Virus record (IMG/VR): IMGVR_UViG_3300032675_000009
Coordinates: 19,314-83,313 of that record
From: a virus
Reading direction: 5' to 3' (one strand)
Length of the DNA stretch: 64,000 bases
Shown: positions 1-64,000 of the stretch, piece after piece
How the letters are laid out: every line of letters begins with the position of its first letter
Numbering within the stretch: position 1 is the first letter of the stretch
The notes under the pieces: model-generated
The model's input: the letters and a program-made list of their open reading frames with translations, nothing else
The model's database searches: none
Told to the model about the DNA's origin: nothing
Position numbers and translations under genes: made by a program

Positions 1-2
1 TG

Positions 3-437
3 TACGTGATCCAGGACGAGGTAACAGCGAACGAAATGAAAACTTTTCAGAAGGACGATTTCGATGATCGATCAGGATCAGCCAGCTTCGGGTTCTTTGA
101 CGATTGCCTTATAAGTGCAATGATCGCACTGTACACGGCCCACGAAACGGACTTCGATGAGAACCTGGGGTACATTCCCATTCGCAAGACGCGGGAGGAA
201 ATTCGGGGTGCTTTTCCATGGGAAATGGAATGCACGCGTTGTGGCGCGACGTGGGGATCGGCCAATCCGAACTCGGAATGGAACTGCCCAAATGAAGACT
301 GCGGCTGCAGGATCCACACCGCTAAGAGGACCGGCGTTGAAGAGAACTTGCCGGCCAAAGTGGATTGGAACGACATGGGGAAAACGGCCGAAGAAATGGC
401 GGCTGAGGGTTTCAAGTTAGACTACGAGATGATGTAG
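3..437 (+). CDS. terL: Terminase large subunit, C-terminal part (5' end outside window)
   Basis: The reading frame is open from the window edge, so this is the 3' end of a longer gene. The segment GFFDDCLISAMIAL looks like the end of the RuvC-like nuclease domain of large terminases, where a paired Asp before a hydrophobic helix supplies the third metal-binding acid. It is followed by a Cys4-type zinc ribbon (CTRC then CPNEDC, about residues 76-98 of the visible part), an unusual tail for a terminase. Portal and scaffold genes follow within 6 kb in the usual packaging order. The family packages DNA into the prohead with its ATPase and cuts with its nuclease; the ATPase part is not in the window. 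The terminase call is inference from context plus a short motif. Confidence 0.62.
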   Translation, partial: YVIQDEVTANEMKTFQKDDFDDRSGSASFGFFDDCLISAMIALYTAHETDFDENLGYIPIRKTREEIRGAFPWEMECTRCGATWGSANPNSEWNCPNEDCGCRIHTAKRTGVEENLPAKVDWNDMGKTAEEMAAEGFKLDYEMM

Positions 438-492
438 CTGTAGAATGGCTGTGTCCGTGAAACACCTTGCGGCTTCTCAGGCAACGCATGAG

Positions 493-752
493 CTAACAGC
501 CTCTATCTACCCGCCTAAGCACATCCTCACAGCATCGGAAGTTTGCCAGTGTTAGGCAGCCGTCTTCGCGCATCGGCTTGACCTGCCTAGACTGGTCGAA
601 GAACGTTATCGATTTGCGGCATGCATCCCAAGCGCCAATGCGCTCCTCAAGGGCTGCGTTGTAAAGTGTTCGCACGCTTCCCGAAGTTGACCGTCCAGGA
701 ACGCGACCTGCGGCTTCGTCGGGTAGATCCTGTATTTATAGGTGAGCTTCAT
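493..752 (-). pseudogene. tnpB: IS200/IS605-type TnpB remnant, frameshifted and truncated
   Basis: Reading leftward from ATG at 752, the product begins MKLTYKYRIYPTKPQ and continues to LREACE. This matches the N-terminus of TnpB (OrfB) proteins of IS200/IS605 elements. The frame then breaks. The expected continuation (LYNAALEERIGAW, then ANFRCCEDVLRRVD) is found in the next frame and stops at 493. Only about 85 codons remain of a family that normally has about 350-450, so the RuvC nuclease domain and zinc finger are gone. No intact transposase or recognisable element end is visible. The orientation is opposite to the flanking late genes, as expected for a decayed insertion. Confidence 0.78.
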
Positions 753-940
753 GATGGCTTTTGCGGGCACTGTGGCATGTGTGAGCGTAGCTCTCGAACG
801 CCTAATTTCTTTCGGCAATACGGACAGGGGCTCGGAATCTTCTTCCTTCCGCCTCCCGTAGCCCTCTTTCTTTCCATGCCTAATTGTGACACCAATAAGG
901 ATCAAGCGCAACCTACTCAGAAAAAGAATCCTCAATGCCT
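753..940. other. Non-coding stretch beside the tnpB remnant
   Basis: No convincing gene is seen on either strand between the tnpB start and the promoter-like hexamer at 941. It may be residual insertion-element flank. I see no clear inverted repeat or hairpin that would mark an element end. Confidence 0.4.
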
Positions 941-946
941 TAGAAT
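941..946 (+). promoter_or_regulatory. Promoter -10-like hexamer TAGAAT
   Basis: TAGAAT lies 24 bases before the ATG at 971, and the same AATGCYTTAGAAT string recurs before the gene at 26138. No good -35 box is seen. The hexamer matches the -10 of better promoters at 2165 and 4833 in this genome. Confidence 0.4.
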
Positions 947-970
947 GAATTCGAGAGGGACAGGGACGCA

Positions 971-1180
971 ATGAACAAGTACGCAGCAAGAACCACCAAT
1001 GGATTTGTTGACATCATCGCTGATAGATTCACCTATACAGACGATGGTTTATTTCTGCACTTCCTTCGCACCACGGATGCGCAGGAGGAGACGGCGGGAT
1101 TGATTGCAGTGGAGTGCTTGGAGCATATGGTGGTCGTGCCACTTGCTAAGAAGCCGGAGACCGCCAATGGCAACCAGTAA
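971..1180 (+). CDS. Small hypothetical protein (69 aa)
   Basis: The ATG is preceded by a purine-rich ribosome site (GAGAGGGACAGGGA), a style repeated before the scaffold gene. The product is soluble, with hydrophobic segments GLFLHFL and GLIAVECLEHMVVV. There are no cysteine clusters or membrane helices, and I do not recognise the family. It overlaps the next gene by 14 bases, so the two are probably co-translated. The place between terminase and portal is typical for small accessory or packaging-linked genes. Confidence 0.7.
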   Translation: MNKYAARTTNGFVDIIADRFTYTDDGLFLHFLRTTDAQEETAGLIAVECLEHMVVVPLAKKPETANGNQ

Positions 1181-1751
1181 AAAAGAAACACAGTTCTCGC
1201 TGAGTATCGCTTTGCGAGAAGACCGCGTTAGCAAGATCGACCGAAGCGTTCAGCAATCTCTTCAGATTGGCGAGAAGGTTGCCGGCATCGCCACCGGCCT
1301 ACTCAACGAACTGGCAGACGGCGGCCTCATGTTGACCGCAGACCAAGCGAGTCGCATTCAGTCCATCCTGGGGGAAACCACCGGTGAGGCAATCATCAAG
1401 GCGGCAGAGAAAGCGGCGGGCCGGCGCGGTGGCGGAGTAGTGGTCGAGTGGGTTGCGGATCCATCCTGGGTAGGATCTTTCGAGGATACTGCCAAGCAGC
1501 AGGGCATTACCCTCAGCGCATTGGTCCAGCAGATGATGGACACCGCTGTCGACAATGGTTGGTTCTACCAGATGTCCATCCAGCCCCGGCGTATCCTACT
1601 GTCGGAAGCGGCCGACCGGTACTTGCGTCAGGTAATGGGTCGCGATGTATTCACCGGTGAGGACATTGTTCAGTTGGTGAAGGAAAAGATCGCAGAGGCG
1701 GACGGCGACCTGTTTGGCTTGGCGACAACCAAAGAGGCGGTTCCGGCGTAA
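1167..1751 (+). CDS. Hypothetical protein (194 aa) between terminase and portal
   Basis: The start is placed at ATG 1167, behind GGAG, rather than at a more upstream frame opening that would overlap the previous gene deeply. The protein is largely helical by composition, with a Gly/Arg patch (AAGRRGGG) near residue 80 and a charged C-terminus. No catalytic motif is visible. It ends in TAATG, so the next gene starts on its stop codon, which implies coupling. The function is unknown; position suggests a packaging or head-assembly accessory. Confidence 0.72.
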   Translation: MATSKKETQFSLSIALREDRVSKIDRSVQQSLQIGEKVAGIATGLLNELADGGLMLTADQASRIQSILGETTGEAIIKAAEKAAGRRGGGVVVEWVADPSWVGSFEDTAKQQGITLSALVQQMMDTAVDNGWFYQMSIQPRRILLSEAADRYLRQVMGRDVFTGEDIVQLVKEKIAEADGDLFGLATTKEAVPA

Positions 1752-2158
1752 TGCCGATGTACGAGGGGTATTGCCCCGCGTGCGATCCGGAGTGCCGCAA
1801 TCCGGAAGAGCACTACTACCCGCTATCAACAAGCCCAGAAGCACCATGTTCCGCATGTGGCGGCGAGCGCCGGCGACTGGTTTCCCAGTTCGCCGTTGTG
1901 TTCACCGGGGTGATCTCGACATCTAAGTACGGGGATCCGAGACTGGAACGCTACAACACCAAGGTGGATGGCCACCAAGCGTGGCGCCGGCGAAGCAGCT
2001 TAAGCGGAAAACCGGAGCCCGTCTGGATTGAGACCTTCGAGGACCAAAAGCGTTTCTGCCGCGAAGAGGGTTTGACGAATCCCAAAGACGTCGGGCCCAT
2101 GGAAATCGGTGATGACGGAAAGTCTTACAGTACTCGGGGTATGCCGGGGTGCTGGTGA
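1751..2158 (+). CDS. FmdB-like zinc-ribbon protein (135 aa)
   Basis: The N-terminus MPMYEGYCPAC followed by PCSACGGE around residue 35 matches the pattern of the FmdB-family zinc ribbon (MPxYEYxCxxCG, then CPxCG), a single Cys4 zinc site. The C-terminal half is polar and unrecognised. The start codon overlaps the previous stop (TAATG). FmdB-like proteins next to phage portal genes are common, but their role is not established. The zinc ribbon is visible in sequence; any role is unassigned. Confidence 0.7.
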   Translation: MPMYEGYCPACDPECRNPEEHYYPLSTSPEAPCSACGGERRRLVSQFAVVFTGVISTSKYGDPRLERYNTKVDGHQAWRRRSSLSGKPEPVWIETFEDQKRFCREEGLTNPKDVGPMEIGDDGKSYSTRGMPGCW

Positions 2159-2161
2159 GAC

Positions 2162-2170
2162 TGCTAGAAT
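2162..2170 (+). promoter_or_regulatory. Extended -10 promoter for portal gene
   Basis: TGCTAGAAT is an extended -10 (TGN then TAGAAT at 2165-2170). The -35 position is poor. A start about 7 bases downstream would leave only about 6 bases before the portal ATG at 2183, and no ribosome site is seen there. Confidence 0.5.
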
Positions 2171-2182
2171 AGCGTGGACTGA

Positions 2183-4066
2183 ATGTCCGTAACGCCGATA
2201 CCACGCGCGCCGTACTACCGGGAAAAGTCCGGCTCCGAGATCGCTCCGGACTCGGATTACAAGAGTCGTCTGCTATCGTGGCGGGAATCCGCCAAACAGC
2301 AAGCGATCGTCGAACTCCAGGCGAGTCTTGAGTGGTCGGAAATCGCTTCGTACATTGCGCACTTGAATGGCGATATGTGGCCTCGAGAGCGCGCGAAGTA
2401 CCTATCCTCGTTCGTCGACAACAAGCTGGGAGATTGCCGGCAAGACACATTGGCACAGCTTACCGACATCAATCCGACGATCGACGTATCATCGGCGGTA
2501 GGGGAATATCAGCAGCAAGCCAAGATCATCAACGACGTCATCCATGCGGAATGGTCTCGCCGGAACATGGGGATGAGCCTCATCCAACTGGTCGACCATT
2601 CACTGTTCGGTCGTGGCTTCTGGAAGCTCGGAGCGGTATCGCCAGGGAAATTGATCACGACGGCGTGCGGCATGGATACGGTGCTTCCGATTCAGTGCAA
2701 CGGGGATATCCAGGAATCGAGCGCGGTGCTGTACCGAACCCTAAAGCCGCCGTCGTATTTCAAGAATATCTGGGGGGCCCGGGCAGATGGCATCGAGAAT
2801 CAATCGAGTGCCAACATGCTGGCCACTACCGGCACGAACACATTTCAGCGGCCGGGCAACATGAGCGAGTACACTTGGAATTCGTTGTCGCCAAGTATGC
2901 GCCGGGCGATGGGATCGCGCGTATCACTAAACCCAGCGGCCAATGAAGTACAGACATTCCCGGCGGTGGAACTGCAGGAGTTCTGGGTCGATGATTTCGA
3001 GACCAACAACTCGCAGCACGACGTGTTGGTAAAAAACCCGTACATTTCAGAGGCCCTTCACAATTACCACTACGTGGTGAAACCCGGTCAGCGGCTATGG
3101 CCGCGCAAGCGTCTTATCGTATTCGCGGGCGATCGCATCATGTACGACGGCCCAAGTCCGTACTGGCACGGAAGATTCCCGTTTGCGGAGTTAAGCTTGA
3201 ACCCGGTGGTGTGGGCGCCGGGTGGGGCAAGCAAGTATCGCCCCCTAGTGCCGCTCAACAAAGCGATCAACGACATTGGCGCCGGCACCCTGGACAACAT
3301 CAAGAAGGCCCTGAATCAAACCGTTATCACGCGCAAGGGCGCCATCAACGACGCGGACTGGGAAAAGTACTACCCGAACAGGCCGGGCTCGAAACTCAGG
3401 ATGAATCCAAACGCCAACCCGACCGCTGACCTTCGGTTCAGTGGAGCCGTGGATTTGCCGGGATACGTGTTCCAGTTCCTGTCCCAATACCTGCAGCCCC
3501 GGTTTGACAAGGCGGCCGGCATCCTTGACGTGTCGTCCTTGACAAAGAAGAAACAGGTTCCCGGCGGCGATGCGATCGAGGCAATACGTGATTCACAGAC
3601 TTCTCAATTTCGGCTCGAGAGCAAGTTTATTGCAAACATGCTGACCAAGGCCGGCGAGCAGGCGGTTTCCAATATCATCCAGTACTTCGACCGATCAACC
3701 CGGATGAGGATGCTGGGAGCGGATGGGCAGACCTGGAATGACTTCGATTACAAAGCCGGTAGCCTTGCCCCAGCCATGGGTGACGAGTATGCGCATTGGA
3801 CCAATTTCGCGCTTCGCATATCCGAGGGCTCGCTGGACGGCAGGAGTAAGGATCGAGACAAGACGCTGGCCGCGCAGCTTTACAAGCTTGGCGCCATCTC
3901 CCTGCAGGAACTTCACCGTAAGCTCGGCATCAGCAACTCCCAGCAAATCCTGAAGGAGATGTCCGAGGAGGCCCAAATGGGGCTGCATGGATCCGGGGGT
4001 GGCAAGTCGAGTGGCGGCCGGACCCCGCGCGCAACCAGGGGACAGCGCAACGGTAAGGATGTTTGA
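2183..4066 (+). CDS. Portal protein (627 aa)
   Basis: The size, the position directly after terminase and zinc-ribbon genes, and the presence of scaffold and capsid genes downstream identify this as the portal, the dodecameric ring at the capsid vertex through which DNA is packaged. A long alpha/beta body is followed by a basic C-terminal tail (after about residue 600) rich in Gly, Ser and Arg. No signal or membrane segment is present. The ATG at 2183 lacks a ribosome site but follows an extended -10 closely, so the transcript may be nearly leaderless. The call rests on gene order and length rather than a catalytic motif. Confidence 0.75.
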   Translation: MSVTPIPRAPYYREKSGSEIAPDSDYKSRLLSWRESAKQQAIVELQASLEWSEIASYIAHLNGDMWPRERAKYLSSFVDNKLGDCRQDTLAQLTDINPTIDVSSAVGEYQQQAKIINDVIHAEWSRRNMGMSLIQLVDHSLFGRGFWKLGAVSPGKLITTACGMDTVLPIQCNGDIQESSAVLYRTLKPPSYFKNIWGARADGIENQSSANMLATTGTNTFQRPGNMSEYTWNSLSPSMRRAMGSRVSLNPAANEVQTFPAVELQEFWVDDFETNNSQHDVLVKNPYISEALHNYHYVVKPGQRLWPRKRLIVFAGDRIMYDGPSPYWHGRFPFAELSLNPVVWAPGGASKYRPLVPLNKAINDIGAGTLDNIKKALNQTVITRKGAINDADWEKYYPNRPGSKLRMNPNANPTADLRFSGAVDLPGYVFQFLSQYLQPRFDKAAGILDVSSLTKKKQVPGGDAIEAIRDSQTSQFRLESKFIANMLTKAGEQAVSNIIQYFDRSTRMRMLGADGQTWNDFDYKAGSLAPAMGDEYAHWTNFALRISEGSLDGRSKDRDKTLAAQLYKLGAISLQELHRKLGISNSQQILKEMSEEAQMGLHGSGGGKSSGGRTPRATRGQRNGKDV

Positions 4067-4091
4067 CGTCGTTGACGCGACCTGCTAGGAT
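4063..4091 (+). promoter_or_regulatory. Sigma70-type promoter TTGACG-N17-TAGGAT
   Basis: The -35 TTGACG (4063-4068), an exact 17-base spacer, and TAGGAT (4086-4091) preceded by TGC are all present. The -35 overlaps the portal stop codon. The expected start of transcription is only a few bases before ATG 4102. Confidence 0.75.
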
Positions 4092-4101
4092 ACGGGCCGA
4101 T

Positions 4102-4350
4102 ATGCCGCACATTAACGATAGAGTATTGGTATTTTTGGCCTTTCTGACAACTCTTGTCCTCATGGGTATCCTCGTGGCCTCTAAAGGTTGTACCGGGACT
4201 GAGCCGGTAATGCTGGCCCTGGGTACGATCGCCACTACGCTGGCGGGTGTTCTCGGCGGCATTTCGCGCAGTTCACCTGGCGCGACCACTACGACCACTA
4301 CAAGTGACGACAAGCCACCAGTGACCGATACACAGACGAAGACCCAATAA
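4102..4350 (+). CDS. Small two-helix membrane protein, possible holin (82 aa)
   Basis: Two hydrophobic segments, about residues 7-27 (VLVFLAFLTTLVLMGILVA) and 35-54 (PVMLALGTIATTLAGVLGGI), are followed by a polar Thr-rich tail. That is the size and layout of a class II holin, which makes inner-membrane holes at lysis. No endolysin is visible nearby, so holin is only one option; any small phage membrane protein would look similar. The gene has its own promoter and an almost absent leader. A short GC-rich inverted repeat follows the stop. Confidence 0.65.
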   Translation: MPHINDRVLVFLAFLTTLVLMGILVASKGCTGTEPVMLALGTIATTLAGVLGGISRSSPGATTTTTTSDDKPPVTDTQTKTQ

Positions 4351-4359
4351 TGTTCCGGC

Positions 4360-4385
4360 GGACCGGGCACGCCACACTCCGGTCC
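4360..4385 (+). terminator. Weak terminator-like inverted repeat
   Basis: GGACCGG (4360-4366) can pair with CCGGTCC (4379-4385) across a 12-base loop, but only TTAAT follows, not a T-run. It could be a weak terminator or an mRNA end stabiliser after the small membrane protein gene. Confidence 0.35.
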
Positions 4386-4447
4386 TTAATGGCGATACAG
4401 TACTCCCAGCCTTAAGGGCATAACGGGATGGAAAATAACGCCGGACA

Positions 4448-4456
4448 TGATACATT
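4448..4456 (+). promoter_or_regulatory. Extended -10 promoter for tRNA
   Basis: TGATACATT is an extended -10 (TG, one base, TACATT) ending 10 bases before the tRNA 5' end. The -35 position is not convincing. Confidence 0.4.
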
Positions 4457-4466
4457 GGAATTTCGC

Positions 4467-4543
4467 AGCGCGGTAGAGCAGTCAGGTAGCTCGAATGGCT
4501 CATAACCATTAGGCCGCTGGTTCAAATCCAGCCCGCGCCACCA
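4467..4543 (+). tRNA. tRNA-Met (CAT anticodon), initiator-like, CCA encoded
   Basis: A full 77-nt cloverleaf can be drawn: acceptor AGCGCGG/CCGCGCC, D-arm GAGC/GCTC, anticodon arm AATGG-CTCATAA-CCATT, T-arm GCTGG-TTCAAAT-CCAGC, then A and an encoded CCA. Two initiator hallmarks are visible: bases 1 and 72 are an A-C mismatch rather than a pair, and pair 11-24 is A-U (elongators have pyrimidine-purine). The D-loop also resembles tRNA-fMet. Only two of the three conserved G-C pairs of the initiator anticodon stem are present (the 29-41 pair is U-A). It is followed by a strong terminator, so it is an independent unit. Confidence 0.93.
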
Positions 4544-4569
4544 ACACACCCCATAGCCGATGGCAGTAC

Positions 4570-4612
4570 CCGGCCGACGAACTACGGTAACGTAGCGTCG
4601 GCCGGTTTTTTT
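4570..4612 (+). terminator. Rho-independent terminator after tRNA
   Basis: CCGGCCGACG (4570-4579) pairs with CGTCGGCCGG (4596-4605), with an inner CTAC/GTAG extension, and is followed by seven T. It is a textbook intrinsic terminator. Confidence 0.93.
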
Positions 4613-4614
4613 GT

Positions 4615-4643
4615 TTGACCCTACTTATTTGACCTGCTAGACT
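4615..4643 (+). promoter_or_regulatory. Sigma70-type promoter TTGACC-N17-TAGACT
   Basis: TTGACC (4615-4620), a spacer of exactly 17 bases, and TAGACT (4638-4643) preceded by CCTGC match the promoter at 4063. It starts three bases after the previous terminator T-run. Confidence 0.8.
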
Positions 4644-4687
4644 TCCGGGCGATGAATCAACTCTGCCAAGGAAGGAGGGATCCAGAC

Positions 4688-4738
4688 ATGGCAAAGGGTC
4701 GCAAGAAGTCCAAAAGAATGAAGAAGGAGCGCATGTAA
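4688..4738 (+). CDS. Tiny basic peptide (16 aa)
   Basis: The peptide MAKGRKKSKRMKKERM is encoded behind a very strong ribosome site (GGAAGGAGG, nine bases before ATG) and sits in its own promoter-gene-terminator cassette. Ten of 16 residues are Lys or Arg. An in-frame ATG at 4652 right at the expected transcript start could give a 28-residue form, but the ribosome site favours 4688. The function is unknown. Charge suggests nucleic acid or anionic membrane binding. It is too short for homology to be decisive; reality is inferred from the flanking signals. Confidence 0.6.
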   Translation: MAKGRKKSKRMKKERM

Positions 4739-4757
4739 TGCCTTCCCACTTAACCCT

Positions 4758-4785
4758 GGCCGGCCTTCGGGTCGGCCGTTTTTTT
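4758..4785 (+). terminator. Rho-independent terminator with TTCG loop
   Basis: GGCCGGCC (4758-4765), loop TTCG, GGTCGGCC (4770-4777) and a run of seven T form a stable intrinsic terminator closing the 16-residue peptide cassette. Confidence 0.92.
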
Positions 4786-4809
4786 GTGACAAACATTTTC
4801 CATTGACAT

Positions 4810-4838
4810 TTGCGATTTAATTATTTCCCTGCTAGAAT
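4810..4838 (+). promoter_or_regulatory. Promoter TTGCGA-N17-TAGAAT
   Basis: The extended -10 TGCTAGAAT is the same as at the portal promoter, with TTGCGA exactly 17 bases upstream. A TTGACA just before it is out of register. It probably drives the 15-residue peptide and the head genes that follow. Confidence 0.72.
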
Positions 4839-4895
4839 CACCGCGACGTTCGTGATAAGTACGCGGGCGAATATAGGGAAAGGGGAGCAACCACC

Positions 4896-4943
4896 ATGGC
4901 ACGCAAAAAGGCCGGCCGCAAGGCCAAGCACGCCCGTAAGTAG
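4896..4943 (+). CDS. Tiny basic peptide (15 aa)
   Basis: MARKKAGRKAKHARK follows GGGAAAGGGGAG and its own promoter. More than half of the residues are basic. It resembles the 16-residue peptide at 4688 in size, charge and setting but is not an obvious copy. A GC-rich inverted repeat (GCCGGGC with GCCCGGC) spans the 60 bases after its stop and may attenuate read-through into the gene at 5031. The function is unknown; existence is inferred from promoter and ribosome site. Confidence 0.55.
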   Translation: MARKKAGRKAKHARK

Positions 4944-5030
4944 TTTGCCGGGCGTAGTTGAACTAGGGCGGCCCTCTTCCCTTTAGGACGGGCTGCCCGG
5001 CTCACTCTCAGCACAGTGGAAAAGGAAAAC

Positions 5031-5333
5031 ATGCCGAGCAAAAATTTTGACACCATCGGAACGCAACAGGGATTGGGAACCAAGCCTGTCTCTTCTCCGT
5101 CGTCCAACCCCCGGAGTGGCCAGTTCGAGCCCATCGGCACGGAGGCTAGTCTCGGGCGCAAGCCGATCGCCTCGCCTTCAGCAAACCCGAAAAGCGGAGC
5201 GTTTCAGACGATTGGCGAGCAGTCGCCACTGAATCGCGCGCCGCAGAAGGTCTGGAACAGCAATGATCGCATTCCGTTTTCGGAACGTGCGGTCGCGCAG
5301 TCACAGATCTCGGGCAAGGGAAAGCGTAAGTAA
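5031..5333 (+). CDS. Hypothetical repeat protein (100 aa) upstream of scaffold
   Basis: The protein holds about two and a half degenerate repeats of roughly 28 residues: FDTIGTQQGLGTKPVSSPSS, then FEPIGTEASLGRKPIASPSA, then FQTIGEQSPLNRAP. It is Ser/Pro-rich and probably disordered, with a basic C-terminus (GKGKRK). The ATG at 5031 follows AAAAGGAAAAC. It abuts the next gene (TAAATG). Position among head genes suggests a small virion or assembly component. I do not recognise the family. Confidence 0.72.
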   Translation: MPSKNFDTIGTQQGLGTKPVSSPSSNPRSGQFEPIGTEASLGRKPIASPSANPKSGAFQTIGEQSPLNRAPQKVWNSNDRIPFSERAVAQSQISGKGKRK

Positions 5334-5750
5334 ATGGCCGATCAGTACACGCCGCCGCAGCCGCCGCAAGTTCGGAGACAGCAAATCTCTCCCATGATGC
5401 TTGCTGCCGCGCAGCATGGATCCGGCGCTCAGCCCGGCACTCAGCAGGCCGGCGGAGAACTGGTCGACCAACTGGGCCAGAAAATCAGCGAGCTTGAGAA
5501 GTGGACGTCCGACGTGAATACGCTGGTGAGTTCTCTCAAGCCTGAACTGAAGGCATTGCTCGGGCCTATCGCTCAAGTAGGCAAAGCCTTTCAGAAGGAA
5601 GTCATGGAAATGAAGAAGCGCGCCGGTCAGAGTGTCCCGGGACAGGCACCCCAGGCAGGAGCGCAGCAAGGTCAGGAGCAGGGAGATGGTGCGGGCGGCG
5701 CCGATGTCCCGAATCCTGCCGAGGGCGCGGCGGTCAACATGGCCGCCTAG
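5334..5750 (+). CDS. Hypothetical coiled-coil protein (138 aa)
   Basis: A Pro/Gln-rich N-terminus is followed by a likely helix or coiled coil (about residues 42-95) and a Gly/Gln/Ala-rich disordered tail. The start follows directly on the previous stop. A near-palindromic repeat begins six bases after its stop codon. Its place just before the scaffold suggests a head-assembly accessory, but nothing in the sequence assigns a function. Confidence 0.72.
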   Translation: MADQYTPPQPPQVRRQQISPMMLAAAQHGSGAQPGTQQAGGELVDQLGQKISELEKWTSDVNTLVSSLKPELKALLGPIAQVGKAFQKEVMEMKKRAGQSVPGQAPQAGAQQGQEQGDGAGGADVPNPAEGAAVNMAA

Positions 5751-5756
5751 TAAGGC

Positions 5757-5774
5757 ATGTCCGGATTCGGACAT
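5757..5774. repeat. Dispersed near-palindrome, perfect copy
   Basis: ATGTCCGGATTCGGACAT lies between the stop of one gene and the ribosome site of the scaffold gene. Arms ATGTCCG and CGGACAT flank a four-base centre. Confidence 0.9.
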
Positions 5775-5802
5775 GGATTTCGAGTAAGGGACAGGGACAA
5801 CC

Positions 5803-6696
5803 ATGGGCATTTTTGACGATGTACTTGCAGAGCAGGTGACGGACTCCACAGACCGCGAGGTACTGGCGGGGTATGCAAAGAAGTATCCAGGCTTGGAAAA
5901 GGCCGTCTTGGCGCAGCGAGAGTTTTCTCGCAGGATGAATGAACTCACCGCCAAGGAGATCGAGTACAAGCAGGACAGGGAACAGTTGACCGCTTGGGAG
6001 GCGTGGCGGGATCAACACTGGGACGGTGAGTCGAAAATGACGAAGGCGCAGAAGGCGGCCTACGATCGACTCAATGCAGCAGAAGCAAGGGTAGCAGAGT
6101 TGATGGCATCACAAGGGACAGGTAACGAAATGACATTTGACGAGATCCAACAGAACCTCGTGCGCGAGGGATACGTGAAGAAGGGCGACATTGAGCAGTT
6201 CGCTAAGCAACTCAATCTCGTCGACTCTAACGGACTCACGACCGGCCTGCAAAACCAGGCAAAGGCGTTCGAGCATATCTACGTGAAGGCGACCCCGTTC
6301 ATCCGGAAGTTCGAGCGGGAATTCAACGAGGACATGGATTTCGAGGCGTTCTACAAGACGATCGCAACACCAGAAGCGATCGCGGACATTCCGGCTGCTT
6401 ACGAGAAGTTCATCGCACCGAAGCGCGCTGAGTTGCAGGTCAAGAAAGCGCAGCAGCAAGTGGAAGAACTGAACAAGCAGATCGAAGAAAAGAAGACCGT
6501 CGCGAACAGCGCCGGCCAGCCTACTGACAACGGAGCGCCCGTAATGGGCCACATGCAGAAGGCGGCGATGGAACGTGCCAAGGGCGGAGACCCGGCCGCA
6601 TCGCTCGACAAGATTACGGCGCCACTCGGTTCTGGCGCCTTGGCGTCGGCCATCGCGGCCGATTACGCAAAGCAAAGCGCCGGAGGAACGGCGTAG
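5803..6696 (+). CDS. Probable scaffolding protein (297 aa)
   Basis: The protein is highly charged and helical. A central helix-rich body is followed by a coiled coil near residues 205-232 (KKAQQQVEELNKQIEEKK) and an Ala/Gly-rich tail. It sits directly upstream of the capsid gene, the standard place for a scaffold that templates prohead assembly and is then released. ATG 5803 follows AAGGGACAGGGA. The assignment is by position and composition; no family-specific motif is claimed. Confidence 0.68.
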   Translation: MGIFDDVLAEQVTDSTDREVLAGYAKKYPGLEKAVLAQREFSRRMNELTAKEIEYKQDREQLTAWEAWRDQHWDGESKMTKAQKAAYDRLNAAEARVAELMASQGTGNEMTFDEIQQNLVREGYVKKGDIEQFAKQLNLVDSNGLTTGLQNQAKAFEHIYVKATPFIRKFEREFNEDMDFEAFYKTIATPEAIADIPAAYEKFIAPKRAELQVKKAQQQVEELNKQIEEKKTVANSAGQPTDNGAPVMGHMQKAAMERAKGGDPAASLDKITAPLGSGALASAIAADYAKQSAGGTA

Positions 6697-6705
6697 GGAC
6701 GAACA

Positions 6706-6846
6706 ATGAACTATCGCTCTATTTCATCTCGACACCACGAGCAGGGGACAGTGAGTGGTGGCCGGACTCCCGAGTATCTTGGCGGGGGAAAACCTTTACC
6801 CACAACCCCTAGTTCGCAAGAACTAGTCACTGTCAAGGAGAATTAA
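6706..6846 (+). CDS. Possible small protein (46 aa) just before capsid gene
   Basis: The frame starts at ATG 6706 behind AGGGA and stops one base before the capsid start codon. The product (MNYRSISSRHHEQG and onward) is polar, Gly/Pro/Thr-rich and unrecognised. Its 3' part overlaps a stable hairpin (6809-6826). The good ribosome site and tight spacing support a real, possibly leader-type, gene that could couple translation into the capsid gene. Equally it may be only an untranslated leader with a chance open frame. Confidence 0.42.
   Translation: MNYRSISSRHHEQGTVSGGRTPEYLGGGKPLPTTPSSQELVTVKEN
6809..6826 (+). promoter_or_regulatory. GNRA-loop hairpin upstream of capsid gene
   Basis: CTAGTTC, loop GCAA, GAACTAG: a 7-bp stem with a GNRA tetraloop ending 21 bases before the capsid GTG. 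No T-run follows, so it is more likely a processing or 5' stabilising element of the capsid message than a terminator. Confidence 0.55.
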
Positions 6847-6847
6847 C

Positions 6848-7822
6848 GTGGCCCTAACCCTCACGGAAATCAACAGCTACACCGTCCCATTTATCGTACC
6901 CAGGACAAGCGACACAATCTTTAAAAATAGTCCTGTCTTTACGCGCCTTCAGACCAAGCAGCGGCAGCGGTTCACCGGTGGTACGCAAATTCAGCGGCCG
7001 ATCATCGTTGGCGAACTGAACGGTGATTTCGTCAACCGTGGTGAAGCGATGAACATCGACTTCGTGACCACGGACACGGCCCTGGTCAACAACATGAAGC
7101 TGTGCTACGTGACCATCGCGCTGTACGGTTACGACAGCATGCTGAACGACGGGCCGGAGGCGATCTTCAGCCAGGTCGAAACCAAGTTCCTCAACGCGTC
7201 CATGAAGATGGCGAAACTGATGGGGACCAACATGTACCTGGACGGCACGTCGACCAGCGGCCGCACCAAGTACCTGAACGGTTTTTCGGAGTGGATCGAC
7301 GACGGCAACCTGTATCCCTCGGTCGGCGGCATCAACCGTGCGGACATCGTGCCAGTTGGAACGGTCGGTGGCCTGAACGCGTACACCGCGACCATGACCA
7401 GCTTCCAGTTGCAGACCGTGAACTCGGCTTACGGACAAGCGTGGTTCGGCGCCGACCATCCGGATTTGATCCCGTCGACACAGAACGGCTGGAACTTCAT
7501 TTGGAATGCGCTGCAGCCCAGCCAGCGTTACCCTGACCCCAACGGCGACATGGCGACCACCGGGTTCCAGTCGTTCCGATTCAACGCGGCGGATGTCGTG
7601 GTTGACAAGTACATGCCGACCGGCACCTCCGGAGTCATGTTCCTGCTGAACACCGATTACATCGAGTGGTACTTCAGCACCAACCCCAAGTTCCAGTTCG
7701 GATTCACCGGTTTCAAGGAACAGGTCAATTCGATCGACGTGGCCGGAGAATTCCTCTGCGGCTCCAACATCGTGTGCCCCAACCCCAGAACCTCGGCCAA
7801 GATCCTGAGCACGCTGTTCTAA
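6848..7822 (+). CDS. Major capsid protein (324 aa)
   Basis: The gene follows the scaffold and starts with GTG behind AAGGAG. Length and the even, soluble mixed composition fit an HK97-fold capsid protein; coding bias is strong and regular (many GGC, AAC, GTC codons), as expected of the most highly expressed gene. Features such as FKNSPVFTRLQ near the N-terminus and the C-terminal GFKEQVNSIDVAGEF segment resemble capsid proteins of podoviruses. It assembles into the icosahedral shell. The call is from gene order and general resemblance, not from a decisive motif. Confidence 0.78.
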   Translation: MALTLTEINSYTVPFIVPRTSDTIFKNSPVFTRLQTKQRQRFTGGTQIQRPIIVGELNGDFVNRGEAMNIDFVTTDTALVNNMKLCYVTIALYGYDSMLNDGPEAIFSQVETKFLNASMKMAKLMGTNMYLDGTSTSGRTKYLNGFSEWIDDGNLYPSVGGINRADIVPVGTVGGLNAYTATMTSFQLQTVNSAYGQAWFGADHPDLIPSTQNGWNFIWNALQPSQRYPDPNGDMATTGFQSFRFNAADVVVDKYMPTGTSGVMFLLNTDYIEWYFSTNPKFQFGFTGFKEQVNSIDVAGEFLCGSNIVCPNPRTSAKILSTLF

Positions 7823-7850
7823 GGAAGAAAGAGAAAGGAGACCAAAGAAC

Positions 7851-8354
7851 ATGACTATCACAGACGTAGCAGTTGGCCTCGGCGGGTTGGTGACACTTCG
7901 CAAGTTCACCATCCCCTACAACGACCCCAACCTGATCGCGCTTGGAGCGGTGACGGCCGGCAATGTGAACTTGGCGGTGTCGTCCTTGACAAATGCGCCG
8001 ATTCAGCCGACGACAAGCCCAGTGCAGGGATACCTACTGAATCAAGCGGCAAAGATTCTCGGTGTCTGTATTCACCACACCACGGCGTTCACCGGAACGG
8101 GTCCGCTCACTGCCCTCACGGTCAGCGTCGGAAATTCGATCAGTAACACTCAGTTCACCAACACTCAGGACATTTTCCAGGCAACTGGAGACACGGTGCT
8201 GTTGGAAACCGGTGGCCTGTTCAAATGCGGCCAGATCACCCCCAGCCAAGTCTTTGCTCGGTTCACTGCGACAGGCGGAAACCTGAACGTGCTAACGGCC
8301 GGCTCGGTGGATATTTACGTGATGTTTACGGACGTCACCAGTCCAAGTGAATAA
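7851..8354 (+). CDS. Probable head decoration or capsid-associated protein (167 aa)
   Basis: The protein is rich in Thr, Val and Gly with alternating hydrophobic residues, suggesting a beta-sandwich, and sits directly after the capsid gene behind a strong AAAGGAG site. Its end (SVDIYVMFTDVT) resembles the end of the next protein (VIEIYVFYFVSS), so the two may share a fold. Decoration proteins bind the outer capsid and stabilise it. This role is inferred from position and composition. Confidence 0.6.
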   Translation: MTITDVAVGLGGLVTLRKFTIPYNDPNLIALGAVTAGNVNLAVSSLTNAPIQPTTSPVQGYLLNQAAKILGVCIHHTTAFTGTGPLTALTVSVGNSISNTQFTNTQDIFQATGDTVLLETGGLFKCGQITPSQVFARFTATGGNLNVLTAGSVDIYVMFTDVTSPSE

Positions 8355-8363
8355 AGGGGAACC

Positions 8364-8987
8364 ATGGCCGCTCAATACGATCCAGCCAGACTGTTATCCC
8401 CGAATGGGAACAACTCGTGGTACTCGGGCACCGGGTATCCCACACTGTCCACGGACGGTACTTTCGCCCAGGGCGATATCATTTTCAACAAGGCCCCGTC
8501 GGCCACATCGAACGTATTCGCGTGGATCTGCATCACAGGTGGTACGCCGGGAACCTGGCTACCGCTGTCGATCGCAACGAACACCCAGTTCGGCACCAGC
8601 CCGCAACTGATCGGGCACGCGCAGTACAGCTTTGCCAATGATGGCGGGGCGGTCGGCGCGATCACGCCGGCCAACAACGTCACGCTCCCCGCAAACGCGG
8701 TGATCGTGAACGTGTCTATCCAGTCGACCACCGCAGTGACTTCGGGTGGCGCGGCCACGGTTGCAATTGGGACCTCGGCCGGATCGTCCGCAAATTCACT
8801 GCTGGCCGCAACCGGTAAGGCGTCATTTACGGCCGGAGCATTCGTGCAGGGCATTCCGGTTCCGCAAACTGCGTCTACTTGGGTCAAGTTGACCGCAGCC
8901 GGCAGTATCACTGCAACGGTAGCAACGGCCGCATTGACGGCGGGAGTTATCGAGATCTATGTTTTCTACTTCGTCTCCAGCACTTAG
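8364..8987 (+). CDS. Beta-rich structural protein (207 aa), decoration or head fibre
   Basis: An N-terminal region with Trp residues is followed by about 110 residues of Ala/Thr/Val/Gly-rich beta-like sequence. The C-terminal strand pattern resembles that of the preceding protein. ATG 8364 follows AAAGGGGAACC. The gene ends just before a terminator, closing the capsid transcription block. Probably displayed on the head or at the neck; I cannot say which. Confidence 0.62.
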   Translation: MAAQYDPARLLSPNGNNSWYSGTGYPTLSTDGTFAQGDIIFNKAPSATSNVFAWICITGGTPGTWLPLSIATNTQFGTSPQLIGHAQYSFANDGGAVGAITPANNVTLPANAVIVNVSIQSTTAVTSGGAATVAIGTSAGSSANSLLAATGKASFTAGAFVQGIPVPQTASTWVKLTAAGSITATVATAALTAGVIEIYVFYFVSST

Positions 8988-9009
8988 ACGGGGGATCGCA
9001 ATCATGATG

Positions 9010-9050
9010 GCCCGCTCTATATCCGGATTCGGACATGGGGCGGGCTTTTT
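9010..9050 (+). terminator. Terminator whose loop holds the near-palindrome
   Basis: GCCCGC (9010-9015) pairs with GCGGGC (9040-9045) and is followed by TTTTT. The loop carries ATATCCGGATTCGGACAT (9019-9036), one base off the dispersed repeat, which can itself fold. It lies between the capsid block and the adaptor genes. Confidence 0.82.
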
Positions 9051-9067
9051 CAATTAACAGGTACTGA

Positions 9068-10249
9068 ATGGCCATTTATCCAGATACGCTCTCAACGATG
9101 GTTGGACGGGTTCAGCAAATAAAGCCGAACGCCAAGCCCGAGCAGTGCCGTAATTGGCTAAACGATCGGGTGCGGGAAGCGATCGACGCCAGGCCATTCT
9201 GGTCGGACATGATGCGTAATGGCATCATCTCTATCCCCAACCCGTACACGACCGGAACGGTTTCGGCAAGCTATCAATCGAACCTCTTGATCGGAAGTGG
9301 GACCGGGTGGCCGGTGGCGGACCTGGTGAATACGACGCTAACGACCGGAGTGAGCGCGATCGGTTATCAGTGGGTGACCCCAGCGTCCATGAATGGAATC
9401 ACTGGGGATACGCTTCTTCTGGTTGACGCGGGTACGCCATCCCAAGAAGTAGTCTCGGTCGTACAGGTTGGGCAAACATCGTTTTTGGCTCAGTTTCAAT
9501 TCACCCACAACGGCAGCCAGAACAATCCCCAGTCGGGCACCATCGCGACATTGACATGCTCGTCACTGACTCAACTTCAAATCCAGATGGCTTCGTACCA
9601 ACCGATATTCACGGTCAACGCTGTCGTGAGTCCGACTGAGATCATAATGGACCAGCAGTTCGGTGGGCCCAGTGTGAGCGCGACGAACTATTCAATCCTG
9701 AAGGTCTACTGTACGATGCCTTCGGACTTCAAGGACTTCCTCAGTGTCAAGGATCCGGTTCAGGGAATACCGCTCGAGTTCCATGTAAGCCAGCGGCAGA
9801 TCGACTGTATTGACCCACAGCGCAGTTCGAGTGGGGAACCACAATGCTTGGTCGATAGAATCCCGGACAGCAACGGAAACATGCAGTACGAGATTTACCC
9901 GACAAGCGTTTCCGCGCGACAGTTGCCGTACATCTATTGCGCCCAGTGGCCGGAGATGAAAAAGCCCAGCGACAAACCGCCATGGTTCATCAATCCCTCC
10001 GTATTCGTTTATGGCGCCACGGCGGATGCGTTGATCACCAAGCTGGGGAAGACGGACGAATACTACGACCCGGTTGGATCAAAGTATTGGCTTCAGCGCT
10101 TCACTTCCGCGCTCGAGGCCGCCGTTAACGCAGACGAAAGCAAGGCTGTCCGAAATTACACGACGGCGATGGATCAATTGTGGGGCTTCAGCCTGAATAG
10201 TAAGTTCGGCCAGAGCCATGACATCCAAGCGATTCTTGGGTATTTCTAA
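9068..10249 (+). CDS. Head-tail connector or adaptor-like protein (393 aa)
   Basis: The N-terminus (TLSTMVGRVQQIKPNAKPEQ then WLNDRVREAID) has the helical pattern of phage adaptor proteins that bind below the portal. A central beta-rich insert spans about residues 60-200, and the C-terminus returns to helices. A second adaptor-like gene follows at 10553. Adaptors extend the DNA channel and bind the tail. The assignment is by position and weak resemblance. Confidence 0.55.
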   Translation: MAIYPDTLSTMVGRVQQIKPNAKPEQCRNWLNDRVREAIDARPFWSDMMRNGIISIPNPYTTGTVSASYQSNLLIGSGTGWPVADLVNTTLTTGVSAIGYQWVTPASMNGITGDTLLLVDAGTPSQEVVSVVQVGQTSFLAQFQFTHNGSQNNPQSGTIATLTCSSLTQLQIQMASYQPIFTVNAVVSPTEIIMDQQFGGPSVSATNYSILKVYCTMPSDFKDFLSVKDPVQGIPLEFHVSQRQIDCIDPQRSSSGEPQCLVDRIPDSNGNMQYEIYPTSVSARQLPYIYCAQWPEMKKPSDKPPWFINPSVFVYGATADALITKLGKTDEYYDPVGSKYWLQRFTSALEAAVNADESKAVRNYTTAMDQLWGFSLNSKFGQSHDIQAILGYF

Positions 10250-10271
10250 CCAGACGGAGAAAGGGAAGCAC

Positions 10272-10550
10272 ATGAAAAAAGCCAAAGACAACGGGCAATT
10301 GACGGATCGCAGGATGGACGGCAATCTGTCTCCAGTGAACAAGATCCCGGCCGGAATTCACTCTTTCGACCAAGAACGCATTCAAGCCCAAAACCGAATG
10401 CACGCCAACTGTGACGAGGTGAAACGAGGTGGGCCTCCCAACTGGAACGAGCAGACGTTCAGGGATCACCACGTTCTGGAAGAAGGCCGCCGCCGGCATT
10501 ATTCCGGAGCAAGCACGTTCGTTCAAGGGCAGGGTGTCAGGAAGGACTAG
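10272..10550 (+). CDS. Small hypothetical protein (92 aa)
   Basis: ATG 10272 follows GGAGAAAGGGAAGC. The product is strongly polar, with Arg/Lys/His/Asn and few hydrophobics, probably mostly disordered. It lies between two adaptor-like genes and ends three bases before the next start, so it is likely co-expressed with the neck genes. I do not recognise it. Confidence 0.65.
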   Translation: MKKAKDNGQLTDRRMDGNLSPVNKIPAGIHSFDQERIQAQNRMHANCDEVKRGGPPNWNEQTFRDHHVLEEGRRRHYSGASTFVQGQGVRKD

Positions 10551-10552
10551 TA

Positions 10553-11194
10553 TTGCCCTCGATTCCGCTTTCTGAACTGCAGGCTCGTGTGTATCGAAGG
10601 GTAGAGGATAATTCACTCTTCTACCCTGAGTACCAGGTAACCAATGCGATCAACGAGGCCCTGCAAGTTCTCAATCTGTTCACCGGGTATTACCAGACCA
10701 CCCTGCAGATCGGGCTCAGCGTGGCCAATCGATTTTTCTATAACATCCCGAACAACATGATCTTCCCGATGCAGGTGTACATTGATCAGCGCATGATCTA
10801 CAAGTCGCCGCTGTCGGATACTTGCCGGATGGTGACTAACTTCTTGCGCAATGATCAACTGCAGGACGGGTCTCCGCTGTATTGGGTGCCGATTGGAATT
10901 CGGTTGTTTGTGCTGACGCCGGCGGATACGACGGGTGGCCGGCAACTGGAAGTGGTTGGGGTGGTGGAGCCGCCGGTGCTCGCAGCCAGTACCGACGTGG
11001 CCCAACTTTCAGATAGCTGGATGGAGTTGATCGAGGACTACGCGTTCTATACGTTGGTCCTAACGGAAGGCGGAAAAATCTTTGCCGACGCAAGCAAGCT
11101 GTTTCAGAAGTTTCAAAAGCGCATGGGCGAACTTCAGATGTGGCAATTGCAGATCAACCCTCGATACTTTGTCGAAGTGGAGAATCAAAAATAA
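10553..11194 (+). CDS. Tail adaptor (tubular protein A-like), TTG start (213 aa)
   Basis: The start is TTG behind AGGAAGGACTAG. The N-terminal helix (LSELQARVYRRVED then EYQVTNAINEALQVLN) is typical of adaptor proteins of podoviruses, followed by a beta domain and a C-terminal helix (FADASKLFQKFQKRMGE). Such proteins form a ring joining portal and nozzle. It runs directly into the next gene. Confidence 0.6.
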   Translation: MPSIPLSELQARVYRRVEDNSLFYPEYQVTNAINEALQVLNLFTGYYQTTLQIGLSVANRFFYNIPNNMIFPMQVYIDQRMIYKSPLSDTCRMVTNFLRNDQLQDGSPLYWVPIGIRLFVLTPADTTGGRQLEVVGVVEPPVLAASTDVAQLSDSWMELIEDYAFYTLVLTEGGKIFADASKLFQKFQKRMGELQMWQLQINPRYFVEVENQK

Positions 11195-12040
11195 ATGGCT
11201 GTCTTGGTGGGGACCATCATCTCGGCGGTTTGCGATGTCATTCTCGAGCCGTATATCAATGGGGACTTCACTGCCGGCGGAGGGCCGCAACTCGGCATTA
11301 TTACCGAGGCGGACCTGCTGGCCACCTATCAAGTTGTGATCACGGACTTTCTTCAGCAAGCGGGATTGGTCAAGAGGGCATGTGGGATTCTCCAGCAATT
11401 TGGAGTGAGCACCTACAACGTGATCAATTCGGCCAATGATGTCCAGGAGGTATTTTCCGACCAGGTAGCTCTCTTCACCACCGATGGATTCGATCTTGAC
11501 CGAGAGAATCCGGTATGGCAACAGATGGTAGGGACGCCGTGGGAGTGGAGACAGGACAGGACCAAGATGAAAAGCTTCGTTGTTATTCCGGCGCCAGACG
11601 GTACGGGTTCGACCGTATACGAATCAACGGGCTTGGGGGGATACGGAACGCTGTCGGCATTCAACAATGGAACAATTTCCATATCCTTCACCAATGCAGG
11701 CTATGGAACTCTTTCTGCAGACTCCGGAACGATGGCGTTATTGCCGGCCAACCTCGGCATTGGAACGCTGTCCAGTATCATCCCAGCACAGGGCAATTTA
11801 ATGCCGGTGGCAACGGCCGGGCTGAGCACGTCACAAGTGTACATGGGGTCAATCATGGAAGCCCTACCGGACAGCTTCGCGTGCTATATCAAATACGGAA
11901 TTTTGGCTAAATTGTTTTCTGCGGACGGCGAATTGAAAGATAACCAGCGGGCGATTTATTGTCACGCTCGCTACCTGGAGGGGGTCAATATGGCCAAGGC
12001 AATCACTAAGGAAATGATTGGATCGAGAGGAGTGAAATAA
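11195..12040 (+). CDS. Hypothetical tail or neck protein (281 aa)
   Basis: A helical N-terminal part has the pattern LLATYQVVITDFLQQAG. A central Gly/Thr/Ser-rich section carries the near-repeat GYGTLSA twice and a related GIGTLSS. The C-terminal helical part (MGSIMEALPDSFACYIKYGI, then LKDNQRAIYCHARYLEGVNM) looks like the ends of neck proteins. Start is on the codon after the previous stop. The specific role is unknown. Confidence 0.65.
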   Translation: MAVLVGTIISAVCDVILEPYINGDFTAGGGPQLGIITEADLLATYQVVITDFLQQAGLVKRACGILQQFGVSTYNVINSANDVQEVFSDQVALFTTDGFDLDRENPVWQQMVGTPWEWRQDRTKMKSFVVIPAPDGTGSTVYESTGLGGYGTLSAFNNGTISISFTNAGYGTLSADSGTMALLPANLGIGTLSSIIPAQGNLMPVATAGLSTSQVYMGSIMEALPDSFACYIKYGILAKLFSADGELKDNQRAIYCHARYLEGVNMAKAITKEMIGSRGVK

Positions 12041-12496
12041 ATGTCTTCAGCGGCGATAGCAACGTTTCGAGAATTGTACCTACAAGACCTCGCAATAGGA
12101 ACGGCAGAGGGGCAAACAGATACGGTTAACGTTCTCGGAGTTGGCCCCACGGCGCTTACCAAGATTACGTTGGCTAGCTTGGCGGCGTCTCTCGTAAACG
12201 CACCAACCGGAGATGCCGCTGCGGGTGCGGCCGGAGTGAGGACTGGGGTTCTGTATGTGGGTCCCGGCGGCGGACTATGCGTGAAGGGCCCAGATGCCGC
12301 CGTCGTGGCCACGGCGAATGGAAGCCAGACTTCTTTTTCCTACACTTTTACAAATGGCTGCTACGCCTGTTTGGGGTTCGTCGGCGGCGCACTGCAGGCG
12401 CCTTCCACTATGGCGGTGGTAAGCGGTGTAGCAACGATGACCCTTGGAACCCCGCCGGCATCTGGAACTCAAATCATATTCGTGAGGACCGCATAA
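12041..12496 (+). CDS. Hypothetical virion protein (151 aa)
   Basis: Ala/Thr/Gly-rich with beta-like alternation in the C-terminal half and a Gly cluster (YVGPGGGLC) near the middle. It starts right after the previous stop and ends with TAATG on the next start. Its place before a large fibre gene suggests a tail attachment piece; nothing specific can be read. Confidence 0.65.
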   Translation: MSSAAIATFRELYLQDLAIGTAEGQTDTVNVLGVGPTALTKITLASLAASLVNAPTGDAAAGAAGVRTGVLYVGPGGGLCVKGPDAAVVATANGSQTSFSYTFTNGCYACLGFVGGALQAPSTMAVVSGVATMTLGTPPASGTQIIFVRTA

Positions 12497-15400
12497 TGCG
12501 AAAAGTGCTAACGCTTCTCATTGTCATGTCCGGATTCGGACATGCTCAAGCCCCTCCAGCTACTGTGCAGTTGACGCACGTAGACAACATAACTAGCTCG
12601 AGCGGGACAATCATAGACAATCGAAGTGCGGCGTACCGGCAAAACAACGCACACCTGTTTTGCGCGATTGGCCCCGGAACATGGTCGGTGACCATCCAGT
12701 ACCAAGACGGATCGACAACTGGAAGCTGGACAAATTTCTCGGACCCGACTGCAACCGTTGCGGGAAGTCCTCTGTGTGTCGGAGCCGCGAATGGGTATCA
12801 CGATTACATAAGGTTTTCATTTTCCGGAGCTAATGCTTCAACCGTTTCGGTTTCGTATTCAGGGCTGAGGAATGTTTACCAATTGACCTACGCGACATCG
12901 GCATCTGGACCGGCCGGGGGAGATCTATCCGGTTCATATCCGAACCCAACCGTAGCCAAAATCAACGGAACGTCGTTGGCGAGCCTTGCATCAGGGTTGA
13001 TGTTCAACACTAATGGGACCGGCGTTCCATCGATCGTCACGAGCCCCAGCGTGATCATCAGCCTTTTCAGTGGATGCTCGGGCACGCAGTATCTGGGTGC
13101 GGACGGATCATGCCACACGCCGGGCACAATAACCTCAATCACGACCAATTCGCCTGTAACCGGCGGACCCGTAACATCCGGAGCTATCACGCTCGGCTGT
13201 CCCGGTTGCGTGACATCTTACCTGCCTGGAGTCGGCGTTGCTCACTTCGCCGGTGGTAATCAGGTGGTCACTAGTTCCGCTGTCAGCTTGACGGCCGATG
13301 TATCTGGAACGCTTCCAGTGGGTAATGGTGGGACCGGAACAGCAAGCACTCTCACTGGGCTAGTGCGTGGCGGGCCGAGCGCAATGACAGCTTCGGAGTT
13401 GTCAGGAGACGCCACAACGAGCGGCAGTAACGTCGTAACGGTTTCCAGGATCAACGGGACCTCGCTGGCCGGTCTTGCTTCCGGGGTACTATACAACACC
13501 ACAGGCACGGGAATATTGTCGATCGCGCCGGTACAAGGCAATGGATCTAAGGTTCAGTTGAGCACCGGAACCACCACGACTGGCCATTGCGTACAATACG
13601 ACGCAAGCGGCAATACGGTAGATGCCGGCGCATTGTGTGGAACGATAACGGCATTGACCGGTGATGTGGTAGCAAGTGGTCCGGGAAGCTCGGCGGCTAC
13701 AGTAAAGGCCGTAAACGGCACCACGCTAAGTAGCTTGGCAACAGGACTTTACTGGAACACGACGGCTACCGGAGTACCAAGCATAGCAACCGGATCCCAG
13801 GTGTTGGGGGTGATCGGCGCCGGCAATATCGGAAATTCATATTTGACGAATAGCGGCATCACATTCGGTTCTACTGCACAGGCGCTCGGCTCAACGGTAA
13901 CAAACCTAAATGGCGTAAATGTGGGCCCGTCGACACCTGCAACCGGATCCTTCACTTCTCTGTCGGCATCAACGTTGACAGTGAACGGGGCGGCTAGCAG
14001 CCAATTGGTGAGTTACTTCAAAAGCCCAACCGGAAATGCAAGTTACCTGGAAGTAGGAAGCGCTAGCAGTAACTACGCCGAATTAGAAGGGGATTCTTCC
14101 GGCAATTTTCTTCTAGGCCATTATGGCGTCACGAGTGGAGTACTGCAAAGCATTCGATCTGGCGCTGTGTCAGGTACGATCGTAATGCAAAACGGTAACG
14201 TGCGAATGCAAAGCTTGGGGACCGGGCCCGTTGTCAGCAATTCGGGGGTTCTCGGAAATGCGACAGTGGCGAACTACAACGGCATCTTGCCGGTAACGCT
14301 TTGTACGGCGTGCGCGCTCAATGGAACCACGGACGACACCGCAGCGTTTCAGACGTGGCTCAACTCCGTCGCCAACGGCAGTACCCCAGTCACGATCTCT
14401 CTTGCGGGAAAGACGGTGTACCTATCCTCTCCTACGCTTCAGTCTCCGTTTACGATCCCGTCTAATGTGCAATTTATCGGTCCTGGGACTATCAAGGGGA
14501 CGGCCGTAAATGAGACCGGAGGATATCCTCTGCCAACATCGTACATTTCGATTGCTGGCACGTTGGGGACAGCCTACAGCTACGGATCGACCATCGCACA
14601 GGGAACTAGTGCGTTCACGCTGAGCAATGGCTTCAGTGAGGCCCAGATGTTCCTGCTGAGCAATTTCCCCTACGACAGTTCTCACGCAACCGGGACGTAT
14701 CCGCAAGGGTCCGACACTTGCACGTTAGTAACGGGCAATCCCCAAAATCAGTGCTCGTACCCGGTAGCCATTGCAACCACCAAGGGAACGGCATCGGGCT
14801 CGAGCACCACCTTGACGGTTTCATCTGGGGCCGGGACAGCCAACGGTCAGTACATCGCCGGAACAAACATTCCGGCCAATACGACAATCGTAAGTGGTGG
14901 CGGCACAACAACGTGGACGATCAGCAACGCCACAACGGGCGCGATCAGCGGCGCGACCATTAACACTTACGCGACGGCGGCGCTTGCGGTTTTGAATAAC
15001 GATGTGGGTCAAGAAGGGCCAAATAATCAGCGCCAGAATCGGCGCGAAGAAGTCGGCTTAATTCGCTCGGCTACTGGGTCTTCAATATTACTCATGGAGC
15101 CTGTTGTTCAGGCTTATACATCCACCACGGCCCTGCAATTTCAGGTTGTGAATCCGGCTCAAAATATTGAATTTTATGGAGTCACGCTTAGCGGCCTCTG
15201 GATCCAGATGGACCTGAGTAAGAATGTGTCATTTCGCGGCGGCAATTGGTTTCAGACTTCGATCGGATATTCCCGATCGCTGTATGGCACGATGGACCCG
15301 GACTACGACGACGCGCAGAACTGCGATTGCGGCGTAGCCGTGGGACTCGGATCTCGGCACATGGACATTCGCGGAAACTACGGTAACGGAGCAATCAATA

Positions 15401-16551
15401 GCGACAACGGCCTAGTTCGTTGCGACATGTGCTCGGACACCACCATCAACGTGAATCTCGGAGGCACGTCTCAATCTCCATCAGGAGTATCCGGTGGAGA
15501 GGTGATGGAAAACATCATTGTGGACACAGGCTATTTCGAGAATCCGACAGGTTACACCTCGGGGGGAGACTACAACCTCAACATCAAGGCGACGGCGGCG
15601 CAGAATCCTTGTCAGGTCGGCCTTGTGATGTTCGGCTCTTCGCTGGCTCCGATTGAAAACGTTAACATTGAGTGGAACACCGAGGCCGTCCAGGGGACTA
15701 CCTCGACATGTTACGGCGCGGCCGTTCAGATGTCCGGCGTTAGCAGCGGTCGACTGAACATGGAAGACCCTTACGGGACGCTGTATGTGCAGGGAACGCA
15801 CGATGTCAAATTAAGCGGTCATGCTCATCGGTTTTATAGTGCGGCCCCGGTAACGTTGCCCTATGGTTGGGGTTCTTCGTGGAACAACGATGCTCTCGAC
15901 TTCAACGGCATCACGTTTGTTTCTGCTTCCACAGATGGCACAGCAGGAGTTACGCCGATGTACTGCCAGTATTGCGACCATACCAAACTGTCCAATGTTA
16001 CTTTTGACCAGCGCAACTACAACAATGGAGTGAACATCGGGAACACCAGCACAGATATCTGGTATGGAAATGTGAACTGGCTGATGACAGGCGCGGCCAC
16101 GCCGGCGTTTGATTGCTCGGCATTCACTGGGACGCTCCACATTCTAGGCGATGTGCAGTACCAGAACGCTATCAACGTGTCCGACTGTGGGACAACCTCG
16201 ACCTACCTGCACGGGTTCACATCCAACTACGGCGCGACGATCGGAGATCCTACCAGTTCCAGCCAGATCGTAAATATCAGCCGCCATGTGCGGTACGTGA
16301 ACAGTTCATTCAACCCCGGCACCGTCCCGGCCGGAGGGGTATATTCACTTAGTGGGCAATCGCTGTATTCAGTCGCCCTAGGAGAGGCCGTCAGTTGCGG
16401 ATTCTCTGCGCTAACAGGATCGTATTCCGCTATGACTATTGGTGCCAATGTAACGGCATTCGGTACTATCCAGGTAAACCTCTACAACCCGACTGGAAGT
16501 TCTCTAGCGCCTGGTGCCGGCCAAGTAACCTGTGACGCATTCGTTCACTAA
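12496..16551 (+). CDS. Large tail fibre or spike with signal-peptide-like N-terminus (1351 aa)
   Basis: ATG 12496 overlaps the previous stop (TAATG). The N-terminus MRKVLTLLIVMSGFGHAQA looks like a Sec signal peptide with an AxA cleavage site, which is odd for a tail protein. The near-palindrome at 12526 encodes the MSGFGH part of it. A fibre motif GDLSGSYPNPTV follows near residue 140. Three repeats with cores INGTSLASLASG, INGTSLAGLASG and VNGTTLSSLATG come next. After about residue 590 the sequence looks like a right-handed beta-helix of the pectate-lyase type (DDTAAFQTWLNSV onward). Such spikes bind or degrade surface polysaccharide. Confidence 0.7.
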   Translation: MRKVLTLLIVMSGFGHAQAPPATVQLTHVDNITSSSGTIIDNRSAAYRQNNAHLFCAIGPGTWSVTIQYQDGSTTGSWTNFSDPTATVAGSPLCVGAANGYHDYIRFSFSGANASTVSVSYSGLRNVYQLTYATSASGPAGGDLSGSYPNPTVAKINGTSLASLASGLMFNTNGTGVPSIVTSPSVIISLFSGCSGTQYLGADGSCHTPGTITSITTNSPVTGGPVTSGAITLGCPGCVTSYLPGVGVAHFAGGNQVVTSSAVSLTADVSGTLPVGNGGTGTASTLTGLVRGGPSAMTASELSGDATTSGSNVVTVSRINGTSLAGLASGVLYNTTGTGILSIAPVQGNGSKVQLSTGTTTTGHCVQYDASGNTVDAGALCGTITALTGDVVASGPGSSAATVKAVNGTTLSSLATGLYWNTTATGVPSIATGSQVLGVIGAGNIGNSYLTNSGITFGSTAQALGSTVTNLNGVNVGPSTPATGSFTSLSASTLTVNGAASSQLVSYFKSPTGNASYLEVGSASSNYAELEGDSSGNFLLGHYGVTSGVLQSIRSGAVSGTIVMQNGNVRMQSLGTGPVVSNSGVLGNATVANYNGILPVTLCTACALNGTTDDTAAFQTWLNSVANGSTPVTISLAGKTVYLSSPTLQSPFTIPSNVQFIGPGTIKGTAVNETGGYPLPTSYISIAGTLGTAYSYGSTIAQGTSAFTLSNGFSEAQMFLLSNFPYDSSHATGTYPQGSDTCTLVTGNPQNQCSYPVAIATTKGTASGSSTTLTVSSGAGTANGQYIAGTNIPANTTIVSGGGTTTWTISNATTGAISGATINTYATAALAVLNNDVGQEGPNNQRQNRREEVGLIRSATGSSILLMEPVVQAYTSTTALQFQVVNPAQNIEFYGVTLSGLWIQMDLSKNVSFRGGNWFQTSIGYSRSLYGTMDPDYDDAQNCDCGVAVGLGSRHMDIRGNYGNGAINSDNGLVRCDMCSDTTINVNLGGTSQSPSGVSGGEVMENIIVDTGYFENPTGYTSGGDYNLNIKATAAQNPCQVGLVMFGSSLAPIENVNIEWNTEAVQGTTSTCYGAAVQMSGVSSGRLNMEDPYGTLYVQGTHDVKLSGHAHRFYSAAPVTLPYGWGSSWNNDALDFNGITFVSASTDGTAGVTPMYCQYCDHTKLSNVTFDQRNYNNGVNIGNTSTDIWYGNVNWLMTGAATPAFDCSAFTGTLHILGDVQYQNAINVSDCGTTSTYLHGFTSNYGATIGDPTSSSQIVNISRHVRYVNSSFNPGTVPAGGVYSLSGQSLYSVALGEAVSCGFSALTGSYSAMTIGANVTAFGTIQVNLYNPTGSSLAPGAGQVTCDAFVH
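12526..12543. repeat. Dispersed near-palindrome, perfect copy, in signal peptide region
   Basis: ATGTCCGGATTCGGACAT lies inside the first 16 codons of the large fibre gene, encoding MSGFGH. Confidence 0.9.
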
Positions 16552-16558
16552 GGAAACA

Positions 16559-19500
16559 ATGGACACTCAAAAAAAAACGGTCGTCCTTAGCAATCATGGA
16601 GTGGTCTTAAAAAAGGACCCTTCGCAACTTCAGGATGGTCAGTATCCGCAGTTACTGAACGTCACCAGCCTGCAGGAAGAGTCGCTCAGTATTCGTTTGG
16701 GATCTCGTAAATACCCTAACTCCGCCAGTCTCGGATTGATTGATTCGCTCGCCAAGCTTAGAATTGGGAGCACGGATTCAGCGAATCCTCGGTACGCATT
16801 CTGTGCTGGCAATCTACAGCGAATCACTGGGCCGTACTCAAGCTATACGCAGGTTAACGCCGGTATTTCACTGGGATCTGGAAGAACCGAAGCGGTTCAG
16901 TACAACGCCGGATCCAGCGGCGATCCCTACATTTTTTTTGCGAACCCGGGTGTGATGCTGAAGGACAACGGGGCCTACGCGCCACTGCATCCGTGGGGAT
17001 ATTTCCCTCCGACCATACCGGTGACTCTTGGATTGGCCAACCCTTCACTCGCTGGATCCGAGGGATTGGTGGTGGAAACTACCCAAGCCGGCGGGTCGGC
17101 ACGAATCAGTGGGGTCACCCTTTCGTCTGTTACCGAGGTCAACAATAACTACTACTCGTTCACCCCGAGCAGCATGAACAATATTCTTCCGGGAATGCTT
17201 GTGTTTGTCGGGGGAGTGCAGGTTTTGATTGATGGCACAAACGTGTCATCGTTTTTTGGGTACATGGCTACGACTCCTTCGCCGGGTGCATCGATCACTA
17301 GTTTCTACGATACTGTGATCACAAAGGTCGGCGGAGGAACAGTCAACCCTCCAGTGGCAGATGGCAGTGCCTACTATTCCCAGTACAATAATGCCGTTGA
17401 TTGGTCACTGAGTGGAACGGCGGCGAACGGTTACAGTTCCGACGACAATGTTCACGTTGGTATTAACCTATCCAGTATCACTGATGTGCAGATGGTTCAA
17501 GTGCTCGTGTTTGTCAATGGGTCGTCAACTGACTATTACGAAGCCACCCTCACTCTTCCTCAGTCCCAAGTAGCCGGGGCATGGTTTGAAGTCGATACGA
17601 TGAAATCAACGTTTGTCGGAGTCGGGCTTGCTGGTAGTGGCGCGTATTCCTGGAAGAACGTGACTGGCGTTCGGGTCTTGGTCACCTCCAATAATGTTTC
17701 CGGAACCCCGACTTTCACGGCCTACGTCGGCGCCATCTATGCTCAGGGTAACCAAGGACCAAATTCTGAAGTAACCGGAGTGTCTCAGCCGTACAACTAC
17801 CTGTATACCTTCCGTAATCCATTGACCGGCGCCGAAAGCAACCCGTGTGTTCCCCAGGTTCTCTCGAGCTACGTGAGTGTTCAGAACCAAGCCGTCCAGG
17901 TCACCGTGTTTGGATGCGGTACGGCCAACCCTGGTGGGCAGCCGGACATTCAAGGCTTCGGCTCAATCGCAATTTACCGGGCCGGTGGCGTGTTCGCGGA
18001 TGGATACTATCGCTTTGTCGGGTATAGCACTAATCCGGGGATTCTAGGGAACAACGTACCCAACTCAATCACCTTCGTTGACAATCAGGCGGATGCCGCG
18101 ATTGCCACCAATCGGCTGATTGCAATGGACAACTACCCTCCCGTAGTGAGCAACCTTCCCATTCCGTTTGCTGGAACGGTGGCAAGCATCACGCTGATTT
18201 CATCGGGCTCCTATGCGGGACTCTATCAGGTGTACCTGCAGGGCTACCCGGGGTACGGAACGACAGATCCGCAGTTGTCTACTTTCTTCGGACCAGGATC
18301 GACTATTTCGATTGGAAACGGGACGAATGTTGAGCAGTGCGTGGTGATCGTGGTGGGGGGCACCGTGGGCGCCGGCACGAACTACGTGACTGTTTTCCTG
18401 CAGGAGTCCCACTACGCGGGAGATCAAGTTACCTGCGATTTCCGAATCGGGCAGCCGTGCGATATCGCCCTTCAGGTGGCGGACAATATTCTGCTGGCCG
18501 GTGATCCCTACAACCCGCACGTTGTCAGTCTTTCCAAGTCGGGGAATCCCGAATCTTTCCCCGTGGAAGTATTGGCCACCGGCATCGTCAACCAAATGAA
18601 CGTTGGCTCTCCTTCGAACCCAGTGTATGGACTTGTGGAGTTCAATGGAGAGATCGTTTCGCTTAATCAGTCTTCGGTCTACACGTTCTACTTGATCCAG
18701 GGTCAAATGACTCCACCGAACGCAAGTCCGGCGAATCGAGGAATGTTCGCCAAGCACTGCTGGTGCCGCGTCGACAACGCGATCTGGTATCTCAGCTACG
18801 ACGGAATTTACGCATGGTCCGGCGGGGAAAGCGCGAAGGTTACCGAGCCCATCAATCCGATATTCACTGGGCAAACGATCAATGGCTATGTTCCATTGGA
18901 TTACACCACGTTTACATCAGGGACGGTCGCCCCGTTCTCGATGTCCTATTACGAGAACTACGTCTGGGTGACTTACATCGGAACCGATGCCAAGAAATAC
19001 ACCATGCGGTACAGCACGATCTACAAGCGCTGGGAACCCATCGGCATCGGCAGTTACGGATCTGGCTCTTCGGGGTACTACATAAGCGCCATGTTGACCG
19101 AGCAGGACACCGGCCGACTAATTGCCGGCGTCTATGAAAACTCCGGTCCGGCCGCATATCTGTACCAGATGGAAAGCGGCACCACCGACGCCAACGATGG
19201 CGGCGCCACTGATGGAATTGATATCGCCTGGAGCGTACAGACGCCAAACTACACCCTTGGTGATCCAGGAGTCCGCAAGCAGTTTACCGACATTTTGGTC
19301 GAAGTTGAAAACGTATACGAAAACATTCAGGTATCAGTGTACGAGGATAACTCTTCAACGCCGACTACGGAAACCACAATCACCACCGGCATACGTCGCG
19401 TGGTTCCAATCCCACTGAATCTTGATGGATCAAATTACGCCAATGGCTTCGAAGCGTACGCCGTGTCCTTCTTGTTCTCTGGCGCCACAGCCAATACGAT

Positions 19501-22402
19501 CGTCCTGCACTCCCTACAGATCTTCTTCAATCCACTGGCGCCTATTCAGCAGGGCCGCATTATGGATTGGTCCGATATCGGACATCCGTACGACAAGCGG
19601 CTGTATGAGGTGACGATCGAGTACAACACGTACGGGCAAAGCGGTGGCGTCCTGTTCGCGATTGACACGTTGAGTGGAATCAATGGAAACACCTACAACG
19701 CGGCGGTCCAGACCTTTACCCTGACAGGAAATCAGCGTAGCAAAATCACCATACCGATCGTCGACGGGACGATCGCCAAGATGGTTCGCCTTCGGAGCGT
19801 TGCCACTGGAGTGAACTACCAAGTGTTCAGCGTGTCTTGGCACAAAGAAAATTACCCGGCCGACACGACGCTCTTCACTGAGTACAGTGATGTTGGGTAT
19901 CCCTACCAGAAGTACGTTCAGCAGGTTGTGTTCGACGTTAACACCAACGGTGTTGCCATCCCGGTTGGAATCGATACGGATGGAACAATTGCTGAGACCT
20001 TGAGTGTCACGGCAACACTGGACACTCGCAAGCAAATATTCACGCTCAACCCAGCGCTCCCGGCGTTCAATATTCGCATTCTCATCAACCCGGCAAACAT
20101 ACCGGCCGGCGGCCAGTTTCAATTGTGGTCTGTAAATTACATCGTTCAACCGGTGAATAAAGGCCCAGTGGGACACTCATTCGGCTGGGACGACCTTGGT
20201 CACCTGTACGACAAGAAGCTTCAAACCGTGACATTCGAGTGGGAGAATGCCGGATCTGGAGTTGTGATCAACGTAGACACTTTATCGGGTATCAATGGGG
20301 GGACAGACACAACAGCCGCCATGACGTTCACGCTTACCGGGAATGGTCGATCAAAAAAAACCTTTCCGATTCCGGACGGAATGATCGTAAAAATGGTCAA
20401 GGTATACCCGGCCACCTCGTTGAGTTCGATGACTAATTTCAACATCTGGGGGTATCACTTCACGAAGATTGACTATCCACCAGACACTGTAAACTTCACG
20501 GACTGGGACGACTTCGGCTACGAGCATCTCAAAATCATTCAGGAGATCGCCTTTGATGTCGACACAAATGGAGTCTCTGCGTCTGTTCAAATTCTGTCGG
20601 ATCAGGGGCAGAGCCAAACCTTAACCGTGACGGCGACGAACTCGACTCGAGAACAGATCGTAACCTTAAACCCGGAAATTGTCGGGAAGAAGTTTCAGTT
20701 GCTAATTACACCCGGATCCGGCGGAAAGTTCCAACTCTTCGGATGGAAACCAAAATTTGAGAAGCAGGATCCCGGCCCCGTGTCTCACAGTTTTTCCTGG
20801 GATGACCTTGGACACATCTACGATAAGAAATTGATCACGGTAGCCTTTGAGTGGCAAAACGCCGGCTCGGGGGTGGTAATGCAAATGGACACGCTTACTG
20901 GGATCGGCGGGAACACTCAGAACACAGCAGTGCAGACGTTCACGCTGACTGGCAATGGGCGCGCCAAGGCCAACTTCCCGATCAGTAACGGCGTCATCGC
21001 CAAGATGGTAAGGGTTTATCCCCAGACGTCTTCAATTCCCTCAAACTTCGGAATCTGGGGATACAAATTCACAAAGATCGACTATCCGCCGGACACCGTG
21101 TATTTCACCGAATGGAACGATTTTGGCTATGAACACGAGAAGATCATCCAGGAAATCGCATTTGATGTGGACACGAATAATGTCGCTGCTGCGGTGGAGA
21201 TTGTTTCCGACGAGGGAACAACACAGACGGTCAACATCACGTCGACCAATGGAACACGCGATCAGATCGTAACCTTAAACCCGGAAATTGTCGGGAAGAA
21301 GTTTCAGTTGCTAATTACACCCGGATCCGGCGGAAAGTTCCAGTTGTTCGACTGGAAACCAAAGTTCATCAAAAACGACCCGGGGCCTGTCGAGCATTCC
21401 TTTTCCTGGGATGACCTCGGATGGCCTTACGACAAGCTACTGCAGACGGTGGTGATCGAGTATGACGTCAAGGGAAGCCCGGTGACCATGCACATGGACA
21501 CAATAACCGGCGATGGCACCGTTCAGAACATCAACGTCCAGCAGTTTCTACTCAAGGGCCCTACCGCAAGCGGAGCAGTAGGCAGAAGCAAGGTGTCGTT
21601 CCCGATCACCGCTGGTACGATCGCCAAAATGGTTCGGCTGTATCCGGTTTCGGACACGACCCTTTTCCAGATGTGGGGCTACAAGTTCACCAAGGTAGAC
21701 TACCCGCCGGACACCGTACTATCAACGGATTGGGAAGACCTTGGGTATGGATGCGACAAGGTATTCCGCGTCTTAACGATCGACGCTGACACTGGAGGTA
21801 TTCCAGCTACTGTAAACTTCCAGGTCGACGGGGTGACTCGGTATACGTTTACCATGACGACCACTTCGATTGACCGACAGAGGATTATCACGTTGCCGTC
21901 GAATCCGGGAGAAATCATGGGTAGAATGGCGCGCTTGGTATTCACGCCCGGGGCAGGTGGGAAGTTTCAGTTGTTCAGCAAGCAGTATCAAATCGTGCGC
22001 GAACCGTGTGCAGTCACCCAGATAGACACGTTGTCGATTGTTCTCGGACAGGCCGGTTGGAAGTTCATCAAGCAAATCTGGATGGAGTATGTATCTGCCG
22101 TTCCTGTCACGTTTTCTATTTTCACGGACAACAACCAAGTGTTTTACACCGCAACGCTTCCAGCCCAAACCTTTCGGGATGTCCAGCGCTTTTATCTCCC
22201 CAACATCAACGAGGCGAACGGTGTTGTCAATAAGTCAAAGCGCTATAGGTTCTTACTGGCGCCGATTGACGGAGTGACTCCTTTCAAGTTTTATTACGAT
22301 GGTAGTCGCATTGAGTACCGGGCGCTCGCAGGAGATCAACGAACGGCGTACCAGCAATTTGTTTTCTCTGAAACCCTAAGCCCAACCGGCAGCGGAACCT
22401 AA
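16559..22402 (+). CDS. Tail nozzle-like protein with four ~203-residue C-terminal repeats (1947 aa)
   Basis: The N-terminal 750 residues resemble nozzle or stabilisation proteins of short tails: a start of the type LKKDPSQLQDGQYPQLLNV, then RLGSRKYP, and later IWYLSYDGIYAWSGG. Nozzle rings close the tail tip and hold DNA. The rest has four tandem units beginning DWSDIGHPYDK, GWDDLGHLYDK, SWDDLGHIYDK and SWDDLGWPYDK, at nucleotides near 19565, 20175, 20785 and 21395. Each unit is a pair of beta-rich half-repeats. Two units share 80 identical bases, so the expansion is recent. ATG 16559 is preferred, behind AAGGAA, over an in-frame GTG at 16532. Confidence 0.66.
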   Translation: MDTQKKTVVLSNHGVVLKKDPSQLQDGQYPQLLNVTSLQEESLSIRLGSRKYPNSASLGLIDSLAKLRIGSTDSANPRYAFCAGNLQRITGPYSSYTQVNAGISLGSGRTEAVQYNAGSSGDPYIFFANPGVMLKDNGAYAPLHPWGYFPPTIPVTLGLANPSLAGSEGLVVETTQAGGSARISGVTLSSVTEVNNNYYSFTPSSMNNILPGMLVFVGGVQVLIDGTNVSSFFGYMATTPSPGASITSFYDTVITKVGGGTVNPPVADGSAYYSQYNNAVDWSLSGTAANGYSSDDNVHVGINLSSITDVQMVQVLVFVNGSSTDYYEATLTLPQSQVAGAWFEVDTMKSTFVGVGLAGSGAYSWKNVTGVRVLVTSNNVSGTPTFTAYVGAIYAQGNQGPNSEVTGVSQPYNYLYTFRNPLTGAESNPCVPQVLSSYVSVQNQAVQVTVFGCGTANPGGQPDIQGFGSIAIYRAGGVFADGYYRFVGYSTNPGILGNNVPNSITFVDNQADAAIATNRLIAMDNYPPVVSNLPIPFAGTVASITLISSGSYAGLYQVYLQGYPGYGTTDPQLSTFFGPGSTISIGNGTNVEQCVVIVVGGTVGAGTNYVTVFLQESHYAGDQVTCDFRIGQPCDIALQVADNILLAGDPYNPHVVSLSKSGNPESFPVEVLATGIVNQMNVGSPSNPVYGLVEFNGEIVSLNQSSVYTFYLIQGQMTPPNASPANRGMFAKHCWCRVDNAIWYLSYDGIYAWSGGESAKVTEPINPIFTGQTINGYVPLDYTTFTSGTVAPFSMSYYENYVWVTYIGTDAKKYTMRYSTIYKRWEPIGIGSYGSGSSGYYISAMLTEQDTGRLIAGVYENSGPAAYLYQMESGTTDANDGGATDGIDIAWSVQTPNYTLGDPGVRKQFTDILVEVENVYENIQVSVYEDNSSTPTTETTITTGIRRVVPIPLNLDGSNYANGFEAYAVSFLFSGATANTIVLHSLQIFFNPLAPIQQGRIMDWSDIGHPYDKRLYEVTIEYNTYGQSGGVLFAIDTLSGINGNTYNAAVQTFTLTGNQRSKITIPIVDGTIAKMVRLRSVATGVNYQVFSVSWHKENYPADTTLFTEYSDVGYPYQKYVQQVVFDVNTNGVAIPVGIDTDGTIAETLSVTATLDTRKQIFTLNPALPAFNIRILINPANIPAGGQFQLWSVNYIVQPVNKGPVGHSFGWDDLGHLYDKKLQTVTFEWENAGSGVVINVDTLSGINGGTDTTAAMTFTLTGNGRSKKTFPIPDGMIVKMVKVYPATSLSSMTNFNIWGYHFTKIDYPPDTVNFTDWDDFGYEHLKIIQEIAFDVDTNGVSASVQILSDQGQSQTLTVTATNSTREQIVTLNPEIVGKKFQLLITPGSGGKFQLFGWKPKFEKQDPGPVSHSFSWDDLGHIYDKKLITVAFEWQNAGSGVVMQMDTLTGIGGNTQNTAVQTFTLTGNGRAKANFPISNGVIAKMVRVYPQTSSIPSNFGIWGYKFTKIDYPPDTVYFTEWNDFGYEHEKIIQEIAFDVDTNNVAAAVEIVSDEGTTQTVNITSTNGTRDQIVTLNPEIVGKKFQLLITPGSGGKFQLFDWKPKFIKNDPGPVEHSFSWDDLGWPYDKLLQTVVIEYDVKGSPVTMHMDTITGDGTVQNINVQQFLLKGPTASGAVGRSKVSFPITAGTIAKMVRLYPVSDTTLFQMWGYKFTKVDYPPDTVLSTDWEDLGYGCDKVFRVLTIDADTGGIPATVNFQVDGVTRYTFTMTTTSIDRQRIITLPSNPGEIMGRMARLVFTPGAGGKFQLFSKQYQIVREPCAVTQIDTLSIVLGQAGWKFIKQIWMEYVSAVPVTFSIFTDNNQVFYTATLPAQTFRDVQRFYLPNINEANGVVNKSKRYRFLLAPIDGVTPFKFYYDGSRIEYRALAGDQRTAYQQFVFSETLSPTGSGT
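20654..20733 (+). repeat. 80-bp direct repeat, copy 1 (copy 2 at 21263-21342)
   Basis: The 80 bases starting CAGATCGTAACCTTAAACCC are identical to those at 21263-21342, exactly 609 bp (203 codons) apart, within the nozzle-like gene. Flanking parts of the repeat units have diverged, so this segment was copied or converted recently. Confidence 0.93.
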
Positions 22403-22403
22403 T

Positions 22404-24239
22404 ATGACGACGACTCCAAATCCTGCCCCTGGGTCAGTGCCGTCTGTTTCGAATGGTGCGGTAAATCTTCCGACTGTAACGTCGGCAGATATTCAGGATC
22501 CGAATCTAACTCGGCTGAATCGGGTTTTCAAGCTCATTGGAAACCTGCTAACCAATGTGACCGGCGGTAATGGGCCATTCACGTTCCTGTCAAACATTTC
22601 GGCGCCTTCGATATATAGCACCTTGGGAGATCCTTCGGCAACGCCAAGTGCTAATCAGTTCCTGACATTGGCGGCGGCTGAAAAAATATTTGGCGAGGGG
22701 TCGCAGGGCCCAGCCGGGCCGCCTGGTGCAATCGTAAGCACCGTTGAAATCGAAAGTCGAAAAGGGATAACCCTAACGGGCGCGACGCCAGCGGAGGTGG
22801 CTATTCTCCTGGGAGAGCGACCCTCGCTAAATTCATTCAATGGAGTTGGAGATGGGGCTACGGATAACCGAAACGCGCTTCAGTCTCTAATCAACGCCGT
22901 TAGTGCGATAGGCGGGGGAACAGTCAATATACCAGCCGGCAATTACCTATTGTCAAACTACGTGCTGGTCCCCGGAAATGTGTGGATCGTTGGTTTCGGC
23001 GTGGCGTCACAATTGACGCGGGGCGGCGCGATTACGTCCGGATTCGGACTCCTCACGGTGCAGGCCGGATCCAGTAATGTCCTTTTCAGTAATTTTTTGA
23101 TCGAAGGATCAACCCCAACGCCGACAACGGTTAACTATTCGTCGGTTGTATCTCCCGAGCAGGCGAACTTCATTGCGAATACCTCGATCTGGATACAGCC
23201 TGGCGTGAGTGGATTCATGATGAATTCGGTCACGATACAGCACACCGGTGGATATTCGTGTTTCATTGATGTCCGCACCGCGACAAGTTCCAATTTCAAG
23301 TTCAACCAGTGTTACTTTACCAATAATCGGCCGTTTCTATTCACGGACGGGACCTACACCACCGGTGGATGGCCCGGCGGGATCTACGTGTCCGGGGTGT
23401 GCTCCTCGGGGGCGCCGTACTATCTCAATGGCCTACGTGCAACGGATTGTCACTGGAGTAGAAACGCCGGAACATGCCTGTGGTCGCATTCAAATGATTT
23501 CTATGTTCAGCACCTTCTCTTCCGTGTGAGTGGTTGCACGTTCGAGGACTGCGGGCTCGACGGCGTTCTCTTTGGCAATGTGGCCGGCGGCGGCGTGAGA
23601 GATTGCGATTTTCACCGGATCGGCTACACAACCACTTCGGACACATCGACACCGACGCCCGGATACATCCCCGGCAAGTACGCGGTGGCGATCGACACGG
23701 CTGGCTATGCGACAAACATCTGTCACTCCAACAACACGATGATGTCGATCAACGGCGGGGGATACGACCTAGACGGCATGCGGAATAGCGTTATCCAGGG
23801 CGGCAGTATGTACATTCCGTACCCAACCGATCCACTATACGGGACAGACAGCGTGTCCGAATTCGGATATTTGGTTCTTGGGGTTCAGACACAAGTAACC
23901 AAAGGAATCAACTTCGGGAACACCAATCAAAACGGGGCAGCTAACGGAATCAGCATTCAGGGAGTGCTCATCAACAACATGGGCGAGACTGCGGTTTCCA
24001 TGAGTTACGCAAAGTATTGCGTTGTTCAGGGTTGCAATATTACACATCCGGCAACGGCTCAGACGACACCGGTCGTCTACAACGGAACTACCGGTGGCTC
24101 CCCGGCGGACGAATTTTATTGCTACCTGAACACCGTCACCGGAAACACATTCAACTACGCCGGCGGAAATTTTTGCGTCTCGGAACAAGGTGGCGAGTGT
24201 TCCGGCAATAACACGTACGGGAATATCATAATCGTATGA
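22404..24239 (+). CDS. Tail spike with pectate-lyase-type beta-helix (611 aa)
   Basis: Residues about 1-100 form an attachment region with a short collagen-like run (GPAGPPGA). From about residue 140 the segment GDGATDNRNALQSLINA then GGGTVNIPAGNYLL is the classic start of a pectate-lyase superfamily beta-helix used by phage depolymerase spikes, and the rest is regular Asn/Gly/Ser-rich beta-coil sequence. Catalytic residues cannot be assigned by eye. The stop overlaps the next start (ATGA). A partial copy of the near-palindrome (23036-23049) and a degenerate one (23853-23870) lie inside. Confidence 0.75.
   Translation: MTTTPNPAPGSVPSVSNGAVNLPTVTSADIQDPNLTRLNRVFKLIGNLLTNVTGGNGPFTFLSNISAPSIYSTLGDPSATPSANQFLTLAAAEKIFGEGSQGPAGPPGAIVSTVEIESRKGITLTGATPAEVAILLGERPSLNSFNGVGDGATDNRNALQSLINAVSAIGGGTVNIPAGNYLLSNYVLVPGNVWIVGFGVASQLTRGGAITSGFGLLTVQAGSSNVLFSNFLIEGSTPTPTTVNYSSVVSPEQANFIANTSIWIQPGVSGFMMNSVTIQHTGGYSCFIDVRTATSSNFKFNQCYFTNNRPFLFTDGTYTTGGWPGGIYVSGVCSSGAPYYLNGLRATDCHWSRNAGTCLWSHSNDFYVQHLLFRVSGCTFEDCGLDGVLFGNVAGGGVRDCDFHRIGYTTTSDTSTPTPGYIPGKYAVAIDTAGYATNICHSNNTMMSINGGGYDLDGMRNSVIQGGSMYIPYPTDPLYGTDSVSEFGYLVLGVQTQVTKGINFGNTNQNGAANGISIQGVLINNMGETAVSMSYAKYCVVQGCNITHPATAQTTPVVYNGTTGGSPADEFYCYLNTVTGNTFNYAGGNFCVSEQGGECSGNNTYGNIIIV
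23036..23049. repeat. Partial copy of the dispersed near-palindrome
   Basis: GTCCGGATTCGGAC is an exact 14-base core within the spike gene; the outer bases differ. A second, degenerate copy GTGTCCGAATTCGGATAT is at 23853-23870 in the same gene. Confidence 0.65.
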
Positions 24240-25678
24240 GCTACGGAGAAATCATAAACGAGTCGGGCTCTGGAAGCTTAAGTACCAGGGTGTACAGTAG
24301 TTTGTCTCCGGGCATCACCGGCGGGCGCCAGCAAATCAATGTTCAGTGCGAGGGGTATGGATCCACGGCGGCGCTCAAGTGGTACAACGTCACCGCGTCT
24401 GGATCTCAACAAATACTTTCACTGGCGGTGGCCGGCGCCAACGGGGGTCCGCTACTCAACGTCAGCGCGGGCGGAGCGGCTGGCACCGGTGCGTTTTCAA
24501 CCGGGAATTTTTCTAGCATTGGAATAGCCAACTCTGTCACCACTCAGCGCTTATTCAGTATTGGGGGATTCATCGCGGCCGAAAATACTGGAACAACCGA
24601 TAGTGCGGCCGCGAACAGTCTCGAGGGGGCAAGCCACAATCCTGCCACGTATGGCCTATTGCAGTACACGGCCGGCGTGTGGCAGCAAAGCGTGGCGACT
24701 GATAGTTCGGCTCATCGCATCTGGACGACGCTTGGAGGAGGGGGCTCATCCGGGGCGGTTGATCTAGTGCAACTCAGCGATGGAAGTGGAGGGTTCACAT
24801 CGTCAGTGAATCTGTTTTTCACTCCAGCATCTCAATTGCTGACGGTTGATGGGATAACGGCAACCGCCGGCATCTACGCAAGCAACTGCTTCATTCAGGC
24901 CGACCAAGGTTTTTACACTACCTCGTCATCCTCTACCGCGATTAATGTGCCTTCTGGCGGAGTAACTGCGCTGTCTCTGATTTCGATACGAAACGACGGA
25001 AGCCCCGGGTTGACAGTTTATGGCAATAGTTCGGCGGCCGTGTCTCTGAATATTCAGAACATTGTGAGCGGGGGGCGGTCGTGGATTCTGGGCACGGCGG
25101 GCACAAGCGGAGTCGCAGCGGTTGGCGACTTGTTCTTGTACGACGCAACAGCCGGGCTCACTCGACTCACGATGGATTCCACGGGCCTTTTGACTGTTGG
25201 AAACTTGACGGCACAGGGAATTACGTGCCAAGGCGTGTCGGCTAAAACGTACACAATCGGAGCCGCTGAGTATGCTTGGTGGAACGGAAGCGGCTATATC
25301 TACGCAGCAAACTCGACGACGAGCGGGAGTCCCTCATCTGTGACGATCAGTGGTGGTATCACCACGGCCATCACTTACGTGTCAGACGCGACCATGAAAA
25401 CCATTCTTTCCCGCCCTCGGTATGGCCTCAAGGATTTGGTCGGCCTGCAGGTGGCGGAGTATGTCTGGAATGATCAATCGCGCGCGCTGTACGGAAACCT
25501 TGGGACCGAGAGAACCATAGGATTTATTGCTCAAGACGTCAAGGATCGGATGCCTGACGCGTGCTTCCTTGATCAGTTCGGAAAAATCGGATTTCACAAA
25601 GACGCCATTCTCGGGGCGCTGGTTAATGCGGTTAATGAATTGAAGCGGGAAATAGGTAAACTGAAAGGGCAAATATGA
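24236..25678 (+). CDS. Tail fibre with C-terminal S74-type chaperone domain (480 aa)
   Basis: A long Ser/Thr/Gly-rich fibre is followed by about 100 residues with the pattern of the intramolecular chaperone (peptidase S74) of endosialidase-type fibres: SDATMKTILSRP, then RTIGFIAQDVKDRMPDA, then a C-terminal helix (ILGALVNAVNELKREIGKL). This domain helps the trimer fold and then cuts itself off, with the Ser of the SD motif as nucleophile. ATG overlaps the previous stop. Proper fibre function is host binding. Confidence 0.82.
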   Translation: MSYGEIINESGSGSLSTRVYSSLSPGITGGRQQINVQCEGYGSTAALKWYNVTASGSQQILSLAVAGANGGPLLNVSAGGAAGTGAFSTGNFSSIGIANSVTTQRLFSIGGFIAAENTGTTDSAAANSLEGASHNPATYGLLQYTAGVWQQSVATDSSAHRIWTTLGGGGSSGAVDLVQLSDGSGGFTSSVNLFFTPASQLLTVDGITATAGIYASNCFIQADQGFYTTSSSSTAINVPSGGVTALSLISIRNDGSPGLTVYGNSSAAVSLNIQNIVSGGRSWILGTAGTSGVAAVGDLFLYDATAGLTRLTMDSTGLLTVGNLTAQGITCQGVSAKTYTIGAAEYAWWNGSGYIYAANSTTSGSPSSVTISGGITTAITYVSDATMKTILSRPRYGLKDLVGLQVAEYVWNDQSRALYGNLGTERTIGFIAQDVKDRMPDACFLDQFGKIGFHKDAILGALVNAVNELKREIGKLKGQI

Positions 25679-26064
25679 AAAAGCCGGGACTGGTCGACGG
25701 AAAGTCCGCATTGAAAATTGGTCCATTAGGCTGTATCAACCTCATGGAGCTATTGACATTCAAGGGGCCGGCTTCCGAAAAGCAAGTCAGGCTTGACCTG
25801 CACGGATATTTCTCCAAGGAATTGAGGTCGTTCGGGGGGCGGATTGAATACGTCGAAAAGGATGGCAGTATTGGAATCAACTCGGTACTGGCAAAAAAAA
25901 TTGGCGAGGAGTCGGCGTCAATCCCCCTGTCCGGTAACGAATGGGCCGTTCTGAAATCGGTGATGTTGATGCCGGATCGGCCGGTCGGTATTTTTGAAAC
26001 GTGGGATGATCATGTCTTGGCTCAAATCAAAGCTCGCGAAAACTCTCCGGCTCCGACTGCTTAG
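25675..26064 (+). CDS. Hypothetical protein (129 aa) after fibre gene
   Basis: ATGA overlap with the fibre gene indicates coupled translation. The product is mixed alpha/beta with segments such as NEWAVLKSVMLMPDRP and IFETWDDHVLAQIK near the C-terminus. No known motif is recognised. It could be a fibre assembly helper or tail component; this is only a guess from position. Confidence 0.68.
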   Translation: MKKPGLVDGKSALKIGPLGCINLMELLTFKGPASEKQVRLDLHGYFSKELRSFGGRIEYVEKDGSIGINSVLAKKIGEESASIPLSGNEWAVLKSVMLMPDRPVGIFETWDDHVLAQIKARENSPAPTA

Positions 26065-26118
26065 GGCGTCGTGGTCTATTCACGACAACTGGCGAGACTG
26101 GTGCGGCCGGTAATGCTT

Positions 26119-26124
26119 TAGAAT
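26119..26124 (+). promoter_or_regulatory. Promoter -10-like hexamer TAGAAT
   Basis: The string AATGCTTTAGAAT resembles the one at 934-946. It ends 13 bases before ATG 26138, the same short distance seen at the portal gene. The -35 is weak. Confidence 0.42.
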
Positions 26125-26137
26125 AGATGGCGAAGCT

Positions 26138-26725
26138 ATGACCGGACAGACCATAAACTCGCTCGGGGGAACGCTGTTCATCATTAAACGGCCTCCGCAG
26201 GAAGCACTGGCTACAGTCTACATACGACTGAAGCAAGAAGGCCAGCTCGAGCGCGTATGGTATAGCCGGCCAACTAGCTTACTTGACGTCCTGCAGTGGG
26301 CGGCCCTCCCCAACAATATTACCTACGCCGGCTGTTTTCAGAAGACCGGTTCGGACCAAGTAGAATTGTGCGGCATTGGCTGGATCAACGAGGTGACCGC
26401 ACTGGGCGTTGGTAAGTATCGGGGTGAGGTCGGCATGGCATTTCTTCGGGAATGGCAGTACGACAATATTCCATTGGAATTGTGCTCGATGATGATCGAG
26501 GACGGGTTTACTCACGAGGGCCTGGATGTGGTGTTCGGGACCACACCGGTGAAGAATCCGGCGGCGATTCGATTTGTAAAGAAGATTGGGTTTCGCGAGG
26601 TGGGGACTGCACCGCGCTTTGTTTCCTGGAAGGGCGAACCGTGCGACGCGTTGATATCATGCGTCACAAAAGAAGAATGGTTCGGTCAACGTGCATGTCC
26701 GGATTCGGACATGGAGGCGGCATAG
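26138..26725 (+). CDS. GNAT-type acetyltransferase-like protein (195 aa)
   Basis: The segment NPAAIRFVKKIGFREVGTAP (about residues 137-156) is the typical end of a GNAT fold (xNxxAixfyeklGF), and GEVGMAFLREW may be part of the acetyl-CoA region. GNAT proteins transfer an acyl group from acyl-CoA to an amine. Similar proteins sit among tail genes of other phages, where the substrate is unknown. The last residues (ACPDSDMEAA) are encoded by a copy of the near-palindrome, as if the gene end was replaced or extended by it. Confidence 0.72.
   Translation: MTGQTINSLGGTLFIIKRPPQEALATVYIRLKQEGQLERVWYSRPTSLLDVLQWAALPNNITYAGCFQKTGSDQVELCGIGWINEVTALGVGKYRGEVGMAFLREWQYDNIPLELCSMMIEDGFTHEGLDVVFGTTPVKNPAAIRFVKKIGFREVGTAPRFVSWKGEPCDALISCVTKEEWFGQRACPDSDMEAA
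26695..26712. repeat. Dispersed near-palindrome, perfect copy, at gene end
   Basis: ATGTCCGGATTCGGACAT covers codons just before the stop of the GNAT-like gene and sits immediately before the ribosome site (GGAGGCGG) of the next gene. Confidence 0.9.
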
Positions 26726-26726
26726 C

Positions 26727-27524
26727 ATGGGTGGTCCAAGTCAAGCACAGACGCAGCAGCAAAATATCGCGGCACAGCAGAATCAAGAAGGTCTTGCCCT
26801 CGAACAGCAGTCGCTCAATCTTCAGCAGCAGGGCTTGAACGAAGAGCAGCCGGCCATTAACTATTACACGGCGCTTACCAGCGGGAATCCGAACTTGGCG
26901 CTGTCTGCCGCCGCGCCACAGGTATCGCAGATTTCTAAGTCGGCCAACACCGCGCAGCAGCAGATCGCTGATACGATCGCGCCTGGCGCCGCGCAGCAGA
27001 TCGCGCAGGGGCAGGTCATCCAGGGCGCCAATACCCAACTGGCGAACACGCTGAACACGACCGAGACATCGGCGTTCGACAAGCTGGCGAACTTGGGCGC
27101 GGGCATCGGCGCGTTCTCATTGCAGGACTTGGGCGCCGGCCTCGGTTCGGTGCAAAGTTCCGCGAGCAACTATGGGCAGGTGAGCCAAGAGCAGAACGCA
27201 CAGAAGGCGAGCACACTTGGCCTACTCGGTGGATTGGCTGGAACTGGAGCATCGTTCTTCCCTACCTATTCTGATCGTCGATTGAAAGGAAATGTTGTGT
27301 TTATCGGCCGGATCGGGCCGGTCAACATCTACGAGTTCAAATTCATCGGCCAGTCGCACCGGGAGATTGGCGTCATCGCGCAAGAGGTTCACGCGATCTA
27401 TCCGCAGGTGGTACATGTTGGCGGCGAGGATCCGGCCGTTGATCCTTGGACGGTTGACTACTGGGCGCTCAAGCGAATCATTGGGCAGTTCTACTCGGGG
27501 CGCGTGTTCGGGAAGGCGGCGTAG
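26727..27524 (+). CDS. Gln-rich virion protein with C-terminal S74-like domain (265 aa)
   Basis: The N-terminal 150 residues are extremely rich in Gln and Ala (QTQQQNIAAQQNQEGLALEQ), helical and likely coiled, as in small ejection proteins. The C-terminal 100 residues carry a second S74-type pattern: YSDRRLKGNVVFIGRIG, then REIGVIAQEVHAIYPQVV. ATG 26727 is used, seven bases after GGAGGCGG, not an upstream frame opening. It heads the three-gene ejection-like block. Combination of the two parts in one small protein is unusual; its role is inferred. Confidence 0.7.
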   Translation: MGGPSQAQTQQQNIAAQQNQEGLALEQQSLNLQQQGLNEEQPAINYYTALTSGNPNLALSAAAPQVSQISKSANTAQQQIADTIAPGAAQQIAQGQVIQGANTQLANTLNTTETSAFDKLANLGAGIGAFSLQDLGAGLGSVQSSASNYGQVSQEQNAQKASTLGLLGGLAGTGASFFPTYSDRRLKGNVVFIGRIGPVNIYEFKFIGQSHREIGVIAQEVHAIYPQVVHVGGEDPAVDPWTVDYWALKRIIGQFYSGRVFGKAA

Positions 27525-27527
27525 GCC

Positions 27528-29360
27528 ATGGGATCCCCGAACAACAGTTTGTATCAGGGACCGTTCAGCGCTCAGTTGGCGCCGATCGTTCCGGAGACGC
27601 CACGGCTGAACCCAAACACGCCTCCGACGAAAGCGGGCGGCGCGTTTTTTCTGGCATCGAAGTTCCTCGAGGGTGCGGCGCAGGCCAAGGCTCGGTCTTT
27701 TGCTCAAAAGGAACAAAAGAAGCAGGAGTATGTAGACAACCTGAATCGAAAAGTTCAAGAGGTGATGTCTGATCCGAAGTACACCGATGAACAAAAGCAT
27801 GCTTATATCCAGGCGGCGAATAATGCAATCGGTCCGCACATCAACGAAACCTTAAAAAAATCGGACAGTAAAAAAAATCCGGTCCTGGGGGCGGCCAAAA
27901 GTCTTTGGGATGGATTGACGGGCGGTAAGTACGAATCGACCAAGCCCGACCCCCAGAGTATTCAAGACTTCATGGCGGGAGCCGGGGAAAATATTCTTCG
28001 TGATCCGAAGGGGCTAAAAGCTACCTACGCGTCTCAATTGACTGGAACGTTCGATCAGGTTTTAGCTGCCCAGCCTCCGGGCACGCCGGTGACATTCGAG
28101 ACGCTAAGGAATCACCCGGATGTCATTAGGGCGATTAACGCAACGCGGCCGTACTTGGGAGACCAAGGCGTTAATGACATCGTAAGCACGTACACCGGAG
28201 CAAGGCAGAAAGAGCCGGCTCCAGGGAGCGTTGAAGCAATCCGTGCTGGCATGCAAAAAAAATACGGCCAGCCACAAACAGTTCCGCCTCCCGGGGCTCC
28301 GGGATCAACAGCACAGCAGCAAAACGCCTTACCCCCACTGGCTCCTGGATCCGCTCCAATACCAACTGCAGAGCCGCCGCTACCACGCAGTTCTACGGCA
28401 ACTCAGCGTCCGGCTGTTTCCGATCAACAAATCCTTGCCGACATGACTGAGGCCGGATGGGCATCAAAGCCCACTTCGGGAATATCGAACGGAAAAGATG
28501 TCAATGCTGTCTACGTGAATAACCCCCTGGACTCCTCGCTTAACGGATATCGCGATGCCAACACCGGTAAGCTGCTGCCAAACTTTTCTCCTGTTCCCAA
28601 GGCCGGCGAAGAGCCGAAGTATGAAAAGGGAGAGCAGACAGAAATCAATGGCAAGGTGTATCAAGTCTACGTCAATCCCAGAAATCCCAAGGAATCGTAT
28701 GTGGACATGGATCATCCGGTCTACAAGGCGCCCAAGGCGACAAAGGGCGGTGGCGGTGGTGGAGAAAAACCGTTAACGCCGGCGCAGAAGCTGAACATCA
28801 CGAATAGCTACAAGGCAGCCTTGACGCGTAATCAGCAGCAGGCGGACGCGGCCGTAGCAAACTACTGGGCCCAGCTAAACAACGACAAAAATCCGCTGTC
28901 CATCAAGTTTACCGCCCAAAACAAAAACAATAACGAAGAGACACTTCAAATGCGCCAGCAGGAACTGGAGCGCTACAAGCGAGATGAGGTGTACGGGCCG
29001 AACGGGATTAAGGCGCGCGCCGATAAGCAGGCCCAGCAGGAGTACTACCAAAGCATCGCAGCGGTCAATCCTAATTTTGTCATCCCCGAGGAAACGACGG
29101 AGCCGCCAAAGCCTCGAGTAAACAAGGAAGCGTCGATCGGCAAGCAGGCGCCGGGTGAGGTAAAAGCGTCGACAGAAGCGCCGCCGACCGCAAAAGGAAT
29201 CGTGCCATCATCTGATCCAAGGCGCGCCGCCCTTAAGGCAAAAACTCCCAACATGGAAGCCCCGGATGACATTCTAAGGAAATACATCATCTTGGCCAGG
29301 CAACACGGTGGCGATTACACTGAAGCGGTGAAGATGATGCAGCAAGACGGATACAGATAG
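27528..29360 (+). CDS. Probable ejection (internal virion) protein (610 aa)
   Basis: The protein is polar and helical, with long Lys/Gln/Glu stretches near residues 55-100 (QAKARSFAQKEQKKQEYVDN) and 420-520, and a Pro-rich middle. No transmembrane segments or enzyme motifs are seen. It lies between a Gln-rich small protein and a giant 1930-residue protein, the arrangement of the internal core proteins that short-tailed phages eject to form the DNA conduit. The assignment is by position and composition. Confidence 0.58.
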   Translation: MGSPNNSLYQGPFSAQLAPIVPETPRLNPNTPPTKAGGAFFLASKFLEGAAQAKARSFAQKEQKKQEYVDNLNRKVQEVMSDPKYTDEQKHAYIQAANNAIGPHINETLKKSDSKKNPVLGAAKSLWDGLTGGKYESTKPDPQSIQDFMAGAGENILRDPKGLKATYASQLTGTFDQVLAAQPPGTPVTFETLRNHPDVIRAINATRPYLGDQGVNDIVSTYTGARQKEPAPGSVEAIRAGMQKKYGQPQTVPPPGAPGSTAQQQNALPPLAPGSAPIPTAEPPLPRSSTATQRPAVSDQQILADMTEAGWASKPTSGISNGKDVNAVYVNNPLDSSLNGYRDANTGKLLPNFSPVPKAGEEPKYEKGEQTEINGKVYQVYVNPRNPKESYVDMDHPVYKAPKATKGGGGGGEKPLTPAQKLNITNSYKAALTRNQQQADAAVANYWAQLNNDKNPLSIKFTAQNKNNNEETLQMRQQELERYKRDEVYGPNGIKARADKQAQQEYYQSIAAVNPNFVIPEETTEPPKPRVNKEASIGKQAPGEVKASTEAPPTAKGIVPSSDPRRAALKAKTPNMEAPDDILRKYIILARQHGGDYTEAVKMMQQDGYR

Positions 29361-29372
29361 AGGACCTAACTC

Positions 29373-32300
29373 ATGGGATCTGCGGTTATTGATTTGGAAA
29401 CCCGCGCTCGTAGAATGGCAGCCACGATGCCTCGAGCGGATTCCACTGCGGATGTGTCATCCGACTTAGAGGCGCGCGCTAAGCGCATGGCCGCGACCAT
29501 GGCCGTAGAGCCGGTCCGGTCACCGAGCAATCAAGAATACGAGAAGCCGCCGTCGCTAATGGAGCGCGCCAAGAAAGTCGGTGGCGAACTCCTGGGGTCA
29601 GCCCAGACGCCGATTCCGGTTACCCTCAACCGGATGCTCGGCACGCCGCAGGAATCGAACCCTATGGCGCAGAGCGGGAAGGCGCTGGGTCACACCATCC
29701 GGCAGGGACTGGGTGAAGCCGCCACCGCGCTCGTTGATATCCCGTTCGGCAAGGGAACAGCCGCGAAGATTGCAAACTATGAACCCGTCAATCCCGCGCT
29801 GAAGCATGTCAAGGACGCTGTGGATTTCGGCGGCGAACTGATTGAGCAGGGCAGTGAGGCGGCCGGTGGCCTGGTTGATTTCATGGCATCACCGCTGGGT
29901 ATTGCCACGGCCGGTGCTGGGATTATCCCGAAGGCGGCCGTCAAAGCGAGCGAGGTGGCGTTCGGCGCGCAGATGACTGGTGCCGCATGGGAGAAGATCA
30001 AAAAGGCAATCGACGACCCCACGGCGCACAACTTAGCTGATGCGCTCGTAGGCACTGTTATGGCGGCGCTGCCGGCAGTGCATGGTGTCAGCGAACACCT
30101 CAACGTCGGCAAGGATCTCAAAACTGAATTCAAGGGGGACGTGACCCCGGAGCCGCCGAAGCCATTGGAGCAGCAGATGTCCAGCGGCGATCTCGCTAAG
30201 GCGCTGAAGTCCGAGAAAGATCCTGCCAAGCTCGACAAGTTGAAGGCGGAAGCAAAGAAGCGACTCCAGGAGCATTACAAGCAGGCGAGTCAGTCCGCAT
30301 CGGTACCGCCTGAAAAGTTGTCCGATGCCGCGCTACAGCAGACGATGCAGGTGGAAACCGGACCGCGCCGGAAGGAACTCGAAGCTGAGGCCCAGAAGCG
30401 CGGCGTGCCCGTCGTTGCGCCGATACCCGCCGCGCAGGCGGCGGCCGAGACGTTCAAACCGATCACCGATTACGACGCACTGTTTGACCAAGCCGATAAG
30501 TTGGAAGCACGCCGGAAACGCGAGAAGCCGACGATTCCCACTGAGGGACCGTCCGACGAGGAGCAGCGCCAAGCGGCGGCGCGCGAGGATGTTTCTTCCC
30601 AGTTGGGCAACACTGTTCCCTACGACCAATTGGAGCCGGAAGAGAAACAGGTCGTCGATGACTTCATTGCAGGTGGGTACATCGGCGTAGGGGCACCGGA
30701 GCGGCCTCCCGCAGCCGCTACGGAAGCGCCCTCAGTGGAACCGCCGAAGCCGCGCAGGTCTACTAAGGTCTACTTGGATGGGCAGCCGAGTTCGCTGATG
30801 TCAGATATTGTAAGTCGTTCAGGCCGTCTTGATATTGGCGCGGAAACTCATGGCGAGGGCGATGCTGGGCACTGGGAAGTCGGGCCAACATCGGAAGAGT
30901 TTGGGCCGACATTCGTACCACGAAAAGTAAACCCGGCGCACTTAGCAACACAGGCGGACAACGCAAGAAATGCAAAGCCGCGAGTTGAAACGAAAGCGGC
31001 AGAACTTGGAACGGCACCGCCCGAACGTGAGACGAAACCCGTAGTTAGTGAAACGAAAGTAGTCTCCGGAGAACCCCCAGCACCGCGCCGAAATAAGAAA
31101 AACCAGCAGGCCAGGGCCAAAGCCGAGAACCTCAAAGGGAAAACCGTTCGCAACTACTTTGGTGAGTTGGATCAGGTGCTGGATGTTACTTTTGACGGCG
31201 AGATACCAATCTACACGGTCAAGGACTTGGCGACCGGAGAGGTGCGCAATCACAGCACCCCAATCAAGGACAGTGACGTTGCGGTCTCCGCTGAACCGCC
31301 AGCTGGAAGGACAAGTGATGTCCATCGCGACCCGGAGACCCTGAAAAGGCTAGGACCGTCCACAGCCATAGACATTCAGCGCGACCAAGAGCCGCCGAAA
31401 AGACTTACGGACATGTCCGAATCCGGACAGGACGCGTCAACCGTTTCACGGGAAACATCAGAGGTCGAACCGAAGGAACAGTCAGAGTACCAAAAGAACT
31501 ACGCTGCATTCAGTGCGGATGCCGGCTCCTACGAAAAGGGTTCTCGCGTCAAGGCGCTGACGGACAAGATCGCGCAGCACGCCAGAACGCTCGGCATGAA
31601 GCCGGAGGAACTGCAAAAGGAGTTGAGTGACGTTTACGGCTGGGCGCCGCGTGACGTCGACATTGCGGTAGGGAAAGCGTTCAAGACATCAGAGGTGTCA
31701 GCCGAGCCACCACCGAAGCGCGCGCGCAAGGGAAGCGGCGGCAAGGTTGTAGTCTCACGACCAACCCAAGAGGCGAGCGTGGAGCCTCCGGCGCCACGAC
31801 GGAGTGGATGGGAAAGTCAGCCCGCCCCGGACTGGTGGAAGAAGGCCCACGGATCGGAGTCGATTACTGAGCCATGGGATACCGTGCGGGACGCCTATGT
31901 CAAGCGCACTCAAACAGATCCGCAATTCCAGCAGACGATGATGGACTACGCCCACGACTGGGCTGACGGCACGGCGGAAGCGGGGCGCGATCGCAGGGCT
32001 ATGTCCGAATCCGGACCTGAGGCCAGCGCTGAGCCACCGGCCAGGTCTGGTTCATTGCTGGACAAAGTGCAGTCCATGGAACCGATCAAAGGCGTTCCGG
32101 TTTCCACGCTTCGCTTGCGTAAGGAGTTCCCGGGGCTCACCAAGGAAGAGTTCGACCAGCAGGCCCTGAGGCTCCGCAAGGAGCAGAAGGTGTTCCTATC
32201 GCAGTACGGGGACAACGTGAACAACCTGAGCCAAGCGGACCGGGACATATTGATTCACGATCCGGCGACCGGCGAGTACTTCGTGGCCGTGGCGGAGCGC

Positions 32301-35165
32301 ACTTCGGATGAAGCGCCAGGTGGAGATGAACCGCCGGAAACGCCGGATCGCAACGGCGATATTCCCGACGACAATCGCAACGTTGTAGGCAATCCGTACA
32401 AGATCAAAGGCAGCAAAATCAGAAAGGGCAACGGGTCGATTGACTTCGGGGCCTACGTTTCCAAGATCAACGATGGCATCAGGGAAGCGTGGGATCGGGT
32501 TCGCCATCCAGACAAATACACCCAGCATTCCAGTGTTAAGGCCAACGTCATGGACTGGATGATCCGAAACCTTTCGGAGTTGTCTGAGGTGGCGCCTGAT
32601 GTTCACACCGATGCGCTGCGTGCGACCGGAAGCAAGGGGCAAGCTAACATCTTGTCTGTCACCGTGCTGCCCAGGATTGCGAAAGCGCTAGAGGGAAGCC
32701 AAATTAGCCCGGATATATTCCTCGCCGCTCTTGAGCAAGACCGTTTGGATGGAATCAAGTCGGGATGGGGAAGACTGGCTGCAGATGTTCGGAGATTGAC
32801 TCCGGATGAGTTCATGGCATCCGCTGGCGCTTACCAGTGGTTTGTCGACGCGATCAAGGACAAAAGCGCGTTCCAGGGTGACACAGTAGCCGAAGCCTAT
32901 CTGCGAGGAATCGGCGGCCGGATGACCCAACTGATCGAGAACAATAAACTCGAAGAAGCCAGAAACCTGGCGGCCGGTGCATATGAACTGGCCGCTCAGA
33001 AAACAGGAACGATCTTTGGCTCGAAGCCGGCTCAGTTGCAGTACTCGAAGATCAGTGTCAATGATCCTCACGTAGCCGAGGCGCTGAAGATTTACAAGGA
33101 GGGCATCGAGGCACCGGCGGCGAAGGCACATAAGCGGAACGAGGGTGTGTTTGCGGATTGGGTGGGGCCGAAGTTCGGCACTTGGGTTCCGCTGTCTGCT
33201 CCTAAGGAAACGGGCATCCGCCGATGGCTGCAAATTCCCGCATCCTCACCGTACAAGAAAGGGCGCAACATCGCCAATTACTTCACGACCGGGTTGAGCA
33301 AGGACTACGACCTGACGTGGCGCGGCATGCTCGAAACTCTTGGGGCGTACAACCGAAACTCCAATATGAATGCGCTCAAAGAAGCCATGGTGCATTTCGG
33401 GATAATCCAAGAGGTAAAGCCATACAAGAGCGCGCCAGCGGAAATATACTATGCCGGTAAAATGGTTCCGGCGGTCGTTATACCCTTGGGGGTTGATCGT
33501 ATCCAGAAGTCCGCCAGCGGAAAACTGAATTTCATCCCTGCTCGAAAAGGCGTAATCCCGGCGACGATCAAAAACGAGATTGATATTTTGCTGAAGCACT
33601 ACAAGGACCCAGCCACTGGTATGGCAGCGGTAGCTGAGGGCATGGCTGCAGTGTTGACCAAAGGCACATTGATGGGGGTAACCGATGCCGAATTCCACTC
33701 CCTGAATTTATTGGGCGGACTCATCGGTAATACCCCATGGCTGGAGAACTCACTGTTTTCAAAAACGGTCGGTGGTTGGTTCCCGATCAAGGCGCTTCAC
33801 GCGATCTACAAGCTCTCCAATATTGACCCGCTGGACCCGAAGTGGGCTAAGTCACTGCAGGAGTTGGCGGACCTTGGTTTGGTGCCAGACAAGTACGGCC
33901 ATGAGACGTACAGCAAGAAACTTGCGGAATTGACTGGTGCTGAAAAGGTTACATTCAGCGCCGGGCCACTGTTGTTCGGCCCAAAGGGCATTGACATCCG
34001 CGCCAGGTTGCTGATGTACGAAATCTCTAAAGAGGTCAACCCTCTGGCGACTCCGCAACAGCACTTCAGGTTTGTCAGTCAGTTGGGAAATTACGTTCGC
34101 GATAATCAAAGTTTCGTGGAGCGCGGTTTGAAAAATGTGAATCTAGGCACGTTCGCCACGGCTGGACTTACCGCTTTCCGGAATGGCGTCAACGCGGCAT
34201 TCAGTACGGGACCGCTTCCGATCAGGCCGGAAATCGAGCGAGCCGCGAATCCGCCGGAATCTTACAAGGGCGACCCCAAGCGCGTCATCGAGATGCAGAA
34301 GATGACGAACGAGGAGTGGCAGTCCCATGCGGCCATGCAGCGTTTCAAGGAGAAGGTGCGGCAGCAGATGACGGTTGGCATAGTCAGCATGGCTGCTACG
34401 GCCCTCATAGCCAACTACGCTGTTCGCCAAAAGTGGGCGTGGGATGATAAAGCCCAACGTTTAGGAAAAGTCATTGCCCCGGACTGGCTCAGACAGAGCA
34501 CGTTCGGAATTAGCTACTGGGGACCGGACCTGAACAAACTTGGCTACTTGGATATCAGAACGTTCAACCCGGATATGTTCCGCGTCTCAGAGATCACGGG
34601 AGTGGAGAATTTTCTCAATACACTGCAAAAAGGTGGCAGCGTGGGAATGGCTAGCGAAGAAGCCAAGCGGCAATTCTACAACTCCGCTATGGCTCCAGTA
34701 ACTCGTAGCCCCGTGGTCAGGTTCGCAACAGTTGCGGCGTTCGGTAAGGAGCCGTACATCACGCAGTTGAGAAATCGGCAGACAGGAGCGCCGGAGGTTA
34801 CTTGGATGTCAGCCTCCAAAACCAAGCAGCCTGGGCTTTCGCAGGAAGCAGAGAACATCAGGGAGGCGTTCGCCGGCATCAACCCCATGGGGCTTCAGTG
34901 GTCGGGTGCGATGGGATTGGGCGAGCGCGGCGAACTGGAAGAATCGTACGGTGGAAAAGCGTGGGTAAGGAATGCAACCGGAATGGTATTTCCCCGCTTC
35001 TTCGCACTAGGGGAAAACCCTGACTTGGAAACCAAGAAGCTGAAGGACCTCCAGAAGCGGATCGATGCAACCGTGAAGAAAGAAGAGACCCCTCCCGAAC
35101 TACGAACGCACGGTCACGCGAATTCCGCCGCGCCGCCGGCACCACGAAGATCGCACCACAAATGA
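29373..35165 (+). CDS. Giant ejection-type virion protein (1930 aa)
   Basis: This is the largest rightward gene after the nozzle. The N-terminus duplicates LETRARRMAATM and LEARAKRMAATM. Residues about 240-1010 are linker-like and carry eight or so copies of a short motif around EPPAPRRS (for example VEPPKPRRS, GEPPAPRRN, VEPPAPRRS, final APPAPRRSHHK). From about residue 1010 a long folded helical part follows, with one clear hydrophobic helix (TVGIVSMAATALIANYAV) near residue 1672. Internal virion proteins of this size cross the envelope during DNA entry. Two copies of the near-palindrome lie in the linker. No lytic transglycosylase motif was recognised. Confidence 0.6.
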   Translation: MGSAVIDLETRARRMAATMPRADSTADVSSDLEARAKRMAATMAVEPVRSPSNQEYEKPPSLMERAKKVGGELLGSAQTPIPVTLNRMLGTPQESNPMAQSGKALGHTIRQGLGEAATALVDIPFGKGTAAKIANYEPVNPALKHVKDAVDFGGELIEQGSEAAGGLVDFMASPLGIATAGAGIIPKAAVKASEVAFGAQMTGAAWEKIKKAIDDPTAHNLADALVGTVMAALPAVHGVSEHLNVGKDLKTEFKGDVTPEPPKPLEQQMSSGDLAKALKSEKDPAKLDKLKAEAKKRLQEHYKQASQSASVPPEKLSDAALQQTMQVETGPRRKELEAEAQKRGVPVVAPIPAAQAAAETFKPITDYDALFDQADKLEARRKREKPTIPTEGPSDEEQRQAAAREDVSSQLGNTVPYDQLEPEEKQVVDDFIAGGYIGVGAPERPPAAATEAPSVEPPKPRRSTKVYLDGQPSSLMSDIVSRSGRLDIGAETHGEGDAGHWEVGPTSEEFGPTFVPRKVNPAHLATQADNARNAKPRVETKAAELGTAPPERETKPVVSETKVVSGEPPAPRRNKKNQQARAKAENLKGKTVRNYFGELDQVLDVTFDGEIPIYTVKDLATGEVRNHSTPIKDSDVAVSAEPPAGRTSDVHRDPETLKRLGPSTAIDIQRDQEPPKRLTDMSESGQDASTVSRETSEVEPKEQSEYQKNYAAFSADAGSYEKGSRVKALTDKIAQHARTLGMKPEELQKELSDVYGWAPRDVDIAVGKAFKTSEVSAEPPPKRARKGSGGKVVVSRPTQEASVEPPAPRRSGWESQPAPDWWKKAHGSESITEPWDTVRDAYVKRTQTDPQFQQTMMDYAHDWADGTAEAGRDRRAMSESGPEASAEPPARSGSLLDKVQSMEPIKGVPVSTLRLRKEFPGLTKEEFDQQALRLRKEQKVFLSQYGDNVNNLSQADRDILIHDPATGEYFVAVAERTSDEAPGGDEPPETPDRNGDIPDDNRNVVGNPYKIKGSKIRKGNGSIDFGAYVSKINDGIREAWDRVRHPDKYTQHSSVKANVMDWMIRNLSELSEVAPDVHTDALRATGSKGQANILSVTVLPRIAKALEGSQISPDIFLAALEQDRLDGIKSGWGRLAADVRRLTPDEFMASAGAYQWFVDAIKDKSAFQGDTVAEAYLRGIGGRMTQLIENNKLEEARNLAAGAYELAAQKTGTIFGSKPAQLQYSKISVNDPHVAEALKIYKEGIEAPAAKAHKRNEGVFADWVGPKFGTWVPLSAPKETGIRRWLQIPASSPYKKGRNIANYFTTGLSKDYDLTWRGMLETLGAYNRNSNMNALKEAMVHFGIIQEVKPYKSAPAEIYYAGKMVPAVVIPLGVDRIQKSASGKLNFIPARKGVIPATIKNEIDILLKHYKDPATGMAAVAEGMAAVLTKGTLMGVTDAEFHSLNLLGGLIGNTPWLENSLFSKTVGGWFPIKALHAIYKLSNIDPLDPKWAKSLQELADLGLVPDKYGHETYSKKLAELTGAEKVTFSAGPLLFGPKGIDIRARLLMYEISKEVNPLATPQQHFRFVSQLGNYVRDNQSFVERGLKNVNLGTFATAGLTAFRNGVNAAFSTGPLPIRPEIERAANPPESYKGDPKRVIEMQKMTNEEWQSHAAMQRFKEKVRQQMTVGIVSMAATALIANYAVRQKWAWDDKAQRLGKVIAPDWLRQSTFGISYWGPDLNKLGYLDIRTFNPDMFRVSEITGVENFLNTLQKGGSVGMASEEAKRQFYNSAMAPVTRSPVVRFATVAAFGKEPYITQLRNRQTGAPEVTWMSASKTKQPGLSQEAENIREAFAGINPMGLQWSGAMGLGERGELEESYGGKAWVRNATGMVFPRFFALGENPDLETKKLKDLQKRIDATVKKEETPPELRTHGHANSAAPPAPRRSHHK
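31413..31430. repeat. Dispersed near-palindrome in linker
   Basis: ATGTCCGAATCCGGACAG, one base off perfect and in the reverse-complement form, in the disordered linker of the giant protein (MSESGQ). Confidence 0.85.
32001..32018. repeat. Dispersed near-palindrome in linker, second copy
   Basis: ATGTCCGAATCCGGACCT, two bases off at one end, again in the linker of the giant protein (MSESGP). Confidence 0.75.
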
Positions 35166-35182
35166 GAAAGGAACAACCACGC

Positions 35183-35551
35183 ATGCCCACTGACTACAGA
35201 CACCCTTCGAGCGACGTAGCCCTCAACCTGATGCACTCAGTCGTCCAGCAGTGCTTGTTCAACCGGGCGTTCCCCGCCGAACTAAAGATCTTGGACAGGG
35301 ATATGAAGGTGATTGATCAAGTGCGACTTGTGTCGGCCGAGGACGAATCGATTAAGGCGGCCATGCGGTTGATCCGCCGCACCAGCCAAGCTCACGCGGT
35401 TCGCATTGAGCCTGGCCCCCAGTCAACCGTTGCGGTGAGGTGCTGGATTAAGATCGTCTCGTCATACCAAACGCCGGACGATCGAGCGTCGGCCACGCGC
35501 AGCGTGTGGGAGCGAAATTACGGCATTGACCCGGACGGGCTTACGGCCTGA
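35183..35551 (+). CDS. Hypothetical protein (122 aa), last rightward gene
   Basis: ATG 35183 follows AAAGGA; an in-frame ATG at 35162 overlapping the previous stop (ATGA) is an alternative. The product is a small alpha/beta protein with many Arg residues and no recognised motif. Its end overlaps by 11 bases the end of the first leftward gene, so the two major transcription directions collide here without an intervening terminator that I can see. Confidence 0.68.
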   Translation: MPTDYRHPSSDVALNLMHSVVQQCLFNRAFPAELKILDRDMKVIDQVRLVSAEDESIKAAMRLIRRTSQAHAVRIEPGPQSTVAVRCWIKIVSSYQTPDDRASATRSVWERNYGIDPDGLTA

Positions 35552-35657
35552 CCTGCTTACAACTTAGGTCTCCCCAGTTAACGCCGTCACTGACGCCGCA
35601 CTTCTCGATCGCCACGTCTGTGGCTTGGCGTAGTTTGACTAATTCCTCTCGGTTCAT
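35541..35657 (-). CDS. Tiny protein after anti-defence genes (38 aa)
   Basis: The start ATG at 35657 overlaps the stop of the upstream 53-codon gene (ATGA). The product begins MNREELVKLRQATDVAIEKC, an amphipathic helix. Small proteins of this type often accompany the Tad1-like gene found two genes upstream, as far as I recall, but I cannot verify that. Its end overlaps the convergent late gene. Coupled overlap on the 5' side supports it being real. Confidence 0.55.
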   Translation of the reverse strand: MNREELVKLRQATDVAIEKCGVSDGVNWGDLSCKQVRP

Positions 35658-35815
35658 TGCGCATACATCCAAGCCTGAACATCGCAGCGAAGGAACTCGG
35701 CTACGGTGCTGTTGTTCCGCACGAACCTGAGAGTGTGCTCCCCGGTTTCGATACTGTCGCATTTTACTGTGAAGGGATTCTCTCGACCCCTGACGTAAAT
35801 CTGGAAGGTGTTCAC
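35654..35815 (-). CDS. Small hypothetical protein (53 aa), GTG start
   Basis: GTG at 35815 overlaps the stop of the tad1-like gene (GTGA) and its own stop overlaps the next ATG (ATGA), so three genes are tiled with no gaps. The product is beta-like (TFQIYVRGRENPFTVKCDSI), possibly a single small sheet. No family recognised. Overlap structure on both sides is the main evidence that it is translated. Confidence 0.6.
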   Translation of the reverse strand: MNTFQIYVRGRENPFTVKCDSIETGEHTLRFVRNNSTVAEFLRCDVQAWMYAQ

Positions 35816-36183
35816 TTGACCAACTCTCCCTCAACGCCGCGCGCGATGCGCTCCTTGGTGCGGTTCTGCAGGAACTGCAACCCAATGCCGATGTGCTCCA
35901 AAGCGCAGGCATTTGCCGTACAGGTAAATGGCCCGTCCTGGAACGAGTTCAATCGGTCCATCACGATCGCTAGTAGCGCCTCGTGAGTGAGTCCATTCAC
36001 ACCTGCTTCCTTGATCGGTCCGTTCTGGAATTTAATCAGAACAGACTCCGGGTCATCGTGTCCGAATCCGGACACCAAGTACTCATGGTTCGCCCCGCCG
36101 GCTCCCGGCTCGTCGATCACCTCGATCTTCAACTGATGGTTTGCCGAATCGCCTTCGACAATGTGGTCTGTGATTGTTCTCAT
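35812..36183 (-). CDS. tad1: Tad1-like anti-Thoeris protein (123 aa)
   Basis: The pattern DEPGAGGANHEYLV, then IKFQNGPIKEAGVNGLTHE, then a helical hairpin ending RTKERIARGVEGE matches what I know of the Tad1 family (Acb2/Tad1 hairpin domain). Tad1 proteins bind and sequester the gcADPR signal made by Thoeris TIR proteins, and some also bind cyclic oligonucleotides used by CBASS. Length is typical. The gene is followed by two tiny coupled genes and preceded by rusA and HNH. The near-palindrome at 36058 encodes a VSGFGH insertion in the beta part, which other family members may lack. The assignment is from memory of the family pattern. Confidence 0.72.
   Translation of the reverse strand: MRTITDHIVEGDSANHQLKIEVIDEPGAGGANHEYLVSGFGHDDPESVLIKFQNGPIKEAGVNGLTHEALLAIVMDRLNSFQDGPFTCTANACALEHIGIGLQFLQNRTKERIARGVEGELVK
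36058..36075. repeat. Dispersed near-palindrome inside tad1-like gene
   Basis: GTGTCCGAATCCGGACAC, with symmetric outer base changes that preserve the inverted arms. Confidence 0.85.
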
Positions 36184-36217
36184 GTTAATCGTTTTTCCCT
36201 TCTCTCAAAACTAACTT

Positions 36218-36646
36218 TTATCGAGTCCCTTTCTTCGCTCGCAGGCGAAGTCCGGATTCGGACATGGGAATCGGCCTCGGCATGATCTCGACAACCGTTT
36301 TGTAGTGGTCGGAGATCACCGCCGGCTCAATAATAATACGCCCGTTGTTCCGGGCGATGGAATCGTTCTTCAAGACCTTCATTTTGACAAGGCAATCCAG
36401 GAGCGTGCTGACCATGTTATCTCGATCGCTTCGGCCGTCCGCCACAGTAAACATGAACCAGATGTCCGGGGACTCCAGGTTGAGATCGCGGTACTCGCCC
36501 GGAACCTGCAGCATAATCGCATTCATTGAGTCCTGGGCCTTCTTCGAGTTGGCCACCCGCATCTTGCCGTCCTTGCCTACGAACGGAGTCTTGCTGTTCT
36601 TCTTGGCTTCGACCTTACCGAAGAACTCTAGGGTGATCAGGCTCAT
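36218..36646 (-). CDS. rusA: RusA-like Holliday junction resolvase (142 aa)
   Basis: The central segment DRDNMVSTLLDCLVKMKVLK followed by NDSIARNNGR fits the RusA pattern, in which Asp residues (D-x-DN and the following D) bind metal for cleavage of Holliday junctions. Length fits the family (about 120-140). The start ATG 36646 overlaps the upstream HNH stop (ATGA). Its last residues (MSESGLRLRAKKGTR) include a copy of the near-palindrome, so the C-terminus may have been altered. Such phage resolvases clear branched DNA before packaging. Confidence 0.8.
   Translation of the reverse strand: MSLITLEFFGKVEAKKNSKTPFVGKDGKMRVANSKKAQDSMNAIMLQVPGEYRDLNLESPDIWFMFTVADGRSDRDNMVSTLLDCLVKMKVLKNDSIARNNGRIIIEPAVISDHYKTVVEIMPRPIPMSESGLRLRAKKGTR
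36248..36265. repeat. Dispersed near-palindrome near end of rusA
   Basis: AAGTCCGGATTCGGACAT. It lies 65 bases upstream of the tad1-like start. An unrelated inverted repeat, CTTCGC/GCGAAG (36233-36250), abuts it. Confidence 0.82.
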
Positions 36647-37062
36647 GCGATGACCTTCAATCCATGGGCTTTGCCATGACAACCGGCACACAATGCGCGG
36701 AGATTAGATGGCTCGTGCGTTCCACCCTGACTCCTGAATTTCACGTGATGCACCTGAAGCGGTTTGACGCCACCACAGTCCTCGCACCTGTAGTCGCACT
36801 GCTTCAGCCTCAGTTTCTTGTGAAGATCCAAGACCGTCTGGACCAGCACCGCAAGCGCGCCCTTGAGGGTAGTGTCGGTGATCATGACGGCCGTTCCATC
36901 GCAGATCTTCGTGGCCACGGTGAGCATTCTACTGCCAGGCACAGCTGGCAATACCTCGATAGGGTAGCCGATCATCTTCTCGGCGTGCAGGATAGTCACT
37001 ACCAGATCATACGGAATTCGTTGACGGAATGCAAGGGGGGATTTACTCCAGGCCGATCCCAC
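36643..37062 (-). CDS. HNH endonuclease (139 aa), GTG start
   Basis: The C-terminal part contains CEDCGGVKPLQVHHVKFRSQ, then NLRALCAGCHGKAHG, the canonical HNH nuclease with two CxxC zinc half-sites and the HH pair. The N-terminal 90 residues are less typical, so the true start could be further inside (for example at MIGYPIEVL). The GTG at 37062 follows AGGTGAG. It could be a homing-type or a packaging-type HNH; position next to rusA rather than terminase does not decide this. Confidence 0.78.
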   Translation of the reverse strand: MGSAWSKSPLAFRQRIPYDLVVTILHAEKMIGYPIEVLPAVPGSRMLTVATKICDGTAVMITDTTLKGALAVLVQTVLDLHKKLRLKQCDYRCEDCGGVKPLQVHHVKFRSQGGTHEPSNLRALCAGCHGKAHGLKVIA

Positions 37063-37139
37063 TGCGTCCGCTCACCTGGACGGCCCAAAGAGAACACCGT
37101 GCCGGAAGCGGAAGAAACGGCACGCCGATAGGGTATCAC

Positions 37140-37167
37140 AAAAAAGGCCCCCTGTACTAGCGGGGCC
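37140..37167 (-). terminator. Rho-independent terminator, leftward
   Basis: Read leftward: GGCCCC, ten-base loop, GGGGCC, then TTTTTT. It ends the six-gene unit that begins at 39663 and isolates the HNH-rusA-tad1 unit. Confidence 0.9.
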
Positions 37168-37197
37168 ATTGCAGTGGTGCTACTCCGTCACCGAAGG

Positions 37198-37950
37198 TCA
37201 GTTGGCATCAACTTCCTTTTCCGATGGGTAGTCGTCATCGTCTTCCTCGGGCTGCTGCTGAAGGCCACTCAGGAATTCTGCCATGACGTACTCTAGAATC
37301 ACCCCGTGGTCCGAACTCGAACAAGCTGATTGAACCGCACCAGAGTTCACGAAATCAGTCCACATATTCGAGATTGCCCGGCTGGTGATGATCGTTATGC
37401 CGTACTTATCCTCGGAGGTGTCGAACAGCTTGCGCTTGACCAGCGCCTCTTTGAGTTCCGCAATCGTGCTGTTCTCTGCGATCGCCAGAAGCTCTTGGTA
37501 ATCCGAGTTCTTCTCGGTCGTCACGCTCGAAAGAATCGACATCGAGACAATGCCGATCTCCGCCTGCTTCTCAACGCTTAAAGACGGGAACGCCAGTGCG
37601 ACCTTCTTGGCCGCGTAGGCATCCGTGCGGGACACACCGAGTTTTTCGACAACTTCTTTCCGCATGAACTGCTCGAAGGACTGGTAGCCCAGTCGAGTGT
37701 AGCTCTCTGGGTTGTCGTGAATAGAAACCAGAAGCCGGCCGATCAGTGGTCGCATTTTGGCTGTGACTTCGCTGGCGCGAACCATGACTCGGCAACAGAC
37801 CGCGAGTGTTTCGTAAAGCGCTTCCGGAGTGAACTCCCGGTCCAAGACGAAATCGATCTTGGAGGTCGGCTCCAGCGCCGCCTTAAACATCTTCGCCTCA
37901 GACGGAGTGAGACTTGCCTGCTTGATGGATGGATCGGGAGTGGGTGCCAT
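37198..37950 (-). CDS. Hypothetical protein (250 aa), possible DNA-binding
   Basis: ATG 37950 (MAPTPDPSIKQ) is chosen since the frame upstream overlaps another gene. The protein is helical; residues about 95-150 (RLGYQSFEQFMRKEV, then GVSRTDAYAAKKVAL) look like a helix-turn-helix region of the kind found in ParB- or DUF3102-like proteins, but I cannot confirm it. The C-terminus is very acidic (EEDDDDYPSEKEVD). It is the last gene of its unit, just before a terminator. Confidence 0.68.
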   Translation of the reverse strand: MAPTPDPSIKQASLTPSEAKMFKAALEPTSKIDFVLDREFTPEALYETLAVCCRVMVRASEVTAKMRPLIGRLLVSIHDNPESYTRLGYQSFEQFMRKEVVEKLGVSRTDAYAAKKVALAFPSLSVEKQAEIGIVSMSILSSVTTEKNSDYQELLAIAENSTIAELKEALVKRKLFDTSEDKYGITIITSRAISNMWTDFVNSGAVQSACSSSDHGVILEYVMAEFLSGLQQQPEEDDDDYPSEKEVDAN

Positions 37951-37951
37951 G

Positions 37952-38167
37952 TTATTTAAGCGAGTCGATTGCCTTGTATATCTCAGATTCCCCGAGCCAA
38001 AGCCATGCAGGATCTTTGAAGGCATGGCAAGCGAAAACGGCCTTGGCACGATCAAGATCAGGTTCATGGTTCGGCTCATAGGCTATCTGTCTACATGTTG
38101 GCCATAGAATCTCCAGATCAATACGCCGAAGCCTTCGGTACCACCAGTTCAGGATGAGGGTCTTCAT
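37952..38167 (-). CDS. Small hypothetical protein (71 aa)
   Basis: The product is Trp- and Arg-rich (LNWWYRRLRRIDLEILWPT) with an acidic end, ending one base before the next gene start. Tight spacing in a six-gene unit supports translation. No motif recognised. Confidence 0.65.
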   Translation of the reverse strand: MKTLILNWWYRRLRRIDLEILWPTCRQIAYEPNHEPDLDRAKAVFACHAFKDPAWLWLGESEIYKAIDSLK

Positions 38168-38180
38168 CGCAATTCAGGAA

Positions 38181-38450
38181 TTATGATTCCGGTCCCAATG
38201 TAAGCTTAGCGCCGTCAATGCGCCGAGCAAGGGTAACAACCTCGTTGATCCCGTTACTCACGGCAATGGTGGCCGTGTTGATCGCGTCCACCCCTTGCTT
38301 AACCATCGGGCTTAGGCCGTCAATCACCTTGTTCGCCAATGTATCGAGATCCTTGGCCGACTGGGTTTCGAGCGCCGCGATCCGGTCCAGCGCCTCCTGT
38401 AGCATGGTCTGGGTTTTTGCCAAGTCAGCTTGTACGCCAAGGATGTCCAT
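38181..38450 (-). CDS. Small coiled-coil protein (89 aa)
   Basis: Heptad-like hydrophobic spacing runs through most of the protein (ILGVQADLAKTQTMLQEALD onward), predicting one long amphipathic helix or coiled coil. It is coupled to the membrane-type gene just upstream (two-base gap). In a unit with exported proteins it might act at the envelope, but it has no signal sequence. Function unknown. Confidence 0.65.
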   Translation of the reverse strand: MDILGVQADLAKTQTMLQEALDRIAALETQSAKDLDTLANKVIDGLSPMVKQGVDAINTATIAVSNGINEVVTLARRIDGAKLTLGPES

Positions 38451-38452
38451 CT

Positions 38453-38647
38453 TTATTTACCTGACAACTTTCTGGCCGCCTTAACGATGGCCTGCTTGGT
38501 CGCGTGTGCCGCCTTCCTGCCCTGCTGGATTCGCTCCTTGATCGTCAATAGGTTAACGCCGATGGTGGTGCCGGCCGCTATGCCCGTCAGTGGAACTTTT
38601 GCGTCGCACAAGAGCGCGATGACAAAAAACGCGCAGAGCAGTTTCAT
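38453..38647 (-). CDS. Small exported or membrane protein (64 aa)
   Basis: MKLLCAFFVIALLCDAKVP at the N-terminus is a signal-peptide or membrane anchor; the Cys at residue 14 is not in a clean lipobox. A second hydrophobic stretch (GIAAGTTIGVNLL) and a basic amphipathic tail (RKAAHATKQAIVKAARKLSG) follow. It could be a spanin- or holin-related protein or an envelope modifier. One base separates it from the outer-membrane-like gene upstream. Confidence 0.6.
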   Translation of the reverse strand: MKLLCAFFVIALLCDAKVPLTGIAAGTTIGVNLLTIKERIQQGRKAAHATKQAIVKAARKLSGK

Positions 38648-38648
38648 C

Positions 38649-39215
38649 CTAGAAAAACTTTCCGATTGAAAGGATCACGTTGGGGGTGACTTGATTTGGG
38701 ACCACGGCCGTCGTTGAGGTAACCGCCGTTATTCCGACCTCAGCTACCACGCTCCACCCGGACAGTTTACCCGAAAGATCGTACTTTCCAAATCCGCCTC
38801 CACTGAAGTTTCCCACGGTTGGAGTGGCCGTTGAGATTCCAGCCGCAAGTAGTCCGCCAAGCGTGAAGTTGCCCGACTTGGCGAACACCTTGGCTACGCC
38901 AGTGTCGACCGTGCTGTAGGTAGAATTGATCCGAAGATGGTTAACCCAGTACGTCCCGCTGCCGGTCCCGATCTCCAGCCATGTTCCAATTACTCCATTG
39001 GCCGCTTGCGGAGTGGAGTTCTGGGTGTAACTGGCACCAAACGTGACACCGTAGGCGAAGTCCTGTGGCGTGCTAACCGGAAGCGTGGGAGCGGCCGGCG
39101 CGGGGTTCGTGACCGTGGTCGTGGTTGCAACTGGGGTTGTGGTGGTTGTTGGGGTTGTGGTTTGAGCGCTCAGGGTGCCCGCGAGGATTAATAAAGCGAT
39201 AGATGGTGTTCTCAT
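38649..39215 (-). CDS. Exported outer-membrane beta-barrel-like protein (188 aa)
   Basis: ATG 39215 gives a Sec signal peptide (MRTPSIALLILAGTLSAQ), then a Thr/Pro-rich linker and about 140 residues of alternating polar/hydrophobic beta-strand pattern, ending in LSIGKFF. A C-terminal Phe after an alternating strand is the signal used by the BAM machinery for outer-membrane barrels. The size suits an eight-stranded barrel, as in phage-encoded Lom-type proteins that alter the host surface. The function is inferred; a periplasmic beta protein is the alternative. Confidence 0.62.
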   Translation of the reverse strand: MRTPSIALLILAGTLSAQTTTPTTTTTPVATTTTVTNPAPAAPTLPVSTPQDFAYGVTFGASYTQNSTPQAANGVIGTWLEIGTGSGTYWVNHLRINSTYSTVDTGVAKVFAKSGNFTLGGLLAAGISTATPTVGNFSGGGFGKYDLSGKLSGWSVVAEVGITAVTSTTAVVPNQVTPNVILSIGKFF

Positions 39216-39225
39216 AATTGTTGGT

Positions 39226-39663
39226 CTACTTTCCAAATCGACGTGCGTACTCTTGCCAAAAGTCACCCAGGAAAATGGCTTGACCTTGGGCCAGTGTCAA
39301 TCTCCCGGAGCATACATCCTTCTTCACTGCGGTCTCCAGCCTGTCTTTCTGCCGCGCCTCCGGCCAAATTTGCGGCCAAAGATTCTTGGGGTCCTGGGGC
39401 GCGCCGCCCACCTCGAGGGGTACTCGGTGGTCTTCCTCGTATGACTCCGGTATAGTGATCAGGCGAAGGTCGACCATCTGTTTCAACTTCAGGGAGTCCG
39501 TGAAACTCACTGGCGGCCGAACCGCCTTGGTCCACGATGCCGCACAGATGGTCGTCTTGATATTGGCTTGGGTGACATTGGGATTGATAGCCCCCGGCGT
39601 CCATGACGGTGGCAGGCTGTAATCAGCGGAGGATGCGGCGATCAGTAGGAGAAGTAACTTCAC
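39226..39663 (-). CDS. Exported HNH-like protein (145 aa), GTG start
   Basis: GTG 39663 gives a signal peptide (MKLLLLLIAASSADYSLPPS). The body holds TPGAINPNVTQANIKTTIC near residue 25 and EEDHRVPLEVGGAPQDPKNL near residue 85, the His-centred motif of a small HNH-type family common in bacteria and phages. No ribosome site is seen; instead a -10 box ends six bases before the GTG, so the message is leaderless or nearly so. It heads a six-gene unit. Whether it has nuclease activity outside the cytoplasm is unknown. Confidence 0.7.
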   Translation of the reverse strand: MKLLLLLIAASSADYSLPPSWTPGAINPNVTQANIKTTICAASWTKAVRPPVSFTDSLKLKQMVDLRLITIPESYEEDHRVPLEVGGAPQDPKNLWPQIWPEARQKDRLETAVKKDVCSGRLTLAQGQAIFLGDFWQEYARRFGK

Positions 39664-39669
39664 GGTTAG

Positions 39670-39698
39670 AGTATAGCCTCCGGGCCGGAAGTCGTCAA
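39670..39698 (-). promoter_or_regulatory. Leftward promoter TTGACG-N17-TATACT
   Basis: The -35 (39698-39693), an exact 17-base spacer and the -10 (39675-39670) are all good. The near-palindrome core begins five bases upstream of the -35. It drives the unit 39663 to 37198. Confidence 0.82.
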
Positions 39699-39702
39699 TG
39701 TG

Positions 39703-39720
39703 ATGTCCGAATCCGGACAT
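39703..39720. repeat. Dispersed near-palindrome, perfect copy, upstream of -35
   Basis: ATGTCCGAATCCGGACAT next to the promoter at 39670-39698, in the position of an activator or operator site. Confidence 0.92.
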
Positions 39721-39753
39721 GGCTTGAATACGCGTGCGATGTAGTTGGACAAC

Positions 39754-40251
39754 TCAAATGGGATCATCGCCCGTTCCGCCTTCCAGGATGACGACATTGA
39801 TTCCTTGCGCCGCCCCCCCCCCGTTGAACTTGGGTAGCAAAGCCGGAACGTCGCCCCATAAGTACTGGGCTCCGTAGTGAGCTTTGGCTGTACCGAGCCA
39901 TCGCTGGGCCTCGCGAACATTTTCCATGACGATGGGTAGGTTGGCCTCTTTGGCTATCCGCCAGCACGCCTCGATTAACGACAGGTCTGGCAGTGGTGGG
40001 TTACGTGCGCGCGTCCAGGGCATAGCGTGACGGCTAAACTCTTCGCACGGCATAGAGGCCACGATGACCGTACCGTGTCTTAGTTTTGTTCCGTCGATAG
40101 TCCGAACGTCCTGCAAGATGAGATCTCCTGGATACCCGTGGTTGACAACATCAAACCCGATACACCGGTAGCCTTCGGCTTGGAATCCAAGGGTCCAGCC
40201 GCCCTTGCCACAACCAAGATCAATGCAAAGTGGCTTCCGGTGTTCAGGCAT
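39754..40251 (-). CDS. Short C5-cytosine methyltransferase-like protein (165 aa)
   Basis: DLGCGKGGWTLGFQAEGY (residues 11-28) is the SAM-binding motif, SMPCEEFSRH (67-76) the Pro-Cys catalytic motif, and MENVREAQRWLG (109-120) the ENV motif of C5-type methyltransferases. At 165 residues it lacks room for the usual target-recognition domain and last motifs, so it may be a minimal or specialised enzyme. A run of ten G (39822-39813) lies about 20 codons before the stop; slippage there would swap the C-terminus. The start overlaps the upstream HNH-like gene. Confidence 0.72.
   Translation of the reverse strand: MPEHRKPLCIDLGCGKGGWTLGFQAEGYRCIGFDVVNHGYPGDLILQDVRTIDGTKLRHGTVIVASMPCEEFSRHAMPWTRARNPPLPDLSLIEACWRIAKEANLPIVMENVREAQRWLGTAKAHYGAQYLWGDVPALLPKFNGGGAAQGINVVILEGGTGDDPI
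39813..39822 (-). repeat. Ten-base poly-G tract in methyltransferase gene
   Basis: Ten C on the plus strand, read as GGG GGG GGG G within the coding frame. Long mononucleotide runs are slippage-prone. Confidence 0.85.
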
Positions 40252-40540
40252 ACATAGCCCTCTCTCGTTGCGTCAGAAAACGTCCGGTGTGAGGACAGCG
40301 CGGCGGTTCTGGTGTAGGGTGAAGGCACGCTTGAATCTCGATTAGTAGATGTGGACACGAGCACATTTTGTTAAACAGAGCCATGTGATGAATATGAAAC
40401 CCTGGTCGCGGCGGCCGTCCGGCGGCCAAAGTAAACACCGCACGGTGAAGGTACTGGTCGCGCCATTTTCCCGAATTCATTCGGAAGTATCCTTTGTGGT
40501 TGCGTCTCGCTGATCCAAAAATGGGATGGGTGATGGTCAC
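40244..40540 (-). CDS. HNH-like protein (98 aa), GTG start
   Basis: The segment HRAVFTLAAGRPPRPGFHIH followed by HM resembles the HNH nucleases of phage homing type (HRxVxxxxxGxxpxGxxVHH). Three Cys after residue 58 may bind zinc. GTG 40540 lies directly after the previous stop (TAAGTG). The gene overlaps the methyltransferase-like gene by eight bases. The Asn-containing final motif is unclear, so activity is not certain. Confidence 0.6.
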   Translation of the reverse strand: MTITHPIFGSARRNHKGYFRMNSGKWRDQYLHRAVFTLAAGRPPRPGFHIHHMALFNKMCSCPHLLIEIQACLHPTPEPPRCPHTGRFLTQRERAMYA

Positions 40541-40699
40541 TTAGACACTCCGTTTCTTCCGAACTTCCGTCCGGCGCCGCCTACGTTCAGCCACGGCTTT
40601 CTGTCGACATCCAAGGCAACAGTATTTATCGCTAGGAAGTTGCGGCCGGAAATCTTTCTTGCAATGAGAGCAGGGGATTAGCGCGTCGGTAAAACTCAC
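40541..40699 (-). CDS. Small zinc-finger-like protein (52 aa), GTG start
   Basis: The product begins MSFTDALIPCSHCKKDF and continues with CCLGCRQ, a CxxC...CxxC zinc ribbon, then a very basic tail (ERRRRRTEVRKKRS). The GTG overlaps the previous stop (GTGA). Probably a nucleic-acid-binding accessory of the replication unit. Confidence 0.65.
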   Translation of the reverse strand: MSFTDALIPCSHCKKDFRPQLPSDKYCCLGCRQKAVAERRRRRTEVRKKRSV

Positions 40700-41133
40700 A
40701 CCTTCAGACCTTTCGCCAGCCGTCTCCGAATTACCCTGACATACTGAGCCCGATATCCCAACACTGTCTCAATCTCAACCGGCGTTTTCCCGGCCTTGAG
40801 CATGGCAATTATGATCGGCCGCTTGCGATCGTTCTCCGCGCGTTTCTCCGCGTTCGGGTTCCCCGGTTGGTAGTACCGTCCACACTCGCGGCATTTGAAA
40901 CCCTTCTTGCCGGCGGTCGCCATGTCGCCATTGCAGAGGGGGCAGTGAACGCCTGGCACCGGCGTAAACCTAAATGACTTCGGTATCTTGGGCATCTCAA
41001 TGCGGGGTTTATCCGGCGATACCTTCATCGCCTGATCGAGATCCCTGAACACGTCCGGGTCGCGCCAAGTGTCTTTCCAGTGGCGACGTGGCGGCTCCCC
41101 TGTTTCAATCAGACTGGACAGTGAGCTATTCAT
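40696..41133 (-). CDS. Zinc-ribbon plus helix-turn-helix protein (145 aa)
   Basis: CPLCNGDMATAGKKGFKCRE with following C forms a Cys4 zinc ribbon (about residues 64-86). The C-terminal part (IIIAMLKAGKTPVEIETVLG then YVRVIRRRLAKG) has the pattern of a helix-turn-helix. It could be a transcription factor or primosome helper. ATG overlaps the previous stop (ATGA). Confidence 0.7.
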   Translation of the reverse strand: MNSSLSSLIETGEPPRRHWKDTWRDPDVFRDLDQAMKVSPDKPRIEMPKIPKSFRFTPVPGVHCPLCNGDMATAGKKGFKCRECGRYYQPGNPNAEKRAENDRKRPIIIAMLKAGKTPVEIETVLGYRAQYVRVIRRRLAKGLKV

Positions 41134-41477
41134 GATAAATTCCTTTCAGGTCTGAAGATAACGATGGCGCTCGGGAACGGAGCGCGTGCGGTGTGGTCGC
41201 GACGATCATTGAAATTCAACCGTCCACGCAGGAATCGAATCTCTCCCCGCATACACAGGGCGTGCCACCAACTGGTATCGGTGCGAGCCGGGAGTAGCAT
41301 CACAACAGTGCAGCCGGCTTTGCTTGTTTCGTAGCCCTTGTGGATCCACCGATCGATCTGCCGGTCGTCAAAACAAAACTCCCGATTCAAAAAGTAAACA
41401 ACGGAATGCGGCGTGGCGTGCTGGTCCGTGATCGACGACATCATACCCGGGTTCCATAATCGGCCAAGACTACTCAT
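41130..41477 (-). CDS. Dam-like N6-adenine methylase with deleted catalytic region (115 aa)
   Basis: The ends match phage N6-adenine methylases: DQHATPHSVVYFLNREFCFD at the N-terminus, and VVMLLPARTDTSWWHA, IRFLRGRLNF and APFPSAIVIFRP at the C-terminus. Between FCFD and RQIDRWIHKGYETS the usual stretch of about 45 residues, including the catalytic (D/N)PPY motif, is missing without a frameshift. The reading frame and the coupled overlaps on both sides are intact. It is therefore probably inactive as a methylase, or kept for another role. Family recall is good; the deletion claim is by comparison with that recall. Confidence 0.72.
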   Translation of the reverse strand: MSSLGRLWNPGMMSSITDQHATPHSVVYFLNREFCFDDRQIDRWIHKGYETSKAGCTVVMLLPARTDTSWWHALCMRGEIRFLRGRLNFNDRRDHTARAPFPSAIVIFRPERNLS

Positions 41478-42894
41478 CGTCACCATCCTGGTCTTCGTCC
41501 TCGGAGAACGTCAAGGTTTTACCGTTGAAGCGGCCCATGATTGTGCCAAGGGGTCCTGACCGGTTTTTTCGGATAATGAATTCGGCTAGTTGTTTTAGCT
41601 CAGGGCACTGCGGACGGTCCAAGATCTCACGGTAGGGAAAGATCACAACATCAGCCGACTTGGCGATAGCCGAACTCCCGTGAATCATATTAAGGGTTGG
41701 GCGAGGGTCTCCGCCTTTATTGTTCTTGCCGGCTTCCTTCGTCAAGTGACTCAGGGCAACAACTGGAACCTTCAGGCGTTTCGCCATGTTCTTTAAGCTC
41801 GGGGCGATGAAACTCAACGCCTCATTCTCGGAGCGAAAGTCTATGCCGGGATATCCACTTTTGAAATACGAAAGCAACTGCAGTTGGTCTAAGAAGATGG
41901 CCACGGCGCCATGCTTCTTCACTGCTGTTTGAGAAGCCATGTACACAGACTTCATCGTCGGGTATGCTTCGTCAGAAAAATAAAGAGGGTACTCCGCAGC
42001 CCGCCCGGCGGCCGTGGCGATATCAATCCTCTCCTGCTGGTCCAGTTGGCCGTATCGAAACCTATGGAACGAGACGCCAGAGTCACGAGCAATCAGCCTG
42101 AGCGCTTGGTCTTCAGAACTCATTTCCAAACTGAAGAACAATACCGGGCCCTGTGTCTTGACGATATGGATTGCCCACTGAAGGGCTAATGCTGACTTCC
42201 CTTCGGATGTCCTGGCCGCAATGATGATCAGCTTACCCGGATCCAGGCCGAAGATTCGCCGCTGGAGTTTGGGCATGCCGAAATGGAGGCCGCGAATCCG
42301 CAGGTGGGGGCTCAGGAAAGAGTTGATCCCCCCATCGCATCCCTCCATGATCTGCTTTAGTGAACGCAGGCCATGCTCTTCGTTTTCCTCGGTAGCCATC
42401 TCGGCTAGTCCGAGTTCGGCGCTGGCGAGAATGTCGGCCGCGCTGGACTCACCCATCAGCGCGAGATTCATAATGCGCTTTCCGTAATCGATTGCCCGGC
42501 GAAGTGTGGTCTTCTCTCGGAGTAATAAGATGTAGGAATCCAGGTTGGGCAACCGGGGCATGTTCTCATCAAGGGAAATCAAGTACGTGAGTCCACCAAC
42601 GGCTTCGTACTTCTTCGCTCGCTGGAGTTCGGTTGCGACGGTGATGCGGTCAATCTTCTGTTTGCGGTCCGAGATCGTCTTCATCGCCTCCAGGATGAAC
42701 CTGTGTGACTCCAATACGAAATCGTCGCGGTCCAGCCGTCCCGAAACGTCATCCCAGTGAGAGTGATCTAGCAATACAGATCCGAGGACTAAGCGTTCGG
42801 CGTCAAGGGCTTGAGGAAGCCCATGACGCATGGCGATATCTCCAGCCGACCTCTGAGGTTGTTCTTGCTTGCGTGGCTTTCGAATCTCAGGCAT
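41470..42894 (-). CDS. dnaB: Replicative DNA helicase, DnaB type (474 aa)
   Basis: The N-terminal domain (QALDAERLVLGSVLLDHSHW, near residue 28) is typical of DnaB. The RecA-like domain has the Walker A AARTSEGKSALA (226-237), FFSLEMSSEDQALRLIA as the following DnaB signature, FLDQLQLL as Walker B, and KLAEFIIRKNRSG-type arginine region near the end. It unwinds the fork in a hexamer. ATG 42894 is used; an in-frame GTG at 42903 is possible. The acidic tail overlaps the Dam-like gene start. Confidence 0.93.
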   Translation of the reverse strand: MPEIRKPRKQEQPQRSAGDIAMRHGLPQALDAERLVLGSVLLDHSHWDDVSGRLDRDDFVLESHRFILEAMKTISDRKQKIDRITVATELQRAKKYEAVGGLTYLISLDENMPRLPNLDSYILLLREKTTLRRAIDYGKRIMNLALMGESSAADILASAELGLAEMATEENEEHGLRSLKQIMEGCDGGINSFLSPHLRIRGLHFGMPKLQRRIFGLDPGKLIIIAARTSEGKSALALQWAIHIVKTQGPVLFFSLEMSSEDQALRLIARDSGVSFHRFRYGQLDQQERIDIATAAGRAAEYPLYFSDEAYPTMKSVYMASQTAVKKHGAVAIFLDQLQLLSYFKSGYPGIDFRSENEALSFIAPSLKNMAKRLKVPVVALSHLTKEAGKNNKGGDPRPTLNMIHGSSAIAKSADVVIFPYREILDRPQCPELKQLAEFIIRKNRSGPLGTIMGRFNGKTLTFSEDEDQDGDDE

Positions 42895-43540
42895 GGCGCT
42901 CACGGTGGATCGGTTCAGTGCTCAGCCGCATCTCGCCACAGTGGAACGCATTGACTTTGGTTCCCGAGTAGGTGGCGAAGTTGGCGATGTCGGAACCGTC
43001 CTCGAACTTCACCATGAGTTGATTCCAAGCGCAGTCCTTGTAGTAGTCGTCGATCACCGAGCCGGCCTTGTTAGGCGGAAACAATGGGCCGTTATAGTAA
43101 ACGCGGGTGCCGGTCGGGAACTTCTCAGTTAGGGTTTTTCGGATGTGCTCGTTCGCGGTCTTGTTGGCGCATAATTCGCGGTTCCAAACACTTCCACAGG
43201 GGCAACCGTAGTGGTCAGCGCGGGCCTTCCGCTCCGTTTCTTGCTCTCGGTGGCTCTGGTAGGCTCTGCCTTCAAACGGTTCCTTACTCATACGTTCCGC
43301 TTGCCGACGCAGCAAATCCTCCGCTTGCCGACGCAGCAAGTTCCGATCGAAGTAGTAGGGGGTATAGGTTCTGCCGAAGGAATCTGCGGCTTTAGCTTGC
43401 TTCGGAGGGACCGGATCTTGCGCCTGCCCGGCGGCCTCTAGTGCCCGACGCAGTTTCTCTTTCGCGACCCTGCCTTCGGCCTCGGTGCCCGGCCTATCCG
43501 CCAAGGCACGCAGTGCCGCTATTCTTCGGGAGTCCCTCAC
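42887..43540 (-). CDS. Hypothetical protein (217 aa), DUF2786-like N-terminus
   Basis: The first 35 residues (RIAALRALADRPGTEAEGRV) resemble the DUF2786 helical motif found in many phage proteins. The middle carries a duplicated LLRRQAE from a 24-bp tandem repeat, and CPCGSVWNRELC may hold zinc. The C-terminal 80 residues are beta-like. GTG start overlaps the previous stop (GTGA). Role unknown; it is coupled with dnaB. Confidence 0.68.
   Translation of the reverse strand: MRDSRRIAALRALADRPGTEAEGRVAKEKLRRALEAAGQAQDPVPPKQAKAADSFGRTYTPYYFDRNLLRRQAEDLLRRQAERMSKEPFEGRAYQSHREQETERKARADHYGCPCGSVWNRELCANKTANEHIRKTLTEKFPTGTRVYYNGPLFPPNKAGSVIDDYYKDCAWNQLMVKFEDGSDIANFATYSGTKVNAFHCGEMRLSTEPIHRERHA
43297..43339 (-). 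repeat. 24-bp tandem duplication in coding sequence
   Basis: CCGCTTGCCGACGCAGCAA occurs at 43297-43315 and again at 43321-43339, producing LLRRQAED then LLRRQAER. Confidence 0.85.
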
Positions 43541-43881
43541 TTTTCAACCAACCTCTCCATCCGCAGTGATGCCGAAGAACGACCGTCCGCCGGCGTGAAG
43601 CTGGTTTCGTAAATCTCCCTCACCTGAATCGGTTTCGGAAAGAACTCGCACCGATCCGTTATCTGGGCCACAAGCCATTCCAGGTCACCGGAGTAGCCCT
43701 TTAAGATTGGCGCGTAGTCCCGGTCAATGGCAACCCACTCGTCTGTCTTGAGGCCACGCACGATGCGCGCGACTGCTTTGGCGTACGCGGCCTTCGGCTT
43801 GCTTTCGGTCGGCTTACCTGGCAGGGAAATGCCGTCTATGTGGCTCCAGATCTCGTTCAGAAACTCAGCCGTCAACTTCAC
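43537..43881 (-). CDS. Hypothetical protein (114 aa), GTG start
   Basis: GTG 43881 has GGAGG nine bases upstream and follows the previous stop; a GTG three codons earlier is possible. The product (MKLTAEFLNEIWSHIDG) is helical with a basic middle (SKPKAAYAKAVARIVRG). It resembles small replication-loader-like proteins in size and position next to dnaB, but no motif supports that. Confidence 0.65.
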   Translation of the reverse strand: MKLTAEFLNEIWSHIDGISLPGKPTESKPKAAYAKAVARIVRGLKTDEWVAIDRDYAPILKGYSGDLEWLVAQITDRCEFFPKPIQVREIYETSFTPADGRSSASLRMERLVEK

Positions 43882-43882
43882 C

Positions 43883-44494
43883 TTACGCACCCTCCTTTCT
43901 TGGCGGTACGGCTACTTTGTGCTTATAGTCAACACTCCAACACGTAACGGACTCGTTCGCTTTACGGAATGCTTCACATGCGGCCTGCAGTTCTCTGATG
44001 CCATCCAGCCGTTCATAGGCAACATCTTCATCCATCTCGTCACATGCTGACTCAATCAGCCGCTCAATATTTGGGGCCTTGAACGGAAACTCCTCGCAGC
44101 AAAAAACGAACTCAGGCCGGTCCTCGTCAGGGCCGTCGTCTAGGTACTCCGCAAGTTCGTCAATGTCGGCAAAGTAACTATCTCCCAATGATCCGTGTCC
44201 GCCCTCGAAGTAAACTGGGCCCGCGTAATTCGGAACCAACTCTGATCGGTCTAGCATCTCCGCTTCACGTTTCGCGCGGCGCTTAAGTTCACACTCGCGG
44301 TGATACAGTGACCTGACGTTACCTTCAGCGTAAGGAACGCGTTCGTCTTTGGCTAATATTCCTCCGCAGTCATAGCAAGTGCAGCACTTTTGTGAGACGT
44401 CGAAGTTGCCCGGCGCCGCGACCCCACGACACTCCGAACACATAGACCACTTCGTCGGGGTACCGTCCGGGAGATGAAGGAAAAAGGCGTTCAC
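43883..44494 (-). CDS. Cys-rich hypothetical protein (203 aa), GTG start
   Basis: CSECRGVA and CCTCYDCGG near residues 19-45 suggest a zinc ribbon of the DksA/PHD-like type, followed by a basic helix and a highly acidic second half. GTG overlaps the previous stop (GTGA). Function unknown. Confidence 0.68.
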   Translation of the reverse strand: MNAFFLHLPDGTPTKWSMCSECRGVAAPGNFDVSQKCCTCYDCGGILAKDERVPYAEGNVRSLYHRECELKRRAKREAEMLDRSELVPNYAGPVYFEGGHGSLGDSYFADIDELAEYLDDGPDEDRPEFVFCCEEFPFKAPNIERLIESACDEMDEDVAYERLDGIRELQAACEAFRKANESVTCWSVDYKHKVAVPPRKEGA

Positions 44495-44862
44495 TGTTCA
44501 CCGTCTTTATGCTGCGCCAGTAGTGCTGCTGCTTCGGCTACGCAGGTCGGGCAGTATTTGTTCTTGGAATCGTACTCTCCGATGGATACCGCCACGAGTA
44601 CGTATTCGGAGCAGCCGTCGCACGAAACATGCGTCCAAGACAAATTCCCGATGATCGCGTTGATGTCCTGCCACGTGGGGTTGTCCCCAAGTGCGACGAG
44701 TTTATCGTAGATCTCCTTGGAACTGGAACCAATACTGCATTGGTACCGTTTCCAGATCATGTCTGCCGTTTCATAGTACTGTCGCTTCCAGCGCTCGGCA
44801 ACAGTGCTCAATGGCTGCGTGGCAAGTCTTACAAATTTCGGTCGCATTCGTATGTCGCTCAT
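44491..44862 (-). CDS. Hypothetical protein with CxxC pairs (123 aa)
   Basis: Helical N-terminal 70 residues precede VSCDGCSEYV and YCPTCVAEAA, a likely zinc site near the C-terminus. The start overlaps the previous stop (TAATG). No family recognised. Confidence 0.66.
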   Translation of the reverse strand: MSDIRMRPKFVRLATQPLSTVAERWKRQYYETADMIWKRYQCSIGSSSKEIYDKLVALGDNPTWQDINAIIGNLSWTHVSCDGCSEYVLVAVSIGEYDSKNKYCPTCVAEAAALLAQHKDGEQ

Positions 44863-45284
44863 TAAATCGTCCCCAATCCATAGGTGAAATCTGGAAGCGC
44901 CGGCTTGCCGTCCATCAGCGCGTACAGGTGAAGGCAGTAGGGGTGCTGATTAATGTAGTCTTTGGCACTCGAAAATACTTGGTAGGCCCAGCGGTCTTCG
45001 CCAATGAAGTCGTGCTTGACCCGCTTGAACTGTTCCCAGTCGGGAAGGAACCAACTGTTCTCACCGCGCCTTCCGCACGCGCTTACATGAATCCAAATGC
45101 GGCCGTCGTCATAACGCTGGACCGTGTACAGCACTTGGATGTTGGCGCGGAAGAACGCTCCACCGTTCGGCATCGCCCGAATCAACTTCCAACTAGGGGG
45201 AACACGCGACATGCAGGCCCGGACAATCTCGGGCTCCACGTAGGCAAGTTTTTCTACCGCGTCTAATTGCTCATCAGTAATCAT
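44862..45284 (-). CDS. DUF7694-like hypothetical protein (140 aa)
   Basis: ATG 45284 lies on the stop of a 20-residue gene (ATGA). The pattern WKLIRAMPNGGAFFRANIQV, then WIHVSACGR, then QFKRVKHDFIGEDRWAYQVF, then LHLYALMDGKPALPDF matches a phage family I know as DUF7694; function unknown. Length is typical. Confidence 0.75.
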   Translation of the reverse strand: MITDEQLDAVEKLAYVEPEIVRACMSRVPPSWKLIRAMPNGGAFFRANIQVLYTVQRYDDGRIWIHVSACGRRGENSWFLPDWEQFKRVKHDFIGEDRWAYQVFSSAKDYINQHPYCLHLYALMDGKPALPDFTYGLGTI

Positions 45285-45343
45285 CGACGTCCCTTCTTTT
45301 TGCCCGACTTGCGGGCTTTGGCAACTTCTTCGTTCTCGCTCAT
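45281..45343 (-). CDS. Tiny coupled basic peptide (20 aa)
   Basis: MSENEEVAKARKSGKKKGRR: its ATG overlaps the stop of the initiator gene (ATGA) and its stop overlaps the next ATG (ATGA). Such double overlap is strong evidence that ribosomes pass through it. It has an acidic head and a basic tail. Function unknown; it may serve to couple translation of the flanking genes. Confidence 0.5.
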   Translation of the reverse strand: MSENEEVAKARKSGKKKGRR

Positions 45344-46653
45344 TCCAATCCGATTTCCTTTCTGAACTCCGCATCTTGATCGACCGTTGACTTGGACTTA
45401 CCGCGTGGCGCCATCCGCCAGTCCAAGTTCCCATCGAGAACCCATTTCCAGTTGGCGCCCTTGTCCGTCGTCTGCAACATCCAGGTGAACGTGATCCATT
45501 CCCCCTGACCGTGGCCCTTCAATTGCTGGACCTTTTCGCATGATCGCTCCCAGCCAGAAACGAACTCCGCCTCGGCGCGCCACGATCGCAGGATTTTATC
45601 CGGGTCGAACTTCGGGTTCCACGTCACCACCGGGTTGCCGCCGGTCACCACCCGGTTCCAGATTTCCGCCTCAACCGGCAACGCGCTAGGAGGCGATTTA
45701 AGGGGCCTGTCACCCGCACTGGCGACTGGAACGTCCTCCACGGCCCCGCCGCGCGCAGGACGCGCCGCTTTTCGGGGTGCAATACCGCCGTCCTCGTCCG
45801 CCAGCCACTTGAAGTACGCCCTCACCCGGTGAATCGGGTCGAAGTCTTTCCAGTAATCGAGATTCATGAAGACGTCAAACGCCTCGACGATCTCGCCCGG
45901 CGTCTTGCCGCACGTCTCGACTTTCTCAGCGAGTACTTTCTTTGCCTCGGCCGGCATCTTGCCGCCCTTGAGTTGCTTGAACCGATACGTCAACACTTTC
46001 ACCGCGTCAACATCATCGCCGAAAGGGGAAGGAGGGGGCTCTGGGGGTGTTGGGGTTTCTTCCCCTGTCTGTATTGCTTCTTCCAGTACAGTTGGTTTTG
46101 AATTTAGGTTTTGTTCTCTAGCTAATAAAGAAACAGGTTGTTCTTCTAATTCTCTATTCTTAAGTACCTTATTAGAGCAGTCCCCCACATCGGCAATTTT
46201 GCCGATGTGGCTGCCGATGTGGCTGCCGATGTGGCTGCCGTCAACAAAATCATCATCGCAATCTTCATCGGCAAAATTGCCGATGACCGAACGCTTCACG
46301 AGCATGGCGTTCAAGCGCTTCACGTTCAGCCGATACTGCTTGATCTTCCCGGCCCGGTCCTGTGTCGATTTCAGTATGCGAAGCTTCTCCAGCATGTCGA
46401 TGCTGATCTGGATTGAGCGAGCGCTGTAGTGACACATCATGCCCTCCACAATCCTGTGCATCGAAGCCTTGATCCATGGGTGACCTTCCTCGTCCGCCAT
46501 CTCCATTCGGTTAAGCTCTCCGTTAGCCAGGAATTCAAACAAAGAAAGCACGGCTGCCGAACAATGGTCGTCACCAAAAAGCTCAGTATAGTCTTCACGG
46601 ATAACTACAACTCGCAACCCCTTCCGGTGTTGAATACAACTTTCGCGTGCCAT
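45340..46653 (-). CDS. Replication initiator-like protein (437 aa) containing candidate origin
   Basis: The N-terminal 130 residues look like a winged-helix replication protein (AAVLSLFEFLANGEL, then ARSIQISIDMLEKLRILKST). A low-complexity linker (GSHIGSHIGSHIG, then PTPPEPPPSP) separates it from a C-terminal part (WKDFDPIHRVRAYFKWLADE onward) resembling the primosome-recruiting ends of phage initiators. The linker is encoded by iterons and inverted repeats beside AT-rich DNA, as when lambda O overlaps its origin. It precedes dnaB in the same unit. The initiator role is inference from layout. Confidence 0.66.
   Translation of the reverse strand: MARESCIQHRKGLRVVVIREDYTELFGDDHCSAAVLSLFEFLANGELNRMEMADEEGHPWIKASMHRIVEGMMCHYSARSIQISIDMLEKLRILKSTQDRAGKIKQYRLNVKRLNAMLVKRSVIGNFADEDCDDDFVDGSHIGSHIGSHIGKIADVGDCSNKVLKNRELEEQPVSLLAREQNLNSKPTVLEEAIQTGEETPTPPEPPPSPFGDDVDAVKVLTYRFKQLKGGKMPAEAKKVLAEKVETCGKTPGEIVEAFDVFMNLDYWKDFDPIHRVRAYFKWLADEDGGIAPRKAARPARGGAVEDVPVASAGDRPLKSPPSALPVEAEIWNRVVTGGNPVVTWNPKFDPDKILRSWRAEAEFVSGWERSCEKVQQLKGHGQGEWITFTWMLQTTDKGANWKWVLDGNLDWRMAPRGKSKSTVDQDAEFRKEIGLE
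46116..46285. other. Candidate replication origin inside initiator gene
   Basis: Two copies of CATCGGCAA-NN-TTGCCGATG (46188-46207 and 46266-46285) flank three direct 12-mers TGCCGATGTGGC (46200-46235). In all the octamer TGCCGATG occurs four times directly and twice inverted in 100 bp. The adjoining 46116-46180 is markedly AT-rich against a GC-rich background. Iterons plus AT-rich unwinding region within the initiator gene is the lambdoid origin plan. Confidence 0.65.
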
Positions 46654-47268
46654 CTAGCCAACCGTCCCGGATTTATGGGAACGTAAAAAGTCAGAGACTA
46701 ATTTCCGCCCCTTGGATATGTTGCATCGAGCGCACGAAAGAACTAGGTTGTCCTTCAGAGAATCCCCGCCTTTCGATTCTGCATAAACATGATCAATATG
46801 CCAACTCCTTCCATCGGGTCCTAGTTCATCAGTCCCCAGGGAATCACAGTAAAAACACTTCCAGCCTTGAGATATTCCCAGACGTGAACGCTGCAAACTT
46901 TTGACCGTCTTGGTTCGTTTCTTGTTGGCCAAAGGCGGCCCTTCGTAGGACGTCTGGGGGTTGCGAGCCTCAAACTTATGTATGAAGTCACGCCTCCATT
47001 CAGCAAGATGGCCATCCCAAGTGTCCTGGTTAGATGTAAGCCTCGCGGCCTCCTCTTCAGCCCGAACGCATTCATCGTAAGGAAGCGAAAGCATATCGGA
47101 AAACTCCCTCGCGCTAAGGGTCTGGTTCTCTTCGCAACACAGATTCAGATACACCTTAGTTATTAAAGAAATATCCGGAGCGGCCATTATCGACCTGTCG
47201 AACATTAGCGGAAGCTTACTGAGAAACTTGGCGCGTGTCCGTACTCTGTTTCCGTTAAGGCTATCCAT
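46654..47268 (-). CDS. HNH endonuclease (204 aa)
   Basis: CFYCDSLG, then WHIDHVYAESKGGDSLKDNL, then LSCARCNISKGRK form a complete HNH nuclease with zinc half-sites near the C-terminus. The N-terminal 130 residues are helical. ATG 47268 follows GAGGAGAG. It is the first gene of the replication unit and directly abuts the initiator start. Could be a homing enzyme or a virion-release nuclease. Confidence 0.8.
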   Translation of the reverse strand: MDSLNGNRVRTRAKFLSKLPLMFDRSIMAAPDISLITKVYLNLCCEENQTLSAREFSDMLSLPYDECVRAEEEAARLTSNQDTWDGHLAEWRRDFIHKFEARNPQTSYEGPPLANKKRTKTVKSLQRSRLGISQGWKCFYCDSLGTDELGPDGRSWHIDHVYAESKGGDSLKDNLVLSCARCNISKGRKLVSDFLRSHKSGTVG

Positions 47269-47287
47269 AAAAGCACAACTCTCCTCG

Positions 47288-47305
47288 ATGTCCGAATCCG
47301 GACAT
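47288..47305. repeat. Dispersed near-palindrome, perfect copy, in leader
   Basis: ATGTCCGAATCCGGACAT ends three bases before the purine-rich ribosome site of the HNH gene in the leftward leader. Confidence 0.9.
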
Positions 47306-47347
47306 GCTCTGTTTTGATTTAATATGGCGAAGTGATGACATGTTCCC

Positions 47348-47393
47348 CTCCTACAGGGATTCGGCGGCTGGCGAGGGGTAGGAGATCCTCGCC
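47348..47393 (-). promoter_or_regulatory. Leader RNA with two overlapping helices
   Basis: GGCGAGG (47370-47376) pairs with CCTCGCC (47387-47393). CTCCTAC (47348-47354) pairs with GTAGGAG (47378-47384), which lies in the loop of the first helix. The two can form a pseudoknot or be alternatives. They lie in the leader between the promoter at 47455 and the HNH gene. Confidence 0.5.
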
Positions 47394-47454
47394 AGCGCAT
47401 CCGAGTATAAACAGTCCACAGTCTCCCTGGCCGGGGAATGAAAGGAACAAGGTC

Positions 47455-47483
47455 ATCGTATCCTCACGTCAATTATTTGTCAA
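47455..47483 (-). promoter_or_regulatory. Leftward promoter TTGACA-N17-TACGAT for replication unit
   Basis: A consensus -35 (47483-47478), 17-base spacer and TACGAT (47460-47455). The leader to the HNH gene would be about 180 bases and holds the overlapping helices and the near-palindrome. Confidence 0.78.
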
Positions 47484-47515
47484 TAAGTATTTTGCAGAAC
47501 CGTACGGCTACGCTT

Positions 47516-47757
47516 TGCCGCCCTGATTGAACGAGCCAAAATCCACTAGGTCATGCCGCCTCAAATGGATGTAGTCGGGATATGCCGCGTCGTGCCGCTT
47601 TGCTTAGTAAGGGCTAGGCCATACCGCAAGAATTCGTGAGAGATCAAACTGTAATGCCGAATCGTCTAGTCGTGTACTGCCGCTCCGTGTTGCCCTGACT
47701 TCGCTACGTTCTGCCGCTAAGTAAAGGCTAAGCTAGGGTATGCCGCTGTAATGCCGC
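47516..47757. repeat. Non-coding region with nine TGCCG copies
   Basis: Between the end of the gene at 47882 and the promoter at 47483 no gene is seen on either strand. TGCCG occurs at 47516, 47554, 47583, 47593, 47655, 47678, 47712, 47741 and 47752, mostly as ATGCCGC or CTGCCGC. The same core is in the iterons of the candidate origin (TGCCGATG). It may be a second initiator-binding array or a structured RNA. Confidence 0.5.
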
Positions 47758-47881
47758 TACGTAACCTTTGGCCCCACTGAGTTCAGAAGTCGATACAGGG
47801 CGAGGCCATCCCTGACATCAATACAGGGCAACTCCAGTTCATCCAGGAAATACCGATGCAGGTGGATGAAGATCTACATTG

Positions 47882-48238
47882 CTATGTTCGCGTACTGCCG
47901 AATCGTGATGCCAAGTAATCGAAGTCACTCGACCTAGTAACTTTGGAATCCTTGTTGTCATCGCCGTACTGCACTTCAGCCCAAGTGACATGGCTAGAAC
48001 CATCTTCGCAGTACTGCTCACGAAGTCTCTTAATGAACTGTTCGCGTCGGGTGTCGCCGTCACTCGATTCCTTCCAGCCATCTTTCGAGCCGTCTGGAGG
48101 AATGAAGAAGCTCCAGTAGTCGTTCACCTGAGAACGTAAAACTGAAGACACCGAAGGAAAGATCCCCGTAGCCAACGCGTGTGCACTCTGTATGTATTCG
48201 TCAGACCAACTGGTTACCACTATTGCGTGGTGACTCAT
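47882..48238 (-). CDS. Hypothetical protein (118 aa)
   Basis: ATG 48238 (MSHHAIVVTSW) overlaps the upstream gene by 38 bases. The protein has a helical middle and a polar end, with WSFFIPPDGSKDGW near residue 43. I believe similar proteins occur in other phages but have no function to offer. It is the last gene before the non-coding region. Confidence 0.66.
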   Translation of the reverse strand: MSHHAIVVTSWSDEYIQSAHALATGIFPSVSSVLRSQVNDYWSFFIPPDGSKDGWKESSDGDTRREQFIKRLREQYCEDGSSHVTWAEVQYGDDNKDSKVTRSSDFDYLASRFGSTRT

Positions 48239-48968
48239 ATACCCCATTCGATACCGTCCCTTTCTTGTGATACATCTGCTTCAAAAACTCCCGCACCGCG
48301 CCGCGTTTGGCGCGTTGAATGATCTGCTTGTTCGGCAGCATCCCAGCCTCATAGACCAGCCTGTCCTCCTCGGAATGCCGGCTGCGCAATGCCTCACGGG
48401 CCGACACTGCGTTCTCGCCGGCCTCGTTACGAATGCACTGTTGATCTAGTTGATCTAAGTACAGGGGATCATTCGTCTCCTGCAGGTGCTCAGCCAAGCG
48501 CAGGCAGAGGTTGTGAAGATCCGGGTCGTAGCATGGACGCGATAGCCAACCAATAGCGTCCGTGTCCGTATCTCCCACCGCGATTCCAATCCGATACCGG
48601 TAAGACTCCGAGCATAGCCACTGCAGGAGTGGCTCGTTGATGACCCGATCTTCTACGCCGACAATCCGCAGGCCACGCCGGACTAACTTCTCGGCGTTCT
48701 TTTGTGAGTACGTCTTGGCGTAATCCATCCCCATGACGCACAACATCTCAGCTTCACAGGAAAATGTTTCCGCATTACAGATCAATCCCAGTGGCTCCAG
48801 GATTGGATCAAAAACATCAGCCAAGTACGATCGCAGCGAGCGGAGTTTCATCTGCATGACTCCATCGGCGCCGCACTCTTTAGGAATCGATGCGATGGCA
48901 TCATCCAGAGCAAAGCAAAGCTTCGCCTTAGCCAACATGTGCCGCTGCTGTTTCGTGTACGAATTCAC
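48201..48968 (-). CDS. Hypothetical protein (255 aa) next to helicase
   Basis: Helical throughout with scattered Cys, a basic stretch near residue 228 (KQIIQRAKRGAVREFLKQMY), and no catalytic motif. Its start overlaps the helicase stop. Probably a partner of the helicase or replication accessory; unrecognised. Confidence 0.66.
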   Translation of the reverse strand: MNSYTKQQRHMLAKAKLCFALDDAIASIPKECGADGVMQMKLRSLRSYLADVFDPILEPLGLICNAETFSCEAEMLCVMGMDYAKTYSQKNAEKLVRRGLRIVGVEDRVINEPLLQWLCSESYRYRIGIAVGDTDTDAIGWLSRPCYDPDLHNLCLRLAEHLQETNDPLYLDQLDQQCIRNEAGENAVSAREALRSRHSEEDRLVYEAGMLPNKQIIQRAKRGAVREFLKQMYHKKGTVSNGVYESPRNSGNQLV

Positions 48969-50794
48969 TTAGGCCCCCCCCCTGCATGTGTGGCCTTGTC
49001 AATCAAACGTGAGATACTTCCCTTCGAGAACGACAGGTTCCCCGCGTCGAATTGAGCCTTGGCAAATTTGTAGAACTCGTGACTGCTCTTGTAGCGCCGC
49101 TTGATGTCCCGATCCCGGTACCAAAGCATGTTGCACTGCTTATCCGTTGGGCCCTCTTTGTGCCACGCCGCATTGGTTTTCAGCAGCACCGTGTCAGCCG
49201 GCGGAACCAATCCATCCGCAATCGCAAAAGCGTTCGGAAGCGAGTCGCAGGTGGTGTGGATTGCCCGCACTCCGTTCTTGGTGTGAGCCACCTCGTACTT
49301 CCCGAGGGCGTCCTCTCGGATCTGCAGTGATGATCCCGTGCTGGCCACGTTGATCGAGTAACAGCCAGGCGCAATCTCCAGCCACGAGAACTTACTGTGC
49401 TTGCGGGCCACCTCCGGGACTACCGGCGGCCGGAACAGGTCAACGTGAAGGACCGCCGACTTGATGTCCTCCAGGTTCGAGTACTGCTTCAGGTCAAGCC
49501 CGGGTTGCTTCTTCTGGATCTCAGCGATCTTAGCCGCAACAGCCGGCGCCGATTCGCCCTTGAGATCGAACTCGGGACGCAGGCCAAACAGGGTTGGAAT
49601 CGTAACCAACGAATGGCGGGCCGAAGAGTCACAGAAATCAATGATCGTCGCAGAGTGCTTGACAAGCGGTGGCATCACCCCGCGCGATCGCAATTCAAGA
49701 TAATCCTCGGGGGATGGAAACGGTCTCAGGACCCGGCCAACTTCCTGGATATATCGAGAACTGCTCTTGGTTGGGCGAGCCATTAGGCCAACAGTCGCCC
49801 TTGGTAGATCACTACCTTCCGAAAGCGCGGCGCAACTCGCGAGACCTCCGGCGGCCCCCTCGTTGAATAGGCGCAAGAACTTCTTTCGCTCTTCAGGTGG
49901 GGTTTTCCCGGATACCGGATAGCAGGAAATGCCGCGTCGAAAAAAGGCCGCCGATATGTCATGGGCGTGCTGGATGTCCACAGTGAAACACATGAACTGC
50001 TGGCCGCCGCCCAGTTCCAAGTACTTATCGACGATGAGATTATTGCGCTCCGGTGTGTTGATCGTCTTCCCGAGGTCCCCAATGTTAAAATCGCCAGCGG
50101 TGATCTTGACATTCTTCAGACTGACATCAGTGTTGACTCGATGCCCGACAGGCTTGGCGAGGTATGGGTACAGGGCCCCCTCGATCATCACTCCATCTTG
50201 GCAAGCTTGCTCAATGCCGTAATCAAAAGTGATCTTGTCGAAGATGACTTCGAGCCCGATATTGTCCGAACGGTTCGGCGTTGCCGTCACCCCAAGCAGC
50301 AACGTGTTCTTGTTGCGCGCCGGGTCACCCTTCATCACCCGAAGGTAACGCAAGATGCGAAGGTAGGTTTCCGCGCAAGCCGCGTGGTGAGCCTCGTCGA
50401 TAACAACGCACACCACCCGGTCAGGATTGATAGACTTGATCCGATCGCAATAGGCGGAGCCGCTTTCGCCGGCCTTGCCGATCGTCTGAACGCTAGCGAC
50501 TATAATGTCCGAATCTGGATCTGATCGGTACTGCGCCTTCTCCATTGAGATCTTGAGGCCAGGGTTATAGCGCTCAAGTTTTTCTACGGACTGAAAAGCT
50601 AATTCATCCCGGTGAACCAGAACCACCATCTGATCGCCCGGCTTAAGGTCCAAGACTTCAGTGGGCAGGTGAGACAGCACCACGGTTTTTCCTAACCCCG
50701 TCGCCATCACAAGCAAGAGCGAGTTGAGCCCGGCCGCCCTGTCTTCGCGTATCGCTTCCAGGGCGTCGTTCTGATACGGTCGGCTTAAGGGCAT
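48965..50794 (-). CDS. Superfamily 2 DEAH-type helicase (609 aa)
   Basis: Walker A MATGLGKT (30-37), VLVHRDEL motif Ia, DEAH at 133-136, GVTATPNR motif III near 185, and IQEVGRVLRP motif VI in the second RecA domain define an SF2 helicase or translocase of the UvsW/restriction-type subunit group. The C-terminal 200 residues are an extra domain. A run of nine G (48982-48974) sits in the last four codons (GGGPK). Phage SF2 helicases act in recombination-dependent replication and branch migration. Confidence 0.9.
   Translation of the reverse strand: MPLSRPYQNDALEAIREDRAAGLNSLLLVMATGLGKTVVLSHLPTEVLDLKPGDQMVVLVHRDELAFQSVEKLERYNPGLKISMEKAQYRSDPDSDIIVASVQTIGKAGESGSAYCDRIKSINPDRVVCVVIDEAHHAACAETYLRILRYLRVMKGDPARNKNTLLLGVTATPNRSDNIGLEVIFDKITFDYGIEQACQDGVMIEGALYPYLAKPVGHRVNTDVSLKNVKITAGDFNIGDLGKTINTPERNNLIVDKYLELGGGQQFMCFTVDIQHAHDISAAFFRRGISCYPVSGKTPPEERKKFLRLFNEGAAGGLASCAALSEGSDLPRATVGLMARPTKSSSRYIQEVGRVLRPFPSPEDYLELRSRGVMPPLVKHSATIIDFCDSSARHSLVTIPTLFGLRPEFDLKGESAPAVAAKIAEIQKKQPGLDLKQYSNLEDIKSAVLHVDLFRPPVVPEVARKHSKFSWLEIAPGCYSINVASTGSSLQIREDALGKYEVAHTKNGVRAIHTTCDSLPNAFAIADGLVPPADTVLLKTNAAWHKEGPTDKQCNMLWYRDRDIKRRYKSSHEFYKFAKAQFDAGNLSFSKGSISRLIDKATHAGGGPK
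48974..48982 (-). repeat. Nine-base poly-G tract at helicase C-terminus
   Basis: Nine C on the plus strand three codons before the stop; slippage would change the C-terminus and the overlap with the next gene. Confidence 0.8.
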
Positions 50795-51123
50795 GTGCGC
50801 ACCCCGGGGCCTATGCGGCGACTCAACTCCTTCTGTAGATCCGCCAGCGCGCTCATACACTTAGCGATGTGTGAGTCTAGGTATTCCGCGACCGAAGCAA
50901 ACTTACCTCGGTGATAGGCGAACACTAGCGCACCAAGTGGGATAGCTGTGACGATCGAAATGGCGTGCAGCCGGTTGGCACCATCAGGGTCTCGCCGCAA
51001 GATGCCCACGAATAGCTCAGCCTCGTGGGGGAAGTTGAACGTGTGGGCCCGCTCAGAAATGTCACATTCCGGGACGGTCCATTCAACACGCATGCCGTTG
51101 ATCTTGAAAGGGGTAGCCAGCAT
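50785..51123 (-). CDS. Hypothetical protein (112 aa)
   Basis: Small alpha/beta protein ending in a helix (SALADLQKELSRRIG); the stop lies inside the helicase start region. No motif recognised. Coupled position in the recombination unit suggests an accessory. Confidence 0.65.
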   Translation of the reverse strand: MLATPFKINGMRVEWTVPECDISERAHTFNFPHEAELFVGILRRDPDGANRLHAISIVTAIPLGALVFAYHRGKFASVAEYLDSHIAKCMSALADLQKELSRRIGPGVRTCP

Positions 51124-51125
51124 AC

Positions 51126-51341
51126 TCAGGCCACCTTCCTGGACTCGTACTTACCCTTGATATTGCGGGCAATGTACGATCCAACAGAAGACGATGACAT
51201 CAGGGCGGAGTGTTCCGATTCGGGAACGCCGATGTAGTCATACACCCCACCCTTTAAGAATTCCACTCGCAACGTCTTGGTGTCCTCGTCGTACCCAACG
51301 GCCTTCACGTTGGATGAATTAGCGATTGGCGTCATGTTCAT
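51126..51341 (-). CDS. KTSC domain protein (71 aa)
   Basis: VKAVGYDEDTKTLRVEFLKG, then VYDYIGVPESEHSALMSSSS and VGSYIARNIKGKY match the KTSC domain (named for a Lys-Thr-Ser-Cys catalytic set in lysyl-tRNA-synthetase-linked members). Function in phages is unknown. Length is typical for stand-alone copies. The start overlaps the preceding gene's end. Confidence 0.82.
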   Translation of the reverse strand: MNMTPIANSSNVKAVGYDEDTKTLRVEFLKGGVYDYIGVPESEHSALMSSSSVGSYIARNIKGKYESRKVA

Positions 51342-51541
51342 TTCTGAAACCTCTTTCTTGTGCGATTCAACAGGTGATCAGCCAAGCAAAACAGAACAGC
51401 AAAAGTCATCGCGGCGGCGTAAACCGGGACCAAGCACAAATCCCAAAACCCGAACTCCTCGTAGGTCTTATCCCAGAAATAGATCAACGCCACGATCCCC
51501 ACCACCTCCCAAACCACCGCAATGCAAAGTAGGGCAATCAC
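51338..51541 (-). CDS. Small membrane protein (67 aa), GTG start
   Basis: GTG 51541 overlaps the previous stop (GTGA) and has GGGGAGGAAG just upstream, so it is preferred to an earlier frame opening. Two hydrophobic helices (IALLCIAVVWEVVGIVALIY and DLCLVPVYAAAMTFAVLFCL) and a basic tail (NRTRKRFQK) suggest an inner-membrane protein with both ends inside or a holin-like protein. Confidence 0.66.
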   Translation of the reverse strand: MIALLCIAVVWEVVGIVALIYFWDKTYEEFGFWDLCLVPVYAAAMTFAVLFCLADHLLNRTRKRFQK

Positions 51542-52338
51542 GACTTCCTCCCCGAGAACCGGATCTCCTGATGCGCCGAACAGCCAGGCCACTTAAATTC
51601 ACCCTGGAGCTTCTTCGCCATCTGGTTGATCACGGTCTGATTGAACTCGATCAGGCAGACCTCCTGAACCACGCCCTTGACCGCGACCGAGTGCATCAGT
51701 GGAACCTCACCGGCTGCGATAGCCTTGATGAGAGCCATTGGGTCATTCACGGCGCCGATCCAGGGCATTGATTCGCGTACACCCTCCAGCTTGGGTGTAG
51801 CGGGCTCCTGATGGACGACCGCCGCGCTCTCCTCAACCGCCTGTGTGATCTGTTGAGCTTCCTTGACAAAGCCCTGTTTGATCAACTTGGCCGCCGCCGC
51901 CGCAGCCTGCTCGCGTTCCTTACGGGCCTCCTCGTCGCGTTTGTGCTGCCCGGCTTGGGCCGCCATCAACTGTTGGCGTTTCCAGTCGCCCATCTTGGCT
52001 CCGATCTGCCAGCGAAGATTGTCGAGTGGCTTCTTGAACCGGTTGATCTTGTCACAGATGCTTTTATGGAGCTTGTGCGCCATGTCTCGATCAGGGCCGA
52101 AGAAATCCTCGACCTGCTTCTCGAATGAGGCCACGCGGTTAAGAGCATCGCCGGCCGCCCGGTAGTCATCCTCGCTCTTGATATTGAGGGTAGTAATGGA
52201 AACCTCGACCAAGGCTAACTCGCTTGTCAGTAGCGAGGTGTCCTTCGAGGTGTTGATCGTTACCGTCTCGTTTGTTGTCGTCAAGGTAGTAGTCCGTTCT
52301 GCTGGCGAAACTTCCAGATCGCCAGCCCGTTGAGCCAT
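51538..52338 (-). CDS. Hypothetical coiled-coil protein of the recombination unit (266 aa)
   Basis: A helical, charged central part (RDEEARKEREQAAAAAAKLI) and a C-terminal domain ending in FKWPGCSAHQEIRF resemble proteins often found beside phage RecT and exonuclease genes. ATG 52338 overlaps the exonuclease gene deeply; a TTG at about 52287 on the previous stop is a possible alternative start. Function is not established. Confidence 0.68.
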   Translation of the reverse strand: MAQRAGDLEVSPAERTTTLTTTNETVTINTSKDTSLLTSELALVEVSITTLNIKSEDDYRAAGDALNRVASFEKQVEDFFGPDRDMAHKLHKSICDKINRFKKPLDNLRWQIGAKMGDWKRQQLMAAQAGQHKRDEEARKEREQAAAAAAKLIKQGFVKEAQQITQAVEESAAVVHQEPATPKLEGVRESMPWIGAVNDPMALIKAIAAGEVPLMHSVAVKGVVQEVCLIEFNQTVINQMAKKLQGEFKWPGCSAHQEIRFSGRKS

Positions 52339-52886
52339 AGATTTACCCACTTCTGCTCGGAGTAGTCCACCAAGGTGAACTTTCCGCTCTCTTCAAGGCG
52401 AACCGCCTTCGCCTTGTCGGGCACTAATCCCTTACATTCCCGGAGCATGTGCCGGTACGCCCCGAGTTGAATACCCACTCCAGCCGGCAGGGTCCCGCTC
52501 TTCAGGTCCAGCAGCCAATACTCAGGGCCGACCATGCCGAACTGGTCAAGGGTCCCGGCTGTTGAACTCGCCTTGGAGTAAACGGGCTCCTCACACAGAA
52601 TCGCCTTGAAGCCCGTTTGCTTCAAAAAGTCCTCGTAGGCCCGCACGAACGGAACGATCTTAGGATGCGTTCCGCTTTCACTGTACGTGCCTTCTTGGAC
52701 ATACCGACAGGCCAGGTGTACCGCATGCCCTCGCTTGCGGTACACCTCATCACGTTCCCAAGGCCCGCCCTTGCGGAGCCCCAAGTCCGTCATGATCCTG
52801 CTGACGCCGAACATTTCATTGCCACCGAAATAATACCGGTGCTCGGTCGCGTCGAACTGGATCTCGTCTTGTCCGAATTCGGACAT
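52281..52886 (-). CDS. PD-(D/E)XK exonuclease-like protein (201 aa)
   Basis: GTLDQFGMVG, then WLLDLKSGTLPAG, then IQLGAYRHML form the GxxD...(D/E)xK...QLxxY pattern of the RecB/Cas4-type PD-(D/E)XK nucleases used as phage recombination exonucleases, partner of RecT downstream in function. The start ATG is part of a near-palindrome copy (52869-52886), with GGAGGT ten bases upstream, so the first residues (MSEFGQDE) come from the repeat. Confidence 0.82.
   Translation of the reverse strand: MSEFGQDEIQFDATEHRYYFGGNEMFGVSRIMTDLGLRKGGPWERDEVYRKRGHAVHLACRYVQEGTYSESGTHPKIVPFVRAYEDFLKQTGFKAILCEEPVYSKASSTAGTLDQFGMVGPEYWLLDLKSGTLPAGVGIQLGAYRHMLRECKGLVPDKAKAVRLEESGKFTLVDYSEQKWVNLWLNGLAIWKFRQQNGLLP
52869..52886. 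repeat. Dispersed near-palindrome covering a start codon
   Basis: TTGTCCGAATTCGGACAT: the symmetric-centre variant, overlapping the exonuclease start codon. Confidence 0.85.
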
Positions 52887-52888
52887 GG

Positions 52889-53116
52889 CTACGATTTACC
52901 TCCGGTGCAAATCTCTGTGACTTTGAGCTGTTGCTCGTAGGTGCAGCCATTGTGGACGAAGCGAACGGGAATCCCCGTCGCCTCCTCCAGCCTGAAAGCG
53001 TCACGGGCACCATCCATGACGGTTACCCCGCCGCGTAATTCAAGTGTGATCTTGTATGTTGAAGGAAGTGTCATTACCACTCTTGGGGCTATTCCGATTG
53101 CCTCTCCAATATTCAT
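52889..53116 (-). CDS. Small hypothetical protein (75 aa)
   Basis: ATG 53116 (MNIGEAIGIAPRVVM) follows a purine-rich site. The product is a short beta-like domain with one Cys pair far apart. It lies between recT and the exonuclease gene and is probably co-expressed. Unknown function. Confidence 0.66.
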   Translation of the reverse strand: MNIGEAIGIAPRVVMTLPSTYKITLELRGGVTVMDGARDAFRLEEATGIPVRFVHNGCTYEQQLKVTEICTGGKS

Positions 53117-53135
53117 ACTCTGCGTTTCCTTTCTG

Positions 53136-54611
53136 TTACCCGAACGGAAGCTCGTCCGTATCATCGTTTGCGTCATTGGATGCCGCGTCCCCGGACTGCC
53201 GGTTCTTCTCTTCCCGCATCATGGCTTGCGCCAGGCGAACCCCACTGGTGACGGTCTTGCTGTCCAGTTCACCAATAGGCTTGCCGTGAACCTTCTCCAG
53301 ATCAGCGACAAGCTGGGAGACCGAAATCTTGAACTCGTCACTGATCTCCATCAGCAAGTAGGCGTCCCGGCTCACCCGCGAAACCCGGAAGTACTGATAA
53401 GCATCAGCATCCGACAACGCCTTGAGGCCGTTCATGTCGACGTACTTCAGGTAGTCCTCGGGGGTCAACCCGTAGTGCGTCATGCAGTCCTTAGCGAGTT
53501 CAATGGTCTTGTCGGACCACGAGTAACCGCGAAGGGCCTCCTCCAGTACGCCTCCAGAGTGTTTGGCGATGCGCCCGGCGCCACTGGGATCATTCATGAA
53601 CGCGGTAAGCGAGATGGCTAAGGAAGCATGAAGCGATGGGAATCCCACGTTCAGGATCTCATCGATGTTGCACGCGGACATCTTGCTGACACCAAAGAAT
53701 CCCAAAAGAAAATCCTTGATGGCTTTATCAGCCTTGGTCGGGTTCATCTTGGCTTCAAGCAGAAGGTCCTTGGCCTTATTGAATTCGGCTAGGTACAGAT
53801 CCTTAGCGGTGGGTGCTGCCGGCTTCTGATCGGTAGTGGCAGGTGCGGGTGCCGGTTCAGGTGCAGGCTCAGCAGCTTTAGCGACGGGTTCAGGCGCAAC
53901 CGCGTGGGCTATCGGTTCGGCCTTGACTTCGACCACCACCGGGGCAGGTTCGGCCTTCTCCGGTTCTGGTTCAGCAGCCTTGGGTTTGCGCGCTACCACA
54001 AACTCCTCGTTACCGCCGTGCGTGATCTGGTCGGCACGGGCTTGATCGGAAGCAGATGAATCGCCCTCAATGTCCGCAACCTCTTCCGGCGTGTAGAGGT
54101 TTCCGCCGCCGTAATCCGAAGCCAAGGCCCGGAACAGATCACCAATCGCACGGGCCCGGTTCATAGCTCGCGGGTACTTCGTGTGTTGGCCGCCAATCCC
54201 CGCGCGTTTAGTATCAGCAACGTCCCATGTTGCGGTGTATTCGTCGCCGTCAGGGCGGCGGCCGTGGATCTCGCAGCCGTCGTTGTCGCAGCGCTTGAAG
54301 GTCAACTTGATTCCGTTGCGCCTCATGATCACCAGCATCCAGTTTGAGTACAAGGCCAACCGTTTCTGTGGGCTCAGCCAAAAAGCATCGAGACTCTCCA
54401 TCGGTTTCAAGCCCATCTCGCGGCCGCGCAACATCACAGCCATGAGCGTGCCCGGGTGCCCTTGAAGTCCGACTGGCATAAACGGGCTGTCCTTCATTTC
54501 GTTTGCGAAGTTCTTGAGTAGACTCAGAGATGCCGCCGTTGGTAGGCCAATGGCCTGTGCGTCATCCTCTGTGTACACTCGCGTCAGTTTATTCTGTGCT
54601 TCCGGTGTCAT
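53136..54611 (-). CDS. recT: RecT-like single-strand annealing protein with long linker and extra domain (491 aa)
   Basis: The N-terminal 200 residues carry the RecT-type pattern (GTLMAVMLRGREMGLKPMES, then PQKRLALYSNWMLVIMRRNG). A Pro/Ala/Glu-rich linker spans about 215-285 (PEPVAKAAEPAPEPAPAPAT). A C-terminal helical domain of about 200 residues follows and the end reads DDTDELPFG, like the acidic tail of single-strand binding proteins. RecT anneals strands after the exonuclease has resected. The extended length is unusual. ATG 54611 follows AAAGGAAG. Confidence 0.82.
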   Translation of the reverse strand: MTPEAQNKLTRVYTEDDAQAIGLPTAASLSLLKNFANEMKDSPFMPVGLQGHPGTLMAVMLRGREMGLKPMESLDAFWLSPQKRLALYSNWMLVIMRRNGIKLTFKRCDNDGCEIHGRRPDGDEYTATWDVADTKRAGIGGQHTKYPRAMNRARAIGDLFRALASDYGGGNLYTPEEVADIEGDSSASDQARADQITHGGNEEFVVARKPKAAEPEPEKAEPAPVVVEVKAEPIAHAVAPEPVAKAAEPAPEPAPAPATTDQKPAAPTAKDLYLAEFNKAKDLLLEAKMNPTKADKAIKDFLLGFFGVSKMSACNIDEILNVGFPSLHASLAISLTAFMNDPSGAGRIAKHSGGVLEEALRGYSWSDKTIELAKDCMTHYGLTPEDYLKYVDMNGLKALSDADAYQYFRVSRVSRDAYLLMEISDEFKISVSQLVADLEKVHGKPIGELDSKTVTSGVRLAQAMMREEKNRQSGDAASNDANDDTDELPFG

Positions 54612-55197
54612 TTTTACTTCCTTTCCTGCTTTCCTCCCGCTCTTTGGCCAAGCGGTGAAGCTCCAATTCAAACTCTTTCCCTTCCGGCGTTCCGCCCTTC
54701 CACCGCGCGTTGATCTCCGCGCTGCTCAGTGGCTTGCCGTGTCCAAGCCGTGACGGTTTAGCAACCGGGTAGCGGTAGGTATTCACGCCGTACCCTTCGA
54801 TGATGACGAACGGCATTTCAGCCTTGAGCCCAGACCAGTCCACGGTGTAGTCAATGCCGTCGCGCTGAAGGGTCTGGCAGGTATTGACAATAGCCTTCCA
54901 ACATCGCTTGAAGCAATGCAACTCGTCAGCGTAACTGCGACCGCCAATCCAGCGGTGCATCAGGTTCTCATGCGTCGTGTACGTAAACACCTTTGATCGG
55001 TGCTTCACGATGCGCGGAGATTCCACGACGGTAAACCACTGGGGCCAAACCACGCGCACCGCGCGTTCCGCCAAGGCGACCGGGCACTTCGCCTGCGCGG
55101 AAACTACACCGATTGCTTTCTCGGCTGATAGGTTAAAACCACTGAACATAGCCGCCACCATTCGGGCGGTTTCGATAGGCACCGATTCAGGCGTCAA
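54589..55197 (-). CDS. Hypothetical protein (202 aa), TTG start
   Basis: TTG 55197 has GAAAGGAAC nearby; the frame extends upstream without a good start. The product is mixed, with ARMVAAMFSGFNLSAEKAIG, then RAVRVVWPQWFTVVESPRIV, and a charged C-terminus. Position at the head of the recT unit, behind a good promoter, marks it as a recombination or early regulatory protein. I do not recognise it. Confidence 0.66.
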   Translation of the reverse strand: MTPESVPIETARMVAAMFSGFNLSAEKAIGVVSAQAKCPVALAERAVRVVWPQWFTVVESPRIVKHRSKVFTYTTHENLMHRWIGGRSYADELHCFKRCWKAIVNTCQTLQRDGIDYTVDWSGLKAEMPFVIIEGYGVNTYRYPVAKPSRLGHGKPLSSAEINARWKGGTPEGKEFELELHRLAKEREESRKGSKNDTGSTE

Positions 55198-55239
55198 GTG
55201 AATGTTCCTTTCATTGGCCGAAATGCCGGCCTGTTTCAG

Positions 55240-55268
55240 ATGATAATTCAAAAAACGGATTCCGTCAA
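55240..55268 (-). promoter_or_regulatory. Leftward promoter TTGACG-N17-TATCAT for recombination unit
   Basis: -35 at 55268-55263, exact 17-base spacer, -10 at 55245-55240. It is divergent from the small rightward gene at 55294. Confidence 0.75.
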
Positions 55269-55277
55269 CGACAATTT

Positions 55278-55286
55278 TGATACAAT
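55278..55286 (+). promoter_or_regulatory. Rightward extended -10 TGATACAAT
   Basis: TGN plus TACAAT (55281-55286), eight bases before the first ATG at 55294, implying a leaderless message. Confidence 0.5.
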
Positions 55287-55293
55287 CGAATCG

Positions 55294-55467
55294 ATGATGA
55301 CCAGGCGCTTATTTGCAGGACTTTTCGCGGCGGCCTCCACCGGTGTCGCCATCCCGCATCCAAACTCATACGGCGGCGGCGCGTTCTTCAACCAATACCC
55401 GGAGTGGAAACAACTGGCTTCCGGTTGGGACCGGCAATCAATGATCGACCGCCCCCGGCTCTACTGA
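55294..55467 (+). CDS. Small exported protein, lone rightward gene (57 aa)
   Basis: The N-terminus MMTRRLFAGLFAAASTGVA looks like a signal sequence; the RR before a hydrophobic core hints at Tat, though the motif is not complete. The remainder (IPHPNSYGGGAFFNQYPEW onward) is short and aromatic. It is the only rightward gene in the leftward half, has its own extended -10 and no ribosome site, and its end overlaps the sigma factor gene end. It fits a moron-type insertion. Confidence 0.5.
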   Translation: MMTRRLFAGLFAAASTGVAIPHPNSYGGGAFFNQYPEWKQLASGWDRQSMIDRPRLY

Positions 55468-55988
55468 TAACCCAGGCGCCGCATCTGTTTTTCGAGTATC
55501 GCGACGGCTCGCATCTTGCGGTTCTTGCGAGCTTGCACAGTGCAACCAGTAAATTCGTCTTCAGCTAAGTACGCAAGCATAACATCGCGCAAGATCGGCG
55601 TTTGCTTCTCGATACAAGCCAGCATATCGCGAGACCTCTGTTCTTGATAGGCCACCTGCTCGGGAGAAGGATCCCCGGACCGGCAATCAAAGCCTTCCGC
55701 GAAGGGTATTTCTCGATCATAGTATCGCTTGTGCGGCCGAACAATAGAGCAAGCGCAGTTGACGACGATCGCGTGAACCCACGACGCCAGATTGGCGTCC
55801 TGTCGGAACGTGTGTCGAAACCGCCAGGCGTTGGCGTAGGCATCCTGAACAGCGTCCTCTGCACGGTCCAGGCCAACAGTCCGTGCAGCCACACGCAGAT
55901 GACGTGTGTGGTAGTTGGTAAACACCTCGATGAGTCTGGCTTGCATGTCCGAATCCGGACATCGCGCCATTTGCGGGCTAGTCCCCAT
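55461..55988 (-). CDS. ECF-type sigma factor (175 aa)
   Basis: GLDRAEDAVQDAYANAWRFR followed by HTFRQDANLASWVHAIVVN is sigma region 2 (DAxDxxQxxxxxxW, then F.....WL..I..N). Region 4 is weak: ILRDVMLAYLAEDEFTGCTV lacks a clear helix-turn-helix, though a short basic tail follows. It may direct host RNA polymerase to phage promoters. The start at 55988 overlaps the upstream stop; the near-palindrome at 55945 encodes CPDSDM, and an in-frame ATG at its edge is an alternative start. Confidence 0.75.
   Translation of the reverse strand: MGTSPQMARCPDSDMQARLIEVFTNYHTRHLRVAARTVGLDRAEDAVQDAYANAWRFRHTFRQDANLASWVHAIVVNCACSIVRPHKRYYDREIPFAEGFDCRSGDPSPEQVAYQEQRSRDMLACIEKQTPILRDVMLAYLAEDEFTGCTVQARKNRKMRAVAILEKQMRRLGYQ
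55945..55962. repeat. Dispersed near-palindrome at sigma factor start
   Basis: ATGTCCGAATCCGGACAT, perfect copy, within the first codons of the sigma factor gene. Confidence 0.9.
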
Positions 55989-57018
55989 CGATGGTGAATT
56001 CCCCCTCGCTGTTCAGTCTATACCAAGTATCCGCCTTCAAATTGCCGTCAGAGCCATCTCCGCAGCCGATCAGCGCGCACCGCATTTCCCCGCGTTCCTC
56101 TTTGGGGTTCCACCAAGCCAAGGCGATACAGCCATACTTGCCGGCCTTAGCTCTACCGTACAGGCCAGTAACTACGGCCGCGCCACTCCATCCGGTGGCG
56201 GAGGCCGCGCCACTCTCTCCGGTGGCGGAGGCCGCGCCCCTCGCTCCGGTGGCGGAGGCCGCGCCACTCGCTCCGGTGGCGGAGGCCGCGCCCCTCGCTC
56301 CGGTGGCGGAGGCCGCGCCCCTCGCTCCGGTGGCGGAGGCCGCGCCCCTCTCTCCGGTGGCGGAGGCCGCGCCACTCCATCCGGTGGCGGAGGCCGCGCC
56401 ACTCCATCCGGTGGCGGAGGCCGCGCCCCTCGCTCCGGTGGCGGAGGCCGCGCCACTCCATCCGGTGGCGGAGGCCGCGCCACTCTCTCTGGTGGCGGAG
56501 GCCGCGCCACTCCATCCGGTGGCGGAGGCCGCGCCACTCTCTCCGGTGGCGGAGGCCGCGCCCCTCGCTCCGGTGGCGGAGGCCGCGCCACTCGCTCCGG
56601 TGGCGGAGGCCGCGCCACTCGCTGAAAGGCTGACAAGATTCATTTGGCCTGCGAGCACAAAAGCTGTCGCTTCAACCCATGAGCCGACAAGGCGAATCAC
56701 GCCACGCTTTGCCTTGCACTTACCGCCAAGATTTACAACATCTTCCGGTTTGGCCCCGAAGACAATCCAGCATGCGGACCATTCGCAGTTTTTCCCGTCG
56801 CCCAAGGATAAACCCCAAGGCCAACCGTGCAAACCGCCACCGCAAGATGGGGTCGTAGTCCAATCCGGCGCCTTAACCTCAGCGCCAATTTCCAGCGGCC
56901 ACTTGAACCCGCCATAGGCTTCCCCTGTGAGGGACACGTGCTTGACGATGAGAACCTCATCGCCGCCGTTGGTCCACTGATGCGCTTCCGATAAACTCCA
57001 GATCTTCTCCTCGTTCAT
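55978..57018 (-). CDS. DUF7666-like protein with 9-residue tandem repeats (346 aa)
   Basis: The N-terminal 130 residues (WTNGGDEVLIVKHVSLTGEA onward) and the C-terminal DTWYRLNSEGEF are like a phage family I know as DUF7666. Between them are 16 full repeats of GAASATGxx, where xx is WS, AR, ES, AS or ER, then AAVVTGLYGRAKAGKYGCIA. Regular short repeats of this type probably form a beta-solenoid. Cellular role unknown. The repeat DNA has open frames in all directions, so only the leftward frame with conserved flanks is accepted. Confidence 0.75.
   Translation of the reverse strand: MNEEKIWSLSEAHQWTNGGDEVLIVKHVSLTGEAYGGFKWPLEIGAEVKAPDWTTTPSCGGGLHGWPWGLSLGDGKNCEWSACWIVFGAKPEDVVNLGGKCKAKRGVIRLVGSWVEATAFVLAGQMNLVSLSASGAASATGASGAASATGARGAASATGESGAASATGWSGAASATRESGAASATGWSGAASATGARGAASATGWSGAASATGWSGAASATGERGAASATGARGAASATGARGAASATGASGAASATGARGAASATGESGAASATGWSGAAVVTGLYGRAKAGKYGCIALAWWNPKEERGEMRCALIGCGDGSDGNLKADTWYRLNSEGEFTIDGD
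56177..56608 (-). repeat. 27-bp tandem repeat, 16 copies
   Basis: Units are nearly identical on a 27-bp period; variation is confined almost wholly to two adjacent codons (GAG/GCG/TGG then AGT/AGG in the leftward sense), plus one Arg substitution. Confidence 0.93.
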
Positions 57019-57380
57019 TTCACTCTCCAGTCTTCAGGTAAAACCAAGTTAGACGGCGGATCGGTAAAGAGCCCGCGCATCGTGGATTCATCATAGCCAG
57101 CCAAGCCGCAACCAACTTTGGTCAGCAGGAATTCCATGCCGGAATACTCGAGGCATGTGTGATAAAGTAGATCGCGTGCGATCTGGAGCCGCACATAAGA
57201 CAACTGGCTCAACGTCCTACTCAAAGTAGGGAAGGCGTAGGACTGCCCGGTCATCCCCTCGCCCACTCCGTACTCCGCACCGAACTGTTTGTACGCTTGC
57301 CGTGCCGCGCCTGCGCCATGTCGTCCCGCCAAGTTGGAGCCAAAAACGAAAATCTGATTCGGCTCAAGTTTCTCAATCAC
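57015..57380 (-). CDS. A1S_2505-like phage non-structural protein (121 aa), GTG start
   Basis: FVFGSNLAGRHGAGAARQAY, then MTGQSYAFPTLS, then FLLTKVGCGLAGYDESTM match a phage family named after A1S_2505, which has a macro-domain-like look (GSNxxGxHGxGAA). Macro domains bind or hydrolyse ADP-ribose; if active it could act on ADP-ribose signals or modifications, but this is not shown. GTG overlaps the previous stop (GTGA) and it ends beside the next start. Confidence 0.78.
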   Translation of the reverse strand: MIEKLEPNQIFVFGSNLAGRHGAGAARQAYKQFGAEYGVGEGMTGQSYAFPTLSRTLSQLSYVRLQIARDLLYHTCLEYSGMEFLLTKVGCGLAGYDESTMRGLFTDPPSNLVLPEDWRVK

Positions 57381-57601
57381 TGTTTCGCCTTCGCTTTCTT
57401 TGCTGCTGCTTTCAACTCGCGTTCTTTGGCCGCTTCGATCTTGGCGCCAAACTGGTAGAGCGCGACGGCATCCACCATGAATTCCTTGCGTGTCCGCTCC
57501 AGCCGAACCCCCACCCACGTCGGATGAATCGTGATGATGACGTTGCGTCCACGGTAACTGCTGAATGTCTTCCGGCGAACCGGCTTGAGGGCCTCGGTCA
57601 T
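57377..57601 (-). CDS. Small basic protein (74 aa)
   Basis: A short beta-like domain (NVIITIHPTWVGVRLERTRK) is followed by a Lys/Ala-rich helical tail (ERELKAAAKKAKAKQ). The start overlaps the previous stop (ATGA). The tail suggests nucleic acid contact. Unknown family. Confidence 0.66.
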   Translation of the reverse strand: MTEALKPVRRKTFSSYRGRNVIITIHPTWVGVRLERTRKEFMVDAVALYQFGAKIEAAKERELKAAAKKAKAKQ

Positions 57602-58236
57602 CGCATCCTCCGGGCCATCTCCATGTCGCTCTCAACCTCAGTGGGAAGCCCGCCCGTAACGGAGCGGGTCGCTGACTTCAATTCCGTGATGTTGATGCGG
57701 AACCGCCGGCCGTCGTGTGAAGCCACAATATCGCCGTCCGAGATAAGGTGCTCATTGGTCACCAAGCCAGCAGATCCACAATGGACCGCCGGTGTGGCTA
57801 TTATGGACTTTTTTCCGATGATGAACGCCGCGTTTAACTCGGCGGCAATCACTGCGACCAAATCATCCGGCGAATTGTACCATCCGCTGGAACTGTCTTG
57901 CGTTCCCCGAACGATCATTTCCGCGCGGTTTTCCCACTCTTGAGCAAGCGTTCCCCGGTCACCCACTGAGGGTATTGGCTGGCCGCTATCTGGCAGTGCG
58001 TCAGGAACCGGAGGAATGATTTGCCCTTTAGGGGCCTTATCGTAGGTTTCGCCGCATTCAACGCAAATGACGTAGCTTTTGCGGCTATCCGTGTTGACGT
58101 GCTGGCAGTGCGGGCACTGCCAGACGATTGGTGGTTTTTGTTCGTCGGAATCGCAGCACTCCGGCGTTGTGTCGATGCATCCATGTGGTGCATTCTCATC
58201 TTTCTCCATCCACTTCGGGCGTTTTCCCTCACTCAT
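57598..58236 (-). CDS. Zinc-ribbon hypothetical protein (212 aa)
   Basis: ATG 58236 follows AAAGGAG. CPHCQHVNTDSRKSYVICVE with the next CGE forms a Cys4 ribbon near residues 40-65. A Pro-rich linker and an alpha/beta C-terminal part follow, with beta-like HDGRRFRINITEL. Overlaps the methylase gene end by eight bases. Confidence 0.68.
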   Translation of the reverse strand: MSEGKRPKWMEKDENAPHGCIDTTPECCDSDEQKPPIVWQCPHCQHVNTDSRKSYVICVECGETYDKAPKGQIIPPVPDALPDSGQPIPSVGDRGTLAQEWENRAEMIVRGTQDSSSGWYNSPDDLVAVIAAELNAAFIIGKKSIIATPAVHCGSAGLVTNEHLISDGDIVASHDGRRFRINITELKSATRSVTGGLPTEVESDMEMARRMR

Positions 58237-60172
58237 CACTGTTACTCCTTTGTTGGGCAGCGGGTTGCGGATGGCAGTGCTCATGGAGTCTTCGTGAAGC
58301 TAGTTTAGAAATCAAGTAAGCCAGTTCGCCCTCGGGCCCGGCTGGAAAATCAGAGCGAACAGGATGCGCCGATCCCTCAATCCGTAACACTTTCGGCTGC
58401 TCAATGGCTGGCATGGCCTTCGGGTGAATTGGGCAATTCTGCTCACCGGTGTGCTCGTAAACCGACCGGCACAACTCACATTCGATCTTGGCAAGTTCGG
58501 AATCTACGTCTTCGCCTTGACACTGCGAACAGATGCCATCGACGTAATCGCAGCCAGTTGTCCGGCACTTGTAATTGAGTTCCTCGCGGGTCTTGCGCTT
58601 ACTCTTCGGGGTCGGACGGTATTGCTGGGTCCGTTCTCCGATCCAAAGCTTACCGGCCGCAGCGTGCTGGTTAAATCGGTCCAAGAGATCCTTGCGTTTC
58701 CATTTCAGGTGAACCGTTCCCTTCTTGAAGCATCGGATTTCAAAGTATTCCGATTCGGTGAGGGCTCCAGCTTGGGGTCCCTTGTTGATAGCAGCCCCGA
58801 CAGTGAAACACTTGTCGAATGGTTGGCCATCCAACACGCAAAGAATGCGGTCCAGGTCAGAATAAATCCTTGTGGAATCACCCGAATATTGCAGTGCAAC
58901 GCGACCGTTGTAATCCAGTCGGCAGCCCCAAGGGAATACCAGCCGTTCGTTGACCTTGTACGAATCGTTGGTCTTCCAGCCTTCGCTACGCCGGCCCTTG
59001 ATAGTGGATGGCATTACCGGCCCGGATCCGTTCTCTACTGCGTGGCTACAAAGCTCATCGAACACATTCGCAACGGACTCATCGAATAGTTTTGTTCGCG
59101 ACAGGAACACGTTCTCCAGAGTGTTCTTGATATTGTCAGCGGTGAACGGAATCGTAGCGTCGCGCTCAACGTCTTTCATGAACCGTTCCTGCTGTTTACT
59201 GTCCAGCCATCGGCCGAACTCCATCTGCGTGAAAACGCTTTTCCACGCGAGCTTGCGATGCCGCAACAGAAACTCAGCCCTGGCGGAATGAGTGTTAGAA
59301 AGCGCCATGGCCGCAATCTTCCCGAAATTATCCTCGTCGGAATAGTGGTGATCGTTGACCTTGTTCTGAGACATGTACAGGGCGGCCCGGCGCAGCTGCT
59401 CGATGCCTCTGACGAAGTGCTGGTTCGCCATGTTGTACCAATGCTCCATGTTCCCGAGGTTGTCCCGGATAGCGATGAAGTTGATGTCGTCGCCAACTTC
59501 GATGTCGTAAACCTTCTCGCTTGTGCGCTTGGCTTCGCTAGCCCACATATCGGCGGTGTCGTCCGGCGCCGTCTTCTTGAGGTACACCATGGCCACCTCA
59601 ACGTTCGTGCGCCGCTCCGCAGTGTCGAAACAGGTTCCCAGGTACTCTACTTGGCCGGCTGCGGCAATGATGTCAGTCAACCGTTTCCTATCCTCGGTGT
59701 ACGGATTGTCAATCGTCTCCCGATTGAGCAGGCAAACAATCTCTCCATTGTGCAGGAAGTCCCACGCCTTCAGGAGGTGCGCGTCCCCGTTAGAGAACGG
59801 GGGATTCATGATGATCGCGTCGTAGTAGCTTATGCCGCCGTAGTCGAGCCAGTCATAGCCCACAACGGTATACTCCTTGCTACGAAGAACCGCAGCAAGT
59901 TCCGGGTGTGGTTCGATCACGTCGATATTCACCCGGCGATTCTTGTCCTCGTACGCATAGCCATAAAAACGTTCGTGCTTATATTCAGGATGTTCTTCCT
60001 TAAACTCCTCGTAGGTTATCGGCCGCCGAATGACGTCAGCCAAGTCACCCTTGCCGGCGCTAGGCTCCAGGAAATACTTGGCGTCCTTGCTGATCTTCGC
60101 CAGCATCCGCCTCGCGAAAGCGCGTGGCGTTGGGAAGAATTCGGCGGAAAACATATTTCCGTTTCGTTGCAT
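58229..60172 (-). CDS. N6-adenine methyltransferase with DUF4942-like domain (647 aa)
   Basis: EPSAGKGDLADVI (36-48) is the SAM-binding motif and AIIMNPPFSNGDAH (119-132) the catalytic NPPF of gamma-type N6-adenine methylases. After about residue 210 a long domain follows (LRRAALYMSQNKVNDHHYSD onward, later RTKLFDESVANVFDELC), like DUF4942 of phage and plasmid proteins. Cys pairs near residue 545-590 (CRTTGCDYVDGICSQC, CELC) bind zinc. Phage methylases protect DNA from restriction or regulate genes. It has its own promoter. Confidence 0.82.
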   Translation of the reverse strand: MQRNGNMFSAEFFPTPRAFARRMLAKISKDAKYFLEPSAGKGDLADVIRRPITYEEFKEEHPEYKHERFYGYAYEDKNRRVNIDVIEPHPELAAVLRSKEYTVVGYDWLDYGGISYYDAIIMNPPFSNGDAHLLKAWDFLHNGEIVCLLNRETIDNPYTEDRKRLTDIIAAAGQVEYLGTCFDTAERRTNVEVAMVYLKKTAPDDTADMWASEAKRTSEKVYDIEVGDDINFIAIRDNLGNMEHWYNMANQHFVRGIEQLRRAALYMSQNKVNDHHYSDEDNFGKIAAMALSNTHSARAEFLLRHRKLAWKSVFTQMEFGRWLDSKQQERFMKDVERDATIPFTADNIKNTLENVFLSRTKLFDESVANVFDELCSHAVENGSGPVMPSTIKGRRSEGWKTNDSYKVNERLVFPWGCRLDYNGRVALQYSGDSTRIYSDLDRILCVLDGQPFDKCFTVGAAINKGPQAGALTESEYFEIRCFKKGTVHLKWKRKDLLDRFNQHAAAGKLWIGERTQQYRPTPKSKRKTREELNYKCRTTGCDYVDGICSQCQGEDVDSELAKIECELCRSVYEHTGEQNCPIHPKAMPAIEQPKVLRIEGSAHPVRSDFPAGPEGELAYLISKLASRRLHEHCHPQPAAQQRSNSDE

Positions 60173-60222
60173 TGAATGAAAACTCCTGATCGGGCAAGTC
60201 GCCCCAAGTAAGACCGCTTCTG

Positions 60223-60251
60223 ATCTTAAACGCGAAATTCGATTGCGTCAA
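60223..60251 (-). promoter_or_regulatory. Leftward promoter TTGACG-N17-TAAGAT flanked by inverted repeat
   Basis: -35 at 60251-60246, 17-base spacer, -10 at 60228-60223. CTTCTGAT (60217-60224) and ATCAGAAG (60259-60266) are inverted copies on either side. It drives the methylase-to-sigma unit. Confidence 0.78.
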
Positions 60252-60259
60252 CAAAAAAA

Positions 60260-60628
60260 TCAGAAGTGGTCAAACTTGATCGGGACCGCTTGTTGTGCCC
60301 GCACTACCCGCGCCTGGTGCTCCCGCTCTTTCGCGAGGCACGCGTGGCAATCCCAGGTTTGGTAATCGCCATCGTAGCTTAGTTCGGCGATGGGATCGCC
60401 CAGGCGCTCGCACTGGCAACATTGCACCAATCCTCGCAATGTCGCGCAGTCGGAGCAGTACCGCGAGATGCCATCTAGCGTCTCGCTGCAATCGTCGGGG
60501 TCGGGATTGTGCCGCTTGCGTGGATCGTGACCCTTCGGCCATCCATCGCACGTGGCGCGATCGCCGGGCTCGTTATCGGCGTAGTCGCGGCGCTGATCTT
60601 CGGAGAGTTGATCGAGGCTGAAGCTCAT
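60260..60628 (-). CDS. Cys-rich small protein (122 aa)
   Basis: CSDCATLRGLVQCCQCERLG and later WDCHACLAKERE suggest two zinc half-sites. The N-terminus is acidic and polar (LSEDQRRDYADNEPGD). Start overlaps the previous stop (ATGA). Its 3' end overlaps the inverted repeat before the next promoter. Unknown family. Confidence 0.66.
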   Translation of the reverse strand: MSFSLDQLSEDQRRDYADNEPGDRATCDGWPKGHDPRKRHNPDPDDCSETLDGISRYCSDCATLRGLVQCCQCERLGDPIAELSYDGDYQTWDCHACLAKEREHQARVVRAQQAVPIKFDHF

Positions 60629-60780
60629 GATTGCACCTCCTCGCAGATCATTGAGTACGCGTGCCCGTCCATGTCTGGATCGTAAGCGCGCCCGAATACC
60701 GCCGCGAACATCTCCCGAGCGTCAGCCTCGGTTACCTCTACATCCGAGTTCACTATCTCGATTGCTTCGTCTTTTGTCAT
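60625..60780 (-). CDS. Small acidic protein (51 aa)
   Basis: MTKDEAIEIVNSDVEVTEAD continues to EMFAAVFGRAYDPDMDGHAY. It is acidic and helical. ATG 60780 follows GAAAGAGGAC and its stop overlaps the next ATG (ATGA). It is the first gene behind the operator-promoter at 60820. The size and charge suggest a small regulatory or anti-host protein, but there is no direct evidence. Confidence 0.62.
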   Translation of the reverse strand: MTKDEAIEIVNSDVEVTEADAREMFAAVFGRAYDPDMDGHAYSMICEEVQS

Positions 60781-60819
60781 ATCGTCCTCTTTCCGTCTCG
60801 GTTTCCCTCGACTCCTTAA

Positions 60820-60848
60820 GATTAAAACAGCTAGCTGTTTTGTGTCAA
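60820..60848 (-). promoter_or_regulatory. Leftward promoter with perfect palindromic operator in spacer
   Basis: -35 TTGACA at 60848-60843; -10 TTTAAT or TTAATC at 60826-60820. The spacer holds the perfect 18-bp palindrome AAAACAGCTAGCTGTTTT (60824-60841), a dyad in the classic position for a repressor. Confidence 0.8.
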
Positions 60849-60867
60849 GCGAATTCTAAAAATAAAT

Positions 60868-61095
60868 TCAGGGCAGCAATTGAGCAGGCGCTCCGGGATC
60901 GTCGGGGTCAAACCGCAGCGCCTGCCGCTTGCGCCTTAGTTCGCAGGCTTTGCAATTCGCCTTTCCGCACCCGCCGCAAGTCATCGGGCGGCCGCCGGCA
61001 TTAGTCTTGCGCTTTGCCGCATTCCGCCGCGCCCATTCGGATTTGAGCGCGGCATCGGGGATGGTCCCCAACATCCAGCTTTTTCGATAATTCAT
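60868..61095 (-). CDS. Small zinc-site protein, MNYRK-W type (75 aa)
   Basis: MNYRKSWMLGTIPDAALKSE then RRNAAKRKT, followed by CGGCGKANCKACEL, a compact Cys4 site. A truncated relative lies at 61624. ATG overlaps the previous stop (ATGA). Basic and short; nucleic acid binding is plausible. Confidence 0.7.
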   Translation of the reverse strand: MNYRKSWMLGTIPDAALKSEWARRNAAKRKTNAGGRPMTCGGCGKANCKACELRRKRQALRFDPDDPGAPAQLLP

Positions 61096-61631
61096 TTTGC
61101 TCCAATCGCGCGGAGTGGGCACCGCGTTGCTTTTTTCTGCCGCTCGTCGTGGGCGATCATGTTCGCTACATCCGCCGCACTGACCCAGAGGTTTCCGCGC
61201 TTGTAAGTGCTTCTAATTACGCCATCTTTCGCGAGTATGAGTATGCGCTCATGGCTCACGTTCAGGAGCTGGGCCGCCCGGTGGGCATCCATCGAATATG
61301 CGGGCTTGCGAGCCTTTACCGATTCGCGCATCTTGCGGCAGATCTCAGCCCGTTTTTTCGCTGGCACTTTCTGCCGCGCGGCGCGGCGAACGTCGGGATC
61401 GGCGCGAAGGCACCCACACGACTTCGTGAGCCCGTGGTGGTGCCCCAGTAACTGGCCGCCGGGGACACGGACGTAATTTCCGCAATCGCATTCACAGCAC
61501 CACCGCGACTTGTGCCACTTATCCGAACCAGCGTAAAAACGAACGACCAATCGGCCAAATCGGCAGCCGATCAAACTCCGCACCCTTGCTGGCATCGGAA
61601 TCGGGTCGGGCAGCACTGATTTTTTACGCAT
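61092..61631 (-). CDS. Cys-rich plus helix-turn-helix protein (179 aa)
   Basis: WCCECDCGNYVRVPGGQLLG, then HHHGLTKSCGCLR form a zinc-binding region common in phage proteins. The C-terminal 50 residues (AHRAAQLLNVSHERILILAK then GNLWVSAADV) look like a MerR/excisionase-type winged helix. It may be a DNA-binding regulator. The start ATG 61631 overlaps the stop of the preceding gene. Confidence 0.7.
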   Translation of the reverse strand: MRKKSVLPDPIPMPARVRSLIGCRFGRLVVRFYAGSDKWHKSRWCCECDCGNYVRVPGGQLLGHHHGLTKSCGCLRADPDVRRAARQKVPAKKRAEICRKMRESVKARKPAYSMDAHRAAQLLNVSHERILILAKDGVIRSTYKRGNLWVSAADVANMIAHDERQKKATRCPLRAIGAK

Positions 61632-61731
61632 TGCGCACCGCCGCGAACTTGGCCGCATTGCGCCGGCCGTTCTCGGATGCCAGCACCGGATCGGGGATGC
61701 TGGCGAGATTCCACGTGGGGCGGTACTTCAT
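61624..61731 (-). CDS. Truncated paralogue of the MNYRK-W protein (35 aa)
   Basis: MKYRPTWNLASIPDPVLASE then NGRRNAAKF parallels the first 26 residues of the protein at 60868 but stops before the zinc site. Its ATG overlaps the stop of the 23-residue gene (ATGA) and its stop overlaps the next ATG. Two related copies in one operon suggest duplication then truncation. Confidence 0.6.
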   Translation of the reverse strand: MKYRPTWNLASIPDPVLASENGRRNAAKFAAVRNA

Positions 61732-61799
61732 TTCCGCCGCTTTCCTTTCGGATGTTTTGGTCTGGCCGGAATATTTTTGGGCCTGTTAAGCGATGCCAT
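61728..61799 (-). CDS. Tiny coupled basic peptide (23 aa)
   Basis: MASLNRPKNIPARPKHPKGK then RRK. The ATG is the codon right after the previous stop and its own stop overlaps the next ATG (ATGA). Nine Lys/Arg and four Pro make it strongly basic and extended. Similar in style to the peptides at 4688, 4896 and 45281. Function unknown. Confidence 0.48.
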   Translation of the reverse strand: MASLNRPKNIPARPKHPKGKRRK

Positions 61800-62024
61800 C
61801 TAGCGAGCCTCCCGCGTGTTCCGCGCGGTGCCGAGGCCGCGACCTTCATCCGGCGTGAAGAATAGCCGATGCTCCACATTGCCGGCGTCCATCTGATTCA
61901 TACGCATAGTGGATTCCGCTTTGCTACTGCTAGAGTATCCCGTGCTTTTCCATCCTTCGGACCGGCGCTTGCCAGTCCATCGGAATTGGATCTCATACAT
62001 TCCTTCAGGTGTTCCGTAGCTCAT
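61800..62024 (-). CDS. Hypothetical protein (74 aa) downstream of hammerhead
   Basis: ATG 62024 (MSYGTPEGMYEIQFRW) follows GAGAGGATTTAAACGAG, nearly the same leader as the gene at 62558. The ribozyme ends 22 bases upstream, so self-cleavage would leave the catalytic core on the 5' end of this message. The product is polar and beta-like, unrecognised. Confidence 0.66.
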   Translation of the reverse strand: MSYGTPEGMYEIQFRWTGKRRSEGWKSTGYSSSSKAESTMRMNQMDAGNVEHRLFFTPDEGRGLGTARNTREAR

Positions 62025-62045
62025 CTCGTTTAAATCCTCTCTGAT

Positions 62046-62095
62046 GGCCTCATCAGTCCCGGCATCACCGGGAGACGCCCGAAGGCGTTTCGGCC
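62046..62095 (-). ncRNA. Type II hammerhead ribozyme
   Basis: Read leftward from 62095: stem II 3' strand GGCC, then GAA, stem III ACGCC-TTCG-GGCGT, then C (the cleavage position after GTC, at 62074), stem I TCCCGG-TGATG-CCGGGA, then CTGATGA, then stem II 5' strand GGCC (62049-62046). All conserved core bases (CUGAUGA, GAA, the A15.1-U16.1 pair, cleavage after C17) are present, with stem II as the open stem. It begins on the base after the stop of the 56-residue gene. No T-run follows, so it is not a terminator. Confidence 0.9.
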
Positions 62096-62266
62096 TTATG
62101 CAACCTCCCACGGCTCCCAGCCAAAATTCCCTACGCAGCTCCAAGCGCGGCGAATGTAAGTGGTGCCCTCGAACTGCACAATGATGTCGCGCGGTGTGTT
62201 CATGTTTTCGTAAACTCGCGCCTTTTCTTGCTTGGTTGCTGCTGCTTTGATTGCTGTCAGTGTCAT
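62096..62266 (-). CDS. Small hypothetical protein (56 aa) upstream of hammerhead
   Basis: ATG 62266 follows AAGGAG. A helical basic start (MTLTAIKAAATKQEKARVYE) leads to a Trp-rich end (RRAWSCVGNFGWEPWEVA). Its stop codon directly abuts the hammerhead. Unknown function; ribosome site and operon context support translation. Confidence 0.64.
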   Translation of the reverse strand: MTLTAIKAAATKQEKARVYENMNTPRDIIVQFEGTTYIRRAWSCVGNFGWEPWEVA

Positions 62267-62279
62267 ATCGTTAAACTCC

Positions 62280-62558
62280 TTAACAAGATGCGCCGCGTAA
62301 GTATGAGGCTAATACTATGGCGGACCGCTTCGCTGCGCGCTCTGGCGCGGTCCCAAATATCACCGCGAACCCATCGGTGCCGTCAACTCCGCAATATTGC
62401 ACGGTTTCTTGAGCTACGATGGCGTCGCGTTGCTCAACAATGGCACGCAGGGAATCGTAATTGTACGACCCGGCGGCCTTGAGTTCGGCGATTTTTTCCG
62501 CCTGAAAATTATTCAGATCTTGGATCGTGGGCAGTTTAATTATTTGGTTGTTCGTCAT
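62280..62558 (-). CDS. Hypothetical protein (92 aa)
   Basis: MTNNQIIKLPTIQDLNNFQA onward; helical with a short Cys-containing middle. ATG 62558 follows GAGAGGATGTAAACGAG, a leader nearly identical to the one before 62024. It is the first gene behind the near-palindrome-flanked promoter. Unknown family. Confidence 0.66.
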   Translation of the reverse strand: MTNNQIIKLPTIQDLNNFQAEKIAELKAAGSYNYDSLRAIVEQRDAIVAQETVQYCGVDGTDGFAVIFGTAPERAAKRSAIVLASYLRGASC

Positions 62559-62583
62559 CTCGTTTACATCCTCTCTATTAACT

Positions 62584-62612
62584 ACTTTACAGCATGGTGT
62601 TTTGTATGTCAA
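62584..62612 (-). promoter_or_regulatory. Leftward promoter TTGACA-N17-TAAAGT
   Basis: Consensus -35 (62612-62607), exact 17-base spacer, TAAAGT (62589-62584). The near-palindrome core starts three bases upstream of the -35. The stop of the upstream gene overlaps the -35. Confidence 0.85.
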
Positions 62613-62971
62613 GAGTGTCCGGATTCGGACACCTCATCCGGCACCGAAGCAGCCAACGCTGGGTTGAGGCCGCGCCGCGCCAGTTCATCACGCGCCGCTT
62701 CACTCAAGTAGAACCGTGGATTTACGGGGTGCGAAACCAGCGCCTTGAGCGTTTCCATTCCTAACCGCAGGTGCTCCATGGCTTCGGCTTCCACGATGTA
62801 GCAGTCCAGGTTGATGAGTTCGCACAGGTCGTCGATCTCAGGGTTCGTGAGGGGTTGACAATCCTCGAAGTGATCGCAACCGTCTTCGTCCTCCCCTATT
62901 CGTTCGATCTGGAACATTCGGAGGGCGTGCAGGATGGTTGCCAGTTCGCTGTCGCTCAGCTTGTGCGCCAT
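62609..62971 (-). CDS. Hypothetical protein (120 aa)
   Basis: Helical and acidic (MAHKLSDSELATILHALRMF onward); its C-terminus VSESGHS is encoded by the near-palindrome and the stop lies in the next promoter. It overlaps the previous stop by one base (TAATG). Unknown function. Confidence 0.66.
   Translation of the reverse strand: MAHKLSDSELATILHALRMFQIERIGEDEDGCDHFEDCQPLTNPEIDDLCELINLDCYIVEAEAMEHLRLGMETLKALVSHPVNPRFYLSEAARDELARRGLNPALAASVPDEVSESGHS
62615..62632. repeat. Dispersed near-palindrome, perfect arms, upstream of -35
   Basis: GTGTCCGGATTCGGACAC, immediately upstream of the promoter at 62584-62612, as at 39703. Confidence 0.9.
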
Positions 62972-63321
62972 TATTCATTACCTCCCGTTGTGATGAAGTG
63001 CTCAACGCGCTGCTTGACTCGCTCCAGATACTCACGGGTTCCAGGGGTGAGGATATAGCCGAGACTGTCAATTACGTCACCAATGGGATTTGCAAACCCC
63101 AAAGGCCAACAATGGGAGTGAAATAAGCGATTCGCTTGTGTGTGTGTAAGTCCCATCAGTTGCCGCGCCCGTTTGGGTACATCGTAGCTAAAGCCATGCT
63201 GAAGCGCACAGTTGCCGGCGATACAGGCAACGGTCCCACACTCGGTTTCGCGGATCCAGTTGTCCATGTCTAACTCTTCGGGCTTCACGTTGACAGCCCG
63301 GCGTATCACGTCTGCGTTCAT
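62971..63321 (-). CDS. Hypothetical protein (116 aa)
   Basis: CGTVACIAGNCALQHGF near residue 28 and a C-terminal helix (REYLERVKQRVEHFITTG) stand out. Proteins with the C-GTxAC-AG pattern are common in phages, without known function as far as I recall. The start overlaps the next gene's stop. Confidence 0.68.
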   Translation of the reverse strand: MNADVIRRAVNVKPEELDMDNWIRETECGTVACIAGNCALQHGFSYDVPKRARQLMGLTHTQANRLFHSHCWPLGFANPIGDVIDSLGYILTPGTREYLERVKQRVEHFITTGGNE

Positions 63322-63506
63322 ATCGTTCCTTTCTGCTGGTAAATCTCGGTCAAGTCTACGCGACGGGTTTCCCCGGCGTCGTCAATCGTATCGAAAACCG
63401 TTGCGGTGGAGTTGGGATCGCGCTGGATAGCCAGCGCTTCCCGGGCCGCCGCTTCCGCCGTGTCCGCCTTAATGTCAATCGTCCAGGTCACAAGATAATC
63501 AGGCAT
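63318..63506 (-). CDS. Small hypothetical protein (62 aa)
   Basis: MPDYLVTWTIDIKADTAEAA onward: a beta-alpha-beta small domain typical of short phage proteins. Its stop overlaps the next ATG and its start overlaps the previous gene's stop. Function unknown. Confidence 0.66.
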   Translation of the reverse strand: MPDYLVTWTIDIKADTAEAAAREALAIQRDPNSTATVFDTIDDAGETRRVDLTEIYQQKGTI

Positions 63507-63576
63507 AGGTGACCTCGCTCACTTCGTCCGTAGCGGGAAGCCCAATCTGATCGAATTGCTTGCCTGGCTTAGGCAT
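63499..63576 (-). CDS. Tiny hypothetical protein (25 aa)
   Basis: MPKPGKQFDQIGLPATDEVS then EVTYA. ATG lies inside the stop region of the hexapeptide-repeat gene, and its own stop overlaps the start of the 62-residue gene (ATGCCTGA). Only the overlap pattern supports it. Confidence 0.42.
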   Translation of the reverse strand: MPKPGKQFDQIGLPATDEVSEVTYA

Positions 63577-64000
63577 TCGTAACCTCCGGATTCAAGATCT
63601 TGCCTTGTTCCGGGTAAAGTTCCATCCACGCGGCGGCGAGTTCGATGTAGAGCGCGTACTCTTTGATCTGATCGGCAGTGTAGGACTGGCTTCTGCCGAC
63701 TGCCTTGTAATGTTTTCGCCACCAGGCAATGTCATGCTTCATACAGCCGATTTGAAGAACGTTACTGGATGGAATCACAACCAAGTGCTTCGTGCCAGAT
63801 ATGTAAAGCGGATTGATCGTCCAGTTGGCCCCATCCCCGATGCTGGCCGACTCCCCGATGCTGGCCGACTCCCCGATGCTGGCCGACTCCCCGATGCTGG
63901 CCGACTCCCCGATGCTGGCCCCCTTCCCGATGTTGGCCCCCTCCCCGATGCTGGCCCCATCCCCGATGCTGGCCGACTCCCCGATGCTGGCCGACTCCCC
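63569..64000 (-). CDS. Left-handed beta-helix (hexapeptide repeat) protein, 5' end outside window
   Basis: The leftward frame is open to the window edge and reads as repeats of IGESAS, IGDGAS, IGEGAN and IGKGAS, the [LIV]-G-x4 hexapeptide pattern of left-handed beta-helices. The C-terminal 75 residues (PLYISGTKHLVVIPSSNVLQ, then IGCMKHDIAWWRKHY, then QIKEYALYIELAAAWM) match a phage family I recall with this layout. Such phage proteins have unknown function. The N-terminal part is not visible. Confidence 0.75.
   Translation of the reverse strand, partial: GESASIGESASIGDGASIGEGANIGKGASIGESASIGESASIGESASIGESASIGDGANWTINPLYISGTKHLVVIPSSNVLQIGCMKHDIAWWRKHYKAVGRSQSYTADQIKEYALYIELAAAWMELYPEQGKILNPEVTNA
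63827..64000 (-). repeat. 18-bp tandem repeat, at least nine units, runs off window
   Basis: Units of CCCGATGCTGGCCGACTC with small changes; one unit encodes one hexapeptide turn. Variation is limited to the second and third codons of each unit. Confidence 0.9.

Follow-up and report, generated by a model that had tools for sequence, protein, structure and literature searches.

Background

Perreault et al. (2011) proposed that the clustered hammerhead ribozymes of prophages cut long phage transcripts up into mRNAs the length of a gene, and the same study reported that other bacterial hammerheads cleaved in vitro and in E. coli (PMC3088659). That phage hammerheads cut messages is therefore not a new idea. 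Their role, open since 2011, was still listed as such in a 2017 review (PMC6155905).

Here we analyze a hammerhead in an 83,313-base IMG/VR virus record, of which bases 19314-83313 (64 kb, hereafter the window) were studied; coordinates are window positions unless another contig is named. The record belongs to a tailed phage, with matches to portal, tail, DnaB-type helicase, exonuclease and RecT-type proteins.

Results

A type II hammerhead between two genes

The minus strand of the window carries a complete type II hammerhead ribozyme at 62095-62046 between two genes, as sequence inspection confirmed (Table 1). All parts of the type II architecture (core CUGANGA plus H17 pattern) are present, namely CUGAUGA, GAA, the A15.1-U16.1 pair and GUC, and helices II, I and III have 4, 6 and 5 bp, with stem II open and stems I and III closed by loops. 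An earlier note on this DNA had placed all hammerhead elements on the minus strand, and each of them was found there. It had also described a ribozyme that begins on the base after a stop codon and ends close before the next start, and this holds as well: TAA at 62098-62096 directly precedes stem II, which runs from 62095, and 21 bases separate the ribozyme from the ATG at 62024. The five bases straight after the ribozyme, AUCAG, were absent from that note.

Table 1. Features of the ribozyme locus and its flanking genes (window coordinates)
Feature	Position	Strand	Basis or remark
Upstream ORF, 56 aa, ends TAA	62096..62266	minus	no family match
Stop TAA of 56-aa ORF	62098-62096	minus	sequence
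Stem II 5' strand GGCC	62092..62095	minus	sequence; stem covaries in relatives
Core GAA (G12 A13 A14)	62089..62091	minus	sequence and alignment of relatives
Stem III ACGCC-UUCG-GGCGU, 5 bp, UUCG loop, A15.1-U16.1	62075..62088	minus	sequence, covariation
C17, predicted cut between 62074 and 62073	62074	minus	position within hammerhead core
Stem I UCCCGG-UGAUG-CCGGGA, 6 bp, UGAUG loop	62057..62073	minus	alignment, covariation
Catalytic core CUGAUGA	62050..62056	minus	sequence, Rfam model, relatives' model
Stem II 3' strand GGCC	62046..62049	minus	sequence, covariation
Anti-core tail AUCAG	62041..62045	minus	complement of CUGAU; comparison and folding
Translation leader AGAGAGGATTTAAACGAGATGA, Shine-Dalgarno-like AGAGGA, ATG 62024	62021..62042	minus	sequence search
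Downstream ORF, 74 aa	61800..62024	minus	no relatives found

Besides many small unknown ORFs, the minus-strand block around the ribozyme encodes an HNH endonuclease and a DNA methyltransferase-like protein. This gene content suggests an early or replication-type region and agrees with the earlier description of a site between two open frames of early genes. The start at 62024 is supported by the leader of the 74-aa ORF, because this leader (AGAGAGGATNTAAACGAGATGA) recurs almost exactly at 62555-62576 before another, unrelated ORF (two matches in the window and none in shuffles). Counts of ribozymes lying inside an open frame were dropped, as the stop-to-stop frames of the downstream gene extend back through the ribozyme.

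Elsewhere in the window, similar small minus-strand ORFs (MNYRKSWMLGTIPDAALKSEWARRNAAKRK... and MKYRPTWNLASIPDPVLASENGRRNAAK...) at 60868-61122 and 61624-61731 flank the HNH endonuclease-like gene (61092-61658), as if that gene had been inserted or the ORF duplicated. Two tandem repeats were also seen, one of 27 bp at 56176-56623 (16.6 copies, 93% matches, within coding sequence) and one of 18 bp at 63834-64000 that runs past the window end and gives a GESASI-type peptide repeat on the minus strand.

Covariance models and relatives

We scored the window copy with the Rfam model RF02276 (Hammerhead_II), a check that the earlier note had named. All 66 model positions were matched (E = 2.7e-4 in 401 nt, 0.044 in 64 kb), but the score of 30.1 bits lies below the gathering score of 37 bits. 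Taken formally, this is an outcome that the note had listed as refuting the hammerhead, and a shortfall that it had not foreseen. The same threshold recovers only 4 of 40 hammerheads across 20 related loci, and the low score is therefore a property of the model rather than of the RNA. A covariance model built from 40 relatives, with the window excluded, gave the window copy 75 bits (E = 4.2e-19, such E-values being rough owing to a short calibration) and found a single match both in the window and in the whole 83-kb contig, i.e. one copy.

Searches for relatives of both flanking proteins found none. Synteny thus cannot test the context, and the comparison was begun from the RNA pattern instead. 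A pattern with no pairing requirement matched on at least 120 viral contigs, and most matches are clear type II hammerheads, often several per contig. (A core-pattern scan in the type I/III order gave no match; this order is wrong for the permuted form.) Copies were uniqued by ribozyme sequence, and their counts ignore descent. For the tail-blind scan, and for three of the four scans from which ribozyme samples were drawn, frequencies refer to the matches listed, in an order that was not controlled.

In an alignment of 82 relatives, whose members were filtered for the presence of stems, all cells of the 15 pairs are standard-paired (100%), 415 cells are double-changed and 12 pairs show double changes. 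The covariation score is 0.834, as against 0.160 for shuffled and at most 0.122 for slid controls. Before filtering, the fold is wholly absent from just two of 136 raw pattern matches (L172 and L215); the other ten matches left out keep it with a bulge, a longer stem or a missing flank. Compensatory changes, which the earlier note had suggested looking for in related phages, thus occur in all three stems, and this covariation together with the relatives' model upholds its assignment of the RNA to type II.

Placement between stop and start codons

Counting only the stop codons of ORFs of at least 40 codons, a stop codon lies between −12 and +4 nt from the first ribozyme base in 183 of 207 phage copies (88%), whereas random same-strand positions gave 459 of 4091 (11%). 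Downstream of phage hammerheads comes a start codon preceded by a Shine-Dalgarno sequence, at a median of 22-26 nt. The arrangement that the earlier note proposed to look for in related phages, a tight succession of stop, ribozyme and start, is therefore the rule, and the window copy shows it between co-directional neighbouring ORFs.

Dense arrays with nearly one hammerhead per gene were seen in four other contigs (L064, L185, L013 and L037), with 11 type II copies above the Rfam threshold in ~4 kb of L064 and ~11 hammerheads in 5 kb of L185. In L243 (Streptomyces phage R4, a laboratory phage of S. coelicolor), positions 1609-5325 hold seven type II hammerheads in early genes. The starts annotated for gp81, gp76 and the Ocr-like gp72 overlap several of these ribozymes, a hint that these start codons were placed too far upstream. 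Antirestriction genes adjoin phage hammerheads in L238 (MW202801.1) and L243, and ardA has been described beside hammerheads in Legionella and Agrobacterium (PMC3088659).

A compact class of phage hammerheads

Type II hammerheads in phages take two forms. In the published pseudoknot form, stem II is short and the 3' flank complements loop I. The window copy is of the compact form, in which stem II measures 4 bp, stem I 6 bp and loop I 5-6 nt. In the compact form the first base of loop I, conserved in the relatives, is U in 98% of the 17-nt stem-loops, and an A directly precedes stem II in 97% of copies (124 of 124 in the tailed subset described below). The window copy shares the stem lengths, the first U of loop I and the A before stem II (62096), which is also the final base of the stop codon. 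Hammerheads have a known U-A Hoogsteen contact, and for this reason the loop U and the flanking A are natural candidates for a tertiary contact that may replace the pseudoknot.

A tail complementary to the catalytic core

The AUCAG that follows the ribozyme (62045-62041) is the exact complement of the catalytic CUGAU, and together with C62046 it can pair with CUGAUG (62056-62051) into a 6-bp hairpin with the loop AGGC. Such a tail occurs on about one-sixth of the compact phage hammerheads among the matches listed. The AUCAG form was found on at least 120 viral contigs, whereas a scan through 257 billion bases from prokaryote genomes gave just 4 contigs. In the tail-blind sample, AUCAG directly follows stem II in 7 of 44 compact copies (0.04 expected) and stands at this site in none of 86 other copies, mostly of the pseudoknot form, again among the matches listed.

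Position 7 is the sole core base that hammerheads let vary, so that a selected pairing between tail and core would require the first base of the tail to follow base 7. Collection-wide, all 83 unique copies that combine a non-U base 7 with any NUCAG tail have C7, and in 82 of these 83 the tail is GUCAG, which complements the core exactly. A complete scan placed U7 copies whose tail differs from AUCAG on only 11 contigs, compared with the at least 120 that have AUCAG; eight unique copies among them fold, and six of these carry GUCAG, which pairs as G-U. A second tail-blind sample (134 copies listed) contained AUCAG in 14 of 71 U7 copies and GUCAG in 9 of 54 C7 copies, with zero cross-combinations and one near-miss. 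The tail is all-or-nothing among these matches, being either the exact complement or without resemblance to it. Three contigs hold both the U7/A and the C7/G forms, and the window copy matches U7 with AUCAG.

All of the covariation comes from a single position, since just one pair of the six-pair hairpin is free to vary. The sixth pair joins G8 to the last base of stem II, which is C in 70 of 72 tailed and in 36 of 54 untailed copies (p = 3e-6). What comparison among relatives shows is how the ribozyme folds, where it is placed, and that the pairing between tail and core is under selection.

The start codon lies at a median of 27 nt from tailed copies versus 21 nt from untailed ones, about 6 nt farther, and the distances show no difference once 5 nt are subtracted (p = 0.37). 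The tail thus acts like a component of the ribozyme module, since the start distance shifts by the tail's own length. Tailed and untailed copies occur together on 47 of 93 multi-copy contigs. Neither CUGAU nor UGAU is enriched in the flanks as a second element that might free the tail. BLAST of tailed ribozymes against named phages, which is weak at 60 nt, found no tail in cultured phages and matched Streptomyces phages with untailed type II copies.

Predicted effects of the tail on folding

We predicted folds with nearest-neighbour energies, which ignore any tertiary contact favouring the active fold. As an isolated RNA, the window copy is predicted to form the CUGAUG-AGGC-CAUCAG hairpin instead of the ribozyme. 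This hairpin uses the catalytic strand and so cannot coexist with the active fold, yet both are conserved. Among U7 copies the native tail lowers the predicted probability of stem II from 0.97 to 0.05, whereas shuffled tails leave it at 0.89; for C7 copies it is lowered from 0.92 to 0.03, against 0.70 with shuffled tails. The window copy has the mildest balance, with a stem II probability of 0.25 in the presence of the tail. Folded at full length, 72 of 72 tailed copies have the inactive fold as their predicted minimum, and 0 of 72 do so when the tail is removed.

Association of the cleavage products is predicted at −0.3 kcal/mol with the native tail versus −6.0 with shuffled tails, so that the tail weakens re-association of the cut pieces by ~5.7 kcal/mol on average (window copy: −2.0 versus −8.7 kcal/mol). 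These predictions suggest that the tail hairpin either displaces the active fold or separates the products after the cut.

Discussion

A proposed cut followed by a lock

The reading that we consider probable, with due reserve, is that a cis-acting hammerhead cuts the early message and that its tail then locks the downstream piece. The type II hammerhead would cut a polycistronic message between the 56-aa and 74-aa genes, after C17 (62074), presumably while the message is nascent. Such cutting between genes would fit the tight stop-ribozyme-start rule, which also agrees with the 2011 proposal (PMC3088659), and it is from sequence features that we infer both the cleavage of the window copy and the processing of its message. 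The cut would leave the upstream RNA with the UUCG hairpin and a cyclic phosphate at its end, and the downstream RNA with a 5' hydroxyl and the stem I hairpin at its beginning. The AUCAG tail, transcribed right after the ribozyme is completed, would fold back after the cut, or if the cut was missed, and capture the catalytic strand as CUGAUG-AGGC-CAUCAG. By displacing stem II, this hairpin would part the pieces and block their rejoining, making the cut one-way, and would close the 5' end of the downstream message with a double hairpin that precedes the ribosome site.

That a one-way lock is the purpose of the tail is a more tentative proposal, plausible but open to serious doubt. Most compact hammerheads have no tail yet presumably function, and a lock is therefore not essential. 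A 4-bp stem II may also come apart fast unaided, which counts against a need for one.

Other readings of the tail

In the main alternative, the tail might act before the cut, as a gate that makes the ribozyme bistable, so that it cuts only in a short transcription window or when released by a ribosome, a pause or a protein, thereby setting the ratio of cut to uncut message. The inactive minimum predicted for every tailed full-length RNA favours such a gate, and the coexistence of tailed and untailed copies on one contig would suit a mixture of tuned and constitutive sites. A stop codon at the first ribozyme base might also let a terminating ribosome cover stem II. Against this, no conserved partner that would release the tail was found, CUGAU not being enriched in the flanks, and the same pairing is explained equally well by a lock after the cut. 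The downstream ribosome site, moreover, stays clear of the tail, which disfavours the 30S subunit as the switch. We regard the gate as possible but rather unlikely. Much the same holds for its broader version, a built-in conformational switch in which the co-evolving tail flips the RNA from the active fold to an inert hairpin and back, the speed of translation or transcription serving as input, and by which phages might tune where and when the message is cut; this, too, we would entertain only as a minority view.

It is improbable that the tail has no ribozyme role and only shapes the downstream 5' leader, shielding the AUG-containing core from nucleases or ribosomes. The hairpin would indeed close this core beside the Shine-Dalgarno region, and its placement straight before a Shine-Dalgarno sequence and start is general. 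Most copies, however, have no tail, and the pairing necessarily competes with the active fold.

Much less credible is a reading in which AUCAG pairs with loop I to form the type II pseudoknot that is common in RF02276 hammerheads (PMC3088659). In the window copy, loop I (UGAUG) can pair with AUCA over 4 bp (UGAU with AUCA), but loop I contains UGAU in just 3 of 72 tailed relatives, no larger a share than among untailed ones (4 of 54), and the tail tracks core base 7 rather than loop I. We dropped this reading because the relatives contradict it.

A DNA-level palindrome serving as a protein-binding or recombination site is still harder to credit: CTGATGAGGCCATCAG is also an inverted repeat in DNA, but position 7 and its partner change together where a protein site would keep its letters, and every occurrence of the element is joined to a hammerhead and lies on the transcribed strand, between a stop and a start. 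Finally, a chance resemblance to a hammerhead, which the score under the RF02276 gathering threshold might suggest, is negligible given the E-value from an independent model, the invariant flanking A, the conserved tail and the placement.

Significance

The near-codon precision with which phage hammerheads fit between a stop and the following ribosome site makes their role testable, and the U7/A and C7/G forms are a ready-made compensatory pair for experiments. The five-base tail, which we take to matter only through its pairing with the catalytic strand, marks a sizeable subclass of a compact class that the standard Rfam model mostly misses in phages. The RNA would be a natural ribozyme with its own off-strand, and would offer a compact, insulated part for cutting synthetic operons.

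Comparison with known systems

The anti-core tail is the new part of this locus and its least expected feature, a real extra element; no description of it was found in the literature searched. The theta ribozymes found in gut phages (PMC10879173) are likewise small self-cleaving phage RNAs with a proposed role in RNA processing, but they have an HDV-like fold, lie beside tRNA genes and are structurally unrelated to the hammerhead. Prophage clusters and Streptomyces phage R4 are closer, with several ribozymes on one strand, placed between small early genes. R4, however, has seven type II copies above the Rfam threshold in ~3.7 kb and the window contig only one, and the R4 copies, unlike the window copy, lack the anti-core tail.

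The compact class shares with RF02276 (PMC3088659) the permuted topology, the open stem II, the core and cut site, and the occurrence in phage or prophage gene blocks, often with several copies per transcript. It differs in its 4-bp stem II, 6-bp stem I, U-first loop of 5-6 nt and invariant A 5' of stem II, in having no conserved loop I pseudoknot, in scoring mostly below the Rfam threshold, and in the AUCAG or GUCAG tail, which is absent from the RF02276 consensus.
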